Below are positions 1 to 64,000 of a stretch of DNA of 64,000 nucleotides, one piece after another. This DNA is from Pseudohongiella sp. O18 (GTDB taxonomy: Bacteria; Pseudomonadota; Gammaproteobacteria; Pseudomonadales; Pseudohongiellaceae). The stretch's first letter is position 1; every line of letters starts with the position of its first letter. The stretch spans positions 744,001 to 808,000 of the forward strand of contig NZ_JAJSAR010000001.1 of assembly GCF_021729085.1 (NCBI RefSeq). The letters run 5' to 3'. A model generated the notes under the pieces. It saw only the letters and a list, made by a program, of their open reading frames with translations, was not told the DNA's origin and did not search any database. The position numbers and the translations under genes were made by a program.

Positions 1-763
1 TCAGGATCTGTTTGTCCACCGCCATCCTGGGAATCAGCGTGATCCCGATTCGGCTGGCGACCATTTGCACAATGGTATTAAGGCTGGTGGCGTGATAGGG
101 AACACTGACATCCTTCAGGCTGAGACGGCATGCCTCCAGCGCGTGGTCGCGTAAACAGTGACCATCCTCGAGTAGTAATAACTCACTCCCCGCCAGATCC
201 TGCGTGCAGATACTTGGGCGTTCCGTCAGGGGGTGAGAGGGGTCACAGGCCAACAGAAATTCGTCGTAGAAAAGGTGTTCGGTTTCTACCCGCTCAGCCC
301 GGTAGGGCAGCGCCAGCAAGAGCAGATCCAGCTCACCCGTCTCCAGGGCGCGTGTCAGGTGTTCGCTGAGATCCTCCCGGATGAACAGCTTGAAATCAGG
401 ATACCGGTCGCGCAGCTCGCCCAGCAAATCGGGTAGTACATAAGGTGCAATGGTCGGTATGACCCCTATGCGCATCTCTCCGGAAAAGGGTGTACGGGAG
501 GCATCGGCCGCTGCCATCAGATCCTCGACATCGCTCAGAATCCGCTCGCCGCGGGCAATGATTTCTTCGCCGATGCGGGTAATGATGATGGATTTGTGTG
601 TACGTTCTACCAGGCTGACGCCCAGATTGGACTCCAGCTCCTGCAGCGCCGTGCTGAGAGTGGACTGCGATACATGGCAGGCCTGTGCTGCTTTGCCAAA
701 GTGCAGGTGTTCGCCGATGGCGCATAGATAACGTAACTGTCGGAGGGTGGGCTGATGTGACAT
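1..763 (-). CDS. oxyR: OxyR, LysR-type peroxide sensor (3' end cut by window edge)
   Basis: This is a transcription regulator that senses hydrogen peroxide through a disulfide and activates peroxide-defence genes. The ATG at 761-763 opens a protein beginning MSHQPTLRQLRYLCAI, with an N-terminal winged helix-turn-helix (about residues 1-60) and a LysR substrate-binding domain. The two redox cysteines lie in the LEDGHC and EAC segments at residues 203 and 212, the same spacing as C199/C208 of E. coli OxyR. A Thr in the IPTIAPYVLP segment (about 104) matches the peroxide-pocket threonine. About 254 residues are visible and the C-terminus lies beyond the left edge. It is divergent from katG, its classical target, which supports the name. 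It is missing from a simple ORF list because it has no stop codon inside the window. Confidence 0.95.
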   Translation of the reverse strand, partial: MSHQPTLRQLRYLCAIGEHLHFGKAAQACHVSQSTLSTALQELESNLGVSLVERTHKSIIITRIGEEIIARGERILSDVEDLMAAADASRTPFSGEMRIGVIPTIAPYVLPDLLGELRDRYPDFKLFIREDLSEHLTRALETGELDLLLLALPYRAERVETEHLFYDEFLLACDPSHPLTERPSICTQDLAGSELLLLEDGHCLRDHALEACRLSLKDVSVPYHATSLNTIVQMVASRIGITLIPRMAVDKQIL

Positions 764-3269
<2,506 letters not shown>

Positions 3270-3279
3270 TCTGACAGGC

Positions 3280-3324
3280 TGCATCGCTACAGTGACCGAC
3301 GGTTACTGATCGGTTAGCGATGCA
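3280..3324 (+). other. Nested stem-loop in the katG 3' untranslated region
   Basis: A perfect 10-base outer stem (TGCATCGCTA at 3280-3289 with TAGCGATGCA at 3315-3324) encloses an inner 8-base stem (CAGTGACC at 3290-3297 with GGTTACTG at 3301-3308, one G-U pair). It starts 10 bases after the katG stop and precedes a separate classical terminator. No T-run follows it directly, so it is not itself a standard terminator. It may protect the mRNA end or act as a 3'-UTR-derived RNA element. Confidence 0.5.
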
Positions 3325-3340
3325 ACTGTTTGGGGGGGAA

Positions 3341-3371
3341 AGCCCCGGGGTAACACCCGGGGCTTTTTTTT
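3341..3371 (+). terminator. Intrinsic terminator of katG
   Basis: A perfect 9-base stem, AGCCCCGGG (3341-3349) with CCCGGGGCT (3356-3364), has a six-base loop and is followed by a run of eight T. It separates katG from selD. Confidence 0.92.
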
Positions 3372-3423
3372 GCCTGCTATAATGCTGCCGCATAAACAGA
3401 TCATGTTCACCAAGGAGTTCCTG

Positions 3424-4476
3424 ATGGCTGACCGCAGCGTCCGCTTGACTGCCTACAGCCACGGCGCCGGATGTGGCTGCAAAATTGCGCCAGCTGTGCT
3501 GGATCGTATTCTGGCCACACAACGTCAATTTATGACAGACCCCGCGCTGCTGGTTGGTAACAGCTCAAAAGATGATGCAGCCGCCTACGATCTGGGTGAC
3601 GGGCAGGTCATTCTCAGCACCACCGATTTCTTCATGCCAATTGTTGACGACCCATTCGACTTTGGGCGGATCGCTGCTACCAATGCCATCAGCGATATCT
3701 ATGCGATGGGCGGACGGCCTCTGATGGCGATTGCCATTCTGGGCTGGCCACTGGACAAGCTGGCACCAGAAATAGCCGGGGAAGTCGTCGATGGTGGACG
3801 GCAGGCATGTTCTGATGCGGGCATGGTGCTGGCTGGGGGGCACAGTATTGATTGCCCGGAGCCGGTATTCGGGCTGGCAGTGACGGGTCTGGTCAGTCGT
3901 GAGCATTTGAAGCAGAACAATACGGCTCAGGCCGGCGATGTTCTCTACCTGACGAAACGGCTGGGCATTGGTGTGCTGACGACCGCCCAGAAGCAGGGAA
4001 AACTGCGACCTGAGCACGCCACACTGGCTCGCGACACTATGTGCCAGATGAATTCAGCTGGTCAGCATCTGGCGCAGCTGCCCGGAATCACAGCCATGAC
4101 CGACGTCACCGGGTTCGGATTGATGGGGCATTTGCTGGAAATGTGTGAGGGCAGCGGGGTGGACGCCCTGATTGATGTCGCGCAGGTTTCGGCACTGGAA
4201 CCGGTGGCCGAGTACATCAGCCTGGGATGCATACCCGGTGGTACACAGCGAAATTTTGCCAGCTATGGCCAGCGGCTCGGCCCGATGACTGACGCTCAAC
4301 GAGCGCTGCTGTGCGATCCGCAAACCAGTGGCGGTCTGCTGCTCGCGGTCAGGCCCGAGCATACAGCAAATGTCGAGCAGGTACTGCGCGAACAGGGCAT
4401 TGAGGATTCATTGATCAGACCAATAGGCGAGCTCGTCAGCTCTCGCGAAGAGGCGATCCGTGTCCGGTTGCGTTGA
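3424..4476 (+). CDS. selD: Selenophosphate synthetase SelD (cysteine form)
   Basis: This enzyme makes selenophosphate from selenide and ATP, the selenium donor for 2-selenouridine in tRNA and for selenocysteine. The start at 3424 is chosen because AAGGAG (3412-3417) sits six bases upstream; the longer open frame from 3370 begins inside the katG terminator. The 350-residue protein carries the N-terminal [10 protein letters not shown] motif with catalytic C17 and K20 at the same numbers as in E. coli, followed by the AIRS-type ATP-binding and C-terminal domains. It overlaps mnmH by 17 bases, so the pair is an operon. Here position 17 is Cys, not selenocysteine. No selA or selB is in the window. 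Confidence 0.96.
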
Positions 4477-5560
4477 TGCACGTCCAGACACTGACGACTA
4501 TCGGTCACTTTTTCTGGGTGACCTGCCCCTGATTGATACACGAGCCCCAGTTGAGTTCGAGCACGGGGCGTTTCCTTCAGCCGTAAACCTGCCGCTGATG
4601 ACAAATGACGAGCGTGCCCAGGTCGGCACCTGCTACAAGGCACAGGGTCAAAAGGCGGCCATTGCCCTGGGACATCAACTGGTCAACGGGGTAGTCAAGC
4701 AGGCGCGCGTTGAGCAGTGGCTGAGTTTTGCCCGGCAACATCCTGGTGGCTATCTGTACTGCTTTCGGGGCGGGCTGCGGTCACAGATCTGTCAGCAGTG
4801 GCTGGCCGAGGCCGGGCTTCAATATCCTCGCGTTGTTGGCGGTTACAAAGCCATGCGGCGGTTTCTGCTGCTGGAACTGGAGCGCTATTGCACACAGGGC
4901 TCCCTGATAATCCTGGCAGGCCACACCGGAGCGGCCAAGACAGAGCTTCTCAAACATGTGCCCATGGCGGTCGACCTGGAGCATCATGCCAATCATCGTG
5001 GCAGCGCATTCGGCAAGCGGCCGGATGGCCAGCCAGCGCAGATCGACTTCGAAAATGCTGTCATCATCGACATGCTCAAAAAATGTCACCAGGCGCCAGG
5101 ACTACCTGTTGTGCTGGAGGACGAAAGTCGTCTGATAGGGCGCTGTTCATTGCCGCCGGTGCTGCGTGATGCCATGGCCAAAGCGCCAGTCGTGCTGCTG
5201 GAGGCAGACCTGGAGTCACGCACTGAACACTCCTGGGAGAATTACATTCTACGCAAATCCACCGAATGGCTGGAGGTGGCAGGCGCCGAGCAGGGCTTTG
5301 ACTGTTTTGTAGAGGATCTGCGCGAAGCGTTGTCCAGAATCCGCAAACGCCTGGGCGGTGACCGGTATGCGGAGATTGGTCGTATGCTGGAAGACGCTAT
5401 TGATGCCCATCGGCGTGGCGACGCCAGCCAGCACAAGTTGTGGATACGCCGGTTGCTGGAGGATTACTACGATCCCATGTACCAGTGGCAATGGCAGCGC
5501 CATGACTCACGCGTCATGTTCCGTGGTAATTTCACAGACGTTTTAAACTACCTGCGTTAA
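4460..5560 (+). CDS. mnmH: tRNA 2-selenouridine synthase MnmH (SelU/YbbB)
   Basis: The enzyme swaps sulfur for selenium in wobble 2-thiouridine of tRNAs for Lys, Glu and Gln, via a geranylated intermediate, using selenophosphate made by the upstream gene. The N-terminal rhodanese domain carries the catalytic cysteine C101 (YCFRGG). A P-loop domain follows with Walker A GHTGAAKT at 154-161. The length of 366 residues matches the family. It starts with GTG at 4460, inside the last codons of selD, which implies translational coupling. The presence of this pair shows that the cell uses selenium at least for tRNA modification. Confidence 0.95.
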
Positions 5561-5593
5561 GGTCCCACCTACCCACAGACGACGGAGCTGACA

Positions 5594-6811
5594 ATGACGA
5601 CGCCTGTATCAGAAGCTGAAACAAGAAAAAGCAGCACATGGGAAGTGTTCCGTGTCTTTCTGCGGCTGGGACTGACCTCTTTCGGCGGGCCTGTTGCGCA
5701 CCTGGGATATTTTCGTGAGGAATTTGTCAATCAGCGGCGCTGGATGAGTGAACGCAGCTACGCTGACCTGGTTGCCCTGTGTCAGTTTCTGCCCGGACCC
5801 GCGAGCAGTCAGGTCGGTCTGGCAGTTGGCATGTCGCGCGGTGGATACCGCGGCGCCGCGGCTGCCTGGCTGGGTTTTACCATGCCTTCTGCGATCGCGC
5901 TGATTCTGGTGGCTCTGGGAATTGGTGTCTACGTCGACGGCATTAACTCGGGCCTGCTTGGTGGCCTCAAGGTCGCGGCAGTTGCGGTCGTGGCGCAAGC
6001 CGTGTGGGGGATGGCGCGAAATCTTTGCCCGGATACACCACGCATTACCTTGATGGCGATTGCTACCTGCCTGATGCTGATCAGTCAGACCGCCTGGTCG
6101 CAGGTGGCCGTTATCATTGCTGCGGGCGTGACCGGATTGTTTCTGTTCAAAGCCGACACACAGAGTTCGGTTGATGATGGCTTGCAGGTTTCGGTAAGTC
6201 GACGAGCCGGTATTTTCTGGCTCATGCTGTTTTTTGTTCTCTTGCTGGCGCTACCGGTGCTTGCAGGCACGATGTCATCCCAGACGCTGGATATGATTGA
6301 TGCCTTCTATCGAGCCGGCGCGCTGGTCTTTGGTGGTGGCCACGTGGTGTTGCCGTTGCTGCAGGCTGAGGTGGTGCCGACTGGCTGGGTTAGCGAGGAC
6401 AGTTTTCTTGCCGGATACGGAGCCGCGCAGGCCGTGCCGGGTCCCTTATTCACATTTGCAGCATTTCTGGGTGCGGCAATGAATCAACTTCCTACGGCTT
6501 GGCTGGGCGGATTTATCTGCCTGCTGGCGATATTTGTGCCATCCTTCCTGTTGATCGCCGGCGCACTGCCATTCTGGCAACAGCTGCGCCAGAGTCCGCG
6601 CATTCAATCAGCCCTGATGGGAGTGAATGCTGCCGTGGTCGGCTTGTTGCTGGCGGCACTTTATGACCCGGTGTGGACCAGCGGCGTCAGCGACGCCGCC
6701 GATTTTGGTCTGGCACTAATGGCGCTGGTGGCACTGGCAATCTGGCGCCTGCCACCGTGGCTGGTGGTGGCAAGCTGCGCCGTTGCTGGCTGGGCAATCA
6801 GCCTGGTCTGA
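5594..6811 (+). CDS. chrA: Chromate transporter ChrA, two-domain form
   Basis: This is a polytopic inner-membrane protein of the CHR family, best known for chromate efflux. Its 405 residues have the duplicated CHR architecture: the N-terminal half carries the SFGGPVAHLGYF motif and QFLPGPASSQ, and the second half carries the parallel FGGGHVVLPLL and AVPGPLFTFA motifs. About ten or more hydrophobic segments are visible. A GGAGCTGACA stretch just before 5594 gives a plausible ribosome site. It follows mnmH by 33 bases and could be co-transcribed with it. The true substrate in this organism could be chromate or another oxyanion. Confidence 0.92.
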   Translation: MTTPVSEAETRKSSTWEVFRVFLRLGLTSFGGPVAHLGYFREEFVNQRRWMSERSYADLVALCQFLPGPASSQVGLAVGMSRGGYRGAAAAWLGFTMPSAIALILVALGIGVYVDGINSGLLGGLKVAAVAVVAQAVWGMARNLCPDTPRITLMAIATCLMLISQTAWSQVAVIIAAGVTGLFLFKADTQSSVDDGLQVSVSRRAGIFWLMLFFVLLLALPVLAGTMSSQTLDMIDAFYRAGALVFGGGHVVLPLLQAEVVPTGWVSEDSFLAGYGAAQAVPGPLFTFAAFLGAAMNQLPTAWLGGFICLLAIFVPSFLLIAGALPFWQQLRQSPRIQSALMGVNAAVVGLLLAALYDPVWTSGVSDAADFGLALMALVALAIWRLPPWLVVASCAVAGWAISLV

Positions 6812-6841
6812 GTCAGATGGCAATGTGGCCACCAGACTGCT

Positions 6842-7765
6842 TCAGTCCAGTGGCAGTATGCCCAGCGCGTTGTTGTTGTTCATCGGAATGATGATCTGGT
6901 TTTGCACAGAGTCGTAGCAGATTGAAGCGGCACTCGGGATGCCCTGCGCAATCACCTCAGCCTCTTCGCCCGGACGAATACGGGAAATGCTGCCGAATCG
7001 CACACTGCTGACGTACTTGGTGCCATCCTCAGTCACTATCACACCGTCATTGCCGGCTTCCACGGCATATTCAGTCTGCAGAAGTTCGCCAGAGGGGGCG
7101 AATGTCATCACATGGTTGTTGCCGATATTGATGACAACAATATTGCCATCATTGTCGATCGCCACGCCATTGGGTGCCATCAGCGGGCTGCCATCAATAA
7201 ACACAGAAGTGTCGCCATCCGCTGTAATACGATAGACGCGCTGTGGATCACGGGTGTTGGAGGCGTAAATCGTGCCGTCTTCCGTCACACCAATGCCGTT
7301 GAGCATGCTGGCGCCGGCTTCTGCAACAGAGAAGGCCTCGAGGGGCTGACCACTGGCCAGATCAAACGTGCGCACGTGATCCATATCTGCCACATACAGC
7401 ACGCCATTTCGAATCGCGCTGCCCAGAGGATGGTTCAGTGTCAGACCGTTGCGATCATTGCCAATCCACTTTGCAGTGTGCACGCTGCCATCGGGATTGA
7501 TCAGCGAAACATAGCCGTCATTTGGCTGCATGTCTTCTGAAACGCCGGCGTTCATGGCCAGAATCAGATTTCGCTCTGGATCAAAGGTACAGCTCTCGGC
7601 AAAGCGGAAGCTGCCAAAGACTTTGACGTTGCTGGACATCGGCGTGGCCTGACCGGCCTGATTGACTGTACCCAGGGGCTCTCCAGCCTGAAAAGACCCG
7701 GTTTGTGCGACGACCGCTGAACTGGCCGCTATTGCAAGCACACTAAAAATGGTACGAAAACTCAT
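6842..7765 (-). CDS. Exported SMP-30/NHL-type beta-propeller protein
   Basis: The 307-residue protein has a Sec signal peptide ending at AVVA (about residue 20) and then a six-bladed propeller-type sequence with repeated NGIGVTEDGTIYASN and NGVAIDNDGNIVV units, typical of the SMP-30/gluconolactonase/LRE-like family. These proteins are often lactonases or calcium-binding sugar-acid hydrolases, but the specific substrate cannot be read here. AAGGAGAAA lies just upstream of the ATG at 7763-7765. It is convergent with chrA. A second exported propeller lies on the same strand at 8572-9717, with a LysE-type exporter between them on the other strand. Confidence 0.75.
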   Translation of the reverse strand: MSFRTIFSVLAIAASSAVVAQTGSFQAGEPLGTVNQAGQATPMSSNVKVFGSFRFAESCTFDPERNLILAMNAGVSEDMQPNDGYVSLINPDGSVHTAKWIGNDRNGLTLNHPLGSAIRNGVLYVADMDHVRTFDLASGQPLEAFSVAEAGASMLNGIGVTEDGTIYASNTRDPQRVYRITADGDTSVFIDGSPLMAPNGVAIDNDGNIVVINIGNNHVMTFAPSGELLQTEYAVEAGNDGVIVTEDGTKYVSSVRFGSISRIRPGEEAEVIAQGIPSAASICYDSVQNQIIIPMNNNNALGILPLD

Positions 7766-7786
7766 AAGCGTTTCTCCTTAAACAGG

Positions 7787-7802
7787 ACAGTTTGTATACT
7801 GT
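7787..7802. promoter_or_regulatory. Palindromic operator-like site between divergent genes
   Basis: ACAGT-N6-ACTGT is an inverted repeat of five-base arms. It lies about 20 bases upstream of the propeller-gene start and at the very 5' end of the LysE-type gene, where a regulator could control both. No regulator gene is adjacent, so the binding protein is unknown. Confidence 0.3.
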
Positions 7803-8466
7803 GCCAAACGTTCGGCCCAGTTTACTTGATACTGGCCGCCTCGATACAGGTATCATCGTCATTACTACGCAATTCATCGTTTCTGTGTTTCTGTTTGCCC
7901 TGGCAGCCGCCATCACCCCCGGTCCCAACAATGTCATGTTGATGAGCTCGGGCGTCAACTTTGGTTTTCGGCGCAGCGTGCCGCTTCTGCTGGGTGTGTG
8001 TATCGGTTTTCCGGCCATGTTTCTGGCTATTGGGTTCGGGTTGGGCACGGTATTCCAGCAATCTCCTCAATTGCACGAAATCATCAGCATCATAGGCATT
8101 GTGTATCTTTTGTACCTGGCCTGGCGCATTGCCCGATCGGGCGAGCCAGAGCGGGCGCGCGACATCAAGCCTTTGACCTTTCTTCAGTCTGCCGCCTTTC
8201 AATGGGTCAACCCCAAAGCCTGGGTGATGGCTACCGGCGCCATTGCCGCCTTCACGACAATCGAAGGGAACATCTATCTGCAGGTGATCAACCTGGCACT
8301 GATTTTTATTACTGCAGCCGTGCCAAGCGCGCTCACCTGGCTGTTCTTTGGTCTGGGATTGCAGGCCATGCTGTCCGATCCGAAGCGCCTGCGGCAGTTC
8401 AATTATGTGATGGCGGGCTTGCTGGTGCTGTCCATGGTCCCGGTGATTATGGATCTACTGGAATAA
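7792..8466 (+). CDS. LysE/RhtB-family amino-acid exporter
   Basis: This is an inner-membrane exporter of the LysE superfamily, whose members pump amino acids or their derivatives out of the cell. The family hallmark AITPGPNNVMLMSSGVNFG sits near the N-terminus, followed by about six hydrophobic segments and the FQWVNPKAWVMATGA segment typical of the second half. The start is uncertain: the only standard in-frame initiators near the 5' end are TTG (7792) and GTG (8 bases further, at 7801). The homology itself begins about 20 residues later, at TTQFIVSVFL, with only ATT/ATC codons there. The substrate cannot be told from sequence. Confidence 0.88.
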   Translation: MYTVPNVRPSLLDTGRLDTGIIVITTQFIVSVFLFALAAAITPGPNNVMLMSSGVNFGFRRSVPLLLGVCIGFPAMFLAIGFGLGTVFQQSPQLHEIISIIGIVYLLYLAWRIARSGEPERARDIKPLTFLQSAAFQWVNPKAWVMATGAIAAFTTIEGNIYLQVINLALIFITAAVPSALTWLFFGLGLQAMLSDPKRLRQFNYVMAGLLVLSMVPVIMDLLE

Positions 8467-8470
8467 AAAA

Positions 8471-8503
8471 AGCGGCGTCTCCATCGGGAGATACCGCTCT
8501 TTA
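8471..8503 (+). terminator. Terminator of the LysE-type gene
   Basis: An AGCGG-N-GTCTCC arm (8471-8482) pairs with GGAGAT-N-CCGCT (8487-8498), with one mismatch and one G-U pair, followed by CTTTAT. An A-run precedes it, so it may also act weakly on the other strand. Confidence 0.7.
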
Positions 8504-8529
8504 TCAGACTATTGCTGGATCAAACGATT

Positions 8530-8562
8530 AAAAATGCCCGGCCTTGCAGAGCCAGACCGGGC
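8530..8562 (-). terminator. Terminator of the NHL-propeller gene
   Basis: GCCCGG (8536-8541) pairs with CCGGGC (8557-8562). Read on the minus strand, the stem is followed by ATTTTTA. It lies 10 bases past the stop of the gene at 8572-9717. Confidence 0.7.
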
Positions 8563-8571
8563 TATTATCAA

Positions 8572-9717
8572 TCAGTGCTGCGGGAAGTTGTCAGGCAGCA
8601 GACGGGGCACAAACTTGGTCATACCCTGCACCGGTCCTACTTCGCCAGCGTAGATATTGCCGTTTCGATCAACGGTCACACCTTCACCCATGGCACCAAT
8701 GCCACCCATGCCGGTAGGACGCTCGGACATATGCTCCGGGATGTAGTACCAGACCTCGCCAGTGCGAGCACTGCCGATACGCAGACCTTTGCGCCAGCCC
8801 GGGTTGTAGTTGGCATCAGACTCGGAATCGATGGCGTACAGCACGTCGTTCTCGTCGATGAACATGCCGCTGATGCGGCTGAACTGATACCAGGTGTCCA
8901 GGTGATTGCCGTCCTGATCGAAAATCTGGATACGGCGGTTGCCACGATCCGCTACAAAAATGCGACCTTGAGAGTCCATCGCCAGCGCGTGTGGTGATCT
9001 CATCTCACCTTCACCGTAGCCCCAGGTGCCCCAGCTCTTCACGAATGTACCATCAGGTGCAAACTTGGAGATGCGGCTCAGGGCGCGCGGGCCTTCTTCA
9101 TCCATAAACTGTGCACTGTGTGTCTCAGCCACAAAAATGTGCCCATCGGGTGCCACCAGTACATCATTGGGCTCAGTAAAGTGGGTGGGCGGGTTGCCAG
9201 TTTCGCCGGGCGTACCCAGCACCATCAGCACTTCCCCTTCAGGGCTGAACTTGATGACCTGGTTGCCACCTGAAATATTGGGATTCTCGGCCAGTTCCTG
9301 TGCATTGGGCAGGCGTGCGTCGGCAATCCAGACATTGCCTTCCTGATCCACTTCGATACCGTGTGGCCAGACAATCAATCCGGCACCGAAACTCTGCACC
9401 ACGTTACCGTTCTGGTCGAGTTTCACAATCGGATCGACATCTGACAGCGCGCATGAGTTAGTTCCACAGCGATCGCCAGCCCAGATGTGAACGCCGTCGA
9501 CATCTACATGGACTGCACTGACTGAACCCCAGCTGCGTCCGTCGGGCAGCGTACCCCAGTCGCGCATTGTCTCGTATGGGTTGGGCAGATTATTGATCGG
9601 GGCCACATCGGCGTGTTCCTCGGGACCAGTCGCGCCCGGTTGAGCCAGGACTGCCGGGGCGGCCACAGCCAGCAGAGAGCCGGCCACCAAACCTGTTAAC
9701 AGGCTGCGTTTGTTCAT
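8572..9717 (-). CDS. Exported NHL-repeat protein, alpha-amidating lyase-like
   Basis: The start at 9717 is chosen because AAGGAG lies about ten bases upstream and because a signal peptide begins there (MNKRSLLTGLVAGSLLAVAA, cleavage after VLA). The longer open frame to 9855 has no support. The mature part has repeated NHL units such as GIEVDQEGNVWIADA, PDGHIFVAETHS and DSQGRIFVADRGNRRIQIF. These resemble the peptidyl-alpha-hydroxyglycine amidating lyase-like propellers that are common in marine proteobacteria. 381 residues. The reaction is not known; the fold and export are well supported. Confidence 0.78.
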   Translation of the reverse strand: MNKRSLLTGLVAGSLLAVAAPAVLAQPGATGPEEHADVAPINNLPNPYETMRDWGTLPDGRSWGSVSAVHVDVDGVHIWAGDRCGTNSCALSDVDPIVKLDQNGNVVQSFGAGLIVWPHGIEVDQEGNVWIADARLPNAQELAENPNISGGNQVIKFSPEGEVLMVLGTPGETGNPPTHFTEPNDVLVAPDGHIFVAETHSAQFMDEEGPRALSRISKFAPDGTFVKSWGTWGYGEGEMRSPHALAMDSQGRIFVADRGNRRIQIFDQDGNHLDTWYQFSRISGMFIDENDVLYAIDSESDANYNPGWRKGLRIGSARTGEVWYYIPEHMSERPTGMGGIGAMGEGVTVDRNGNIYAGEVGPVQGMTKFVPRLLPDNFPQH

Positions 9718-9775
9718 TTGCTGATTTCTCCTTTTCTCTGGGTTGCGGGGCTGTGCCTCGCGATTCAGGACGCCG

Positions 9776-10651
9776 TTACAGCGCCGTTTCAAATATGGCG
9801 AGCATACGGCTCCAGGCTCTCTCGGCCTGTTCCTGATGGTATACCGCCGAATCAATTACACACCAGCCATGCATGGCATCTTCGTATACTTCGATCTCTG
9901 CGGGCACATTTGCAGCAGCAAAGGCTTCGCGCAGCACTTCTTTGGATTGTGGATCACGTTCGTCGTCATTCTCGGCGACCGCAATGAGCATGTGAGCATC
10001 CATGTTTGGAATGCCCAGGTGCGGACTATCGGGATTGTCGGTAACAAGCCCTCCACCATGGAATGAACCGCCCGCGCCGATCCGGTCAGGCAAAGCGGCA
10101 GCCGTGCGCATGACAATCGGGCCGCCCATGCAGTATCCCATGGTGCCAATCTTGCGGCCGGTATCCACAGCAGACTGCTGATCGAGCCAGGCGACAAAGG
10201 TTTCTGCATCAGTAACGTGAGTACGTGCATTCAATTGACCTGCCATCGGCAGAACAATCTCGCGGATAGCCGGATCCTGAAAGCTCGCACCCTCGCCGAC
10301 GACTGGCGACGGTGCGCTGCGATAGAAGGGGTTAACGACCAGTACGGAATAGCCCGACTGGGCCAGCCGTTTACCCATTGCACGGAAGGCTGGGCGCAGG
10401 CCCAGAATGTCAGGCCACATCAGGACCGCCGCGTGGCTGCCGCTGGACGGGTGGACAAAATAGCAGTCGGCCATACCATCAGGTGTTTCAATCATGACGT
10501 CAGATTCGGTTACGTCCTGAGCATTGAGTACCGGTGGCAGCATGGCAGCCAGCGCGGCGCCAGCAGTCAGTTTGCCAAATTGACGTCGGGACAACTGACC
10601 CTTTTTACGCATGAATAAAATATCGTCTTCGAGGGTATGCTGGTCACACAT
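9776..10651 (-). CDS. Tat-exported dienelactone hydrolase family protein
   Basis: This is an alpha/beta hydrolase of the dienelactone hydrolase family, which opens lactone or ester bonds. The start at 10651 has AGGAG ten bases upstream, and the extra 44 residues of the longer frame are not hydrolase-like. A twin-arginine signal (SRRQFGK at 21-27, then a hydrophobic stretch to about 44) predicts folded export. The nucleophile is C174 in the GYCMGG elbow, with the acid near D230 and H261 in AMHGW. Of 291 residues, about 245 make up the mature enzyme. It lies just upstream of the NHL propeller gene on the same strand (59 bases), so the two may form an operon for an exported lactone-processing step. 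Confidence 0.85.
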   Translation of the reverse strand: MCDQHTLEDDILFMRKKGQLSRRQFGKLTAGAALAAMLPPVLNAQDVTESDVMIETPDGMADCYFVHPSSGSHAAVLMWPDILGLRPAFRAMGKRLAQSGYSVLVVNPFYRSAPSPVVGEGASFQDPAIREIVLPMAGQLNARTHVTDAETFVAWLDQQSAVDTGRKIGTMGYCMGGPIVMRTAAALPDRIGAGGSFHGGGLVTDNPDSPHLGIPNMDAHMLIAVAENDDERDPQSKEVLREAFAAANVPAEIEVYEDAMHGWCVIDSAVYHQEQAERAWSRMLAIFETAL

Positions 10652-10848
10652 TATTTTTCTCCTGAGTTGGAAGGCCTGCACCGTGACGAACCAGACACAT
10701 GCTAATGCAAAGCATTCAGCAGCGCAAAGCCCGCCGTAACGGGCGATGACGGTTAACTTGACGCACCGGCTCCAGGTGCCCATAGTTGAGTAAAACGCCG
10801 GTTTATTGCTGTATGCATGACCGGGTTAGATAAAAAGGAGTTTCATTG

Positions 10849-11619
10849 ATGAAAAAACTACTGGTAGGACTGTTGGCATTGGCCGTGATTATCGGGGCAG
10901 GGATGATGCTGTTGGTCAGTAATCTGGACAGCATCGTCAAACGAGCGGTGGAAAGCGCAGGTACCGATGCGCTTGGTACGCCGGTACGACTGGAGTCGGT
11001 TGCCATCGACCTCCGCGCTGGCACCGCCAGCCTCTATGGGTTTTCGGTCGCCAATCCGCCTGGCTACAGCGACCAGGATATGATTCGTGTTGATGAGTTA
11101 AGTGTCGCGATCGATATTGCCAGCCTTAACAGTGATGTTATCCGGATCACCAGTATCCGCTCGGTCAACCCCTATGTGCTGTACGAGCTGCAGGGTACCC
11201 GCGGTAATCTCAATGCGATCATGGACCAGTTCCCGCCAGCGGCCGAAACACAGGAGCCCGCCGGCCCCCTGCCAGTGATTGCAATCGACGAAATCAGTGT
11301 TAATGGCATCCAGGGCTCATTGCAATCCGCCCAGGTCAACAGAGCCGTCGACATCAATCTGGGCAATGTCCTGGTGACCGGCGTTCAGGGCACACCGGAT
11401 GAACTGGCCACACAGATTTCGCGACCGTTGATAGCTCAGTTGGCCCGCAATGCGGCGGCGGCGCTGAGCTCCGCGATTGCTTCAGGCGCACTGGAAGGAG
11501 AACTACAGCAGCGTGCTTCAGAAGCGGTCGACGATCTGCGATCGGAAGCCGCCGACCAACTGGAACAGGCGGAAGATGCGGTACGTAGCCTGCGAGACCG
11601 CCTGTTGAACAACAACTGA
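10849..11619 (+). CDS. AsmA-like membrane-anchored protein of unknown function
   Basis: AAGGAG (10835-10840) precedes the ATG at 10849. The 256-residue protein starts with a single hydrophobic helix (about residues 3-24). An AsmA/DUF748-like beta-rich segment follows (GTPVRLESVAIDLRAGTASLYGFSVANP, then VDELSVAID), which is typical of proteins that face the periplasm and relate to outer-membrane lipid handling. The last 80 residues are Ala/Glu-rich and probably a coiled coil (EGELQQRASEAVDDLRSEAADQ). No enzyme motif is visible. It is transcribed alone, away from the hydrolase gene. Confidence 0.7.
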   Translation: MKKLLVGLLALAVIIGAGMMLLVSNLDSIVKRAVESAGTDALGTPVRLESVAIDLRAGTASLYGFSVANPPGYSDQDMIRVDELSVAIDIASLNSDVIRITSIRSVNPYVLYELQGTRGNLNAIMDQFPPAAETQEPAGPLPVIAIDEISVNGIQGSLQSAQVNRAVDINLGNVLVTGVQGTPDELATQISRPLIAQLARNAAAALSSAIASGALEGELQQRASEAVDDLRSEAADQLEQAEDAVRSLRDRLLNNN

Positions 11620-11627
11620 TCTTCCGA

Positions 11628-11650
11628 GGCGGGGAGCCTGGCTCTCCGCC
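11628..11650. other. GC-rich hairpin between convergent genes
   Basis: GGCGGGGAGCC (11628-11638) and GGCTCTCCGCC (11640-11650) form an almost perfect inverted repeat with one G-U pair. It lies 8 bases past the AsmA-like gene and before the hrpB stop. Neither strand has a T-run after it, so it is at best a weak or Rho-assisted terminator. Confidence 0.4.
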
Positions 11651-11676
11651 CTGTTACGCATAGGGGCATGGCGCTA

Positions 11677-14169
11677 CTACTGGCGCGGTTTGGTTTTTGC
11701 AGTCGCGACAGCTGTGGCTGGATCCTCTGGCCAGGGATGTTTGGGGTAACGGCCTCTCAGGTCCTTGCGTACATCAAAATAGCTGGTCTGCCAGAAACCG
11801 GCGAGGTCCCGTGTCACCTGAACCGGGCGCCGCGCCGGAGACAGCAAATGAACCAGTAGCGGTACTCTGCCTGCCACGATGGCGGGCGTTTCGCCCTGAC
11901 CGAACATCTCCTGAAGCTTGACTGCCAGTATCGGCTCGTCCCCACTGTAGTCGATGCTGATGTTCGATCCGCTTGGCACTTTGATGTGAGTGGGTGTTAA
12001 CTTATTTAGAGCATCCTGTAGCGACCAGTCCAGGCTTTCCAGCAGTATTTTTCCCAATGGCAGACGATCTACCTGATCCAGCCGATGCAGGCCGACAACA
12101 TGGGGCGCCAACCATTGCTCAAGGGATTCGAGCAAGAGAGTCTCTTCTACCTCTGGCCAGGGATCGCCCACTGTGTTGTGCAACAGTCTCAACCGGCCCA
12201 GTAACTGGCGGTCTGCATCCGACCAGCGCAGGAATCCTCGTCGGCGCAGCCCCTGCAGCAATGCATTTGCAACAGTGTCAGCAGGCAAAGAGCTGACGCT
12301 GACAGTGCCGGGCCGAGTCGCCAGGGTGAGTTCACGGTGGCCAAGCCTCAGGCGGCGACACTCGTTGGCTACCAGCCTCTCGGCTGACTCATCCCAGAAT
12401 GCCTGCGGCACCCAGTGCATCGATTCAGGATACTGGTGGGCTAACGTCGCTTCAGGTAGCGAAACCGCACTGAATATTCGTGCATTGGATGGTTGTCCAT
12501 CCAGCTCCAGAGCCAGTAGCAAAAGCGACTGGCTGAGAGGGTGCTGCTGCGGCAGACTGGCCTGGCCCCCGGAGAATAATTTGTATCGACCTTCACCCTG
12601 ACTAAGAGCTATCCGGTCTGGATACGCCTGCAGCAGTAACATCGGCGCCACCGATTGCATGGTTGTCATATTGGGCTGAGGCAAGCTGATTCGCAGCCGC
12701 TGCGCCCATTGTCTGGCCGTCTGCTCCAGTCGCCGCTGCCGATGTCCAGCAGATTGACCAGCCTTGATCATCGCTGCCAGGGCGCCCAGCGCATCAGGTT
12801 CCGATGACTCTGGCCGTTCCTCCAGCCAGGACAGCAACCAGCAGGCGATCCCTTTACAGTCGAGACTGTCCTGTTTGTCAGCGAACTCCAGCAGGCGCGC
12901 AAGTCTTGGATGTGTCGGCCAGCGCGCACACTGCCTGCCCAGCGGGGTCAGTTGACTGGCATCCTGATGCTGCAGTAACTCGAGCATCTGCAATTGTTCC
13001 TGGCTGCTTCTGAAAGCGCCGGGAGGAGGGGGTGTCACCCAGTTCAGACTGTCTGGGTCGCCGGCACCCCAGCGGGCCAGTTCAAACACCAGTCCGGCGA
13101 GATCAGACTGCTGGATTTCAGGCTCTCGGTGCGAGGCCAATACCGTCTCCTCTGACCACAGCCGGTAACAGAATCCCGCCGCTTCACGCCCCGCGCGACC
13201 TCGGCGCTGGTCGGCACTGGCACGATTGACCAGTCGGGTAGTCAACCGTGTCAGACCACTGCGGGGCTGATAGATTGGCACTCGCTCGCGGCCGCTATCG
13301 ACGACAATTCTTACACCGGGGACCGTCACACTGGATTCGGCAATCGCAGTAGATAGAATTATTCTTCTGCAGCTTTGGCGGCTGGCGCTTAATACTTCCT
13401 GTTGTTGGGCAAGCGGAAGCTGTCCGTACAAGGGGCTGACTTCGATTCCTTCAGCAAGCCTGCTGGCCAGCGCATTATGCAACTCGCGGATTTCGCGTTG
13501 ACCAGGCAGGAACACCAAAATGTCGCCGTCATGCGCGGCCAGAGCTTCTATGATCACATTAGCCTGGTGCGTGACTGGTGGCGTTTGAAGTGAGGCATTG
13601 CGGTAGAAGGTTGTTACTGGCCATTGCCGTCCAGGGCACTCGATGAGTGGTGTCTCGGGGCCGAGCAGATCCAGCAGCGCTCGGGTGTCCAGCGTTGCCG
13701 ACATGATCAGGATTTTCAGGTCCTCGCGCAGCACCTGTTGCGCTTCAATCATCAAGGTCAGTCCCAGATCCGCATCCAGGCTGCGCTCATGAAACTCATC
13801 AAAAATGACGCCAGTTACGTCGCTGAGGGTGGGGTCGTCCTGCAGCATGCGGATCAAAATGCCCTGGGTGACCACTTCCAGGCGTGTCTGGGAGCTGGTT
13901 TTGCTGTCGCCCCTGACGCGGTAGCCAACAGTGTTGCCGACGGATTCGCCGAGTTGATCTGCCAAAAACGCTGCAGCGAGCCGTGCCGCAACTCGACGCG
14001 GCTCCAGTAACAGCCATCGACCGCTAGGTGGTGTATCTTCCAGCAGAGCCAGTGGCACGCGAGTCGTCTTGCCCGCGCCGGGCTGCGCAACCAGCAGGCA
14101 ATTTGCATTCGCTGCCACGGCTGACCGTAGCGCTGGCAGGACTGTTTCAATCGGCAGCGTGCCGGACAT
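11677..14169 (-). CDS. hrpB: ATP-dependent RNA helicase HrpB
   Basis: This is a DEAH-type helicase of the HrpA/HrpB family, a cytoplasmic protein of poorly defined role in RNA metabolism. Counting from the ATG at 14169, Walker A is AQPGAGKTTR around residues 28-37, with a DEFHERS box as motif II, SATLD as motif III and QRRGRAGR as motif VI. The HrpB-specific C-terminal region ends near ARRPVQVTRDLAGFW and YFDVRKDLRGRYPKHPWPEDP. At 830 residues it is family length. The start codon overlaps the stop of the upstream transporter gene by one base (TGATG), so translation is coupled. Confidence 0.95.
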   Translation of the reverse strand: MSGTLPIETVLPALRSAVAANANCLLVAQPGAGKTTRVPLALLEDTPPSGRWLLLEPRRVAARLAAAFLADQLGESVGNTVGYRVRGDSKTSSQTRLEVVTQGILIRMLQDDPTLSDVTGVIFDEFHERSLDADLGLTLMIEAQQVLREDLKILIMSATLDTRALLDLLGPETPLIECPGRQWPVTTFYRNASLQTPPVTHQANVIIEALAAHDGDILVFLPGQREIRELHNALASRLAEGIEVSPLYGQLPLAQQQEVLSASRQSCRRIILSTAIAESSVTVPGVRIVVDSGRERVPIYQPRSGLTRLTTRLVNRASADQRRGRAGREAAGFCYRLWSEETVLASHREPEIQQSDLAGLVFELARWGAGDPDSLNWVTPPPPGAFRSSQEQLQMLELLQHQDASQLTPLGRQCARWPTHPRLARLLEFADKQDSLDCKGIACWLLSWLEERPESSEPDALGALAAMIKAGQSAGHRQRRLEQTARQWAQRLRISLPQPNMTTMQSVAPMLLLQAYPDRIALSQGEGRYKLFSGGQASLPQQHPLSQSLLLLALELDGQPSNARIFSAVSLPEATLAHQYPESMHWVPQAFWDESAERLVANECRRLRLGHRELTLATRPGTVSVSSLPADTVANALLQGLRRRGFLRWSDADRQLLGRLRLLHNTVGDPWPEVEETLLLESLEQWLAPHVVGLHRLDQVDRLPLGKILLESLDWSLQDALNKLTPTHIKVPSGSNISIDYSGDEPILAVKLQEMFGQGETPAIVAGRVPLLVHLLSPARRPVQVTRDLAGFWQTSYFDVRKDLRGRYPKHPWPEDPATAVATAKTKPRQ

Positions 14170-14744
14170 CAAATTCCCAGCCTTGCACCTGCGCCCAGCA
14201 AAGTGGCGATACCCAGTGCAGCGAAGATGATGGCCGCGACGATGTGTATGGCTCTCACGGGCAGGCGGTCAGCCAGCTTGTCGCCAACATAAACAGCAGG
14301 GATGTTGGCGATCATCATGCCCAGTGTGGTGCCCAGCACAACCCAGACGAGCGCTTCGTACTGCGCAGCCAGGGCAACGGTGGCGATTTGTGTCTTGTCA
14401 CCTATCTCAGCCAGGAAAAAAGTGATGAAGGTAGTACCAAAAACGCCAAATGAAGTCGTTTTGGTTTTGGTATCTTCCAGAGAGTCCGGGATCAGCACCC
14501 ATACCGCCATGGCAATAAATGACACACCGAGGACCCAACGCAATGCCTGGGGTTCCAGCAGCGCATTCAGCCAGCTGCCTATCAGTCCGGCGACACCATG
14601 ATTGGCAAGCGTTGCCAGCAAAATTGCCAGAATGATGGGTGCCGGACGGCGAAAACGCGCTGCCAGCAGGAACGCCAGCAATTGAGTTCGATCACCGATT
14701 TCAGCCAGCGTCACCAGTCCGGTGGACACCAAAAACGCATCCAT
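14169..14744 (-). CDS. GDT1/TMEM165-family (UPF0016) cation transporter
   Basis: This is a small inner-membrane protein of 191 residues with two copies of the family signature, EIGDRT near residue 16 and EIGDKT in the second half, and six hydrophobic helices. Members exchange Mn2+ or Ca2+ for protons (bacterial MneA/MntX-like), so a manganese or calcium export role is likely. Its start shares one base with the stop of the SDR gene upstream, and its stop shares one base with the hrpB start, so it is the middle gene of a three-gene operon. Confidence 0.88.
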   Translation of the reverse strand: MDAFLVSTGLVTLAEIGDRTQLLAFLLAARFRRPAPIILAILLATLANHGVAGLIGSWLNALLEPQALRWVLGVSFIAMAVWVLIPDSLEDTKTKTTSFGVFGTTFITFFLAEIGDKTQIATVALAAQYEALVWVVLGTTLGMMIANIPAVYVGDKLADRLPVRAIHIVAAIIFAALGIATLLGAGARLGI

Positions 14745-15556
14745 CAGGAGCGCTCGTTGAACATGGCGGTACGACCACCATCAACAACGATGTCCTGGCA
14801 GTTGATATAGCTGCCTTCATCGCTGGCCAGAAACAGAGCAGTGTAGGCAATGTCCTCCGGCAAGCCGGAACGCGGGGTCGGCGTTGCTTTGGCGAGATTG
14901 CCCTGCAGTTTGGCCATCTTGCCAGCGTTCTCATCATCACTCAGCGTTTCCGCGCGTGACGAGCCACCCCAGAAAATAGGTGTGGCAATTGCGCCGGGAG
15001 ATATGGCATTGACGCGAATATTGTGAGGTCCCAGTTCCACGCCGGCCAACCGGGTCAGGTGAGATACGGCGGCCTTGGCGCCCGAGTAAAGATAGCCGCC
15101 CTGGTTGATTCGGTGAGCAGCGATGCTGGCATTGTTGATAATGCTGCCACCGCCGCTGGATTTCATGACCCGGGCTGCGTGTTTCATGCCAAAAGTGACA
15201 CTGCCGACCAGCAGTCGCATCACGCGATCGAACTCCTCTTCTGTAACCGACTCGACTGAGCTGCGCTCGCCCGCACCTGCATTGTTAAACAGGCAGTCAA
15301 GCCGACCGAATTTTGCCAGGCAGGCATCTACCAATCCAGCCATCTCGCCCTCGCGGCTGACATCCACGGCATGGAACATGAACCGTGCGCCATATTGTTC
15401 CGTAAGACTTTCAACCAGCGCTTCTCCACGCTCTTTGCTGCGCCCGGCAATTACCAGTTGCGCACCGTGTGCCGCAAAAATCCGTGCAGTTGCTTCGCCG
15501 ATGCCACTGGTAGCTCCAGTGATAATGGCGACTTTGTCTTGTAAACGACATGACAT
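14744..15556 (-). CDS. Short-chain dehydrogenase/reductase (SDR)
   Basis: This is an NAD(P)-dependent oxidoreductase of the classical SDR family, 270 residues. The Rossmann glycine motif is TGATSGIGEAT near residue 15, NNAGAG follows the fourth strand, and the catalytic Ser/Tyr/Lys appear as NNASIAAH, then YLYSGAKAAVSHL. The C-terminus SYINCQDIVVDGGRTAMF is typical of SDRs with an NAD preference. GAGAAGGAAA lies upstream of the ATG. It leads the operon with the GDT1-type transporter and hrpB, although no functional link is obvious. The substrate is unknown. Confidence 0.9.
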   Translation of the reverse strand: MSCRLQDKVAIITGATSGIGEATARIFAAHGAQLVIAGRSKERGEALVESLTEQYGARFMFHAVDVSREGEMAGLVDACLAKFGRLDCLFNNAGAGERSSVESVTEEEFDRVMRLLVGSVTFGMKHAARVMKSSGGGSIINNASIAAHRINQGGYLYSGAKAAVSHLTRLAGVELGPHNIRVNAISPGAIATPIFWGGSSRAETLSDDENAGKMAKLQGNLAKATPTPRSGLPEDIAYTALFLASDEGSYINCQDIVVDGGRTAMFNERS

Positions 15557-15607
15557 CGTGGTTTCCTTCTCAAGTATTCAGTCACGGGGCATTCTACTGG
15601 GTTATTT

Positions 15608-16399
15608 ATGGATAGAAAACGTGCAGTACTTACCGTGTTTTTGATTGGATGGGTCGGTGCAGGGAGCGCTCTCGCGCAGCAGCCACCAATCGACCCAAAC
15701 GATATAGAACCAAATGTGGTCGGAGTCAGGGACGAATCGGAGATTACCGAAGAGGAGGCAGAAAGTCCGGCCATCGTTGCCGTAGCAGAGTACCGCGACC
15801 CGCTGCAGCCACTCAATCGGGCTATCTTTGCGTTTAATGATGTTTCCTACCGGTATGTCATTACACCTGCCGCCAGAGCCTATCGCACTTCTGTACCGCC
15901 GCCAGTGCGGACCGGCATAGGCAATTTTTTCCATAACCTGAAAACACCAATTTATCTCGTCAATCATCTGCTGCAGGGAAAACCACGCGAAGCAGGCACG
16001 GATGTGGGCCGGTTTTTGATAAACACGACGATCGGCGTACTGGGGTTCATGGATCCGGCCACGACACGGTTCGAGCTTGAGAAAAGAACACCCAGTGCAG
16101 GTGATACGCTTGAGGGTTACGGCGCAGGCTACGGAATATACCTGGTGCTGCCATTTATCGGTCCTTCAAACCTGCGTGATGGTGGCGGGACCATGTTTGA
16201 TTCGATGCTCAATCCCATTCAGTACACGATGGATAATCCAGAGGGGCTCGCAGTCAGAATCTTCGACAACTTCCAGCAGTACGCACCGTTTGCTGAGACC
16301 TATTTTGATATCAGGGATGAAAGCCAGGACCCATATATCTTTATGAGAAACCTACATCTTCAGGGATTGGAACGCGATGCAGCCTACGCAGAAGAGTGA
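15608..16399 (+). CDS. mlaA: MlaA-family (VacJ) outer-membrane lipid protein without a lipobox
   Basis: MlaA removes misplaced phospholipids from the outer leaflet of the outer membrane. The sequence has the family signature DPLQPLNRAIFAFND, then the PPPVRTGIGNFFHNLKTP and GRFLINTTIGVLGFMDPAT segments. The length of 263 is typical. The signal peptide ends at SALA (residues 20-23) followed by Gln, with no cysteine, so this member is not a lipoprotein, unlike E. coli MlaA. An acidic linker (about residues 35-55) follows. The 3' end overlaps the start of the next gene by 23 bases, which ties it to an RND exporter rather than to the usual Mla ABC genes. Confidence 0.9.
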   Translation: MDRKRAVLTVFLIGWVGAGSALAQQPPIDPNDIEPNVVGVRDESEITEEEAESPAIVAVAEYRDPLQPLNRAIFAFNDVSYRYVITPAARAYRTSVPPPVRTGIGNFFHNLKTPIYLVNHLLQGKPREAGTDVGRFLINTTIGVLGFMDPATTRFELEKRTPSAGDTLEGYGAGYGIYLVLPFIGPSNLRDGGGTMFDSMLNPIQYTMDNPEGLAVRIFDNFQQYAPFAETYFDIRDESQDPYIFMRNLHLQGLERDAAYAEE

Positions 16400-18698
16400 C
16401 AAGCCGACTGGCGGAATCAGGGACAGCATTGTCAATCTGATTATCGCGCAGCCTCTGCTGATCCTGTTTCTGTTTCTGGTGTTGGCCGGGGGGCTGGGAT
16501 GGCAGGCGCAGAACTTCGAAATAGATGCGTCACCTGACACCCTGTTGACGCGTGACAACGAACTCTATCAGCAGACCCAGCAGGTCAATGAGCGCTACGC
16601 TCCGCAGGAATTTCTGCTTCTCACCTACGAACCACTGAATCATCAACTTTACTCGGACCAGACCTTTCACGACATCCTGGCAATAGCGGATGACATCATG
16701 GAATTGCCGCGCGTTGAATCGGTGCGACATATTCTGAACGTGCCGGTGTTCTCAGGTGTAGAAGGTGTCACGGAGCTTGATGCTGATCTGTCAGGGCTCT
16801 CCATCGATCCGGAAAACTACGACGCTGAGGCATTGCGGGACTCGTTCGACAATCATCCGATTTATACAAATCTACTGGTCAACGAAGATCAAACTGCCAC
16901 GGCCATGCAGATTCTGTTTCGTGATGTCGAGGGGGAGTACAGCCAGCAGGAGCTGGAGCAGATGCGTGTCGATGAAGTCGATCGCATTCGTGAACTGACA
17001 GCTCCTTATGCCGAGCGTGCCAGCATCCATCTTGGTGGCGTACATGTGATCGCGTACCAGCTGATCAATATTATCAGCAGTGATCTCGTTGTCTTTGGCC
17101 TGGCTATCGCGGCAATGATCTGTGTGCTGCTGCTTATTCTGTTTCGCGGATTGCGCTGGGTAGTAATTCCGGTTATCTGCTGTGCCTGCAGTGTGTTGCC
17201 TACCATGGGTCTGTTTGCCTTGCTGGGCATCAAGGCCACGGTGATCTCTGCCAACTTTATTGCATTACAGCTGATCCTCACGCTGGCCATTGTCATCCAC
17301 TTGATTGTTCAGTATCGGGAAGAAGCTAATGATGATAGCGGTGACCACAAGAATCGAATTCGTCGGACATTAAAGCACAAGATAGGTCCGTGCCTGTTTG
17401 CCGGGGTGACCACCTCAGTTGGTTTTGCTTCGCTGATCTTCAGCGACATACAACCGGTGATCAGTTTTGGCTGGATGATGATCATTGCGATGGGTTTCTC
17501 GATTCTGGCCAGCCTGGTGCTGTTTCCGGTGCTGGTCCTGTTGCTGCCGAGAGGCGAGATTCACGACGATTATCGCGGACTGACCGGCCTGGTTGGCGGT
17601 ATGCGAAAGCTGGCGCTGGGCCAGCCAGTGCTCGTGTGTATTGCTGCCGCGTTGATACTGGCTGTCGGTATAGCTGGCGCGACACTGTTATCTGTGGAAA
17701 ACAGTTTTATCAATTACTTTCGAACGTCAACACTGATCCACCAGGAGCTTGCATACATAGATCAGGACTTCGGCGGCACCACACCGCTGGATATCACCTA
17801 CCAGATACAGGAAACGCCTGATAACCCTGATCTGATCATGTCTGCCGAAGCTTCGTTGACGCTGCAGCGCATTCATCAGGTCATGGAGAACTTTGAGGCG
17901 ACAGGTCGCATTCTTTCGCCGGTCAATCTGACAGACCTGGCCCGTGAGGTAAATAATGATCGACCCATCACCGAGTATGAACTCACAGCGATCTACTGGC
18001 TGATGGAGGAGGAATTCCGAGAAGATCTGGTGGGTTCCTTTTTTAATGAGGAGCTACAGGAAGTCCGCTTCAATGTCTGGATACAGGACCTGACACCCGG
18101 ACTGAATCGTGCGGAGTTTCTGGAACAGGTCAGGACGGATCTGGCGGATATTGGAGTGTCGGAAGACAGCTATCAGCTAACCAATCTGTTCATGCTATAT
18201 CAGCAGATCATGCAGAAACTGTTCGATTCACAGATAAAGACCCTGGGGCTGGTATATATCGCCATTACCCTGATGTTTATGTTGATATTCCGATCCGTGA
18301 AGATCGCGCTGGTGGCAATTGTCCCAAATATTATTTCAACAGCAGCGATATTTGGTGTGATGGGGTGGGCAGGGCTGCCGCTGGACCTGATGACAATCAC
18401 GATTGCGGCAATTGTAATGGGTATCGCCGTCGACGATACCATTCACTATATTCACCGTTATCTGGAAGAGCGAGAATCCAATGACGCCGAGGCAGCGATT
18501 GTTAATACGCATCGCAGTGTCGGCATGGCAGTGCTTTATACATCTGTATTGATTGCTGCTGGATTCTCGATGCTGGCGTTTTCGGATTTTGTGCCAAGCG
18601 TGATCTTTGGCCTGTTGACGGCGCTGGCCATGATCATGGCGCTGCTGGCGGATCTCTGCTTATTGCCAGTATTGCTGAAGAAATTTGTTTCTGCATAA
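16377..18698 (+). CDS. MMPL/RND-superfamily exporter
   Basis: This inner-membrane protein of 773 residues is built from two repeats, each with one helix, a large periplasmic loop and then about five helices. This is the pattern of MMPL/hopanoid-RND (HpnN-like) lipid exporters. An SSD-type helix block (LVVFGLAIAAMICVLLLILFRGL) and the second-half block GIAVDDTIHYIHRYLEERE carry the Asp-rich proton-relay region of the family. It overlaps mlaA, so the two are probably a lipid or hopanoid trafficking pair across the envelope. A strong terminator follows directly. The cargo is unknown. Confidence 0.88.
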   Translation: MQPTQKSDKPTGGIRDSIVNLIIAQPLLILFLFLVLAGGLGWQAQNFEIDASPDTLLTRDNELYQQTQQVNERYAPQEFLLLTYEPLNHQLYSDQTFHDILAIADDIMELPRVESVRHILNVPVFSGVEGVTELDADLSGLSIDPENYDAEALRDSFDNHPIYTNLLVNEDQTATAMQILFRDVEGEYSQQELEQMRVDEVDRIRELTAPYAERASIHLGGVHVIAYQLINIISSDLVVFGLAIAAMICVLLLILFRGLRWVVIPVICCACSVLPTMGLFALLGIKATVISANFIALQLILTLAIVIHLIVQYREEANDDSGDHKNRIRRTLKHKIGPCLFAGVTTSVGFASLIFSDIQPVISFGWMMIIAMGFSILASLVLFPVLVLLLPRGEIHDDYRGLTGLVGGMRKLALGQPVLVCIAAALILAVGIAGATLLSVENSFINYFRTSTLIHQELAYIDQDFGGTTPLDITYQIQETPDNPDLIMSAEASLTLQRIHQVMENFEATGRILSPVNLTDLAREVNNDRPITEYELTAIYWLMEEEFREDLVGSFFNEELQEVRFNVWIQDLTPGLNRAEFLEQVRTDLADIGVSEDSYQLTNLFMLYQQIMQKLFDSQIKTLGLVYIAITLMFMLIFRSVKIALVAIVPNIISTAAIFGVMGWAGLPLDLMTITIAAIVMGIAVDDTIHYIHRYLEERESNDAEAAIVNTHRSVGMAVLYTSVLIAAGFSMLAFSDFVPSVIFGLLTALAMIMALLADLCLLPVLLKKFVSA

Positions 18699-18726
18699 AA
18701 AAGGCCTGGATCACCAGGCCTTTTTT
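18697..18726. terminator. Bidirectional terminator between exporter and small lipoprotein
   Basis: AAAAAAGGCCTGG (18697-18709) and CCAGGCCTTTTTT (18714-18726) form a perfect 13-base inverted repeat with a four-base loop. The symmetry gives a U-run on either strand, so it can end both the RND exporter mRNA and the leftward mRNA of the small genes. Confidence 0.92.
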
Positions 18727-18789
18727 CGATCATTTTGTCCGATCGTCGTTGCGGGCCATGTTGATATCAACGACCTGCATACGCGAGAC

Positions 18790-18966
18790 TTAGCAGTCTG
18801 CGCCACCTACAGCCTCACAGGCTTCTTCTGCGGCGTCTTCAGTCGCGTCCATTACTTCTTCGGCGGCGTTATCAATGTTCTCGCCAGCCTCTTCTGCAGG
18901 ACCGTCGCTGCATGCGGCAAGTGTCATAAATCCCATAAATGTAAAAATCAGTGCAATCAATCGCAT
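18790..18966 (-). CDS. Small acidic lipoprotein (58 residues)
   Basis: CAGGAGAAA precedes the ATG at 18964-18966. The translated product is 58 residues: a hydrophobic signal, then LAAC as a lipobox with C19 as the lipidated cysteine. A very acidic Ala/Glu repeat region follows (AEEAGE, NAAEEV, DAAEEAC), and two more cysteines sit at 50 and 58. Architecture and size resemble entericidin-like small lipoproteins, but there is no real sequence match that I can claim. It shares strand and proximity with the DUF1328 gene, which suggests envelope-stress expression. Confidence 0.75.
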   Translation of the reverse strand: MRLIALIFTFMGFMTLAACSDGPAEEAGENIDNAAEEVMDATEDAAEEACEAVGGADC

Positions 18967-19038
18967 AAATATTTCTCCTGGTTTACGTCCGTGATTTGAT
19001 CAGTGTGTGAAAGCTCAGTATTGGCTGAGTGTCCATCA

Positions 19039-19212
19039 CTACATGGGAGGTTTGCCTCGCACGGCTCTTGCGATCAGTGCGATCACAAACAGTACGATAA
19101 AGACAAAAAACAGGATCTCCGCAATCCCTACCGCAGCGCCAGCAATACCGGTGAATCCCAGCAGGCCAGCAATGATGGCGATGACAAGAAACGTTAACGC
19201 CCAACCCAACAT
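19039..19212 (-). CDS. DUF1328 small membrane protein (YtjA-like)
   Basis: This 57-residue protein begins [20 protein letters not shown] and has two hydrophobic helices separated by [13 protein letters not shown], ending in RAVRGKPPM. It matches the DUF1328/YtjA family of small stress-associated inner-membrane proteins. GAAGGAGGAG sits just upstream of the ATG at 19210-19212. On the minus strand, TTGCTA - 17 bases - CATTAT further upstream may be its promoter. The function is unknown. Confidence 0.85.
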
Positions 19213-19333
19213 GTTACTCCTCCTTCAGACACTAAGTCTTGAGTGATTATTCATGTGGTGCCATTCGATAATGACAAATTTCCCTTTCAATAGCAAAACG
19301 GCTGCAAAGCGTTATTATTCCATTGGCTTTCCG

Positions 19334-20404
19334 TCAGCGATGTGACACAGCGCTTTGCAGTGCCTGTTGCTGAGCCACGAGTGGAGCGACAATCTGGAAT
19401 TCAATGAGGTCATATAATCGGCCAAGATGGCCGCGGCGAGTGTCGCCGGGAGTGCTGTCAGAGGTCGCCACAACAACCATGTCAAACATGGGCAGTACAA
19501 AAATCAGTTGACCTCCGAAACCCCATGCGAGGGGTACCTGCAGGCCAGCCATGTCCCGCAGCCACCAGCCGTAACCGTAAAAGCGGCCTTCGCCGCGCGG
19601 TGACTGGGCGTGGGCCTGAAAAGACTCCTGTACCCAGTCGCCAGGGACTACCTGCTGGCCGTCAAAACGTCCCTGGCTCAGATACATCAGGCCAAAAGCC
19701 AGCATGTCTCTCGGGCGCATCTCCATATCATTGCCGCCAAAATAAACGCCTTTGGGGTCCTGGCTCCAGTATGCCATCCGAAATCCGAGCGGATCAGCAA
19801 GATATCGCTGCGCAAACGCTTTTGCATTCAAGCCAGACGCACGCTCCAGAATTGCAGACAAAATATGAGTCGTGCCGGTGCTGTAAATCATGCGGCTGCC
19901 GGGTTCAGCGATCATGGGCATGCGCAAAGCAGCATCGACCCAGTCATCGGAGACAACCCAGCGCCCGTAGTTGCGGCCGCTGGTGCTGGTCAGTCCGGAT
20001 TGCATAGTCAGCAGGTCTTCCACTGTGATCGACGCCACCGTCGGCGCCAGGTCGGTATTCACGTATTCGGGGAAGAACTCAATGATCGGCTGCTCAACAC
20101 TGTCGATGAACCCTTCTTCAATAGCGATGCCGATTAATGCAGAGATCACACTTTTAGACGCGGACTTCATGTTGGCAGGCTGGCTGGCGCTGCGACCATT
20201 GAAGTAGCGCTCATAAATGGTTTCGCCGTGCTGATGGATGATCAGACTGTGCAGGCGTGGCAATTGCTCTGCAGAAGTCTCGACCGCTTCAAGGTTGAGT
20301 GTGTTCGCTGCTGAAGATTCTGTTAGCTGTGCCGATAAGATCTGGGGAAGGGCAGCGCTAAAAGTCAGCCATATGATGACCGCCATGGACCTAGCGTGGA
20401 ACAA
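19334..20404 (-). CDS. Exported serine hydrolase, beta-lactamase class C family
   Basis: This is a penicillin-binding-protein/esterase-type hydrolase. I place the start at TTG (20402-20404) because AGGAGG lies eight bases upstream; an ATG at 20386 and a longer frame to 20476 are alternatives. The N-terminus is then a signal peptide ending at ILSA. In this numbering the nucleophile motif is S81-A-S-K84 (KSASKSV), with the YSTGTTHIL segment in the second-motif position. The C-terminal GWWLRDM and AWGFGGQLIFVLP segments are typical of the EstB/6-aminohexanoate-dimer-hydrolase-like subgroup. About 356 residues. It probably cleaves an ester or amide in the periplasm; a true beta-lactamase is less likely. 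Confidence 0.85.
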   Translation of the reverse strand: MFHARSMAVIIWLTFSAALPQILSAQLTESSAANTLNLEAVETSAEQLPRLHSLIIHQHGETIYERYFNGRSASQPANMKSASKSVISALIGIAIEEGFIDSVEQPIIEFFPEYVNTDLAPTVASITVEDLLTMQSGLTSTSGRNYGRWVVSDDWVDAALRMPMIAEPGSRMIYSTGTTHILSAILERASGLNAKAFAQRYLADPLGFRMAYWSQDPKGVYFGGNDMEMRPRDMLAFGLMYLSQGRFDGQQVVPGDWVQESFQAHAQSPRGEGRFYGYGWWLRDMAGLQVPLAWGFGGQLIFVLPMFDMVVVATSDSTPGDTRRGHLGRLYDLIEFQIVAPLVAQQQALQSAVSHR

Positions 20405-20476
20405 AGTGTCGTCCTCCTGCTTGTTGCGGGTGTTGAGAGAGCATTGCTGAATTGCATCATAAACAATTACAGCCAT

Positions 20477-20524
20477 AAAAAAACGTCTGTCTGAGTCAAG
20501 TGATTTACCTGTTCAGACAGACGT
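20477..20524 (-). terminator. Strong leftward terminator with no upstream gene
   Basis: A perfect 12-base stem (ACGTCTGTCTGA at 20483-20494, TCAGACAGACGT at 20513-20524; 18-base loop) is followed on the minus strand by seven T (20483 down to 20477). It lies upstream of the serine hydrolase, and the nearest gene to its right runs the other way. It must therefore end a non-coding transcript or act as a leader attenuator. Confidence 0.8.
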
Positions 20525-20606
20525 CATCGCCCTTCTCTCACTGCAAGTACGCAAACTGGAGTGAGTCGGTTCATTAAACTGGGCTGCAGTTATCATGCCA
20601 TAACAG
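20477..20606 (-). ncRNA. Candidate small RNA or structured leader
   Basis: Read leftward, three hairpins follow each other: GTTAT/ATAAC (20589-20593 with 20600-20604), CTCACT/AGTGAG (20537-20542 with 20560-20565), and the 12-base terminator stem above. This is the layout of a trans-acting sRNA, about 130-150 nt, or of an attenuated leader of the serine hydrolase. No convincing leftward promoter could be fixed, and no known RNA family is recognised. Confidence 0.35.
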
Positions 20607-20671
20607 AAGCACCCGGTAGAGCGTTCGCCAGATTCACGTAAATTGGGGTTTTTTCGACTGTTTCTTTATTC

Positions 20672-20700
20672 TTGACGGGGTGTAATAATACCTCGATAAA
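20672..20700 (+). promoter_or_regulatory. Sigma-70 promoter of the diguanylate cyclase gene
   Basis: TTGACG (20672-20677) and GATAAA (20695-20700) are 17 bases apart. Transcription would start near 20707, giving a leader of about 70 bases before the ATG at 20776. Confidence 0.6.
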
Positions 20701-20775
20701 AAAATCCGCCCACTTTTGGTGCGCAGCCTTCGTGCTAGCGACCAAAACAGGGCCGTGTGGCTTGCCTATATTGAT

Positions 20776-21969
20776 ATGACCGAGTCCCAGAACAAAAGTT
20801 ACAAAATATCTCCATGGACCGCCGAATTTCGGGATCCGGTGATCGAGCGGGATTACTGCCGCACGGTTGAGCGTGACAACGCGCGCTTCCTGCGCGTGGC
20901 ACTGGTCATCTGGGGCACTTTGCTAATGGTGTTTGTCCCGCTCGAGTGGATCGCATTGGGGAACAGCACGGCATTTTATGTATTGTTCGCCATCAGACTA
21001 TTGAATGTTACTGCATTGCTGACGCTGGCATTTTTGCTGAGAGCCAGACCACATTGGGTCAGCTGGGGCTGGCCGGTCACCATCGTCACGATTCTAGGCT
21101 ATCTGTTGTTTTTCGCCTACATGCGCTATATACCGGACAGTGGACCACTGGGTCTGGCAGTGCTGATGCTGTTGCTGTTCAGCCTCTATGTCTTTGTGCC
21201 CAACCGCATTCCGCTGAACAACCTGATCGCTGTTGTTGGGATCAGCACCGTGATGGCGTCCTCAATTATGGCCGGACTCGACGCAGTCAGTTTACTCTAC
21301 ATGGCCATATTGCTGATCTGGCCGGCAGGAGTAGGCTATTTCACCGCGCTCCGGATCAGCACGGGCAATCGACGGGCATATCACCTGTTGCAACAGGCCG
21401 AACAGAGTAACTCAGAACTTCAGCGTGAAATCCGGCGGCGTCAGCAGTTGGAGAAGGAGCTAAAATGGCAGGCTCAAACTGATCCGCTGACAGGTCTGTT
21501 CAATCGTCGCCAGTATGAGCTGCTGTTCAATCAGGAGATGGCCAGTGCCCGGCGCAACAAAACGCCCCTGACACTGGGGCTGATTGACCTGGATCACTTT
21601 AAGGCCATCAATGACAAATATGGTCACGATCTGGGCGACCACGTACTTTGCCAGGTCGCCGATATTCTTCAGCAACCGCTGCGTGACTCGGATATTATCG
21701 GACGGTTCGGTGGTGAGGAATTTATCATCATTCTGCCCAGGACCGACGTGGATCAGGCGCGGGTCGTGGCTGAGCGTATGCGCCTTGCCCTCACAGAAAC
21801 CATCATCAGCCATCAGGGGCAGACAGTAGTAGTCAGCGCGACATTCGCACTGGCGGAATTGACGCCGGAAGACAAAGATATCAACTCCGTAATCCGTCGA
21901 GCGGATGATGCTCTCTACGAGGGTAAAGACAGTGGCCGTAACTGTGTTGTCTGTGTGAGAGCTGCCTGA
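20776..21969 (+). CDS. Membrane diguanylate cyclase (GGDEF protein)
   Basis: The enzyme joins two GTP to form cyclic di-GMP, a signal for surface life and motility. The N-terminal half has about six hydrophobic helices that form an unclassified membrane sensor. A short coiled coil (SNSELQREIRRRQQLEKELKWQ, about residues 215-235) leads into the GGDEF domain. The active-site motif is GGEEF at 312-316, and the inhibitory site RDSD at 303-306 is present, so the enzyme is likely active and feedback-controlled. The start is uncertain: ATG at 20776 is preferred, while GTG at 20755 and TTG at 20716 are in frame. It lies 5 bases before rsuA. Confidence 0.88.
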   Translation: MTESQNKSYKISPWTAEFRDPVIERDYCRTVERDNARFLRVALVIWGTLLMVFVPLEWIALGNSTAFYVLFAIRLLNVTALLTLAFLLRARPHWVSWGWPVTIVTILGYLLFFAYMRYIPDSGPLGLAVLMLLLFSLYVFVPNRIPLNNLIAVVGISTVMASSIMAGLDAVSLLYMAILLIWPAGVGYFTALRISTGNRRAYHLLQQAEQSNSELQREIRRRQQLEKELKWQAQTDPLTGLFNRRQYELLFNQEMASARRNKTPLTLGLIDLDHFKAINDKYGHDLGDHVLCQVADILQQPLRDSDIIGRFGGEEFIIILPRTDVDQARVVAERMRLALTETIISHQGQTVVVSATFALAELTPEDKDINSVIRRADDALYEGKDSGRNCVVCVRAA

Positions 21970-21974
21970 CCCCG

Positions 21975-22670
21975 ATGCGACTTGATAAGTATCTCAGTCA
22001 GGCCAGCGGTCTGTCCCGTTCGCAAGCCCGCGAGACTATCAAGAGCGGCGCGGTCAAGGTCAATGACCAGGCGGTTAAACGCGTTGATCATCAGCTTGCT
22101 GCAGATGCCATTGTGACCTGGGGTGAGGAACTGGTCTCACCAGGCTCTGCCCGCTACTTCATGCTGCACAAACCGCCCGGATATATCAGTGCCACGCGAG
22201 ACAGCGATCATCCTGTTGTACTGGACCTGCTGGATGAATACCCGCGGGGATTGTCTGTGGCAGGGCGTCTGGACAAAGACACGACTGGTCTGGTGCTGAT
22301 CAGTGACAACGGTGCCTGGGTGCATGCCATCATTTCACCGCGGCGTGATTGCGAAAAGGTGTACCAGGCGGAGCTCGATGCTGAAATTGATGACGAGATA
22401 GTCGCGGCCTTTGCGCAAGGAATGACCTTGCGCAATGAAGACAAACCCACCTTGCCTGCACAATTAAAAGTTCTTTCCGGCCGTCTGGTCGAAGTCAGAA
22501 TTCGTGAGGGAAAATACCATCAGGTGAAGCGCATGTTTGCCGCTTGCGGAAGGAAAGTCCTGACATTGCATCGAACACAGATTGGTTCTATTGTGCTCGA
22601 CCCGTCACTGGCGCCAGGGGACTACCGGGCGCTGACTGAGGAAGAAGTCAGAAGTATAGAAAAAGGCTGA
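21975..22670 (+). CDS. rsuA: 16S rRNA pseudouridine synthase RsuA
   Basis: This enzyme isomerises U516 of 16S rRNA to pseudouridine. An N-terminal S4 RNA-binding domain (MRLDKYLSQASGLSRSQARETI) is followed by the synthase domain, with the catalytic aspartate D100 in GRLDKDTTG. The SPRRDCEKVY and EGKYHQVKRMF segments are closest to RsuA rather than to RluB/E/F. The length of 231 matches. It follows the diguanylate cyclase by five bases, so they may be co-transcribed. Confidence 0.93.
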   Translation: MRLDKYLSQASGLSRSQARETIKSGAVKVNDQAVKRVDHQLAADAIVTWGEELVSPGSARYFMLHKPPGYISATRDSDHPVVLDLLDEYPRGLSVAGRLDKDTTGLVLISDNGAWVHAIISPRRDCEKVYQAELDAEIDDEIVAAFAQGMTLRNEDKPTLPAQLKVLSGRLVEVRIREGKYHQVKRMFAACGRKVLTLHRTQIGSIVLDPSLAPGDYRALTEEEVRSIEKG

Positions 22671-22756
22671 CGGTGAGCGGGTTGGACGCAACAGTCATTG
22701 GAAAAGGGCCGACCAGAGATCCACGGTGAGAAAAAAGGCCTGCAGGAAACCATACT

Positions 22757-23806
22757 ATGAAAGATGCCAGTCTTGACCAGCTAATGCTGGTGCTCAGCAA
22801 CGCCCTGCAAAACCGCGAACAGGTACTTTGGGTTGCCGATGAGAATCTGTCCCCTGAGGTCATGATGCAGCTTCGCTCTGATACTGCACTGACGGCGATG
22901 ACCAATCGTATTGATGTGGCTGATAAGCTGAAGGGCCTGGGTGTTGCTGTTTGTGCGAGTGATTTTAATTTTGACGGTCTGGGAAACTTCGACCGAATTG
23001 TGTATCGACTGTCGAAAGAAAAAGCCATTGTGCATCACGTGATCAATCAGTCACTTCAGCACCTGACAGAGCAGGGCGTGCTGACGCTGATTGGTGGCAA
23101 GCAGGACGGTATAAAATCCATTGTAAAAAATGCATCGGACACTTATGGGTTGAATGCGAAGGCTAAAAAGCAGGGCATCACCTATGTCGCGGAGCTGCCG
23201 GCTCCGAATGTCGATGTCCCGGCGGACACAGCATTACCCGACAGCAACTACGCCAATCTGCGCCAGATCAGTGTGGGTGGCGAAAAGTTCTGGACCAAGC
23301 CGGGCATCTTCGGTTGGGATAAAGTGGATCGTGGCAGCCAGTTACTTGCTGAATCGCTGCCTGGCGTTTGCCAGTACATCAAATCAGTTGACAGCATCCT
23401 GGACCTGGGCTGCGGCTGGGGCTATCTGATGTTGCAGACTAAGTTTCTGGAGGCAGCCCGTCGAGTCGCCACCGATAACAATGTCGCGGCCGTGCTGTCC
23501 GCCGAGAAAAATTTTGCCGAAGCTGGCATGAAAGTTCTGAGTCTTGTCGATGATTGTGGTGCATCACTGCAGGAGCGGTTTGACCTGATTGTCTGCAATC
23601 CACCATTCCACCAGGGCTTCTCACAAGGGGAAGCCGTCACGCTGAAATTCCTGCAGGCAGCCAGGCGGCTGAGCCGTCGCAGCACGCGTGCGGTGTTTGT
23701 GGTCAATCAGTTTATCCCGCTGGACAGACTGGGTGCGCAGTACTTCTCCCGGATTCAGGCGGTGGCCAGCAACAATGGTTTTACGGTGTACGAGCTGCGC
23801 CCCTGA
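22757..23806 (+). CDS. rsmC: 16S rRNA (guanine-1207-N2)-methyltransferase RsmC
   Basis: This enzyme methylates N2 of G1207 in 30S subunits using S-adenosylmethionine. The protein has the duplicated methyltransferase layout of RsmC: a degenerate N-terminal half and an active C-terminal half with the cofactor motif DLGCGWGY at 216-223 and the catalytic NPPFH at 281-285. It has 349 residues. Its 3' end overlaps the end of the convergent cytochrome gene by 26 bases. Confidence 0.93.
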   Translation: MKDASLDQLMLVLSNALQNREQVLWVADENLSPEVMMQLRSDTALTAMTNRIDVADKLKGLGVAVCASDFNFDGLGNFDRIVYRLSKEKAIVHHVINQSLQHLTEQGVLTLIGGKQDGIKSIVKNASDTYGLNAKAKKQGITYVAELPAPNVDVPADTALPDSNYANLRQISVGGEKFWTKPGIFGWDKVDRGSQLLAESLPGVCQYIKSVDSILDLGCGWGYLMLQTKFLEAARRVATDNNVAAVLSAEKNFAEAGMKVLSLVDDCGASLQERFDLIVCNPPFHQGFSQGEAVTLKFLQAARRLSRRSTRAVFVVNQFIPLDRLGAQYFSRIQAVASNNGFTVYELRP

Positions 23807-25421
23807 GCGATTCAGATATTCTGACAAAATGAACAAACATTTCAGACTGGTCGCTGTAGCTGGCGTCTAGCGTTTGATCAGGATCTGCATTAAAAGGATT
23901 TGATGACGAGTTGTCGTAGACAGTTTCTGCTGTCAGCACTGTGCCTGCCGGCAACAATTTCTCAGAGGCAGCCCGATAGTCCAGCTGCCAGTTGTAATTG
24001 AAATTGGCGACGTTTATCAGAGACTCCTGGCGCCCATCCGGATAGGTGGCTGTCAGGTTCATGCTTTTTCCGCGACTGTGGGCGTGCGGTGAATAACTTT
24101 CCAGTCGTGCATCCTGTGTCAGCGGCTCGGATCGAAGTGTTTCGATATGATTGGCGGCATTGGCTGGGATATTAAGTTCGGGCTTCTCCAGCATGATGGT
24201 TCGCAATTGCCGCGCGGGTGCTTCGTCGTGGAAATACAAACCAATCTGAGAGCGGTCAACTGTTTCACGGCCTGAGGTCAGATAACGCAATTTAAAAGCC
24301 AGGTCGCGATCAGCACTCAGCAGAAAGCCGGTGTCATCACCAAACTGGTCACTGTGTTCGCCAGGCACATAAACGCTGATGTACTGCGCATTGTCCCCGG
24401 AGATCAGGGCATCCGGATCTGCTTCTGTCACCGATTCTTCCACGGCATAAACCAACAGGCTGTGCAGCACACTGCGATCACCCACCTTGTAAGAGATGGC
24501 GCGAAGCCAGCGATCTTCAGTTAAATCCAGAGCAACTTTTTCTACCAGGAAGTCGACATTACCCGTGGCCGGTATCTGTTGTTCCGGGACATCCACAATC
24601 AGGTCCGGTTCGCCCAGAGGCCAGTCTTCCATCGGTGCAGGCGGAACAAGCAGCGGATCTTCGCTGCCATCATTGGGCGCACCACGGTCTATCCAGGCAA
24701 TCAGCATGGCCATTTCGGCATCGCTGAGCTCATGGGTCTGCTGCCAGTTACCGACGGCATTATCGATCTGTCCTGGCGGCATACGACGCGTGATCAGCAC
24801 TTCTCGCATCATCGGGCTCCACCCCATCACCATGATATGGCGATTCATCGCCCAGGGCGCCAATCCGTTTTCAATGTGGCAGTAAGCACACCGTTGTTGC
24901 AACAGGGGCGCAATGTCGTCCTGGTAGGAAATACCACGTTCGTCCAATGCGGCAAGAAAGTGAAAGTCGATGGCCGTTCCCTGCTCAGGAGCCTCGAATC
25001 CGGTAATGGCGGCATCCTTGAAATCGACGGATGCGGGGTCCAGCGTGACCAGCTCTCCCAGTCGGGTGAAGCCGAGCGTGCCAGCAACCGTCTGTGAGCC
25101 GTCGATCAGCACGGGCAGGTTTCCGGGCGACTCAGCCTGATTACGAATTTCGTCGGCGGAGTCGGAAGCGTTCAGCAGCAGGCAGGCCAACTGTGAGGGT
25201 TCAGCCTGATCGCAGGCGTTGGCAAACTGCCGGGCCGCGGCGAGGGATTCAGCATCTTGATACGAGAATGTAAGCACGGCGACAGTCTCCACATTCCTGT
25301 ACCGGTACAGGTGATGGAACTGGCCGTGCTGGTCAATCAGTCCAAAGTCTGCGGCGCTGGCGCGCGGGCTGGCGGCCAGCAGCAGAGTGGTAACTACAAC
25401 TGTGATCAGGGCGAATCGCAT
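23781..25421 (-). CDS. Exported redoxin - cytochrome c - copper monooxygenase-like fusion protein
   Basis: This 546-residue secreted protein has a signal peptide ending around PRASA (residue 23). Residues about 25-150 look like a redoxin/thioredoxin-fold domain but lack a CxxC pair. Residues about 165-250 hold one c-type haem site, CAYCH at 178-182, with a later Met-rich stretch (TRRMPPGQID) that may supply the axial ligand. From about 270 the sequence resembles the C-terminal copper type II, ascorbate-dependent monooxygenase fold: a VLHSLLVY histidine (H320), an SPHAHSRGKSM di-histidine segment and a SEMFVHF Met/His segment as copper ligands. The reaction is unknown. The cueR-copA unit lies upstream on the same strand. 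The 3' end overlaps rsmC. Confidence 0.72.
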   Translation of the reverse strand: MRFALITVVVTTLLLAASPRASAADFGLIDQHGQFHHLYRYRNVETVAVLTFSYQDAESLAAARQFANACDQAEPSQLACLLLNASDSADEIRNQAESPGNLPVLIDGSQTVAGTLGFTRLGELVTLDPASVDFKDAAITGFEAPEQGTAIDFHFLAALDERGISYQDDIAPLLQQRCAYCHIENGLAPWAMNRHIMVMGWSPMMREVLITRRMPPGQIDNAVGNWQQTHELSDAEMAMLIAWIDRGAPNDGSEDPLLVPPAPMEDWPLGEPDLIVDVPEQQIPATGNVDFLVEKVALDLTEDRWLRAISYKVGDRSVLHSLLVYAVEESVTEADPDALISGDNAQYISVYVPGEHSDQFGDDTGFLLSADRDLAFKLRYLTSGRETVDRSQIGLYFHDEAPARQLRTIMLEKPELNIPANAANHIETLRSEPLTQDARLESYSPHAHSRGKSMNLTATYPDGRQESLINVANFNYNWQLDYRAASEKLLPAGTVLTAETVYDNSSSNPFNADPDQTLDASYSDQSEMFVHFVRISESLRGAARTP

Positions 25422-25522
25422 GGCAGAAAAATCGTTATTGTTGTGTCTGTCTATTTAAGCACAGAGCCGTCACCAGGTAAGCCAGCAACAATACAAACCC
25501 TGACGGATTTTCGAATTCAGCG

Positions 25523-27754
25523 CTATTTTCTGCGCAGTCTGAGTGCGTTAGCAACGACAAACACGCTCGACATGGCCATCGCCCCCGCTGCCAGCATGGG
25601 TGACAACAGCAGCCCGGTAACCGGGTACAACACGCCGGCGGCGACCGGAATCAGGCTGATGTTGTAAGCAAACGCCCAGAAAAGGTTCTGTTTGATATTG
25701 TTCAATGTGGCCTGGCTGATGCCCAGTGCATTGACGACACCGTTCAGGTCGTCCCCCATCAGCACTACATCGGCCGCCTCGATGGCGATATCGGTACCGG
25801 TACCGACGGCAATACCAACATCTGCCGCAGCCAGCGCTGGCGCATCATTGATGCCATCACCCACGAAACTGAGCGTGCCGTGCTGCCGACGAAGGTTTTC
25901 CAGGGCGTCTACCTTGCCTTCTGGCAGCACTTCCGCTGCGACCTCATCAATACCGAGCTGATGCGCGATGGCCTCGGCTGTGCCCCGGTTGTCTCCGGTA
26001 ATCATGGCGACTTTAAGGCCCAGTTCATGCAAACCCTTGATCGCGGCTCGCGCAGACTCCTTGATGGTGTCGGCAACAGCCAGAGTAGCAGCGGGTTCAC
26101 CGTTGATGGCGGCGTAAAGCGGCGTAGCGCCTTCATTCGCCAGCAGCGCGCCCTGCTTCGCCATTTCAGTCAGCTCCGGGTGCTTTTCCGCCAGAAACCG
26201 ATCGGCACCCACTTCGACCCTGACGCCGTTGACGAGAGCAGACATACCCATACCCGGCGTTGCCTGAAACTCATCAGCAGGCAATAGCGCGATGCCCTGT
26301 TCCCGCGCTGCGCTGACGATGGCACGCGCAATGGGATGCTCCGAGTGCTGCTCGGCGGAGGCGATCAATTGCAATACTTCCTCATGCTGGCGACTGCCGC
26401 GCAGAATCAACTCGATCAGTTGCGGCTTGCCTTTGGTCAGCGTGCCAGTCTTGTCGAAGGCCACTACCCGGGTGTCTCGCAGCAGCTGCAGGGCCTGGCC
26501 TTTACGCAGCAAGACTCCCAGGTCCGCCGCCCGGCCAATGCCAACCATGACCGACGTGGGTGTCGCCAGCCCCATGGCGCAGGGACAGGCTATGATCAGA
26601 ACAGCGACCGCATTGATCAAAGCCATGGTGAATGCAGGCTCTGGTCCGACCAGCAGCCAGACCAGAAATGTCAGAGCAGCAATGCCCATGACAATTGGCA
26701 CAAACACGGCCGTTACCCGGTCGACCAGTTGCTGGATCGGCAGTTTGGTATTTTGCGCTTCTTCGACCATCTGCACGATGCGGGCCAGCACCGTGTCACC
26801 ACCGACACGAGTGGCGCGAAACGACAATCTGCCATTCTGGTTAACGGTACCACCAGTGAGCTCATCGCCTTCACGCTTGGCGACAGGCATCGCTTCGCCG
26901 GTCAGCATCGATTCATCGACATAGGAGTCTCCCGCCAGCACGATGCCATCAACGGCTATCCGTTCGCCCGGGAATACGTGGATGATGTCATCAAGCCTGA
27001 TGTCTGACAGCGCAACTTCTTCTATGGCACCTTCTCGCTCTACCTTGGCAGATTTGACCTGCAGGTCCATCAGTTTGCGAATGGCGTCACCTGTTTTACC
27101 TTTGGCGCGTGCCTCCAGCAGTCGACCCAGCAGAATCAGTGTGACAATCACTGCAGCGGCTTCGAAATAGACATGACGTGTCTGCTCTGGAATGAAACTG
27201 CCAAACAGCGTGACAAAAACGGAAAAACTCCAGGCGGCCAGAGAACCGAGTGCTACCAGCGAGTTCATGTCGGGCGCACGGCGCAGCAGAGCCGGAAGAC
27301 CTGCTTTCAGGAAGCGTCGTCCCGGTACAAACAATACAACGGAAGTAAGCACCAACTGCAGCCACCAGCTAGCAGTCTGGCCCAGTGTCTGCATCACCCA
27401 GTGATGGAAGGCAGGCACGATATGCCCGCCCATTTCCAACACCACCACCGGCAGCGTCAACACGGCTGCCAGAATGACATCGCGTTTGAGCTCAGCTAAT
27501 TCGCGATCGCGGTGCTGTTCCTCCTGCTGGTAGGAGCTTTCCCGTATTGGCCGCGCCTGGTAGCCGGCATCGGTGACAGCGTGCGTGACGGGCTCGATGC
27601 TGGCGCCACTTGTCAGAGTGACCTCCGCACGCCCGGTCGCCAGGTTGACCGAAGCCGATTCCACGCCAGGTGCTTTTGCCAGGGCCTGTTCCACGCGACG
27701 CACACAGGAGGCGCAGCTCATGCCTTCAATGGCCAGTTGTAGTCGCTCACTCAT
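25523..27754 (-). CDS. copA: Copper-exporting P1B-type ATPase CopA
   Basis: This inner-membrane pump uses ATP to drive Cu+ out of the cytoplasm. The start at 27754 gives an N-terminus [17 protein letters not shown]; the longer frame to 27841 lies inside cueR. There is one heavy-metal domain with CxxC at residues 14-17. The transmembrane CPC is in [14 protein letters not shown], the phosphorylation site is DKTGTLT, and SEHPIA and [10 protein letters not shown] form the nucleotide and hinge motifs. The last helices hold [13 protein letters not shown] and [15 protein letters not shown], the Asn/Tyr and Met/Ser pattern of Cu+ (CopA) pumps. 743 residues. The start overlaps the cueR stop by eight bases. 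Confidence 0.96.
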
Positions 27755-28157
27755 TTCCAGTTTCTCCAGAGTCGGAAAGCTCATCAATAATGACACAATC
27801 AGGCGAATCATCTCCTGCGCACCGCGCAACAAGATCTTCAAGCATGGCCTGCATTTTTTTCAGTACCAGCATCTGCTGGTCCAGCTCCTGCAGATGCTTT
27901 TGTGCCAGTTGCTTCACTTCGCGGCTGGCGCGGCGCGGGTTGTCACGCAGTTGCAGCAGGTCGCGAATCTGTGCAATTGAGAAACCCAGGCTGCGAGCGT
28001 GTCGGATAAACCCGAGCTGGTCCAGCTGGGCCGGCGAGTACTGCCGATAACCAGCCTCGGTTCGCGCAGCGGGCTGAATCAGACCCACGTCCTCGTAATG
28101 CCGTATCATCTTGCTGCTCAGTCCGCTGTGCTGCGCAGCCTCACTGATTCGCATCAT
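27747..28157 (-). CDS. cueR: CueR, MerR-family copper-responsive activator
   Basis: This regulator senses cytoplasmic Cu+ and activates copper export. The N-terminal MerR helix-turn-helix ([25 protein letters not shown]) is followed by a dimerisation helix. The metal loop has C113 and C121 separated by seven residues (CAGDDSPDC), diagnostic of the CueR subgroup and close to the E. coli loop. 136 residues. It is the first gene of a cueR-copA operon, in contrast to E. coli where the two are apart, and it sits under a promoter with a CueR-type operator. Confidence 0.95.
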
Positions 28158-28193
28158 GTTGATCAGTGCTCCCTGTCGTTTGCGTATGGTATT

Positions 28194-28224
28194 AGTTTGA
28201 ACCTTCCCATAGTGGTAAGGTCAA
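28194..28224 (-). promoter_or_regulatory. CueR-type promoter with 19-base spacer
   Basis: On the minus strand, TTGACC (28224-28219) and CAAACT (28199-28194) are separated by 19 bases, the overlong spacer typical of MerR-family promoters. An interrupted inverted repeat, ACCTTCCC-N7-TAAGGT (28201-28221), lies between them and matches the E. coli copA CueR site arrangement. It should drive cueR-copA in response to Cu+. Confidence 0.85.
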
Positions 28225-28296
28225 GCACAGGATGTAAATAGCGGTTAAACTTCGTGACTGATCTGCTGGATTGAGCCTGATACAGGAGCTAAACGG

Positions 28297-28944
28297 ATGA
28301 AATTGATACTTAAACCCTTGCTGGCGATGGCGGCGATTGTGCTGCTGACTGCCTGCCAGTCAGCGTATTACGGGGCGATGGAACGATTGGGTGTAGCCAA
28401 ACGGGACATCATTGTAGACCGTGTTGAGGAGGCACAGGACGCCCAGCAGGAGGGGCAGGAGCAATTTCAGAATGCGCTGGAGCAGTTTCGCAGTGTGGTC
28501 AATTTTGATGGTGGTGACCTGCAACAGGTTTATGACCGCCTGGACGCTGAGTTTCAGCGCAGCGAGCAGGCTGCCGACCGTATTCGTGATCGAATCGAGG
28601 CAGTAGAGGATGTAGCCGATGCATTGTTTGACGAATGGGAAGATGAACTTGATCTTTATACTAATCAGCAATTGCGCCGCGACAGCGAACAGCAACTTCG
28701 TGCAACGCGCGATCGCTACGATCAACTGGCGCGCGCGATGCAGCGCTCAGAAGCAACGCTGGACCCCGTGCTCGACAGCCTGCGCGACAACGTGCTGTAT
28801 CTGAAGCACAACCTGAACGCCCGGGCGATTGCGTCGATACGCGGCGAGCTCGATACAATAGATGCAGATGTGGACGAATTGATGGCAGCGATGGAAGCCG
28901 CCATCGCCGAGTCAGATCGATTTATCGCGCAGATGCGCAGTTGA
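28297..28944 (+). CDS. DUF2959 lipoprotein
   Basis: This 215-residue protein has a lipoprotein signal ending LLTAC, with C20 as the lipidated residue. The rest is almost entirely helical and highly charged, with coiled-coil stretches (RVEEAQDAQQEGQEQFQNALEQF and DAEFQRSEQAADRIRDRIEAVED), which matches the DUF2959 family of proteobacterial envelope proteins. No enzyme motif is present. It has its own promoter region, shared back to back with cueR. The role is unknown. Confidence 0.85.
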   Translation: MKLILKPLLAMAAIVLLTACQSAYYGAMERLGVAKRDIIVDRVEEAQDAQQEGQEQFQNALEQFRSVVNFDGGDLQQVYDRLDAEFQRSEQAADRIRDRIEAVEDVADALFDEWEDELDLYTNQQLRRDSEQQLRATRDRYDQLARAMQRSEATLDPVLDSLRDNVLYLKHNLNARAIASIRGELDTIDADVDELMAAMEAAIAESDRFIAQMRS

Positions 28945-28973
28945 GCTGTCCTGATAGCTTCAGCAGACCCAGC

Positions 28974-29207
28974 CTAGCAGGGGCAGCGGCTTACCTTGCC
29001 CCCAGAACCGCTGCCATAACGGGCGTCGACGCGGTTTCGGTACCAGGCGGTGTAGTCGAGCGCGGGCATCTCCGGGTGATGCAACTTCATGTGCTCCAGG
29101 TATGCCTCGTAATCACCAACGCCAATCATCAGACGCAGCGTCTGGGCTGTCAATGACAGCCCTCGACGCAGTGTTGACGGGCGAAGAAAGTCGCCAGCAG
29201 TCATCAT
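28974..29207 (-). CDS. ybdD: YbdD/YjiX-family small protein (DUF466)
   Basis: This 77-residue cytoplasmic protein with the family core GVGDYEAYLEHMKLHHPEMPALDYTAWYRNRVDARYG belongs to the YbdD/YjiX group, almost always encoded directly after cstA-type genes. Its start overlaps the cstA stop (ATGA). The C-terminus carries a short Cys-containing tail. It is thought to assist or modulate the transporter, but its exact job is not established. Confidence 0.9.
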   Translation of the reverse strand: MMTAGDFLRPSTLRRGLSLTAQTLRLMIGVGDYEAYLEHMKLHHPEMPALDYTAWYRNRVDARYGSGSGGKVSRCPC

Positions 29208-31243
29208 GCATACTCCTGAGCTGGAACCAGTTTGGCCGCATCAGGGTTGTTCAGAGACTGGCGTATGGTTTTGATGGCAAAGAACACCATCGCAACCACA
29301 ATCACCATAAAAAACGCGGTCATGAATGCATTGATCCGATCGTTGAACAGCACCGCCTGCATCTGAACCATGGTTGTAGCTGGCGCCAGAATTTCACCGC
29401 GGGCAATGGCAGCGGAAAATACATCAGCATGTGACAGGAAACCAATGGCGGGAATCTCGCTGAACAGTTTCTGCCAGCCGGCGATCAGTGTAATCAGCAG
29501 GACCCAGGCCGCAGGCACAGCCGGCACCAGCGCCAGCCTGCCACGACCCATGCGCACCAGAGCCACGGTGGCCAGAATCAGTGCGATGCCTGCCAGCATC
29601 TGGTTAGAGATACCAAACAGCGCCCACAGGGTATTGATGCCGCCAAACGGATCAGACACACCCTGGTACAGGAAGTATCCCCAGCCGGACACGACCAGGC
29701 TGGTAGCGATCAGGTTGGCAAACAGATTGTTGGTATCTTTCATGGCGGGCACTGCAGTGCCCAGCAGATCCTGCATCAGGAAACGGCATACACGCGTACC
29801 GGCGTCCAGTGTGGTCAGGATGAACAGGGCTTCAAACAGAATGGCGAAGTGGTACCAGAACGCCATCATCGCGCCGCCGCCCATTGCCTGAGACAGAATA
29901 TGGGCCATGCCGACGGCGAAGGTTGGTGCACCCCCGGTTCGAGACAGAATGCTGCCTTCGCCCATGTCATTGGCCAGCTGGCTTAATGCTTCTGGTGTCA
30001 CTACAAAACCCCAGGAACTGATGGCAGCTGCGGCGCTTTCAACAGTCGTACCGATGACCGCAGGTCCGCTGTTCAGCGCGAAATAGACTCCCGGGTCAAG
30101 AACGCAGGCTGCTATCAGCGCCATGATGGCCACGAAGGATTCTACCAGCATGGCGCCGTATCCGATCGGGCGTACATGCCCTTCGTTATCAATCATCTTT
30201 GGCGTGGTACCTGAAGACACCAGAGCGTGGAAACCGGACACTGCACCACAGGCGATCGTAATAAACAGGAATGGGAACAGCGAGCCTGAGAACACCGGAC
30301 CTGTGCCATCGATAAACGGCGTAACAGCCGGCATTAGCAGCGGTGGGTTGACCACCAGGATACCGATAGCCAGGCCAATGATGGTACCGATTTTCAGGAA
30401 AGTGGACAGATAGTCGCGCGGAGCAAGCAGCAGCCAGACTGGCAACACTGAAGCAATAAATCCATAACCCATCAACCACAGTGTCAGCGTTTTGCCGTCC
30501 AGGTTAAACACCTGACCCCAGTAAGGGTGAGCGGCAACGGTCTGCCCGTAAAGCAGTGCAAACATCAGCATTGCAAAACCGATAACCGAGATTTCTCCCA
30601 CTTTGCCGGGCCGGATGTAACGCAGATAAACACCCATGAACAGTGCGATCGGAATGGTAGCCGCCAGCGTGAACACACCCCACGGGCTGCCGATCAGGGC
30701 CTTTACGACCACCATGCCGAGCACGGCGAGCAGGATGATCAGAATCGCCATGATGCCAACCAGCGCGATGATGCCCGCCACCGAGCCCATCTCGCGACGG
30801 ATCATTTCTCCCAGTGACGCGCCGTTTCTTCGCGTCGACAGGAACAGAATGATCATGTCCTGCACGGCACCCGCCAGCACCACACCTGCCAGTATCCACA
30901 GCGTGCCCGGCAGGTAACCCATCTGCGCCGCCAGGACCGGGCCAACCAGTGGGCCGGCGCCGGCAATCGCGGCGAAGTGATGCCCAAACAGCACCCACTT
31001 GTGAGTCGGCACATAGTCCAGGCCATCGCTCATGGTGTGAGCAGGTGTCGGCCGCGTTGGATCGACCAGCAATACTCGATTGGCGATGAACCTGCTGTAA
31101 TAGCGATAGGCAATCAGGTAAACCGAAATCGAGGCACAGACCAGCCACAGAGCACTGATTGTTTCTCCCCGGTGCAGAGCAAGCACTGCCAGACAGATAC
31201 TGCCGAACACGGCTATGAACGCCCACATTATTTTCTGCTTCAT
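29204..31243 (-). CDS. cstA: CstA-family pyruvate/peptide transporter
   Basis: This inner-membrane transporter of the CstA family includes the E. coli pyruvate transporters CstA and BtsT. It has 679 residues with about 16-18 hydrophobic helices and the conserved segments HHFAAIAGAGPLVGPVLAAQMGYLPG, STRRNGASLGEMIRREMG and SSGTTPKMIDNEGHVRPIGYG. It overlaps ybdD at the 3' end. Upstream is a 340-base intergenic region with helically phased direct repeats that could bind a response regulator. Imported pyruvate or small peptides would serve as carbon source during starvation. Confidence 0.93.
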   Translation of the reverse strand: MKQKIMWAFIAVFGSICLAVLALHRGETISALWLVCASISVYLIAYRYYSRFIANRVLLVDPTRPTPAHTMSDGLDYVPTHKWVLFGHHFAAIAGAGPLVGPVLAAQMGYLPGTLWILAGVVLAGAVQDMIILFLSTRRNGASLGEMIRREMGSVAGIIALVGIMAILIILLAVLGMVVVKALIGSPWGVFTLAATIPIALFMGVYLRYIRPGKVGEISVIGFAMLMFALLYGQTVAAHPYWGQVFNLDGKTLTLWLMGYGFIASVLPVWLLLAPRDYLSTFLKIGTIIGLAIGILVVNPPLLMPAVTPFIDGTGPVFSGSLFPFLFITIACGAVSGFHALVSSGTTPKMIDNEGHVRPIGYGAMLVESFVAIMALIAACVLDPGVYFALNSGPAVIGTTVESAAAAISSWGFVVTPEALSQLANDMGEGSILSRTGGAPTFAVGMAHILSQAMGGGAMMAFWYHFAILFEALFILTTLDAGTRVCRFLMQDLLGTAVPAMKDTNNLFANLIATSLVVSGWGYFLYQGVSDPFGGINTLWALFGISNQMLAGIALILATVALVRMGRGRLALVPAVPAAWVLLITLIAGWQKLFSEIPAIGFLSHADVFSAAIARGEILAPATTMVQMQAVLFNDRINAFMTAFFMVIVVAMVFFAIKTIRQSLNNPDAAKLVPAQEYA

Positions 31244-31583
31244 GATTCAAGACCCCAGGGTCAATTGAAGGTTGAGAGGAAGGAAGTTATGGTTGAGAAA
31301 GCGTTGAGAGGAGTGATATTGATTGTCCAAATCCGCGAAGGACCCGCAGCTAGATTTGGCGAAGGCTAACAGTAAAATCAGGAAAAGATAGATGGGTCAA
31401 AGAATATTTTTTTGCGAGAGAAAACTGGTATGAGGTTTGCCGGCAGGCAAACGAGTTGAGTAGGAGAAATCGCTGGGATGCGCAATAGCTCTGCAGAAAT
31501 ATTTTTTAAATCAACAGGAAGATTCGGATTTATGCAGCTAATATCAGGCTGTACATCCGAACAACAATAACAAAGATCAAAAT
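31244..31583. promoter_or_regulatory. 340-base divergent intergenic region
   Basis: This gap holds the promoters of cstA (leftward) and of the bPH2 pair (rightward). The notable content is the set of GTTGAGA repeats at 31271-31312. A 26-codon frame at 31290-31370 has a ribosome-like site but no other support. The right half is A/T-rich (31397-31412 has an A/T run) and otherwise featureless. Confidence 0.5.
31271..31312. repeat. Phased direct repeats upstream of cstA
   Basis: GTTGAGA occurs at 31271, 31292 and 31303. The first and third copies extend to GTTGAGAGGA. Start-to-start distances are 21 and 11 bases, that is two and one helical turns. This resembles the pair of nine-base direct repeats with 12-base spacing bound by LytTR-type response regulators, which control cstA/btsT-type genes in E. 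coli. The sites lie 28-69 bases upstream of the cstA start. Confidence 0.4.
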
Positions 31584-32102
31584 ATGATGACGGATTATCA
31601 GGACGTAGACCCCGCCTACAAAACGCTGCTGCGACTTATCATCCTGATGGACACCGCATTGCTTCTGGTGCTCTGCGCATTGCTGACACGACTGGTACCG
31701 ATTGTGCCGCTCTGGGCGGGTACTACCATAGCCGGGCTGATAATCCTGCTGGCAGGTACTTACGCGACCTTCTGGGTCAACAAGCGCTATCGTCTGACAG
31801 GTTTTCAGGTTCAGCCACAGGCGGTGTATTTTCGCACTGGTGCACTGTGGCGCACGCAGACGGTAGTCACACTGAACCGCATTCAGCATGTAGAAATCAC
31901 TCAGGGTCCGCTCGAGCGGCTATTGAAACTGGCCAGGCTGGTAATCTATACCGCAGGCGGGCGTGGATCTGATCTGACAATCCCGGGGCTCCCGGTGGCG
32001 AGTGCAGAAACCATTCGTGATGGCCTGCTGCAACGAATCGATGAGCAGCCGCGATACGATGAACAGGGAGAGGCGGAGGCGGTCAGTGACGAACACTTAT
32101 GA
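31584..32102 (+). CDS. bPH2-domain membrane protein (YdbS-like)
   Basis: This 172-residue protein has two hydrophobic helices near the N-terminus (about 17-38 and 45-65) followed by one bacterial pleckstrin-homology domain (bPH2/DUF304), with RYRLTGFQVQPQAVYFRTGALWRTQTVVTLNRIQHVEITQGPLER as the core. It matches the smaller member (YdbS) of the YdbS-YdbT pair. These proteins are widespread; in Bacillus they affect secretion and antimicrobial resistance, and their biochemical role is unknown. It overlaps the next gene. Confidence 0.85.
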   Translation: MMTDYQDVDPAYKTLLRLIILMDTALLLVLCALLTRLVPIVPLWAGTTIAGLIILLAGTYATFWVNKRYRLTGFQVQPQAVYFRTGALWRTQTVVTLNRIQHVEITQGPLERLLKLARLVIYTAGGRGSDLTIPGLPVASAETIRDGLLQRIDEQPRYDEQGEAEAVSDEHL

Positions 32103-33582
32103 ACGCGTTTCCCTGTGGGCACTGATCTACTTCATCGGGCGAACTCTGATTTTGTTTCTGCGTCAGGCAGTCAATCTGATTCCGCTGGCTGTGGTGATAG
32201 TGACTGGAGGTGACCAGTTGCGTCTGGTCATCCTGTGGCTGCTCGCTACGGGCTTACCAACACTCATCGTGGTGCACGCCGTTGCGTCCTGGTGGTGCTT
32301 CCGCTATCGGGCAGATGCACACACGCTGCATGTGCGTGAAGGCATTCTCAAGCGGACTCAGCTGACTCTGGACTACGATCGCATTCAACTGGCGGATATC
32401 CGCCAGCCCTGGTATTTCAGACCTTTCGGTCAGTCGATACTCGGAGTCGAAAGCGCGGGATCCGATGGCAAGGAAGTTGAGCTCGCAGGACTTTCATATG
32501 ACCGGGCTGAGTCATTGCGTCAGGCCATGATGCAGCACAAGGAAAATGCTCAGGGTCTGGCGGCAATTGATTCGCCGGCCGATGACTTCCGAGTCGATAT
32601 TGATAGCTCAGTCGCAGGCTTCAGATTGACCTTGCCTTTGTCAGAGCTTGTCCGTTATGGCTTGATGCATAATCCAGTGCTGTTGGCTCTTCCCGTTGTG
32701 GCTTATCCGCTAAGCCAGCTAGATTTTATTGATGACTGGGTGATCCCGCGAGTGGAGGGTCTGGTAACGCTGATCGAGAGGGGAGGTGGGGTCCTGCAGA
32801 CGACTCTCTTGTGGGGGGGCGGCGTGCTTGCCGTGCTGGCGTTGTTGGTGGTGGCTTCCGTTTTGCTGTCAATCGTGCGCTACTACGGGTTCACACTAAC
32901 GGTTACAGGACAGCGCTACCAGACACGGGCGGGCTTGCTCAGTATCGTCACTCGCAGCTTTCAGTATGTGCGGCTGCAGCGGCTGGTCTGGAGTCAGGGC
33001 ATAATAGCTCGCGCCATGGGGCGCCGGTCGCTTCGCATAGATCAGACAGGCAGGCCGGATACCATGCAGCAGGCCAAGAAGTTTTTTGTTCCTATCCTCA
33101 ATGCCGAACGTGAAGCAGGTATTAAACAGCAACTAAGACTGACAGACGCAAACTGGCAATCTGTTCACCCAGCCAGCATGATACTGCCATGGCTAATGAC
33201 GACATCCGCGCTTACTTTACTGGTGGCGCTGTTAACTTCATGGAGTCTGGAGTGGGTGCTGGGATCGCTGTTACTGATCTGCCCTGGTGTAGCTTTGCTT
33301 GTATGGGCGAGCTGGCGCCTACGTGCAGTTTATGTCGATGATAACTGGATCGCGCTGCGACGTGGGATGATCGGCCAGCAGCAAAGCTGGATTCCGGCGT
33401 ACAAAATGCAGACCTTGCGAATTCGACAGGGACCCTGGTTAAGACTGTGGGGAACATCAGCACTGCAAGTGCTTAGCGCAGGTGGTCGCGAGACAATAGC
33501 CTGGTTGCCCGTTGCACAGATTGAGGCCCTGCAGTCGCGGCTTACAAAGTGCACGGCGGTCTACCAGGGCCGCTGGATGTGA
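32086..33582 (+). CDS. Multi-bPH2-domain membrane protein (YdbT-like)
   Basis: A GTG at 32086, inside the end of the previous gene, gives a 498-residue product; a longer frame from 32002 is not needed. There are six or so hydrophobic helices and three bPH2 repeats, recognisable by the recurring GILKRTQLTLDYDRIQLADIRQP, RAGLLSIVTRSFQYVRLQRLVWSQG and RRGMIGQQQSWIPAYKMQTLRIRQGP segments. This is the YdbT-like partner of the preceding YdbS-like protein, and the two probably form a membrane complex. It ends 12 bases from the stop of the convergent metallopeptidase gene. Confidence 0.85.
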   Translation: MTNTYERVSLWALIYFIGRTLILFLRQAVNLIPLAVVIVTGGDQLRLVILWLLATGLPTLIVVHAVASWWCFRYRADAHTLHVREGILKRTQLTLDYDRIQLADIRQPWYFRPFGQSILGVESAGSDGKEVELAGLSYDRAESLRQAMMQHKENAQGLAAIDSPADDFRVDIDSSVAGFRLTLPLSELVRYGLMHNPVLLALPVVAYPLSQLDFIDDWVIPRVEGLVTLIERGGGVLQTTLLWGGGVLAVLALLVVASVLLSIVRYYGFTLTVTGQRYQTRAGLLSIVTRSFQYVRLQRLVWSQGIIARAMGRRSLRIDQTGRPDTMQQAKKFFVPILNAEREAGIKQQLRLTDANWQSVHPASMILPWLMTTSALTLLVALLTSWSLEWVLGSLLLICPGVALLVWASWRLRAVYVDDNWIALRRGMIGQQQSWIPAYKMQTLRIRQGPWLRLWGTSALQVLSAGGRETIAWLPVAQIEALQSRLTKCTAVYQGRWM

Positions 33583-33594
33583 ACATTTATTTGA

Positions 33595-34716
33595 TCAGGA
33601 GATCACGCTGTGTACCAGATACATCTTACGCAGCGAATCCACGGTCAACACAAACGGATAGCTGTCGGGCTGACCCATACTGCGGGCCAGCACGTTGAGG
33701 ACGCTGCTCAGTCGCACCCACTGATTAACCTTTTGCATAAAGCCGTCAGAGAGTTCGGAGTCAGCCATGTGAAATGGAAGCTCTGCAAGATCCTGCTGTG
33801 TGAAGGGATCGGTCTGAATGCTCAGTGCATCCGCAGCAATACCAAATTGCTCAGCCGCGCTTAGCGTGTCAGTCATGTGCAGATAATGCGCCCAGGTTTC
33901 TGCCCAGTCTTCCCAGGGGTGCGAGGCCGCATAGCTGCTGATGTAATGGCTTTGCCAGTCAGCCGGGGGACCAACATTGTAGTGATTCTGGAGCGAGGCC
34001 GTGTAATCCTGACGCTCATCACCAAACAGGCTTCTGTAAACGGGTAACCAATTGGTGTCGCGAATCAGGAGATCCCAGTAGTAATGCCCGGACTCGTGGC
34101 GGAAATGTCCCAGCAGTGTGCGGTAAGGCTCCTGCATCTGTTGACGAATCTGCTCACGAAAGGCAGGGTCGGCCTCGGCGATATCGATGGTTATGACGCC
34201 AGCTTTGTGACCAGTGACAGGAGCATCCTCTCCTGGCTGCCAGCGCAACAACTCAAAGCCCAGGCCCTTTTGCGGATCCATTTGCCGTGTTTTTACCGGC
34301 AGCCCCAACATCAGCAGCTGCGCAATCAGCCGCCGTTTGGCAAGCTCACACAGACGCCAGTAGTCGGGATTTCCAGACTGAGAAAGATCAGGAATGGTGA
34401 TGTTGGTCGCGCAGGCAAGACACAGGTCGGCAGGCGAATCCTGGTCCAGCGAACCTGTGACAAGCCAGTTGCATTGTGCGGCAGAGTCAACATTGGCGCA
34501 GCGTCGATAGCTGGCAATAACGGCTTTGTCGCTGTCGCAGTCTGTCTGCAATACCCAGCGACCTGCCTGCTCGGCAGGCACCAGGCTTTGCAGTTGACCT
34601 TGCTCTGGGTGAAAGCCAAGCGCCGAGCCACAACGCAGGCAAACGCTGTTGTCAAAGAATACGACCTGGCCACATTGGCACAACTGCCGGTGACTGTATG
34701 AACTGAACAGGATCAT
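33595..34716 (-). CDS. Zinc-ribbon putative metallopeptidase, last gene of the alpha-E operon
   Basis: The 373-residue protein starts with a zinc ribbon (C13, C15, C26, C29 in QLCQCGQVVFFDNSVCLRC). A gluzincin-like domain follows with HExxH at 207-211 (FRHESGHYYW) and a candidate third ligand E273 in WAETWAHY. It belongs to the putative zinc-binding metallopeptidase family that is repeatedly encoded beside alpha-E/ATP-grasp/transglutaminase genes. It starts directly after the alpha-E stop on the same strand, so it is the third gene of that operon. A role as the peptidase that trims or recycles the peptide made by the cluster is inference. Confidence 0.85.
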   Translation of the reverse strand: MILFSSYSHRQLCQCGQVVFFDNSVCLRCGSALGFHPEQGQLQSLVPAEQAGRWVLQTDCDSDKAVIASYRRCANVDSAAQCNWLVTGSLDQDSPADLCLACATNITIPDLSQSGNPDYWRLCELAKRRLIAQLLMLGLPVKTRQMDPQKGLGFELLRWQPGEDAPVTGHKAGVITIDIAEADPAFREQIRQQMQEPYRTLLGHFRHESGHYYWDLLIRDTNWLPVYRSLFGDERQDYTASLQNHYNVGPPADWQSHYISSYAASHPWEDWAETWAHYLHMTDTLSAAEQFGIAADALSIQTDPFTQQDLAELPFHMADSELSDGFMQKVNQWVRLSSVLNVLARSMGQPDSYPFVLTVDSLRKMYLVHSVIS

Positions 34717-35679
34717 CTATGAGGCCTGAGTCTGCACATTATCCTGTACGCGCGCGAAATAGGTCTTTGCCAGCGCGTCGTGAAGCTCACTGAAGTCCAG
34801 TTGAATATCGTCGACGAAGGCATGCAGGCGCTCCGGCTCACTGGCCAGCAGCGGGATATCCGCCCTGGAAAGATGCTCGCGGCAGGTCTCCACTTCGTTT
34901 AGTACAATCTCATGACGTGGTAGCGTCAATAGTGCATTCGCGAATCGTTCCAGACAGGTCCCGACAGCGCGCGGAAAGCTCCGATTCTGCAACAGGAAGC
35001 TCAATACATCCGGGCCCCGGATACGCAGTCGAACATGCTGGCGATACATTTGATAACCGCTGAGTGATTTGAGCACACTCATCCATTGAATATTTTCAAA
35101 AGGGGTCAGTTCTCCCGGGCTGCGCGGCAGCAGATTACCTGACCTCACATCGATAATTCGGGTGATCATGTCTGCACGCTCGAGCTGACGTCCCAGCATT
35201 AGAAACGTGCGCGCCTGCGTGTAGCTGAGCGTGCCCTCAATCAATCCATTGACAGTCTGGCAGCTGCGAATCACGCGTCTCAAAAATGCGTCGCGCTTGC
35301 GTGGTGTGATACCCGATTCAACCTGGTCGCGCACCGCAATAAACAGCTGGTTGACCTCTTCCCATATCTCTCTGGGGATAACGTCACGTGTGGTGCGAAG
35401 ATTCTCACGTGCCGCTGCCAGTGAGCGGATGATGGAACCGTCATAGCGCTTATCCCCACATATGAAAGTCAGCACACTGACTTCATCACGATTGGGATAG
35501 AGCTCGTCAAACAGTTCGGCGTTGCCCGTGATCGCAATAATCTCTGACCAGCCGAGTTGTGTGGCGCGGGGCAGGTCCAGCAACAGGTTACTATTGACAC
35601 TGAGCAGGCGTGCGGTGTCTTCGGTTCGTTCGATGTAACGTGCCAGCCAGTATATATTTTCAGCAACGCGAGAGAGCAT
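34717..35679 (-). CDS. Alpha-E domain protein (DUF403)
   Basis: The 320-residue all-helical protein opens with the family signature MLSRVAENIYWLARYIERTEDTARLL. It also contains the ARTFLMLGRQLERADMITRIIDVR and SQVNGL-type helices of the alpha-E superfamily, in which conserved Glu and Arg residues line a presumed active site. It lies two bases after the ATP-grasp gene and abuts the metallopeptidase gene. In the published prediction of Aravind and colleagues, alpha-E proteins accompany permuted ATP-grasp ligases and transglutaminases in a peptide-synthesis system. No enzymatic activity has been shown that I know of. Confidence 0.92.
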   Translation of the reverse strand: MLSRVAENIYWLARYIERTEDTARLLSVNSNLLLDLPRATQLGWSEIIAITGNAELFDELYPNRDEVSVLTFICGDKRYDGSIIRSLAAARENLRTTRDVIPREIWEEVNQLFIAVRDQVESGITPRKRDAFLRRVIRSCQTVNGLIEGTLSYTQARTFLMLGRQLERADMITRIIDVRSGNLLPRSPGELTPFENIQWMSVLKSLSGYQMYRQHVRLRIRGPDVLSFLLQNRSFPRAVGTCLERFANALLTLPRHEIVLNEVETCREHLSRADIPLLASEPERLHAFVDDIQLDFSELHDALAKTYFARVQDNVQTQAS

Positions 35680-35681
35680 GG

Positions 35682-37136
35682 TCAGCGGCCCTCCACATCG
35701 ACAATCCAGGTGTCCTTACTGCCGCCACCCTGGGAAGAGTTGACGACCAGCGAGCCTTTGACCAGTGCCACTCGCGTCAAACCGCCGGTGGTCACGTAAG
35801 TGGATTGCCCCGATAGAATGAATGGACGCAGATCAACATGGCGCGGCTCCATCACGTTACCGATCAGAGTTGGAGACGTTGATAGTGCGAGAGTCGGCTG
35901 CGCCATGTAATTGCGAGGGTCCGCCTTGATCAGCTCGGCGAACTTCTTGCGTTCTTTTTTATTCACGTGCGGGCCGATCATCATGCCATAGCCACCCGAC
36001 TCATTGGCGGGTTTAACGACCAGCTTGTCCAGATTGTCGAGTACGTATTTGCGGTCGTCCTCAAACATGCACAGATAGCTGGGTACGTTCGGGATCAGTG
36101 GTTCCTGGTCGAGATAATATTTGATGATCTTCGGCACAAAGGCATACACCACCTTGTCGTCTGCTACGCCAGCACCCGGCGCATTGGCCAGCGCCACATT
36201 ACCTTTACGCCATGCGCGCATCAGGCCTCGGGCACCCAGCGCCGATTCGGGGTTAAACACCTCGGGGTCAAGGAACATGTCGTCAACGCGCCGATAAATG
36301 ACATCGACTCTCTCAAGGCCGTCCACCATGCGCATGTACACGCAGTCATCATCACCGACCACGAGGTCGGATCCTTCAACCAGCTGCACACCCATTTGCT
36401 GTGCCAGGTAGGCATGCTCATAGTAGGCGCTGTTATAGATGCCTGGTGTCAGGATGACTATTGAGGGGTCATCACCAGGGCGCGGGCTCATAGATGCCAG
36501 CATTTCGTATAGCTGGGATGTGTAATCGTCGACTGGCTGAATGAAACCGGTAGCAAAAAGCTCTGGCATCACCCGCTTGGTGACATTACGGTTTTCCAGC
36601 ATGTAAGAGACGCCCGAGGGTACACGCAAGTTGTCCTCGAGCACGTAAAGTGTACCGTCTTTGTCACGCACAAGGTCTGAGCCACAGATATGTGCCCAGA
36701 TGTTGTGTGGGGTATTGATGCCGACGCACTGGGGGCGGAAGTTTACTGATTGTTTCAGCAATTCGGCGGGGAAGACACCGTCTTTGATGATTTTCTGGTC
36801 GTGGTACAGGTCATTGATGAACATGTTGAGCGCCTGTACACGCTGTTTCAGGCCGGCCTCGGTTTTTTGCCATTCCTGCAGCGGTATGATGCGCGGCACA
36901 ATGTCAAAAGGCCATGCCCGGTCTATCATGCTGCCTTCGGTATACACGGTGAACGTGATGCCCATCAGTTGAATGGCCAGTTCAGCAGCAGCCTTGTGCT
37001 CGCCCAGTTCCTTCGCGTCAAGCCGTGCCAGATATTCGCATAGCATATGTGCTTCGGGACGGGGCTTGCCGGGTGCGGCAATCAGCTCGTCATAGAATCC
37101 ATCAAAACTATAGGTATCCCAGTCTACATTGCTCAT
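35682..37136 (-). CDS. Circularly permuted type 2 ATP-grasp protein (stand-alone, apparently intact)
   Basis: This is a predicted peptide ligase of 484 residues. The segment normally at the C-terminus of ATP-grasp enzymes comes first: DLVRDKDGTLYVLEDNLRVPSG at about 154-175, with the Glu-Asp-Asn metal site at 167-169. The nucleotide-binding part comes last: LVVKPANESGGYGM at 372-385 with the ATP-contacting lysine and glycine loop, then HVDLRPFIL. All key residues are present, so it should bind ATP and ligate a carboxylate to an amine. It is the first gene of the leftward operon (then alpha-E, metallopeptidase) and is divergent from the transglutaminase-DUF2126 gene. Confidence 0.92.
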   Translation of the reverse strand: MSNVDWDTYSFDGFYDELIAAPGKPRPEAHMLCEYLARLDAKELGEHKAAAELAIQLMGITFTVYTEGSMIDRAWPFDIVPRIIPLQEWQKTEAGLKQRVQALNMFINDLYHDQKIIKDGVFPAELLKQSVNFRPQCVGINTPHNIWAHICGSDLVRDKDGTLYVLEDNLRVPSGVSYMLENRNVTKRVMPELFATGFIQPVDDYTSQLYEMLASMSPRPGDDPSIVILTPGIYNSAYYEHAYLAQQMGVQLVEGSDLVVGDDDCVYMRMVDGLERVDVIYRRVDDMFLDPEVFNPESALGARGLMRAWRKGNVALANAPGAGVADDKVVYAFVPKIIKYYLDQEPLIPNVPSYLCMFEDDRKYVLDNLDKLVVKPANESGGYGMMIGPHVNKKERKKFAELIKADPRNYMAQPTLALSTSPTLIGNVMEPRHVDLRPFILSGQSTYVTTGGLTRVALVKGSLVVNSSQGGGSKDTWIVDVEGR

Positions 37137-37302
37137 TCAGATCTTTTTGTCCAAAACGTGGATAGCGGTTTTCCTGCAATAATTGTGCAATCACTGTACC
37201 AGTTCATCACGTTGTATCATGCGGCTGGTTGATCGGCAACTGCGGCATGGTGCGGTTTAATCAAAACAGCTCACATTGCATTAACGGTTGAGTGTTTGTC
37301 AT

Positions 37303-37330
37303 TTGCAATTGGCATCGCCCTTGCTATGCT
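37303..37330 (+). promoter_or_regulatory. Probable promoter of the rightward transglutaminase operon
   Basis: TTGCAA (37303-37308) and TATGCT (37325-37330) are 16 bases apart, 34 bases before the ATG at 37364. The 227-base gap 37137-37363 must also hold the promoter of the leftward ATP-grasp operon; I could not place that one. Confidence 0.5.
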
Positions 37331-37363
37331 CGATAGACCGTTCTATGAGCCGGACTTCCTGTC

Positions 37364-40300
37364 ATGACGATTCGCGTAGCCCTGAAACACTCCACCCGCT
37401 ATAACTTTGACAGACCCGTTCAGGTGCATCCGCATCATATTCGCCTGAAACCAGCACCCCACTGCCGCACACCCATCGAGGCCTACAGCCTCAAGATCAC
37501 CGGTGGTCAGTACTTTATCAACTGGCAGCAGGACCCATTCGGCAACCATGTGGCGCGGCTCGTGTTCCCCGACAAGATGACCCAGCTTCACGTTGACGTG
37601 GAAGTCATTGCGCCGATGACGGTCATCAACCCCTTCGATTTTTTTGTGGAGGAGTACGCCGAACATTTTCCATTCAGCTATCCAGAAGCGCTTAAAAAGG
37701 ATCTGGCGCCGTACCTGGAAACAGGTCGGGCAGGATCAGACGGGCAGGACGGACCCTTGCTGGAGGCCTGGCTGGAGCGGGCCAGAACAGAATTGCTGGG
37801 CACAAAAGACCTCTTGATCGCCAGTGCACTGGTGGCACTGAATCAGCAGCTCAGCAATGATATTGAATACCTTATCCGTATGGAGCCGGGCGTTCAGACG
37901 CCTGAGGAGACCTTGCAGAAGGCCAAAGGCTCATGTCGCGATTCGGCCTGGTTACTGGTCCATATTCTGCGCCGACTGGGGCTCGCAGCGCGGTTTGTGT
38001 CCGGATATCTGATACAACTGAAGGCGGACGTCAAAGCCCTGGATGGGCCATCGGGAACAGACGTTGATTTCACCGACCTGCATGCCTGGACTGAGGTATA
38101 CATACCCGGTGCTGGCTGGATCGGTCTGGATCCGACCTCCGGACTGTTTGCTGGTGAGGGACACCTGCCACTTGCAGCCACACCTGAGCCATCTACCGCA
38201 GCTGCAATCACCGGCTCAACAGGAAAGTGTGAGGTTGAGTTTGACTTCGCCATGAGCGTGACCCGCATTCACGAGGACCCCCGGGTTACCAAGCCATACA
38301 CAGACGCGCAGTGGGAAAAAATTGATGCGCTGGGCGAGCAGGTGGATACGCAACTGGAAACACTTGATGTGCGATTGACCATGGGAGGTGAGCCCACTTT
38401 TGTGTCAATCGATGATATGGATGCACCAGAATGGACCATCGCCGCGCAGGGACCCACAAAGCGCCGGTTCGCCGAGAATCTGCTGCACCGCCTGCGACCA
38501 CACTACGCATCCAACTCCCTGCTGCATTATCAGCAGGGCAAGTGGTATCCCGGCGAACCGCTGCCGCGTTGGGCGCTTGCCTGTTACTGGCGAAAAGACG
38601 GCAAGGCAATCTGGAAAGATGATCGCTGGCTGGCCCGCATGGATCAGGACTATGGAGTTGGCGAGTCTCAATTACGTCAGTTTGCCAGTGTTCTGGTCAA
38701 GCGCCTTGCGCTCGACGAAAAGTACCTGATCCCGTGTTATGAGGATGCGTATCACTATCTATGGCTGGAGCGTCAACAGCCGGTTGATATTGATCTGCGC
38801 AGCGAAAAGCTGGGCAAGGATGAAGATCGCCTGCGACTCGCACGTTTGCTCGAGCGTGGTATGGACGCGTTGGTGGGTCTGGCACTTCCACTGACGGCAA
38901 CTTCGGTGCAACAGAGTGAGTCAAAACAGCCGCGGCTGTGGTTGAGCGGCCGCTGGCATGTGCGTCGCGATCATCTGTATCTGATCCCTGGCGATTCGCC
39001 AATGGGTTTGCGATTGCCATTGAGTGCGTTGCCAGTCAAAAAGCGTGAAGAAGAGCAGGCGCCTTCCTGGTTTGGGGAGCTGCCACCGCTGGAGGACGAA
39101 AACGGCGAGGTCGCCCAGTGGTATAGCGAGTCGCCGCAAATACAGCCGGGGGTCACGCAAACTGGCCTGCATATTCATGGGCGGAGCCAGGAATGGCAGG
39201 AACAGATCCCGAATGAGAAAGCGGATGAAACCATCGGCACCGCATTGTGTCTGGAACCCAGAGACGGCAAATTATTCGTATTCATGCCGCCGCTGCCGCT
39301 GCTGGAAGACTATCTGGCTTTGCTGGCAGCTATTGAGAACACAGCGGCCGAGCTGAAGTTGCCAGTCTGCATAGAGGGATATCCACCACCTTCAGACCCC
39401 CGCCTGCAAAAATTCATGATCACGCCGGATCCCGGTGTCATCGAAGTCAACGTCGCGCCATCGAAGAGCTGGCGCGAACTGGTCACCAATACCCGTGTGC
39501 TGTATGAAGAGGCACGGCTGAGCAGGCTGGGAACGGAAAAGTTCATGCTTGATGGCCGGCACACCGGCACTGGCGGGGGTAACCATGTCACGCTGGGCGG
39601 GGCAACGCCGGCTGACTCCCCCTTCCTGCGACGGCCGGACCTGCTGGCCAGCATGCTGACATTCTGGCAGCACCATCCCAGTCTTTCCTACCTGTTCTCA
39701 GGAATGTTCCTTGGGCCGACCAGTCAGGCGCCGCGCGTCGATGAGGCGCGTCATGAAGCCCTCTATGAGCTGGAGATCGCGATGTCGCAAATGCCAGTTG
39801 GCGATGTTCCAGCCCCCTGGATTGTGGATCGCTTGTTGCGGAATTTGCTGACCGATATTACTGGCAACACCCATCGTGCCGAGTTCTGTATCGACAAGTT
39901 GTACTCACCGGACTCCGCTACCGGGCGCCTGGGCTTGCTGGAATTGCGCGGTTTTGAAATGCCACCGCATGCAGAGATGAGCCTGATGCAGCAATTGTTG
40001 ATTCGGGCGCTGGTAGCCAGGTTTTACGCCTCACCCTATCGCAAGCCACTGGTGCGTTGGGGAACCGCGCTGCACGATAAATGGATGATGCCGTACTACA
40101 TCTGGCAGGATCTGTGTGACGTGCTGGCAGATCTGCGCGATCATGGCTTCGAATTCCAGAGCGAATGGTTTGCGCCATTCCTGGAGTTTCGTTTTCCGCT
40201 GGCCGGCGAGGCGCAGTACGACAGCGTGCAAATTCAGCTGCGACAGGCAATAGAGCCCTGGCATGTGCTGGGAGAGGAAGCCAGCGGCGGCGGCACAGCG

Positions 40301-40753
40301 CGTTATGTCGATTCATCTGTCGAGAGGCTGGAAGTCAAATTGACAGGCTACAACCCGGCACGCCATGTCCTTACCTGCAATGGCTACAAGGTCCCGCTGC
40401 AGCCTACCGAGCAATCCGCGCAGGCGGTGGCGGCGGTACGTTTCAGAGCCTGGCAGCCACCATCGGCACTGCACCCGATGATCAAGGTGCACGCACCGCT
40501 GGTCTTTGATCTGGTGGATACCTGGAATGGGCGTTCTATAGGTGGCTGTACCTACCATGTGTCGCATCCGGCTGGCAGAAACTACGAGACATTCCCGGTC
40601 AACGCAAACGAGGCTGAGGCCAGGCGTATGGCGCGGTTCTGGGCCCATGGTCATACTCAGGGACAGATTGCTGAAATCAAGCGTGTGTCGGTGCGGGAGT
40701 ACCCGCATACCCTGGACCTGAGGCGCAGCGCAGTCACTGATTCAGATCTGTAG
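37364..40753 (+). CDS. Transglutaminase-like - DUF2126 giant protein
   Basis: This protein has 1129 residues. The N-terminal 270 form a bacterial transglutaminase-like domain with a beta-rich start and the triad C191 (AKGSCRDSAW), H240 (DLHAWTEVY) and D256 (GWIGLDPTSG). From about 320 to the end is DUF2126, which follows DVRLTMGGEPTFVSIDDMD and contains an unusual run with DGRHTGTGGGNHVTLGGATPADSPFLRRPDLLASMLTFWQ-type motifs and RAEFCIDKLYSP. DUF2126 has been related to amidoligase (glutamine synthetase-like) folds, so both peptide-bond making and breaking may be in one chain. It is the first gene of the rightward operon. Confidence 0.92.
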   Translation: MTIRVALKHSTRYNFDRPVQVHPHHIRLKPAPHCRTPIEAYSLKITGGQYFINWQQDPFGNHVARLVFPDKMTQLHVDVEVIAPMTVINPFDFFVEEYAEHFPFSYPEALKKDLAPYLETGRAGSDGQDGPLLEAWLERARTELLGTKDLLIASALVALNQQLSNDIEYLIRMEPGVQTPEETLQKAKGSCRDSAWLLVHILRRLGLAARFVSGYLIQLKADVKALDGPSGTDVDFTDLHAWTEVYIPGAGWIGLDPTSGLFAGEGHLPLAATPEPSTAAAITGSTGKCEVEFDFAMSVTRIHEDPRVTKPYTDAQWEKIDALGEQVDTQLETLDVRLTMGGEPTFVSIDDMDAPEWTIAAQGPTKRRFAENLLHRLRPHYASNSLLHYQQGKWYPGEPLPRWALACYWRKDGKAIWKDDRWLARMDQDYGVGESQLRQFASVLVKRLALDEKYLIPCYEDAYHYLWLERQQPVDIDLRSEKLGKDEDRLRLARLLERGMDALVGLALPLTATSVQQSESKQPRLWLSGRWHVRRDHLYLIPGDSPMGLRLPLSALPVKKREEEQAPSWFGELPPLEDENGEVAQWYSESPQIQPGVTQTGLHIHGRSQEWQEQIPNEKADETIGTALCLEPRDGKLFVFMPPLPLLEDYLALLAAIENTAAELKLPVCIEGYPPPSDPRLQKFMITPDPGVIEVNVAPSKSWRELVTNTRVLYEEARLSRLGTEKFMLDGRHTGTGGGNHVTLGGATPADSPFLRRPDLLASMLTFWQHHPSLSYLFSGMFLGPTSQAPRVDEARHEALYELEIAMSQMPVGDVPAPWIVDRLLRNLLTDITGNTHRAEFCIDKLYSPDSATGRLGLLELRGFEMPPHAEMSLMQQLLIRALVARFYASPYRKPLVRWGTALHDKWMMPYYIWQDLCDVLADLRDHGFEFQSEWFAPFLEFRFPLAGEAQYDSVQIQLRQAIEPWHVLGEEASGGGTARYVDSSVERLEVKLTGYNPARHVLTCNGYKVPLQPTEQSAQAVAAVRFRAWQPPSALHPMIKVHAPLVFDLVDTWNGRSIGGCTYHVSHPAGRNYETFPVNANEAEARRMARFWAHGHTQGQIAEIKRVSVREYPHTLDLRRSAVTDSDL

Positions 40754-40882
40754 TGCTCTGGCAACTGGCGGTCGCTCAAGAACTTTGCGAACCAGGCAGA
40801 CTGGACACTAAGCATGTGTACTTGTCAGCCGATACACCGCATGACAAGATCTACCGGTTTTTAATCAGGAACAGGCCAACCC

Positions 40883-43507
40883 ATGCAGTCCGCAAGCCCC
40901 GCTGACCCCGTCAAATCCCTGCTGGGCGACTACCCTGGTCATGGTGCTCATGACGAGTTGTACGAGCGTGGGCAGGTCAGGGCGCACTGGCAGCAGCTGC
41001 TGACTGAATTTGCAGCGCTGGGCGCAGAGCTTCTCACACAGCGCAGCGACGAAGCACAAAACCTGCTGCACGAGAATGGTGTCACCTTTAATCCTTACGA
41101 AGACGACCCCGGCCAGCAGCGCTCCTGGCGACTCGACTGCATGCCCTGGGTCATCAGTACGGCTGAATGGGACGCGCTGGAAAAAGGGCTGCAGCAACGC
41201 AGCAGGCTTCTGGCTCACCTGCTGGATGATCTGTACGGTGAACGCCATGTGATTGCTGAGGGTCTGTTGCCGCCGGAGCTGGTTTATACCCATCCCGGAT
41301 TTCTGTTTTCTGCCGCTGACTCGCCCCCCATGGTTGAACGACCGCTGCTGATTTCCCACGGCTGCGATGTTGTTCGCGATCATGAAGGGCAATGGCTGGT
41401 GCTTGGCGACCTGACACAATCACCCTCCGGTGTGGGTTACGCACTGGAAAACCGGATCACACTGTCCCGCGCACTGCCGGGCCTTTACCGTGATGCACCA
41501 CTGAAACGACTGGCCGGGTTTCTGCAGGCACAGCACCGATGCCTGGCGGCACTGGCGCCGGCGCACCGCGAGCAGGCCAATATCGTCCTGCTGACGCCGG
41601 GTCCAGGAAGTCCCGGTTATTTCGAACACGCCTGGCTGGCAAACTACATGAACGTGCCTCTGGTAGAGGGCGACGATCTGGTCGTGCGCGAAGGCCAGGT
41701 ATGCGTGCGAACACTGGGTGGGCTGAACCAGGTTGATGTCATTCTGCGCCAGATCAATGACCCCTGGTGTGACCCGCTGGAGCTGCGACCGGATTCGCTG
41801 CTGGGTGTCCCAGGCCTGCTGCAGGCTGCGCGTGATGGTGAAGTCAGGATCGTCAACGCGCTGGGCGCCGGTGTGCTGGAGCATCCGGCCCTGGCGGCAT
41901 TTCTGCCGGTACTCTGTGAACGTCTGCTGGGTGAAGCGCTGATGCTGCCATGTCGTGAAACACTGTGGTGTGGAGACAATGATGCGCTGCAGCGCATAAG
42001 ACAGGCACCGGAAGAATGGATCCTGCGAGACATTACACAACCTGGCAAAGCCTTCAGGGTTGACCAGATGGGGCTTGAAGCTGCACGTCATCTTAGGATG
42101 GACCTGAATGCGCGCCCCCATCTGTTCTCTGCCCAGCGTCCCATAAAAACGGCCGTGACACCGGGCTTCAATCCCCGCACCGGTCAACTGGAGCGTCAGC
42201 AGGCCTCACTGCGACTGTTTTCACTGCTGGAACCGAATGACATTCCCAAGCCTGTTGCCGAGCAGCATTTCCGCATCATGCCTGGCGGTCTGGCCTGGGT
42301 GGGAGAACCCGGCTCAGCGATGATGAAAAGTGCAGTGGTCAAAGACATCTGGGTGCTGGCGCCGGTACCACAGCCGCACATCAGTATGCTCAGGCATGCC
42401 GGCGGTCCCATTCTGGTGACACGTGATGGCAAGGATCTGCCATGCCGGGTCGCAGAGAGTCTGTTCTGGCTGGGCCGCTACGGGGAACGCCTGGATGTGC
42501 GCGCCCGTCTGCTGCGTGAATCCCTGACCAAACTCCTGCAGGAAGACCCTCACAGCGAGGGCGCGACGCTGCTGCCTGACCTGATGACCGCATTGGATGT
42601 GGCACCTGATGCTGATGAACTTGAAGAAATGCTGAAGGAGCTTCCTGAGCATCCAAGATTTTCCAAGGCGCATACGCTGGCGCGGGACCGATTATTGAAT
42701 TTGCTGGCAGACCAGGGGCCACAGGGTATGCCAGGAATTTTTGCCAGTTTTGTGCGCAACAGCCGTTCCGTGCGTGACCATCTTGGCGACGACCTCTGGC
42801 GCTCGGTCAGCAATATTCGCCAGCGCTGCAATGCCATGTCTCGCGCGCGCGGCGTAGTTGCTGGCCAGCGACTGCTGGAAGCCGTGGTATTGGATCTTGC
42901 TGCATTTTTTGGCCTTTGCAACGAAACCATGCCGCACCACTATGGCTGGCGCTTTCTGGACATTGGTCGCTTTATCGAACGCATTCTGGGCACGCTGGAA
43001 TTACTGAAGCTGGCGCTGCTCACCGCCAGGCAGCCTGGCATCCCGCTATGGGAGGTGGTGCTGGCCACGACTGACAATTTCACGGTTTACCGACGTCGTT
43101 TCCGTTCACAACTGCATCCATCGGCAATCCTCGATCTGCTGCTGTTTGATGAGACCAACCCGCGTTCGGTGGGTTATATGTTGCGCCGCATTCAGCGGCA
43201 GGTGGCGCGTCTGCCGGGCCAATCGCAGTCGTCCTACCGTAACCTGGAGAACCGCCTGATCATCGAGGCGACCAGTACTCTGCATTTGATGGATATCGAG
43301 ACCCTGGCTGATCTCGAAAACTCCGACTCGGCCCGAGAGGCCCTGACGGATCTGCTGGATCGGATTATTGCGCCGATGTCCGCGCTGTCGGATGCCATCT
43401 CGCACAGTCACTTCAGTCATGTTGAGGCGCCGCGCCAGCTGGTCACCATGCAGGTCAGCCCGGGTCTGGACGATGGCAAGACGCCAGCCAGGAGTGAGCG
43501 CCGATGA
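40883..43507 (+). CDS. Fused circularly permuted ATP-grasp / alpha-E protein with altered ATP motifs
   Basis: This 874-residue protein joins both partners that are separate in the leftward operon. Residues about 20-510 are the permuted ATP-grasp part and residues about 525-850 the alpha-E part (CRVAESLFWLGRYGERLDVRARLL). In the ATP-grasp part, the EDN metal triplet of the paralogue is replaced by GDL (LVLGDLTQSPSG, 173-183). The VVKPANESGGYG nucleotide loop is replaced by ILRDITQPGK (380-389), so the ATP-contacting lysine and glycine loop are not seen. It may be a non-catalytic or strongly divergent ligase. The last bases overlap the next transglutaminase start (ATGA). Confidence 0.9.
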   Translation: MQSASPADPVKSLLGDYPGHGAHDELYERGQVRAHWQQLLTEFAALGAELLTQRSDEAQNLLHENGVTFNPYEDDPGQQRSWRLDCMPWVISTAEWDALEKGLQQRSRLLAHLLDDLYGERHVIAEGLLPPELVYTHPGFLFSAADSPPMVERPLLISHGCDVVRDHEGQWLVLGDLTQSPSGVGYALENRITLSRALPGLYRDAPLKRLAGFLQAQHRCLAALAPAHREQANIVLLTPGPGSPGYFEHAWLANYMNVPLVEGDDLVVREGQVCVRTLGGLNQVDVILRQINDPWCDPLELRPDSLLGVPGLLQAARDGEVRIVNALGAGVLEHPALAAFLPVLCERLLGEALMLPCRETLWCGDNDALQRIRQAPEEWILRDITQPGKAFRVDQMGLEAARHLRMDLNARPHLFSAQRPIKTAVTPGFNPRTGQLERQQASLRLFSLLEPNDIPKPVAEQHFRIMPGGLAWVGEPGSAMMKSAVVKDIWVLAPVPQPHISMLRHAGGPILVTRDGKDLPCRVAESLFWLGRYGERLDVRARLLRESLTKLLQEDPHSEGATLLPDLMTALDVAPDADELEEMLKELPEHPRFSKAHTLARDRLLNLLADQGPQGMPGIFASFVRNSRSVRDHLGDDLWRSVSNIRQRCNAMSRARGVVAGQRLLEAVVLDLAAFFGLCNETMPHHYGWRFLDIGRFIERILGTLELLKLALLTARQPGIPLWEVVLATTDNFTVYRRRFRSQLHPSAILDLLLFDETNPRSVGYMLRRIQRQVARLPGQSQSSYRNLENRLIIEATSTLHLMDIETLADLENSDSAREALTDLLDRIIAPMSALSDAISHSHFSHVEAPRQLVTMQVSPGLDDGKTPARSERR

Positions 43508-44427
43508 GATATCAGATTCGACACCTGACACGCTACGATTACAGTGGCCAGGCAACGCTCAGCCACAATGAAGCGCGGGTTCTGCCGCGCAATCTGCCCT
43601 GGCAGAAATGTCTGAACAGCGAGTGGCAGATCAGCCCGAAACCGGTCCGGCTGCGCGAGCGCAGCGATTTTTTTGGCAATCGGGTTGCCTATTTCTCGAC
43701 CGAGAGCGTGCACGACAGCCTCGAAGTGGTGGTCGTAAGTGAGGTTGATGTCAGCGCGCGTCCTGCCCAGGACATATTCAGCACCATTACCTGGCCTGAT
43801 GCGGTATCCGATGTCGCGCAAAGTCACCGTACCGGGAACAGAGAATGTATCGACGCCAGGCTGTACGTGCTGGAGTCGCCATTTGTCCGGCAGCAGCAGA
43901 CACTTCAGCAGTACGCCGAAGAGTGTTTTGAAGACACTTCAGACCTGATTCAGGGCCTGCATATCCTGAATAAACGCATATTTGATGAATTCACTTATGA
44001 TCCGGGGGTCACCACGACGGCAACCCCGGTGCATGAGGTTATGGCTGCCAAGCGCGGCGTCTGTCAGGATTTTGCGCATCTGATGATCGGATGCCTGCGC
44101 TCTCTTGGGCTGCCAGCGCGCTACGTGAGCGGTTACATGGAGACCCTGCCACCTCCCGGACAGGAGAAACTGCTGGGTGCTGATGCCACCCATGCCTGGA
44201 TTGCGGCCTTCATTCCGGGTTGGGGCTGGCTGGAGCTGGATCCAACCAACGGCTGCCTGCCGGACGAGCGTTATATCGTGCTGGGCTGGGGCCGTGATTA
44301 TGCTGACGTGACACCGCTCAAAGGTGTCATGACCGGCGGCGGGGAGCATGAGCTGTCAGTAGCTGTGGATGTCATTCCCAAAGAAGTCGAGCAGACCACA
44401 GCCGTGGCCCTGGATTTTGGCAAATAG
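43504..44427 (+). CDS. Transglutaminase-like cysteine protein
   Basis: The 307-residue protein begins with the beta-rich MRYQIRHLTRYDYSGQATLSHNE domain found in bacterial transglutaminase-like families. The catalytic core has C187 (AKRGVCQDFAH), H230 (ATHAWIAAF) and D246 (GWLELDPTNG). It completes the rightward operon and overlaps the fused ATP-grasp/alpha-E gene by four bases. Such enzymes may act as amidases or peptidases on the product of the adjacent ligases, or cross-link it to a protein. The substrate is unknown. Confidence 0.92.
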   Translation: MRYQIRHLTRYDYSGQATLSHNEARVLPRNLPWQKCLNSEWQISPKPVRLRERSDFFGNRVAYFSTESVHDSLEVVVVSEVDVSARPAQDIFSTITWPDAVSDVAQSHRTGNRECIDARLYVLESPFVRQQQTLQQYAEECFEDTSDLIQGLHILNKRIFDEFTYDPGVTTTATPVHEVMAAKRGVCQDFAHLMIGCLRSLGLPARYVSGYMETLPPPGQEKLLGADATHAWIAAFIPGWGWLELDPTNGCLPDERYIVLGWGRDYADVTPLKGVMTGGGEHELSVAVDVIPKEVEQTTAVALDFGK

Positions 44428-44487
44428 CGGACGCGCTGTTTGCGACATAATATCCGGCACGCACAAATCAAGAGACAGGAGTCAGTG

Positions 44488-45243
44488 ATGAAAAAAGTGG
44501 TACTGGTGACAGGAGCCTCCTCGGGCATTGGTGAAGCGACCGCGCGGAAGTTCGCCGAGCATGGCTTTGCCGTGATTCTGGCGGCCCGGAGCGAAGACAA
44601 ATTGAAGGCGCTGGCGGACTCCCTGCAATCCGTCACTGATGTCCATGCGGCCCGTCTGGATGTTACCGATCCTGCATCCATTGATGCGTTTTTTCTGAGT
44701 CTGCCCAAGGCCTTTCAGCACATCGATGTGCTCGTTAACAATGCCGGTCTGGCGCTGGGTCTGGAGCCCGCACATGAGGCCCACATGGAAGACTGGGAAA
44801 CCATGGTGCAGACCAACATCATGGGTCTGCTCAGGGTGACCCGGCGCGTGTTGCCAGGCATGGTGGAGCGCAATGTCGGGCACGTTATCAACATTGGCTC
44901 AACGGCCGGCAACTGGCCCTATCCTGGTGGCAATGCCTATGGGGCCAGTAAAGCCTTTGTGCAGCAGTTCTCGCGCGGCCTGCGCTCGGACCTGCGCGGC
45001 ACGCGCATTCGTGTCACCAACATTGAGCCTGGGATGTGTGAGACCAATTTCTCCAACGTGCGCTTCAAATGGGATACTGACAAGGCCAGCAAAGTCTATG
45101 AAGGGACTCAGCCGCTCAGTGGCGAGGATATCGCCGACATCGTTTACTGGGTGAATTCAACCCCGGCCCATGTCAATGTAAACACGCTGGAAGTCATGCC
45201 GGTGAGCCAGACCTGGGCGCCGTTTCATATCCATCGCGAGTGA
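44488..45243 (+). CDS. SDR family NADP-dependent dehydrogenase (YdfG-like)
   Basis: The start at 44488 has AGGAG about eight bases upstream and gives MKKVVLVTGASSGIGEAT; the longer frame from 44440 adds nothing family-like. This is a classical SDR of 251 residues: a glycine motif near residue 8, NNAGLALG, then Ser (INIGSTAG) and the YGASK catalytic pair. The INIEPGM-type segment (VTNIEPGMCETNFSNVRF) and the C-terminal NVNTLEVMPVSQTWAPF resemble YdfG, which oxidises serine and 3-hydroxy acids. It is convergent with yicC, with two bases between the stops. Confidence 0.88.
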   Translation: MKKVVLVTGASSGIGEATARKFAEHGFAVILAARSEDKLKALADSLQSVTDVHAARLDVTDPASIDAFFLSLPKAFQHIDVLVNNAGLALGLEPAHEAHMEDWETMVQTNIMGLLRVTRRVLPGMVERNVGHVINIGSTAGNWPYPGGNAYGASKAFVQQFSRGLRSDLRGTRIRVTNIEPGMCETNFSNVRFKWDTDKASKVYEGTQPLSGEDIADIVYWVNSTPAHVNVNTLEVMPVSQTWAPFHIHRE

Positions 45244-45245
45244 AA

Positions 45246-46112
45246 TCACTCAATATTCTGGATCTGCTCGCGCATCTGCTCGATCAGCACCTTCAGCTCC
45301 ACCGCATTCAGTGTGGTTTCGGCCACAATAGACTTGGATGACAGGGTGTTCGCCTCGCGGTTGAGCTCCTGCATCAGAAAGTCCAGGCGCCGGCCGATGG
45401 GCTCTTTGCGGCCCAGCACGCGCTCCACTTCAGCCAGGTGGGTATCCAGACGGTCGAGTTCCTCATCCACATCGGCCTTCTGGGCCAGCAGCACGGTTTC
45501 CTGCTCCAGACGTGCTGGATCGAGTTCTGTCTTGAAGGCGTCAAGACGGCTGCGGATGTTGTCCTGCTGACGCTGCAGAATCTCCGGCAGCCGGTCTCGC
45601 AATGAGCTGACTATCTCGGCGATGGCAGCCAGACGCTGGCGAATCAGCCTGGCCAGCTCATCGCCTTCACGCTGCCGCGCTTCGTTAAAATCGGCCAGGG
45701 TCTCCTGCAACAGCGCCAGCGCATCGCTGTGCATACTGTCGGCATCCAGTTCATGCTCCTGCATGACGCCCGGCCAGCGCAGGACGTCTGCGACGGTCAG
45801 AGGGCGCGCATCGCTGATGATGGCGCTGACCTGATCGCTCAGGGATTTTAGATGCTGAACGCGCTCGGTATTCAGGGCCTCCTGCACGGAGACATCCTCG
45901 CGCATCTGGTAGCGCAGTGCGCAATCGACCTTGCCGCGCGCGATCGCCTTGCGCAGGGCGTCCCGTACAGCGGGCTCAAGCGACTTGAACATCTCAGGTA
46001 TGCGCAGGCCCGGCTCCAGGTAGCGATGATTGACGGAACGTATCTCCCAGCTCAGCGTGCCCCAGTCATACTCTTTTTGCTTCCTGGCGAAAGCCGTCAT
46101 GCTGGCTACCAT
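45246..46112 (-). CDS. yicC: YicC-family endoribonuclease
   Basis: This 288-residue protein has the family N-terminus MVASMTAFARKQKEYDWGTLSWEIRSVNHRYLEPGLRIPE and the C-terminal block RRLDFLMQELNREANTLSSKS (DUF1732). YicC proteins act in stationary-phase RNA metabolism and have endoribonuclease activity. The gene is divergent from rph (163-base gap), the standard neighbour in Gammaproteobacteria. Confidence 0.93.
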   Translation of the reverse strand: MVASMTAFARKQKEYDWGTLSWEIRSVNHRYLEPGLRIPEMFKSLEPAVRDALRKAIARGKVDCALRYQMREDVSVQEALNTERVQHLKSLSDQVSAIISDARPLTVADVLRWPGVMQEHELDADSMHSDALALLQETLADFNEARQREGDELARLIRQRLAAIAEIVSSLRDRLPEILQRQQDNIRSRLDAFKTELDPARLEQETVLLAQKADVDEELDRLDTHLAEVERVLGRKEPIGRRLDFLMQELNREANTLSSKSIVAETTLNAVELKVLIEQMREQIQNIE

Positions 46113-46275
46113 AGTGTCCCCTTTGTTCCTGTGCGTGTTGCTGCGGTGTGCGAGCAGATTTACATCTGTCGTAAACGATCAAGTGTAACCCAATCGCACA
46201 AAGATCGACGAGTGCAATGCCGGGGGGAATGCGGGATAATCACAGGCCGAACATTCATCAGTATTTTGAGGTTAC

Positions 46276-47022
46276 ATGTCTGACACTATCCAGAATTCCG
46301 TTATCCGTCCCAGTCAGCGCGCTGGCGACCAGCTTCGCGATATCCGCCTGACCCGCCGCTATACCAAACACGCCGAAGGCTCGGTACTGGTTGAGTTTGG
46401 TGACACCAAGGTTATCTGTACCGCTAGTGTGGAGGAGGGAGTGCCGCGATTTCTGAAGGGAAGTGGCCAGGGCTGGGTCACTGCGGAATACGGCATGCTG
46501 CCACGCTCCACCGGTTCACGAATGGATCGCGAGGCGGCACGAGGCAAGCAGAGTGGTCGCACACAGGAAATTCAGCGCCTTATTGGTCGCTCACTGCGAG
46601 CAGCTCTGGACATGTCACTGCTTGGCGAAAATACCATCAAACTGGATTGTGACGTGATTCAGGCCGATGGTGGCACACGTACGGCCTCCATCACGGGTGG
46701 CTGTGTGGCATTGCACGATGCGATCACTTTCATGCTTGAGAAAAAACTGATCAAGCAGAACCCGATCAAGCAGTTGATTGGCTCGGTTTCGGTTGGCATG
46801 TATCAGGGGATGCCAGTGCTGGATCTTGATTACGCTGAAGATTCAAACGCCGAGACCGATATGAATGTTGTAATGAACGATGCAGGACGCTTTATCGAAG
46901 TACAGGGGACCGCCGAAGACGGCGATTATGACTTTGAACAACTACAGCAGATGATCGGCCTGGCGCAAAAAGGAATTGCCGAATTGATTGTGAAGCAAAA
47001 GCAGGCGCTGGGGCTGGCATGA
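46276..47022 (+). CDS. rph: Ribonuclease PH
   Basis: This is a phosphate-dependent 3'-5' exoribonuclease that trims tRNA ends. The length of 248 residues is slightly longer than usual because of a seven-residue N-terminal extension. Core motifs are [48 protein letters not shown] and the [15 protein letters not shown] helix with phosphate-binding Arg residues, then DADVI-type [17 protein letters not shown]. It leads into pyrE; the rph stop overlaps a possible pyrE ATG. Confidence 0.96.
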
Positions 47023-47045
47023 GCGACACACACGAGGAACAGGAG

Positions 47046-47699
47046 ATGACTCTGAAACCGTATCAAATGCGTTTTCTGGAGTACGCGATAGAACATAACA
47101 TCCTGAAGTTCGGAGAGTTCACGCTAAAGTCCGAGCGAGTGAGCCCTTACTTTTTTAACGCTGGTCTGTTTAATACCGGTGAGGCACTGGCTTTTATAGG
47201 AAGCTGCTACGCAAGCATGCTGGCCAGCTGTGGCCTTGATTATGATCTGTTGTTTGGGCCGGCCTACAAGGGCATTCCACTGGTGTCAGTGTCTGCAGCG
47301 GCCCTGGCATCCGAGCACGGCATCAACAAGCCCTACAGCTTTAACCGCAAAGAGGCGAAAGCTCACGGTGAAGGCGGCAACATCGTTGGATCACCGCTGC
47401 AGGGCAGGGTGATGATTGTTGACGACGTGATTACCGCAGGGACGGCGATTCGCGAAGTCATGAGCATGATCAAACAGGCAGATGCCAAACCGGCCGGCAT
47501 TCTGGTTGCCCTCGACAGGCAGGAGCGCGGCCAGGGCGAACTGTCCGCCATTCAGGAAATCGAGAAGGAATATCATGTGCCGGTGCTGAGCCTGATCAAC
47601 CTGAACCAGATCATGGATTTTCTACTTTATCAGGACGACGAGGAACTCAAGGCCTTTTTGCCGGCGATTCGCAATTATCGCCAGCGCTACGGTGTGTAA
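47046..47699 (+). CDS. pyrE: Orotate phosphoribosyltransferase
   Basis: The enzyme makes orotidine monophosphate from orotate and PRPP in pyrimidine synthesis. [42 protein letters not shown] aligns from this start with E. coli PyrE; an alternative ATG at 47019 overlaps the rph stop (ATGA) and would add nine residues. The PRPP site is [18 protein letters not shown] lies about eight bases before 47046. 217 residues. Confidence 0.95.
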
Positions 47700-47719
47700 C
47701 GCTGGCGCGGGCGGGTATT

Positions 47720-48387
47720 CTAGAAGTTGTATGGGCTGGGATTGGCAGTGGCCTCACTAAACGGCTGCAGCAGGTTCTGTTGCAGGTAGTGCCACTGCTC
47801 ATCCCAGTGTTCAGTCGGCTTGCGGCTGAATTCGCTGCGGACAAACTGGACCAGGCGGCCTTCAGCGGCGGACAATAGCAGGTTCGCCAGAACCGCAGGT
47901 GAGACTGGTGGTTTGAGATTCTCGCGAATCTGCGCTTCCCGCAGTACCTGCTTGAGTTGTGCTTCCAGCCGGTCAAACAACTGGCTGATGCGTGCTCGGA
48001 GCCGGTCTGTTTCTCCAGTCAGTGCGTCGCCGACCAGCAGCCGGGTCATCCCCGGATTCTTTTCCGCAAACGTCACCAGCAGAGTCAGAATCTTCTCGCA
48101 GCGCTCGGCGGTAGTCAGTTCGTCCTGCAGGATGCGGCTGATGCGGGTGAACAGCGTATCTTCAATAAACTTGATAAGCCCCTCAAACATGCGCGCCTTG
48201 CTGGGAAAGTGCCGGTAAAGCGCGGCCTCGGAAACGCCCACCTCTCTCGCCAGTGCCGCTGTGGTAATGCGGGCGCCAGGGCCCGATTCCAGCATTTGCG
48301 CCAGAGACTGCAGAATCTGTTCCTTGCGGGATGTTTTTTTGGCAGCTCTGGAGCTGGCGTCTCTGGTCTGCGCAGCGGGTGTATTCA

Positions 48388-48388
<1 letters not shown>
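47720..48388 (-). CDS. slmA: Nucleoid occlusion factor SlmA (TetR family)
   Basis: SlmA binds specific chromosomal sites and blocks FtsZ ring assembly over the nucleoid. The 222-residue protein has a short basic leader, then the TetR helix-turn-helix [14 protein letters not shown]...[32 protein letters not shown] and the SlmA-type core ([29 protein letters not shown]). Its ATG shares one base with the argB stop (TGATG), so the two are translated together. It is convergent with pyrE. Confidence 0.93.
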
Positions 48389-49317
<929 letters not shown>

Positions 49318-49368
49318 TCAATTCGTTGGATTACAAGAGTTTGGCAGTATATAACGACTTACTGCGTT

Positions 49369-50868
49369 TTAAAAATCAGGCTGTCTGCCAGTGTTGGTCA
49401 GAAGCGGGAAGTCCAGGATGGGATCAACTCGCTGCAGCAGGGCCCGGAATTCGCCCTGAATGCGCTGCATGACATCTTCTGTCTCAGCCTCAAAGCGCAG
49501 CAGCAGGGCGGGCGTGGTGTTGGACGCGCGAACCAGACCCCAGCCCCGATCAAAGTCAGCCCGAATTCCATCAAGCCGGTTTACAAGCGCTCCCGGAAAA
49601 TCCGCCAGCTGTTCAAGACGGGCCATCAGTTCAAATTTGTGAGACTCATCGACCTCAATTCTGATTTCTGGTGTCACCAGGCTGGTCGGCAGCGACTGCA
49701 ACAGGGCGTCAGAGGAAGCAGTACCCGCGGCGAGGATTTCCATAAATCTTGCTGCGGTGTAGAGACCATCGTCGTATCCAAACCATCGGTCCTTTATGAA
49801 CACGTGAGCCGAAAACTCGCCGCCCACAACTGCGCCGGTCTCCTGCATCCTGTGTTTCATGAAAGAGTGGCCGCTGCGGCTCATTACCGGTTCTCCACCG
49901 CAGCGCTGAATGCGATTGATCAGCAGGCTGCTGCATTTTACATCAAACACCACGCTGGGCTTGTGGTCTTCGGCGGCCGAGCAATAGCCGGGCACAATAT
50001 GATCGACCAGTAACATCAGCAGGCGATCTGTGTCCATCACCCGGCCCTGATCAGTAACCAGGACCACCCGGTCACCATCGCCGTCCAGAGCAACCCCCAG
50101 ATCTGCTGAGTGAGTCTTCACTTGCGCCACCAGGTCTTTCAGATTGCTGTTGATGGTTGGGTCCGGGTGGTGGTTTGGGAAGGTGCCATCCAGCTGGCAG
50201 TACAGCTCGATAACCTCACAGCCAATGGCTCGATAAAGCGAGGGGGCGATCAGGCCCGGTACAGCATTTCCACAATCAACAACCACACGCAGGGGGCGCT
50301 TGAGCCTGATGTCCTGACAAATACGATCGATATACGCTGGCATGATGTCCAGCACGCGCCGGGACCCTCGCTGTAGATTGGACCCACGCACCTTGTCGGG
50401 TCGTCTGGCGAGAAAGTTGGCCTGCTCGCGAATGCCCTGGATCTCCTCCTGGTTCAGACAGCTGCGATCGCGCACGATCTTGATGCCGTTATAGTCCGCC
50501 GGATTGTGGCTGGCAGTCAGCATCACGCCGGAATGGCAATCGGTGGTGTGGGTCGCGAAATAAAGCAGTGGCGTGGGTATGGTGCCAAGATCAATAATGT
50601 GGCACCCGCTGTCGAGGATGCCCTCGCTGAGGGCTGCGGACAGGCTGGGGCTGGACAGGCGGCCGTCGGCGCCAAACAGGATTTCGTTGTGGCCATTGCT
50701 TTGCGCCAGATAACCAATGGCCTGACCAATGACACGAATATTGTCTTCTGTCAGGTCACGGCCAACGATGCCGCGAATATCGTAAGCCCGAAACATTCTG
50801 GCGGGCAATTCGCAGCTGGCGGCCTGCTGTGCCATGTCAGACACGCGTGCCTGTTTTTGCGTTGGCAT
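49369..50868 (-). CDS. algC: Phosphomannomutase/phosphoglucomutase AlgC
   Basis: This enzyme interconverts the 1- and 6-phosphates of mannose and glucose and supplies LPS and exopolysaccharide precursors. The start at 50868 is supported by AAGGAG eight bases upstream; it lies inside the end of coaBC (32-base overlap). The phospho-serine is S120 in LTASHNPADYNG, the Mg site is DGDGDR, and the sugar loop GGEFSAH and the C-terminal phosphate loop RASNTTP are present. 499 residues. It lies in the usual coaBC-(dut)-algC-argB order, but dut is absent here. Confidence 0.94.
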   Translation of the reverse strand: MPTQKQARVSDMAQQAASCELPARMFRAYDIRGIVGRDLTEDNIRVIGQAIGYLAQSNGHNEILFGADGRLSSPSLSAALSEGILDSGCHIIDLGTIPTPLLYFATHTTDCHSGVMLTASHNPADYNGIKIVRDRSCLNQEEIQGIREQANFLARRPDKVRGSNLQRGSRRVLDIMPAYIDRICQDIRLKRPLRVVVDCGNAVPGLIAPSLYRAIGCEVIELYCQLDGTFPNHHPDPTINSNLKDLVAQVKTHSADLGVALDGDGDRVVLVTDQGRVMDTDRLLMLLVDHIVPGYCSAAEDHKPSVVFDVKCSSLLINRIQRCGGEPVMSRSGHSFMKHRMQETGAVVGGEFSAHVFIKDRWFGYDDGLYTAARFMEILAAGTASSDALLQSLPTSLVTPEIRIEVDESHKFELMARLEQLADFPGALVNRLDGIRADFDRGWGLVRASNTTPALLLRFEAETEDVMQRIQGEFRALLQRVDPILDFPLLTNTGRQPDF

Positions 50869-52075
50869 TCAGCCGCTCCTTGATCAGCGCAAGCATGTGT
50901 CTGGCTATCAGATGCTTGTTGCCCGGCCCCAACGATTGTTGCTCCGTACCATCAGCTGAGGGCCAGAGGGCTGTTGCGGCAATTGAGTCGCTATTGAATG
51001 TTGCGGTGGCGTCATTGGCAAACAGCAGGTCCAGCTTCTTGCGTTTCAGTTTGTCTTCCCCGTGCTCGAGCAGCTGCTGTGTTTCGGCGGCAAATCCCAC
51101 CATAAACGGGCGTGTCTCAAGCGCGGCAATGGTGCTGATGATGTCCGGATTGCGGACCAGTTCCAGCTGCAGCGTATCTGCGTTCTTTTTGATTTTATGC
51201 GGTTGCTGTTCGGCAACGCGGTAATCAGCGACAGCCGCTACACCAATAAACACATCAGTTTCAGGCGCCGCTGCCAGTGACGCATCCAGCATCTGCTGGG
51301 CGCTGACAACATTGACGAGCTGTGCACGCTCAGGCGGTGCCAGGGTCACCGGTCCACTGATCAGTGTGACGCGGGCACCCAGCTGAATTGCCTCGGTGGC
51401 CAGGGCATAGGCCATTTTCCCGGAGCTGTGATTGCTGATGAACCTGACAGGGTCGATGGCTTCACGCGTTGGACCTGCGGTGATGGTCAGATGCAGACCA
51501 CTGAGTATGCCTGTGTCGAACAGTCCCGCGCAGGCTGTCGCCAGGTCGATTGGTTCCAGCATCCTGCCAGGGCCAATATCGCCACAGGCCTGAGATCCGG
51601 CGGCAGGCCCGAATACCATATATCCACGTTGTGTCAGCGTGGCCAGGTTGTCCTGAGTGGCCTGATTAAGCCACATGCCCTGGTTCATGGCGGGTGCGAC
51701 AGCAATCGGCGCCTTGCTCGCCAGTAGCAGCGTGGTGAGCAGGTCGTCAGCGTGTCCGCGTGTGGCTCGTGCCAGGAAATCAGCGCTGGCCGGTGCGACC
51801 AGTATCAGATCCGGCCAGCGTGCCAGTTCGATATGGCCCATGCCAGCCTCGGCGTCGGCATCCAGCAGATCCAGGTGGACACGGTGGCCAGAAAGGGCCT
51901 GCATGGTCAGCGGCGTGATGAACTCGGTGGCAGCCCTTGTCATGACGACGCGCACTTCGGCGCCGGCCTTGGTGAACAATCGTGTCAGTTCCGCGCATTT
52001 ATAGGCAGCTATTCCGCCCGTCAGTCCAAGCAGGATGCGCTTGTTGGCCAGCGTTGCCAGCGGGTTTTTCAGCAT
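50837..52075 (-). CDS. coaBC: Bifunctional phosphopantothenoylcysteine decarboxylase/synthetase
   Basis: This enzyme carries out two steps of coenzyme A synthesis: joining cysteine to phosphopantothenate and decarboxylating the product. The FMN-binding CoaC half has [34 protein letters not shown] and the catalytic-cysteine segment [13 protein letters not shown]. The CoaB half begins at [29 protein letters not shown]-like sequence (SGKMAYALA). 412 residues, the normal length. The gene is divergent from radC. Confidence 0.96.
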   Translation of the reverse strand: [412 protein letters not shown]

Positions 52076-52222
52076 ATCCGATTTCCATTCGCGGAGGGTA
52101 TGAGGTGCATTCTATGCAAGCGGGCACCCCAGCGGCAAGGCGAGCGCGAAACCAGGGTGCTATAACCACTAGGGCGGTGACATCGCAACGCACATTTTCC
52201 AGGGACAGGAGAAATCGACAAG

Positions 52223-52897
52223 GTGGCAATCAAGGACTGGCCTGCTGGCGAGCGGCCACGGGAAAAACTATTGGCGGATGGCCCCTCCGGTCTGTCAGAT
52301 GCGGAGCTGTTGGCCGTGCTGCTGCGAACCGGTACACGGGGGCAAACAGCGCTCGATGTAGCCAGGCGACTGCTGGTTGAGTTTGGCAGTCTGTCGGCAA
52401 TCCTGACGGCCACGCTGGATGAGTTTTGCAGCAGTGATGGCCTGGGTCCAGGCAAATACGTGCAGTTTCAGGCTGTTCTGGAGCTGGCGCGACGCTATAT
52501 GGCAGAACGGCTGATGGAAGCCGACGCCCTGACCAATTCAGAATTGACGCGCGATTATCTTCGGGCCAGGATGCGTGACTACCCGCATGAGGTTTTTGCA
52601 TGTCTTTATCTGGATAATCAGCATCGCGTGACGGCAATGGAAGAGCTGTTTAAAGGCACCATCGATGGGGCTGCAGTCTATCCGCGTGAGGTGGTCAAAC
52701 GCTGTCTGCACAACAACGCCGCAGCGGTCATATTTGCTCACAACCACCCCTCTGGCCTGGCGGAGCCCAGTCAGGCGGACATTGCTATCACCAATCGCCT
52801 GAAGCTGGCGCTCAACACCATTGATGTCCGGGTGCTCGATCATGTTGTGGTAGGTCGCGGGGAGGTTGTCTCATTTGCAGAGAGAGGGCTGCTGTGA
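52223..52897 (+). CDS. radC: RadC family JAB/MPN-domain protein
   Basis: This 224-residue protein has the N-terminal helix-hairpin-helix-like UPF0758 segment ([38 protein letters not shown]) and the C-terminal JAMM metalloprotease-like fold. The metal motif is HNHPSG followed by seven residues and Asp (AEPSQAD). The name comes from an old DNA-repair assignment that is not supported; the real activity is unknown. The start is GTG at 52223 with AGGAGA upstream. It is in its usual place between coaBC and rpmBG. Confidence 0.93.
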
Positions 52898-52931
52898 CGA
52901 TGCTGCTGTCGCTGGAAATAGCCGAAATAAG

Positions 52932-52960
52932 TTGCCTTTGGGTAGCCGTTTTGGTATAAA
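52932..52960 (+). promoter_or_regulatory. Promoter of rpmB-rpmG
   Basis: TTGCCT (52932-52937) and TATAAA (52955-52960) are exactly 17 bases apart. The G/C-rich stretch directly after the -10 (CGCGGC) is a discriminator typical of growth-rate-controlled ribosomal promoters. Confidence 0.8.
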
Positions 52961-53005
52961 TCGCGGCTCAAATTTTTCTGCACGGGTTTGTAACGAGGCA
53001 AGATC

Positions 53006-53242
53006 ATGTCCAACGTATGTATGGTAACCGGCAAAAAGCCGATTACAGGCAACAATGTTTCTCACGCGCACAACAAGACACGTCGTCGTTTTGTGCCAAA
53101 TATCCAGACTCACCGTTTCTGGGTTGAGTCCGAGAAGCGTTTTGTGAAACTGAAAGTATCAACCAAAGGTATGCGTACTATCGACAAGAAGGGCATCGAT
53201 GCCGTTCTGACCGATATCCGTGCCAATGGCGTTAAAATTTAA
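53006..53242 (+). CDS. rpmB: 50S ribosomal protein L28
   Basis: The 78-residue protein begins [32 protein letters not shown] and continues with [20 protein letters not shown], a standard L28 of full length. GAGG lies about seven bases before the ATG. It is co-transcribed with rpmG 29 bases downstream. Confidence 0.98.
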
Positions 53243-53271
53243 ACATTTCCGGATTCAGGTGGTAATCAGCC

Positions 53272-53427
53272 ATGCGCGATAAAATCAAACTGGTTTCTTC
53301 TGCAGGTACCGGTCACTTCTACACGACTGACAAGAACAAGCGTACTACGCCAGACAAGATCGAAATCAAAAAATTCGATCCAGTAGTTCGCAAGCACGTC
53401 ATGTACAAAGAAGCCAAGATCAAGTAA
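53272..53427 (+). CDS. rpmG: 50S ribosomal protein L33
   Basis: The 51-residue protein begins [19 protein letters not shown] and ends VMYKEAKIK. It is the cysteine-free (zinc-independent) form of L33. It is too short for the usual 60-residue ORF cut-off, but position after rpmB and sequence leave no doubt. Confidence 0.98.
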
Positions 53428-53487
53428 TACCTTTGCCGTCGCGCCCTGCGACGGGCAGCAATCAAACGCTGCGAAGGCCTCCGTTAC

Positions 53488-53522
53488 AAAAACACCCGGT
53501 CGACGTCATGTCTACCGGGTGT
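53488..53522. terminator. Terminator between rpmG and the RAYT gene
   Basis: ACACCCGGT (53492-53500) and ACCGGGTGT (53514-53522) form a perfect 9-base stem. On the minus strand the stem is followed by TTTTTG, which suits the leftward RAYT gene; on the plus strand only CCCGTTT follows. A second small hairpin, CCGTCGC/GCGACGG (53436-53442 and 53448-53454), lies right after rpmG without a T-run. Confidence 0.75.
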
Positions 53523-53579
53523 TCCCGTTTCTGGACCACAAGAGGTCAATCGCCGCCATTTACGCGACGATAAATCTGC

Positions 53580-54548
53580 TTACTTCTGTTTGCTGAGTGA
53601 TTTGGCCAGCTTCTGCGTTGCTGCGGCCAGCTTCGGATCGCTGACAAATTCCTTTTTCAGCTTGCCAACGGTTGTTGACACTGTGCCGTAGCGCTTCAGC
53701 TTGAACAACTTCGCGATTGCCTGCAGAGTTGAGGCTGACAATTCCTGGCACAGATACATCGCTACCCAGCGCGGAACGTTTTTGGATCCTGGGCCTCTGG
53801 CTGCCTGATAGATACTGTCTTCGGTCACTTTGAAGTGCTTGGCAACCGCCGTCACGATCTGCTTGCAGCTCGGCCGCCACTTGGCATTCACGCCTCTGGA
53901 AACCCCGCGTGCTTTGGTGGCGCTGCGCTTGCTGGCGGCAAATTTGCGGAATTTCTCATCGCCCATCACGGACGACAGATTCTTCTTGCCGTAGAAGTGA
54001 GCCATTTCCTCGTCGACACCTTCGTCGACGTAGGCCGCATAGCGCTGAAAGCGGCGATTAGCCGGACCATCCAGTTGCCCCAGCGCGTCATCGCGCACCA
54101 GCCAGACAGGCGGTTTTACTTTATTGGTATACGCCGGGTAGCTGGTCCAGTCGTTCTTCTCCAGGTCCTGTTTGCGCACACCCAGGTGAATGTAGCGTGT
54201 CAGTGGCAGCAGGTACTTGTCGGCCTGCACCAGGACAGCTTTGTAGCGACCTTTGAACAGCGAGCCGTCCGAACGCTTCATGCGCTGGTAGCTTTGTGTA
54301 TAAAGGCCGTCGATCTGCCGCATAAAGCGGCTGAGGTTGCCCTCGGGAGTTTTTATCAGAAGATGGTACTGATCCTTCAGCAGTGCGTAGGCGTGAACCT
54401 GCACGTTCAAGCGCTGGCAGGTTTCCTCCAGTGCTTGCAGAAACGCCTCATAGTAGCGAGCTGACGGGAAGACACGCTGGCCTTCCAGCGCTACATTAGA
54501 GACGTGATAAACTGCATCCGGATACTCGATTCGAAGTGGTCGTGCCAT
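53580..54548 (-). CDS. RAYT-type (REP-associated Y1) transposase with altered HUH motif
   Basis: This 322-residue protein belongs to the IS200-like Y1/REP-associated tyrosine transposase family (MARPLRIEYPDAVYHV, NLSRFMRQIDGLYTQSYQRM, LFKGRYKAVLVQADKYL). The candidate catalytic tyrosine is Y119 in LTRYIHL. The metal-binding His-x-His, normally in an N-H-Y-H context, reads D-Q-Y-H (59-62), so the first histidine is lost. The usual LNPVRA after the tyrosine is LGVRKQ, and the N-terminal RGN motif is also changed. The C-terminal third (about 228-300) has a DnaA-domain-IV-like helix-turn-helix (CKQIVTAVAKHFKVTEDSIYQAARGPGS). It is probably not an active transposase. Confidence 0.82.
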   Translation of the reverse strand: MARPLRIEYPDAVYHVSNVALEGQRVFPSARYYEAFLQALEETCQRLNVQVHAYALLKDQYHLLIKTPEGNLSRFMRQIDGLYTQSYQRMKRSDGSLFKGRYKAVLVQADKYLLPLTRYIHLGVRKQDLEKNDWTSYPAYTNKVKPPVWLVRDDALGQLDGPANRRFQRYAAYVDEGVDEEMAHFYGKKNLSSVMGDEKFRKFAASKRSATKARGVSRGVNAKWRPSCKQIVTAVAKHFKVTEDSIYQAARGPGSKNVPRWVAMYLCQELSASTLQAIAKLFKLKRYGTVSTTVGKLKKEFVSDPKLAAATQKLAKSLSKQK

Positions 54549-54606
54549 GGCCTGAGTTCCTTTTTTGCTTACGTTCTGTAGTTTTATTCTTCTTTATTAA
54601 ATACAG

Positions 54607-54657
54607 TTGACCCCACTAACAGGTCAAATAGTGAACCACATTGACGCGTCAGGTCAA
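54607..54657. repeat. Cluster of TTGACC/GGTCAA units and a 10-base palindrome upstream of the RAYT gene
   Basis: TTGACC (54607-54612) faces GGTCAA (54622-54627). The perfect palindrome TGACGCGTCA (54642-54651) is followed at once by another GGTCAA (54652-54657). The block lies 59-109 bases upstream of the RAYT start. It could hold two overlapping leftward promoters (each GGTCAA reads TTGACC, a -35, on the minus strand) with an operator. Confidence 0.4.
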
Positions 54658-54719
54658 CAGCAATTCCCGGGTTTGCCTCGCAGCTAAAGCTCCACTCGGC
54701 GCACGGACAGGCAACGAGA

Positions 54720-55697
54720 CTATTTGTGTGGCACCTCAGCCAGCGTGATTGCACGCTTGGGGCCAGGTAATCCCTCAATGCTGAGGCTGTGATCCTCAGG
54801 GTCCAGTCCATCAATCAGCGACTGGAATGGCATCCAGTCGGTGGTGCGCTGCTCCTGTGCGGAGGTCACATTGACATCTACAGTTCGAACGTTGACGAAG
54901 CCACAGCGCCTTAGCCAGCTCTCCGTAGTGGCTACAGAAGGCAGAAACCACACATTATTCATACGACAGTAGCGATCGGGGGGGGTTAAGGCATAGCCTT
55001 CGGGGCCATCTGCTATCAGGGTTTCAAGCACAAGCTCTCCGCCTGGGCGCAGGCTGTCGAACAATTGAAACAAATGGTCCAGAGGTGAGCGGCGGTGGTA
55101 TAACACGCCCATGGAGAAAACAGTGTCGAAGGCAGCACTCTTGTCGGGGAACTGATCAAGCGTGACAGGTACCACAAAGACCGGCAGATCACGCAGGAAG
55201 TGCTGGATCAAACGGTACTGAAAAAAGTAGGCAGGATGCGGGTCAACACCCAGCACCATCCTGGCGCCTTCGCCCAGAGCGCGATAACAGTGATAGGCGT
55301 TGCCACAGCCAACATCCATCACGCGACGACCCGCAAGGGGCGCTATATGGGGCAGCAAGCGGTCCCACTTCATGTCGGAGCGCCATTCACTGTCTATTTC
55401 AACGCCAAACAGAGACCAGGGGCCTTTGCGCCATGGTATCTGCGTCCTGGCGGCTTCCAGAATCGTCTGATACTGCGAGTCGCTGCAGTCGGAGCGGTCG
55501 CCAATGCGCACTCCGTGTTTCAGATCCAGCACAGAGCGCTGGACATCAGGCAACGCATCGTACATCGCCAGCCATTTATCGGTCAGGCCATGCCCCCGGG
55601 AATACAGGTATTCTTCGCTGGCATAATTGGAAATATCCTCCAGCGGTGTGCCCTTCAGCAGTTGCCGCAGTCGTTGATCAGCTGTGGTATCGCGCAT
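54720..55697 (-). CDS. cmoB: tRNA U34 carboxymethyltransferase CmoB
   Basis: This enzyme transfers the carboxymethyl group of carboxy-SAM to 5-hydroxyuridine at wobble position 34, giving cmo5U. The 325-residue protein has the CmoB hallmarks KGPWSLFGVEIDSEWRSDMKWDRLLPH, the cofactor motif VMDVGCGNAYHCYRAL and FSMGVLYHRRSPLDHL. Its ATG shares one base with the cmoA stop, so the two enzymes are made together. Confidence 0.96.
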   Translation of the reverse strand: MRDTTADQRLRQLLKGTPLEDISNYASEEYLYSRGHGLTDKWLAMYDALPDVQRSVLDLKHGVRIGDRSDCSDSQYQTILEAARTQIPWRKGPWSLFGVEIDSEWRSDMKWDRLLPHIAPLAGRRVMDVGCGNAYHCYRALGEGARMVLGVDPHPAYFFQYRLIQHFLRDLPVFVVPVTLDQFPDKSAAFDTVFSMGVLYHRRSPLDHLFQLFDSLRPGGELVLETLIADGPEGYALTPPDRYCRMNNVWFLPSVATTESWLRRCGFVNVRTVDVNVTSAQEQRTTDWMPFQSLIDGLDPEDHSLSIEGLPGPKRAITLAEVPHK

Positions 55698-56446
55698 CAG
55701 CGTACAGCCACCATGGAACAGAAGTTAAAGCATTGAAACCAGACATCGCAGGACTGAAAGCCGGCTGACTGAAGGCGGGTTTTATGGGCGTCGATGGTCT
55801 CGGGGATCAGCACATTCTCCAGTGCTGCGCGTTTTTGTGCGACCTCCATTTCAGAATAGCCCTGCGCCTGTTTGAACTGATGGTACAGATCAACAAAAAG
55901 CTCATTCATGTCATCATCGGCGAAACGAATCTTCTCAGAGAGAATGAGTATGCCGCCAGGAGACATTCCGTCAGCGATCTTCTGTATCAGCGCCTGACGC
56001 TTTTGGGGAGCAATAAACTGAAGTGTAAAGTTCAGTACGACGACCGATGCATTGTTGATCTGCGTCTCGCACACATCTTCGCACAGCACACGGATGGGCA
56101 GGCCCTCATGCTCGTCTGTCTGCACCATGGCATTGAGCCGAGTGACCATGGCCTCGGAGTTATCAATGGCGAGCAGCTCGTAGTCTTGATGTTCAATCTG
56201 ATGTGCCATCGCCAGACTGGCGCCGCCCAGTGAGCAGCCCAGATCATAGATCCGGGTGCCAGGTCTGCAATATCGAGCCGCCAGTACGCCGATCATCGAC
56301 AGAATGGTCGCATAACCTGGCACCGAGCGATTGATCATGTCGGTAAACACCGACGCGACTTTTGCGTCGAAAACAAAATCGCTGCGCTGTTGTGGGCTGG
56401 CAAATATGTTATCGCGCAGCGGCGGCGTGTGCGTCGACTTGCTCAT
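55697..56446 (-). CDS. cmoA: Carboxy-S-adenosylmethionine synthase CmoA
   Basis: This enzyme converts S-adenosylmethionine and prephenate to carboxy-SAM for CmoB. The 249-residue protein has FVFDAKVASVFTDMINRSVPGYATILSMIG, the cofactor loop IYDLGCSLGGASLAM and NFTLQFI, all typical of CmoA. It is the first gene of the cmoA-cmoB pair, 17 bases after the HIT-family gene on the opposite side of its start. Confidence 0.96.
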   Translation of the reverse strand: MSKSTHTPPLRDNIFASPQQRSDFVFDAKVASVFTDMINRSVPGYATILSMIGVLAARYCRPGTRIYDLGCSLGGASLAMAHQIEHQDYELLAIDNSEAMVTRLNAMVQTDEHEGLPIRVLCEDVCETQINNASVVVLNFTLQFIAPQKRQALIQKIADGMSPGGILILSEKIRFADDDMNELFVDLYHQFKQAQGYSEMEVAQKRAALENVLIPETIDAHKTRLQSAGFQSCDVWFQCFNFCSMVAVR

Positions 56447-56463
56447 GCGGCTCTTCCGTAAAA

Positions 56464-56886
56464 CTAGTCAGCAGGGACGTGTTGATGCCCGGCGTCGCGC
56501 AGGGACTGGCGAATACGAGCGGCAGTCAGGCGCTGGGCCTCTTCGTCACGCTCTTCTGCCAGCGAGAAATTCAGGTCACTGATGGCCTTAATGGGGACCA
56601 GGTGAATATGCGCATGTCGCACTTCCAGTCCGGCAATCATCATGCCCACTTTCTCGCAGGAGAACAGTGAACGCATGGTGCGAGATAACAGGCGGCTGAC
56701 CGTGAAAACATGCTGCGTCAATGCCTCGTCCATATCATCCCAATGGTCAACTTCCTGGTGTGGAATCACCAGCAGGTGGCCTTCGCGAATGGGTTTGATT
56801 GTCAGGATGGCAAAGCACGTGCCATCGTTCCACAAAAGGTGTCCGGGTAACTCACCCTGACGGATGCGGGTAAACAGGCTGCTCAT
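56464..56886 (-). CDS. HIT-family nucleotide hydrolase
   Basis: This is a histidine-triad protein of 140 residues with the active-site motif H91-A-H93-I-H95 (EVRHAHIHLVPI) and the N-terminal SLFTRIRQGELPGHLLW segment of the Fhit/HinT superfamily. It would hydrolyse dinucleoside polyphosphates or nucleoside phosphoramidates; the exact substrate is not told by sequence. It is upstream of cmoA on the same strand, 17 bases away. Confidence 0.92.
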   Translation of the reverse strand: MSSLFTRIRQGELPGHLLWNDGTCFAILTIKPIREGHLLVIPHQEVDHWDDMDEALTQHVFTVSRLLSRTMRSLFSCEKVGMMIAGLEVRHAHIHLVPIKAISDLNFSLAEERDEEAQRLTAARIRQSLRDAGHQHVPAD

Positions 56887-56914
56887 GGTGTAGGGCTCCT
56901 TTCAGGGCGCTATT

Positions 56915-57736
56915 ATGCTGGATTTCGTGATACAGTCCAATCGCGTCAGTATCAGTGAGTCAGTCTTGATGTTTCTCCGTCGCAAAAGTGCCAAACCCGT
57001 CGCCGTTGTTGAAGAGCAGTGGTTGGACGACCTGCCCCTCGAATGCCGTCTGGTCCGCAGTCAGCGCAAGAGTCTGGCCGTGCATGTCAGCCACGACCAG
57101 ATAGAAGTTCGTGCACCGGTTTTTGTATCAGAGGCCGAGATCAAGCGCTTTCTGGACAAACATCGTCGCTGGGTTCTGCGCAAGGTGGAAGAAAAACAGC
57201 AGCGGCATTCAGAGCGACTGGATCTTGGTGATGGCGGCCGCATCCTCTACAAGGCGCGTGACACCCGTGTTGTTCATCAGCTTGCCAGCAGCCCGGCGGT
57301 CACCGTTATAAACGAGACAGTTGGTCAGACCCTGCGTATCAGTGGTCAGGGGCTGGAAGCAGGAGCGCCGGACAGCCAGGCAGCGGCGGCCCGCATTCTC
57401 CGGCAGTGGCTGCAATCGCAGGCCAAAGCCTACCTGCCTCAGCGCACACAGGCACTGGCAGACTATCTGGGTGTCGGCGATAAACTCAAGGAAGTGGTGT
57501 TCAGGAAAACCCGCAGCAAATGGGGGCACTGCACCTCAGCCGGGCGCATACAGTACAACTGGCTGATCATGCTGGCCCCCGATGGGGTGATTGACTACAT
57601 GATCAGCCACGAAGTGTGTCACCTTCTTCACATGAATCACTCGAAGGCCTACTGGCAGGCAGTGTCTCGTGTCTGTCCTGATTACCAGCGCTACGTGGGC
57701 TGGCTCAAGCAGCACGAACACCGACTGTGGTTCTGA
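56915..57736 (+). CDS. YgjP-type M48-like zinc metallopeptidase (DUF45)
   Basis: This 273-residue protein has the YgjP/DUF45 layout: an N-terminal beta region (RSQRKSLAVHVSHDQIEVRAP), a KHRRWVLRKVEE helix, and a C-terminal WSS-like metallopeptidase domain with KTRSKWGHCTSAGRIQYNWLIM and the zinc motif HEVCH at 232-236 followed by MNHSKAYW. The start may be ATG 56915 or ATG 56969. The stop abuts the stop of the convergent TRAP gene with no spacer. YgjP itself is cytoplasmic and of unclear substrate. Confidence 0.88.
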   Translation: MLDFVIQSNRVSISESVLMFLRRKSAKPVAVVEEQWLDDLPLECRLVRSQRKSLAVHVSHDQIEVRAPVFVSEAEIKRFLDKHRRWVLRKVEEKQQRHSERLDLGDGGRILYKARDTRVVHQLASSPAVTVINETVGQTLRISGQGLEAGAPDSQAAAARILRQWLQSQAKAYLPQRTQALADYLGVGDKLKEVVFRKTRSKWGHCTSAGRIQYNWLIMLAPDGVIDYMISHEVCHLLHMNHSKAYWQAVSRVCPDYQRYVGWLKQHEHRLWF

Positions 57737-59743
57737 TCAGTTGGCGGCAGCCGATTGCTGGCGGCGCTGCATGATGGCAATACCCATACCTCCGATCAGC
57801 AGCACAGCACTGATGCTGAGCAGCATGGCCTGGCTGTAGCCCAGCATGCCGCCCGAGGGTGCTGCCAGCGTCAGTCCAGATACACATACAAGACCGCGAC
57901 CGAACAGGCCGATACGACCCTCGCCCAATCTGCCGAAGCCAATCAAGTAGCCCTGCAGGCCGGCTGACAACAACGCCACGCCCAGCAGCGCTGTAGATAT
58001 CAATAGCACAGCTTCGCTGATGTCGCCCTGCAACAGCAACGCCGGGTTGAAGACAAAAAAGAACGGGATGAAATAAATAATCGCGCCCAGTCGCATCGCT
58101 TCCCAGCCAGCGCGCATTGCCGACACCTGGGCGACGGACGCCGCAGCGAAGGCCGCCAGTGCAACCGGGGGCGTAATGAAGCTCAGCATGCCCCAATACA
58201 TGATGAACATGTGAGCGGCCAGAGGATCCAGGCCAGCATTGATCAGAGCTGGCGCCAGTACGATAGCCAGGAAAATGTAGGCAGCTGTCACGGTCATGCC
58301 GATGCCCAGCACAAAACTGGTGATGGCACCCATGATCAGCAGCACCAGCGTGTTGTCACCAGCCAGATAGACCAGGTCGTTTGCCAGAGTGCCGGCCATG
58401 CCCGTAACTGCCAGGGCACCAACGATCAGGCCAATGGCAGCCAGAATGCCCGCCAGCTCCGCCATCAGCCGGCCCGTGGCGGCAACCATCAGCATGAACT
58501 TCTTAAGATCCATGCGATGGCTGGTGAACTGGTTGATGATCAGCAGGGCAGCGGTAGCAATGAATGGCGCTGTCGCCTCGCGCTGCATATAGACCAGCAT
58601 CACTGTCAGGATTACGAAGACAGCAATAAAGTACCAGCCTTCCTTGAATACAGCTCCCAGTTTGGGCAGTTCCGGTTTGGGCAGGCCGCGCAGGTCATTG
58701 CGCGCCGCGTAGGCATCGATCTGTACAAACAGACCAAAGAAATACAGTACGGATGGAACGATGGCCGCGACCGCGATGGTCACGTAGCTCACGCCGAGAA
58801 AACTCGCCATCACGAAAGCCGTGGCGCCCATGATAGGCGGCATCAATACACCGCCCGTGGACGCGCAGGCTTCTACGCCTGCCGCATAACCGCGTGAGAA
58901 ACCTACGCGCTGCATCGCTGGGATCGACAGCGGGCCAGTGGTCAGCACGTTGGTGATCGGGCCACCACTCATGGAGCCCATCAGACCGCTGGAGAAAATT
59001 GCCACTTTTGCCGGTCCGCCACGCATGTGGCCCAGAAGGGCAAACGCCAGATTGATAAAGAACGGGCCGCCACCGGTGTATTGCAGGGAGACACCAAACA
59101 GAATGAAGCCGAATACCAGCATGGCAAAGGAGTTCAGGGCCACGCCAAAGACACTCTCCTCACCCAGGACATGGAATATCGCGACATCATGAATCGGCAT
59201 GCCGATGCCGGCCACCACAGCAGGCATCTTGTCTGCATAGGTCGGGTACAGTGACAGCACCAGCACGATGAAGAAAATTGGCCAGCCGCCAGCGCGGCGT
59301 CCGGCTTCCAGAATGATGACCCAGGTAATCAGCGCCAGCACAATGCCTTCCAGTGGTGCTGCATATTCCCAGGCGTCCAGGATGATGCGCTCGGCGTTGA
59401 AGGCAAAGTACGAAAAGATCACCGCCACCAGGCCAATAATCACCTTGTCGTACCAGGGCACAAAGGTCAGATTATTTTTGTTCGACGGGAAGGTAATGAA
59501 CACCATGGACAGCATCAGGCCGGTTATTAAATAGAGATAGCGCCCATCAAGCATGGTGTAGTCGATAAAGAAACCCAGCGCAAAAATCTGGTTGATGGCC
59601 AGCAGCGACGCGGCCGCTGTCAGCACAGCCATCACTGCCCGCCAGCGAGTGGCCAATTGCCGGTAGCGCCCGATGGCGGGCAGCTCGGAGGTGTCTTTCT
59701 TTTCTTCTGGCGGCGCGATGGGCGGGATAATCTTATCAGTCAT
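57737..59743 (-). CDS. Fused TRAP transporter permease (DctQM)
   Basis: This inner-membrane permease of 668 residues has the small (Q) and large (M) subunits of TRAP transporters in one chain. It has about 15-18 hydrophobic helices, the M-subunit signature GGPITNVLTTGPLSIPAMQRVGF, and GVLMPPIMGATAFVMASFLGVSY. Such fused permeases pair with TAXI-type binding proteins, as here (the binding-protein gene is 46 bases upstream). They use a sodium or proton gradient to import organic acids or amino acids. The C-terminal extension (about residues 560-668) has extra helices, seen in this subfamily. Confidence 0.94.
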   Translation of the reverse strand: MTDKIIPPIAPPEEKKDTSELPAIGRYRQLATRWRAVMAVLTAAASLLAINQIFALGFFIDYTMLDGRYLYLITGLMLSMVFITFPSNKNNLTFVPWYDKVIIGLVAVIFSYFAFNAERIILDAWEYAAPLEGIVLALITWVIILEAGRRAGGWPIFFIVLVLSLYPTYADKMPAVVAGIGMPIHDVAIFHVLGEESVFGVALNSFAMLVFGFILFGVSLQYTGGGPFFINLAFALLGHMRGGPAKVAIFSSGLMGSMSGGPITNVLTTGPLSIPAMQRVGFSRGYAAGVEACASTGGVLMPPIMGATAFVMASFLGVSYVTIAVAAIVPSVLYFFGLFVQIDAYAARNDLRGLPKPELPKLGAVFKEGWYFIAVFVILTVMLVYMQREATAPFIATAALLIINQFTSHRMDLKKFMLMVAATGRLMAELAGILAAIGLIVGALAVTGMAGTLANDLVYLAGDNTLVLLIMGAITSFVLGIGMTVTAAYIFLAIVLAPALINAGLDPLAAHMFIMYWGMLSFITPPVALAAFAAASVAQVSAMRAGWEAMRLGAIIYFIPFFFVFNPALLLQGDISEAVLLISTALLGVALLSAGLQGYLIGFGRLGEGRIGLFGRGLVCVSGLTLAAPSGGMLGYSQAMLLSISAVLLIGGMGIAIMQRRQQSAAAN

Positions 59744-59789
59744 GGAATTATTCTTTATTATGGGTCTGTTGGGTGTGTCGGCAAGGTCT

Positions 59790-61025
59790 CTACTGAGTAT
59801 CTGACAGCGTTATCAGCCCGCGTGCGGCCAGCGCCTGTTCGCGATGGGCCAGCCAGCCGGCTTCAAAGGAGGCGCGGTCTTCCGGCGCACCAGGCAGGTA
59901 CTCCTGCCAGGCATCCATCAGGACCTGCTGACGGAAAAGGTTTTCCTGTTGCTTGGCTTCCGCCTCCTCAGTCCAGATACCGATTTCCTTGAAGTAGCGT
60001 ATGGCGCCTTCGTGATATGGAATAAAGGCATTCTCGAGCTGCTGGCCATTGATGCGCCAGCCATTGGCGCCCGGTGCTGAGGTCTTGTAGTCATCATAGT
60101 GAACCGCAATAACCTTGGCGATGCCGTAGACCATTTCGGGGTCCAGATCTTCCATGGCGACCAGAAGTGGATAGGCTGAGGTAAATACTTCAATCCCCTC
60201 TGCAGGATCGATCGCCGGGCCTTCTGTGGCGACATGGGGGACATACCAGGGTAATCGGTCCCTGACGCGCTGCACGCCTTCAGCGTTCTCCGGCGGAAAT
60301 TCCACCCAGTGCAGGCCACGCGGTGAGGAGTCCAGTCGCATAAAGGGCGGCGAGTTGCAGGCGCCACCGGCAATATCAGCACGATCATTGATCACAGCAT
60401 CAATTGAGGCGTTGTAGCCACCCACTTCCACCATTTCGACGTCGTCCCAGGTCAGCCCGGCATAGGCCAGCAGAGCCGTGGTGGCATTGTTCAGTGATGG
60501 CGCGCCCTGCACAAAGGTCACGCGTTTGCCGCGAATATCATCAACGGTGCGGATTTCGACATCGGCAGCAGTTGCCAGACTGAATGAGCAGCTGGTTGAA
60601 AAGTTGGACAGAATCGCGCGAATGGGCTGTGGACCCCAGATGCGTGCGGCAAAGTTCAGAATACCTTCCTGTGCGTAAACGGCCTCTGAGCCACCGGCCG
60701 ACATATTGACCCGACCGGCATTCAGGGTTGCCAGACGCGAGACATCATTGCGGCCCGGCACAACACGTAGATTGACCCCATACTGACGTTGCAGGATATT
60801 GCCTATTGCAACAGCCTGGCTGTAGCCGCCGGTGCCAGTCGGGTATGCCGACCAGGCTACGGTCTGCGGCATGTTGAGTTGGCCAGCAGGTGGGTTTTCG
60901 GGAAGTTCTTCAGTGTTACAGGCAGACAGGGTGACGGCCATGATACCGGCAGCCGACGCGCGCCTGAGAAGGGTTGCGAGTGCCGGTTGCCAGGGTTGGG
61001 CAAAAATTGTGGCCGGTCTTAACAT
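59790..61025 (-). CDS. TAXI-family TRAP solute-binding lipoprotein
   Basis: This is the periplasmic substrate-binding component of the TRAP transporter. The 411-residue protein has a lipoprotein signal with LSAC (C36) as lipobox, so it is anchored to the membrane. The TAXI domain starts with VAWSAYPTGTGGYSQAVAIGNILQRQYGVNLRVVPG and contains GGSEAVYAQEGILNFA. The substrate cannot be read, though TAXI proteins often bind glutamate or similar organic acids. It is the first gene of the TRAP operon. Confidence 0.93.
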   Translation of the reverse strand: MLRPATIFAQPWQPALATLLRRASAAGIMAVTLSACNTEELPENPPAGQLNMPQTVAWSAYPTGTGGYSQAVAIGNILQRQYGVNLRVVPGRNDVSRLATLNAGRVNMSAGGSEAVYAQEGILNFAARIWGPQPIRAILSNFSTSCSFSLATAADVEIRTVDDIRGKRVTFVQGAPSLNNATTALLAYAGLTWDDVEMVEVGGYNASIDAVINDRADIAGGACNSPPFMRLDSSPRGLHWVEFPPENAEGVQRVRDRLPWYVPHVATEGPAIDPAEGIEVFTSAYPLLVAMEDLDPEMVYGIAKVIAVHYDDYKTSAPGANGWRINGQQLENAFIPYHEGAIRYFKEIGIWTEEAEAKQQENLFRQQVLMDAWQEYLPGAPEDRASFEAGWLAHREQALAARGLITLSDTQ

Positions 61026-61117
61026 CTGCGTGTCTGCTCCTGAAGGTCGCTATTTTTGAACCAGTCAGGAAGAATAACGCAGGATATTCACCAAAGCCAG
61101 AACGACTCCGGTGTGAA

Positions 61118-61885
61118 TCAGGCCAATGGCGGTTGTTGTGGGGTGAACGTGTAGACCAGATCCCAGACGCCATGCCCCAGCCGATGGCCGCGCCGCTCAA
61201 ACTTGGTTTCCGGGCGGCCGGTATTGCTCGCCCAGACAGCCTCGCCCGCACTGTTGCTTAGCTCGGCATCGGCTTCCAGCACTTCCAGCATGTGCTCAGC
61301 ATAGTTCTCCCAGTCGGTTGCCAGATGTATGTTGCCACCGGGTTTGATTTTCTGCTTGAGACGCTCAACGAAGCCCGGCTGGATCAACCGGCGCTTGTGA
61401 TGCTTCTTCTTGTGCCATGGATCAGGGAAAAATATCTGCACTGTATCAATGCTTTGATCGGCGATGCAGTCGCGCAGAATCTCCACGGCATCATGGCAGT
61501 AAATGCGGAGGTTGGTGATGCCCTGCTGGTGAATCGTGTGCAGTAGTTTGCCGACACCGGGGCGATGTACCTCAATGCCAATAAAATTCTTTTCAGGACT
61601 TTCAACAGCCATCTGAGCCAGCGAGTCTCCCATGCCGAAACCGATTTCGACCACCAGCGGTGCCTGGCGTCCGAATGTCTGCATAAGGTCGAGAGGCGCT
61701 TTGGTGTCCTCAATGACATAGGAAGACCAGTAATTCTCAATCGCTTCTTTCTGGGCCGTGGTCAGACGTCCGGCGCGAATCACAAAGCTTCGCAGCGGGC
61801 GATGGTGAGCCGTGTCCGGCGTCTTTTCTGTCATGGGTGCGGGTCTGCTTATATTGTCGACAAGGGGATCAGAAAAACGTGCCAT
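61118..61885 (-). CDS. trmB: tRNA (guanine-46-N7)-methyltransferase TrmB
   Basis: This enzyme adds m7G at position 46 of tRNA. Motifs are [15 protein letters not shown] (cofactor), [29 protein letters not shown] and the C-terminal [17 protein letters not shown]. The start is uncertain: ATG at 61885 lies inside the end of thiG and gives 255 residues, and ATG at 61834 gives 238. The residues from [11 protein letters not shown] on align with E. coli TrmB. It is the last gene of the DUF423-thiS-thiG-trmB run. Confidence 0.95.
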
Positions 61886-62657
61886 CTATCGGCGAGGAAG
61901 CGCTGGCATAGAGCTTTCGTGGCATCCGACCAGCCAGCCAGGCTTCGCGCCCGCTCTCCACGGCTTTGCGCATGGCGCTGGCCATCAGCACGGGATTGTT
62001 CGCCTCGGCAATGGCAGTGTTCATCAGCACGCCGTCACAGCCCAGCTCCATGGCAATGGTGGCGTCTGAGGGTGTGCCGACGCCGGCATCCACAATTATC
62101 GGCACTGCGGCGTTTTCCAGAATCATGCGGATGTTGTAGGGGTTTCGAATGCCCAGGCCGGAGCCGATTGGCGCACCCAGAGGCATGACGGCAATACAGC
62201 CGATTTCTTCCAGTCGTTTGGCAATCAGCGGGTCGTCGCTGGTGTAGACCATGACGTCGAAGCCGTCAGCAACCAGCTGCTCGGCGGCCGCCAGCGTTTC
62301 AGTAACATCCGGGTACAGAGTCTTCTGGTCGCCCAGCACTTCCAGTTTCACCAGTTTGTGCCCATCCAGCAGCTCGCGGGCCATGCGGCAGGTGCGCACC
62401 GCATCGGTGGCGGTGTAGCAGCCAGCCGTATTCGGCAGGATGGTGTAACGGTCAGGAGAAATGACTTCCAGCAGGTTTGGTTGATCCTTGTGCTGGCCAA
62501 GATTGACACGCCGGATCGCCACGGTGATCATTTCCGCGCCGCTGGCTTCCAGTGCCGCCAGATTCTCTTCAAAGCTTTTGTACTTGCCGCTGCCGATGAT
62601 CAGGCGCGACTGGTAGGTTTTGCCGGCAAGTGTCAGTGGCTTGTCAGTATGGGACAT
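61869..62657 (-). CDS. thiG: Thiazole synthase ThiG
   Basis: This enzyme forms the thiazole ring of thiamine from deoxyxylulose phosphate, dehydroglycine and ThiS-thiocarboxylate. The 262-residue protein has [34 protein letters not shown], the Schiff-base lysine segment [33 protein letters not shown] and [11 protein letters not shown]. The ThiS gene lies 20 bases upstream on the same strand. Confidence 0.97.
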
Positions 62658-62677
62658 AAAGCGTGGTTCCTCTGTGT

Positions 62678-62878
62678 TCAGCCGCCGCCGATGGCGTGCA
62701 CAATTTCTATAATATCGCCGTCATGCAGCTGTGTTTCCCGGTGGCTGCTGCGCGGGACAATTTCACGATTGACTTCAACCGCCACGCGTCCGGTGGCCAT
62801 ATCCAGGTGCACCAGCAGATCCTGAATGGTGCAGGGTGCTGTGACGTCGATAGTGTCGCCATTAACTGTCAGCTTCAT
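62678..62878 (-). CDS. thiS: Sulfur-carrier protein ThiS
   Basis: This is a ubiquitin-like sulfur carrier of 66 residues ending HAIGGG, whose last glycine is adenylated and turned into a thiocarboxylate. The body ([38 protein letters not shown]) is standard. Its ATG shares one base with the stop of the DUF423 gene (TGATG). Confidence 0.96.
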
Positions 62879-63255
62879 CAGCTGCGCCCCATCAGCATGG
62901 CAGCAGCCAGCAACAACCAGCCTGTCAGAAAAGCGACCCCGCCTATCGGCGTGATGGCGCCCAACCAGCGGATACCGCTCAGGCTGAGGATGTACAGGCT
63001 GCCGGAGAAGATGACAATACCAACCACGAAGGCCCAGCCGCTGGCGCGTAACAGGGTGGATTCACCGTACTGCATGCACAGCAGGCCAACACCAAACAGC
63101 GCCAGGGCGTGATACATATGGTACTGCACGCCAGTCTGAAAGACTGTCAGCAGATCCTCCGGTAACCGCGCCCGCAGGCCATGGGCGGCAAATGCGCCCA
63201 GCGCAACAGCAAGAAAACCATTGATGGCCGCGATGGCTACAAAGACTGCGGGCAT
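62878..63255 (-). CDS. DUF423 membrane protein
   Basis: This small inner-membrane protein of 125 residues has four hydrophobic helices and the DUF423 core GALGAFAAHGL-type motif (VALGAFAAHGLRARL), YHMYHALALFGVGLL and SLYILSLSGIRWLGAITPIGGVAFL. It is widespread in proteobacteria and of unknown function. It is the first gene of the thiS-thiG-trmB run and is separated from rpoH by a terminator. Confidence 0.92.
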   Translation of the reverse strand: MPAVFVAIAAINGFLAVALGAFAAHGLRARLPEDLLTVFQTGVQYHMYHALALFGVGLLCMQYGESTLLRASGWAFVVGIVIFSGSLYILSLSGIRWLGAITPIGGVAFLTGWLLLAAAMLMGRS

Positions 63256-63311
63256 GCTGACTCTCCAGGAAGAAAGACGTTTCAGTTAAACGCACATCCA
63301 TGCGTCATAAT

Positions 63312-63347
63312 AAAAAAGGCCGCTGTGATTAGCAGCGGCGCCTTTTT
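63312..63347 (-). terminator. Terminator of rpoH
   Basis: GCCGCTG (63319-63325) pairs with CAGCGGC (63333-63339). On the minus strand the stem is followed by CCTTTTTT (63319 down to 63312). A T-run on the plus strand (63343-63347) makes it possibly bidirectional. It lies 28 bases past the rpoH stop. Confidence 0.88.
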
Positions 63348-63375
63348 GCGTCGGGTTGGTAACGCAGGTGGCCGG

Positions 63376-64000
63376 TCAGGCGGTCAATACGCCCCGGACC
63401 TTGCTCATGGCATTCTGTTCAAGCTGGCGGATACGCTCTGCTGAGACATTATATCGCGCGGCCAGTTCGTGCAGTGTTGCCTTGGGTTCGTTCAGCCAGC
63501 GACTGGTGATGATGTCACGGCTACGCTCGTCCAGTTCGCTCATGGCTAGATGCAGGCTTTGAGTCTGACGCTCTTCCCACTCGTTTTCTTCCAGTTCGCG
63601 AGCCATATCGGAGCTGCTGTCTTCGAGGTAATACGCCGGCGACATGTAGGCGTCGTCATCATCGGCGTCCGGGTCTGCATCAAAGGCTTTGTCGTAGCCG
63701 CTCATGCGACCTTCCATCTGACGGACTACCGCAGCATCCACACCCAGGTCATCGGCCACCGCCTGCGCTTCGTCATTGCTCAACCAGCCCAGGCTCTTTT
63801 TGGCGCTGCGCAGGTTAAAGAACAGTTTTCGCTGTGCCTTGGTGGTTGCGATTTTGACGATGCGCCAGTTACGCAGAATGAATTCGTGCATTTCGGCCTT
63901 GATCCAGTGCACGGCAAAGGATACCAGTCGTACACCCATTTCCGGGTTGAAGCGTTTTACGGCCTTCATCAGGCCCACATTGCCTTCCTGAATCAGATCC
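63376..64000 (-). CDS. rpoH: Heat-shock sigma factor RpoH (5' end cut by window edge)
   Basis: This sigma-32 directs RNA polymerase to heat-shock promoters. The visible 208 codons begin at [64 protein letters not shown], that is region 2 with the RpoH box QRKLFFNLR. They end with region 4 ([30 protein letters not shown]). An acidic insert, [12 protein letters not shown], is present in region 3. The N-terminus and start lie beyond the right edge. Confidence 0.96.

Follow-up and report, generated by a model that had tools for sequence, protein, structure and literature searches.

A divergent ATP-grasp/alpha-E/transglutaminase locus of Pseudohongiella with a predicted pseudo-ligase and putative sigma54-type promoters

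In Pseudohongiella sp. O18 we found two divergent operons that may together encode a sigma54-transcribed, probably nitrogen-limitation-induced system of amide or peptide conjugation and release, in which two ligases would act with a non-catalytic partner; we give this reading as a whole a probability of roughly 0.4. The locus lies in a window of 64,000 nucleotides, by which we mean the whole stretch of DNA that was analysed. It is of an already predicted kind, the ATP-grasp/alpha-E/transglutaminase system, as it combines an ATP-grasp that keeps its catalytic residues, the Alpha-E ER motif (E17-R18) and a Cys-His-Asp transglutaminase-like protein, which we take, with the papers citing it, to be the hallmarks of the type described in Iyer 2009.

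Six intact open reading frames make up the two operons around their shared gap (Table 1), which confirms the six-gene divergent pair and the 227-base gap of the initial annotation; Pfam searches of all six frames also bore out its gene identities, and the gene families found support the logic of ligases paired with hydrolases that it had proposed. Genes of the leftward operon are separated by gaps of 2 bp and 0 bp, while in the rightward operon 129 bp separate the first two genes and the last two overlap by 4 bp (43504-43507). A search of the genome found two Alpha-E matches, both at this locus, and the stand-alone and fused versions are 30% identical in their ATP-grasp and 25% identical in their alpha-E parts. 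The bPH2 pair said to flank the block is indeed present beside it (Pfam bPH_2) but is not a conserved neighbour, being seen in 3 of 14 mapped Pseudohongiella-group stretches (the window, L045 and, as fragments, L039), of which L048 and L060 are too short to reveal it; we rejected it as a part of the system, to which it looks unrelated. SDR and YicC genes were likewise rejected, the pair occurring in the window and L045 only among these 14 stretches. Other recurrent neighbours of the loci, among them an ABC ATPase and a GGDEF protein, resemble common families.

Table 1. Genes and putative control elements of the divergent locus (positions within the window).
Feature	Position	Strand	Basis or remark
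Zn-ribbon + Peptidase_Mx metallopeptidase, 373 aa	33595..34716	-	Pfam PF15887 (E 3.5e-99), PF10005
Stand-alone Alpha-E protein, 320 aa	34717..35679	-	Pfam PF04168 (E 7.3e-82)
Circularly permuted ATP-grasp, stand-alone, 484 aa, predicted to be an active ligase	35682..37136	-	CP_ATPgrasp_2, PF14403 (E 9e-165)
Divergent control region, 227 bp	37137..37363	.	Both putative sigma54 sites are conserved blocks in the gap alignment
Putative sigma54-type -24/-12 site, leftward operon, TGGTACAGTGATTGCA	37186..37201	-	Begins 65 bp upstream of ATP-grasp start
Putative sigma54-type -24/-12 site, rightward operon, TGGCATCGCCCTTGCT	37310..37325	+	Begins 54 bp upstream of TG-DUF2126 start
Transglutaminase-like domain + DUF2126 (TG-DUF2126), predicted GS/GCS2-like amidoligase, 1129 aa	37364..40753	+	Pfam
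Fused predicted pseudo-ATP-grasp + Alpha-E, 874 aa	40883..43507	+	CP_ATPgrasp_2 (E 2e-117), Alpha-E (E 3e-62)
Second transglutaminase-like protein, 307 aa	43504..44427	+	Pfam

The two ATP-grasp proteins were compared at the E-x-N pair, the Lys and the glycine loop, which we take to be the catalytic residues of this fold. The stand-alone protein has a relative of solved structure (PDB 3n6x, E 1e-155), and all six positions (ENKGGG) are present in 61 of the 62 proteins first classed as stand-alone, the window copy included; the exception, L081, is a fragment at a contig edge that groups with the fused clade. None of 62 fused proteins retains E167 or N169, none retains G384, and K375 is kept in 13; the fused protein of the window reads G, L, R, G, gap and K at the six positions, with G and L as the equivalents of E167 and N169, and the loss recurs in three plasmid-borne fused copies, one of them from Acidobacteriota. 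In this superfamily, to which GshB, for example, belongs, a clade that is without the E-x-N pair and the glycine loop throughout has usually lost its ATP-grasp chemistry. Judged from its sequence, the fused protein is very probably a pseudo-ligase. The initial annotation had counted two ATP-grasp ligase modules, a claim left unsupported because the fused copy is without the catalytic residues, and it is plausible that DUF2126, rather than the fused ATP-grasp, is the second ligase. Our literature search found no publication that calls the fused copy inactive, though Iyer 2009, outside the scope of that search, may say so. The fused protein could instead be a changed enzyme that uses the permuted ATP-grasp scaffold with another cofactor or for metal-free chemistry, as many residues common to the active form are fixed throughout the fused clade (D109, Y111, R157, G175, R183, D257, D290 and N318, 62/62), as are the fused-specific E300 and W362 (62/62); however, residues common to both forms can be structural, and the clade-wide loss described above weighs against retained chemistry, so that we regard such an enzyme as highly unlikely.

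The two transglutaminase-like domains and the zinc peptidase retain their catalytic residues. R14, Y15, E17 and R18 of Alpha-E do not vary among the 48 copies aligned, stand-alone and fused; the AF2 model of the stand-alone protein is all-helical (pLDDT 89.6), and a structure search with this fold found no PDB match at E<=0.001. In TG-DUF2126, Cys191 is present in 94 and His240 and Asp256 each in 95 of 97 aligned rows, the remainder being gaps, and the second transglutaminase keeps C187, H230 and D246 in 58/58 relatives. The metallopeptidase conserves H207, E208 and H211 together with seven Cys in 38/38 relatives; a sequence search for a solved relative found none at E<=1. Residues of the DUF2126 motifs GGEPTF, E-V-N, GTGGG..H, HRxE and RxxEMPP are invariant across 42 rows, and the top ten Foldseek matches to its structure model, which is of moderate confidence (pLDDT 74), are YbdK-type GCS2 proteins and glutamine synthetases with probabilities of 0.98-1.00, at a best E of only 4e-3 and TM-scores of at most 0.39. 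DUF2126 is probably an active amidoligase. The same fusion of a transglutaminase-like domain to a carboxylate-amine ligase domain is described for Rv2566 of Mycobacterium tuberculosis (PMC2588565).

Co-occurrence of the two operons, which the initial annotation treated as parts of one system, was found in a survey of neighbourhoods: 37 of 66 distinct TG-DUF2126 loci contain the fused protein as well as the stand-alone ATP-grasp, so that co-occurrence is not rare in this sample, which leans to close relatives because the search was seeded with the window's own TG-DUF2126 (part of the loci are the best 80 of 113 from that search, and some of these duplicate others of the set). The 66 have flanks of 5 kb or more; the other 28 of 94 distinct loci have a shorter flank and were left out. 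Identical proteins were removed before this count, as before the counts of catalytic residues and of sigma54 sites and the breakdown of NtrC dyads by lineage. The stand-alone ATP-grasp gene lies head-to-head with TG-DUF2126 in 30 of these 66 loci. At the level of genomes, 171 of 299 sampled from the phylum have a strong ATP-grasp match, among the matches listed. Within the same sample and again among the matches listed, DUF2126 and the fused protein occur together in 85 genomes, DUF2126 alone in 7, the fused protein alone in 11 and neither in 196; every one of the 92 DUF2126 genomes and of the 96 fused-protein genomes has a strong ATP-grasp match of the stand-alone class as assigned by score (the best match in these genomes has an E of about 1e-157 or better, against 2e-117 for the fused copy of the window), and each of the 96 has at least two ATP-grasp matches. 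The 96 were picked by hand, one copy per genome, at an E of up to 7e-76 and an open frame of at least 790 aa; five of the rows kept have one stop read through (G266, G219, G073, G107 and G242), and the count leaves out G071, a read-through match in a genome whose one ATP-grasp match is of the stand-alone score class. Weak fused copies may be missed, and the counts from the 299 genomes are to be read as holding among the matches listed.

That the stand-alone protein occurs near DUF2126 without the fused protein in 13 of the 66 loci, the fused protein without a nearby stand-alone copy in 11, and a strong ATP-grasp without the fused protein in 75 of 171 genomes (among the matches listed) would fit two independent systems that merely lie side by side, ATP-grasp/alpha-E/peptidase and DUF2126/pseudo-ATP-grasp, each with its own substrates. 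The dependence seen in the 96 fused and 92 DUF2126 genomes is one-sided, however, and a sigma54-type site scoring at least 18.5 precedes both genes in 33 of the 57 loci having both, which makes such independence decidedly unlikely.

Both operons very likely have conserved sigma54-type promoters, as judged from the DNA sequence; we assume that general scoring weights and consensus patterns for sigma54 (-24/-12, GG-N10-GC) and NtrC hold here. Upstream of TG-DUF2126, scores of at least 19 of 23 occur in 54 of 91 loci compared with 7.9% of 10,852 control windows, and upstream of the stand-alone ATP-grasp, scores of at least 18.5 occur in 43 of 60 compared with 3.8% of 23,140. When scores of at least 19 within -140 to -45 are considered, TG-DUF2126 has a site in 52 of 91 loci and in 12 of 34 lineage groups (our own grouping from record names); the other 22 groups, many of them single loci, are without one at that range and score, among them Acetobacter (0/5), Halomonadaceae (0/2) and Magnetococcales (0/2). 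For the stand-alone ATP-grasp, 35 of 59 reach 19, 33 of them within that range, in 12 of 22 groups. The case for sigma54 rests on the position and conservation of the sites and not on a plain window-wide count of the pattern, which gives 3 matches where 2.7 are expected by chance. A search for sigma70-type matches found none within the gap and one outside it. When the gaps of 14 Pseudohongiella-group loci are aligned (that of L042 extends into coding sequence and N), a middle block (TTGTATCA...GGCAAC) proves to be conserved in part. The genome itself has rpoN and an above-cut-off ntrC.

Promoters of the sigma54 type are often used for nitrogen-starvation genes, and we consider it fairly likely that nitrogen limitation is the inducing signal here. 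An exact NtrC-type dyad with the spacing of 7 (GCAC-N7-GTGC) is present in 9 of 52 upstream regions, compared with 0-1 at nine other spacings; exact dyads upstream of TG-DUF2126 come from three lineages only (Nitrincola, Zobellella and Acidihalobacter), and one further dyad precedes a Thiobacillus-group ATP-grasp. In the gap of the window no such dyad was found, the best match upstream of TG-DUF2126 having 2 mismatches, whereas a perfect dyad adjoins a sigma54 site at a PII gene of this genome, and therefore NtrC may not be the activator of these operons. Related genes have been placed under nitrogen control elsewhere: I35_5080-5083 of Burkholderia cenocepacia are reported to be targeted by both NtrC and sigma54 (PMC5491218), and in Pseudomonas putida PP_2685 and PP_2688 rise by 4.4 and 4.0 log2 units with nitrate relative to ammonium (PMC8050072). 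Under nitrogen limitation, P. putida PP_2686-2688 are given as up 14-20 fold in an rpoN mutant and 11-15 fold in the wild type, the urt genes are likewise up in the mutant, and PP_2685 is nearly flat in the wild type, at 1.12 (PMC7801951). We counted the rise of PP_2686-2688 without rpoN and the flat PP_2685 against the sigma54/nitrogen reading.

The P. putida genes (PP_2685-2688) form an Anbu operon, which, like that of Yersinia bercovieri, shares the core of permuted type 2 ATP-grasp, alpha-E and transglutaminase-like proteins and for which expression under nitrogen limitation is reported (PMC5666114, PMC6376114, PMC8050072, PMC7801951). Our locus differs in its additional TG-DUF2126, pseudo-ATP-grasp/alpha-E fusion and zinc metallopeptidase and in a genome without Anbu, for which no match was found at E 1e-12; the strong PF00227 match of the genome is a 179-aa, HslV-sized frame, and the one after it was read by eye as HslU. 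We rejected the idea that Anbu and the fused module are strict alternatives: among the matches listed, 53 of the 171 ATP-grasp genomes have both, 59 Anbu only, 43 the fused protein only and 16 neither (odds ratio 0.33), and the fused gene is also present in 3 of 24 Anbu-bearing loci (identical proteins kept in this count).

The products of these genes might alternatively tag proteins, with the ligases attaching a short peptide or amino acid in the manner of Pup ligase or RimK-type glutamylation, and the transglutaminase-like domains and the peptidase taking it off, in the service of protein turnover during nitrogen starvation. Such a role was predicted for the combination of ATP-grasp, alpha-E, transglutaminase and Anbu (Iyer 2009, cited by PMC5666114 and PMC6376114), the TG-DUF2126 protein Rv2566 has been grouped with Pup ligase in the carboxylate-amine ligase superfamily (PMC2588565), and among the additional genes that recur next to the loci examined, that of the proteasome-like Anbu is the most widespread. 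Against this stand the missing Anbu match in the genome itself, where PF00227 finds the HslV-sized frame, the 227-bp gap, which is conserved mainly at its promoter blocks, and Pup-like small ORFs, which the passages on such neighbourhoods in PMC2588565 give as absent. Proteins might carry such a peptide tag, but we consider this alternative rather unlikely, and between a small conjugate and a protein tag we hold the odds of a small conjugate to be about even.

Other loci also resemble the one described here. I35_5080-5083 of B. cenocepacia share DUF404/407 (ATP-grasp), DUF403 (alpha-E), a transglutaminase and a large transglutaminase, and the passages on them make no mention of a fused copy (PMC5491218). 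Plasmid operons of Caballeronia sp. M1242 (L188) and Enterobacter roggenkampii (L186) have the same five core genes, including the pseudo-ligase fusion, although their gene order is mostly one-way and not that of two head-to-head operons; the Caballeronia operon also has the metallopeptidase, as in the window, while the Enterobacter stretch has no annotated metallopeptidase and low sigma54 scores, 15 and 17 at best. The rlo genes of Pseudomonas aeruginosa likewise combine a ligase (the ATP-grasp RloC), a protease (the retropepsin RloA) and an inactive member of an amide-bond family (the transglutaminase RloB), but the dead partner there is the transglutaminase rather than the ATP-grasp, RloC is described as 24% identical to RimK, and the protease is retropepsin-like and the phenotypes envelope-related (PMC12239564).

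In the conjugation and release system that we propose, the stand-alone ATP-grasp and its alpha-E partner would activate a carboxylate as an acyl phosphate and then join it to an amine, and DUF2126 would make a second amide bond of the gamma-glutamyl type, a division of labour that we liken to that of GshA (GCS) and GshB (ATP-grasp) in glutathione synthesis. The pseudo-ATP-grasp/alpha-E protein would serve as the non-catalytic partner, either by holding or presenting the intermediate or by docking to the active pair. Transfer or hydrolysis of the amide may fall to the Cys-His-Asp domains, and its trimming to the metallopeptidase. The product would most likely be a small amide or peptide conjugate for salvaging or holding nitrogen when ammonium is short. 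The permuted ATP-grasp of Yersinia is reported to release phosphate from ATP, and co-expression of the Yersinia Anbu operon, in the account given there, found no specific complexes (PMC6376114).

Our results lead us to speculate further that an obligate, clade-wide non-catalytic pseudo-ligase, acting as subunit or carrier, links the active ATP-grasp/alpha-E pair to the glutamine synthetase-like DUF2126 under shared sigma54 promoters in nitrogen starvation, which would amount to a bacterial peptide-conjugation pathway that is distinct from both pupylation and glutathione synthesis and yields an as yet undescribed product; in this full form we regard the proposal as unlikely. The permuted ATP-grasp core is widespread, being found in 171 of the 299 sampled genomes of the phylum among the matches listed, and the probably dead second ATP-grasp, its occurrence only alongside the stand-alone class in that sample and the putative sigma54-type promoters make the function of this family specifically testable.

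All six genes of the block at window positions 33595-44427 are present and intact, and Pfam matches bear out the initial annotation of both operons: zinc-ribbon/Peptidase_Mx, Alpha-E, and CP_ATPgrasp on the leftward side and transglutaminase-DUF2126 (TG-DUF2126), CP_ATPgrasp joined to Alpha-E, and transglutaminase on the rightward side. An NCBIfam search with the six proteins (E 0.001) gave no matches. A whole-genome search of the 3.47-Mb host genome found two Alpha-E matches, both inside the block. The bPH_2 membrane-protein pair said to flank the block is real and adjoins it but is probably unrelated, since elsewhere in the Pseudohongiella-group stretches it occurs only in the closest relative (L045), with fragments in stretch L039.

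The block had also been credited with two ATP-grasp ligase modules, a view that has to be revised, as the second, fused copy looks dead from its residues. Where the stand-alone ATP-grasp carries LEDNLRVPSG and KPANESGGYG, the fused protein reads LGDLTQSPSG and RDITQPGK. Positions E167, N169, K375, and G384, which we take to be metal/ATP-binding residues of the ATP-grasp superfamily, were each kept in 61/62 proteins first classed as stand-alone, compared with 0/62, 0/62, 13/62, and 0/62 fused proteins, respectively. The sole stand-alone exception (locus L081) has a sequence that runs off the contig edge, and it is the only stand-alone protein within the smallest clade holding all fused proteins. 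The glutamate and asparagine are likewise lost in fused copies of Enterobacter, Caballeronia, and the acidobacterium Granulicella. The fused clade has many further invariant positions, and the ER motif persists in its alpha-E domain, which argues that this pseudo-ligase is conserved for a role other than ordinary ATP-grasp chemistry.

Mapping 28 stretches from relatives and 80 named loci (the best 80 of 113) gave 94 distinct TG-DUF2126 loci, and neighborhood counts are based on the 66 with at least 5 kb on each side. The two operons do occur together, with stand-alone ATP-grasp and fused protein both at 37/66 loci; 13 had only the former, 11 only the latter, and 5 neither. The ATP-grasp gene lies head-to-head with TG-DUF2126 at 30/66 loci (26 of these 30 with the fused gene), and the metallopeptidase is found at 31/66. 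Two-operon loci include Halopseudomonas, Nitrincola, Zobellella, Saccharospirillum, Halotalea, Acidihalobacter, Magnetococcales, and others. The five core genes sit on a Caballeronia plasmid, together with the metallopeptidase, and on an Enterobacter roggenkampii plasmid, all in one direction; the latter hints at transfer between hosts. That plasmid (p1_120063) is IncFII and predicted to be non-mobilizable, with arsC and an IS26 element close to the system.

A sample of 299 genomes from the phylum contained 171 with a strong match to the permuted ATP-grasp, at least 96 with the fused protein (hand-picked among the matches listed), 92 with DUF2126, 60 with Peptidase_Mx, and 114 with Anbu, the proteasome-like protein of related operons. 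The overlaps are one-sided: among the matches listed, all 96 genomes counted as fused had at least two ATP-grasp matches, and a strong match accompanied DUF2126 in 92/92 genomes and Peptidase_Mx in 59/60 (exception, G139). Judged by match number and score, the stand-alone ATP-grasp therefore forms the core, with DUF2126, the pseudo-ligase, and the peptidase as additions to it; DUF2126 and the fused protein co-occur in 85 genomes among the matches listed. Anbu and the fused module do not strictly exclude each other, since at least 53 genomes of the sample have both. Two genomes of one genus (G147 and G300) have an Anbu-like protein outside its usual company, with no permuted ATP-grasp matches. 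The 19-kb stretch L053 holds two Anbu-like open reading frames (2228-2986 and 11774-12547) alongside ATP-grasp, alpha-E, and TG-DUF2126.

Coordinates of the features discussed
Feature	Location	Coordinates	Strand
bPH_2 membrane-protein pair	window	31584-33582	
sigma54-type site TGGTACAGTGATTGCA	window, 227-bp gap	37186-37201	-
sigma54-type site TGGCATCGCCCTTGCT	window, 227-bp gap	37310-37325	+
PII gene with sigma54 site and perfect NtrC dyad	L184 (own genome), C1	578689-579006	
Five-gene version	L186 (E. roggenkampii plasmid p1_120063)	3216-12407	

The operons share a 227-bp gap, as first described, and two sigma54-type sites lie inside it. Over the whole window, the sigma54 pattern showed no excess above chance, but relatives conserve both the site and where it lies. 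Upstream of TG-DUF2126, 54/91 regions score at least 19 of 23 (versus 7.9% of 10,852 control windows), with the site at -140 to -45 in 52/91 regions and 12/34 lineage groups; upstream of ATP-grasp, 43/60 score at least 18.5 (versus 3.8% of 23,140 control windows). Both sites occur in 33/57 loci having both genes, and TGGCATCGCCCTTGCT and TGGTACAGTGATTGCA are the best-conserved blocks across 14 Pseudohongiella-group gaps. Predicted sigma54 control of both operons is well supported by these patterns. In Pseudohongiella-group gaps, the stretch between the two sites includes a block, TTGTATCA...GGCAAC (in the middle of the window's 37137-37363), that is conserved in part and is possibly the site of an activator. 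At spacing 7, exact NtrC-type dyads are present in 9/52 regions, and nine other spacings give at most one each. Since they lie upstream of TG-DUF2126 in Nitrincola, Zobellella, and Acidihalobacter and none was found in the window's gap, despite the PII gene of the same genome as a positive control, nitrogen (NtrC) control of the operons is something we infer.

Published expression data touch on related genes. Common NtrC and sigma54 targets reported for B. cenocepacia include I35_5080-5083 (PMC5491218), and P. putida PP_2685 and PP_2688 are reported to rise on nitrate versus ammonium (PMC8050072). Under nitrogen limitation, PP_2686-2688 were up, also in an rpoN mutant, and PP_2685 was nearly unchanged in the wild type, as described in PMC7801951; this argues against a strict need for sigma54 in that strain. 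In marine metagenomes, urea genes are reported to be linked by abundance with DUF403/404/407 and Bact_transglu_N (PMC3597751).

The stand-alone ATP-grasp matches PDB 3n6x, whose deposited annotation is putative glutathionylspermidine synthase, and a Yersinia ATP-grasp of its family is reported to release phosphate from ATP; the same study found neither peptidase activity of Anbu nor any complexes (PMC6376114). The confident alpha-E model (pLDDT 89.6) had no PDB matches at E≤0.001. The moderate DUF2126 model (pLDDT 74) best matches GCS2 enzymes of the YbdK type together with glutamine synthetases, which agrees with the sequence-based assignment described in PMC2588565; the E-values of these matches are weak and their TM-scores low.

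We favor a two-ligase system, for which we infer chemistry, substrate, partner contacts, and product: ATP-grasp/alpha-E and DUF2126 would make a small amide or peptide conjugate, the pseudo-ligase may serve as a subunit for holding or docking, and transglutaminase-like and zinc hydrolases would release the amide, with expression probably under nitrogen shortage. The main rival is that the six-gene system tags proteins. The locus is a member of an already known, predicted kind of system, and the pseudo-ligase and its dependence on the stand-alone ATP-grasp may be new.
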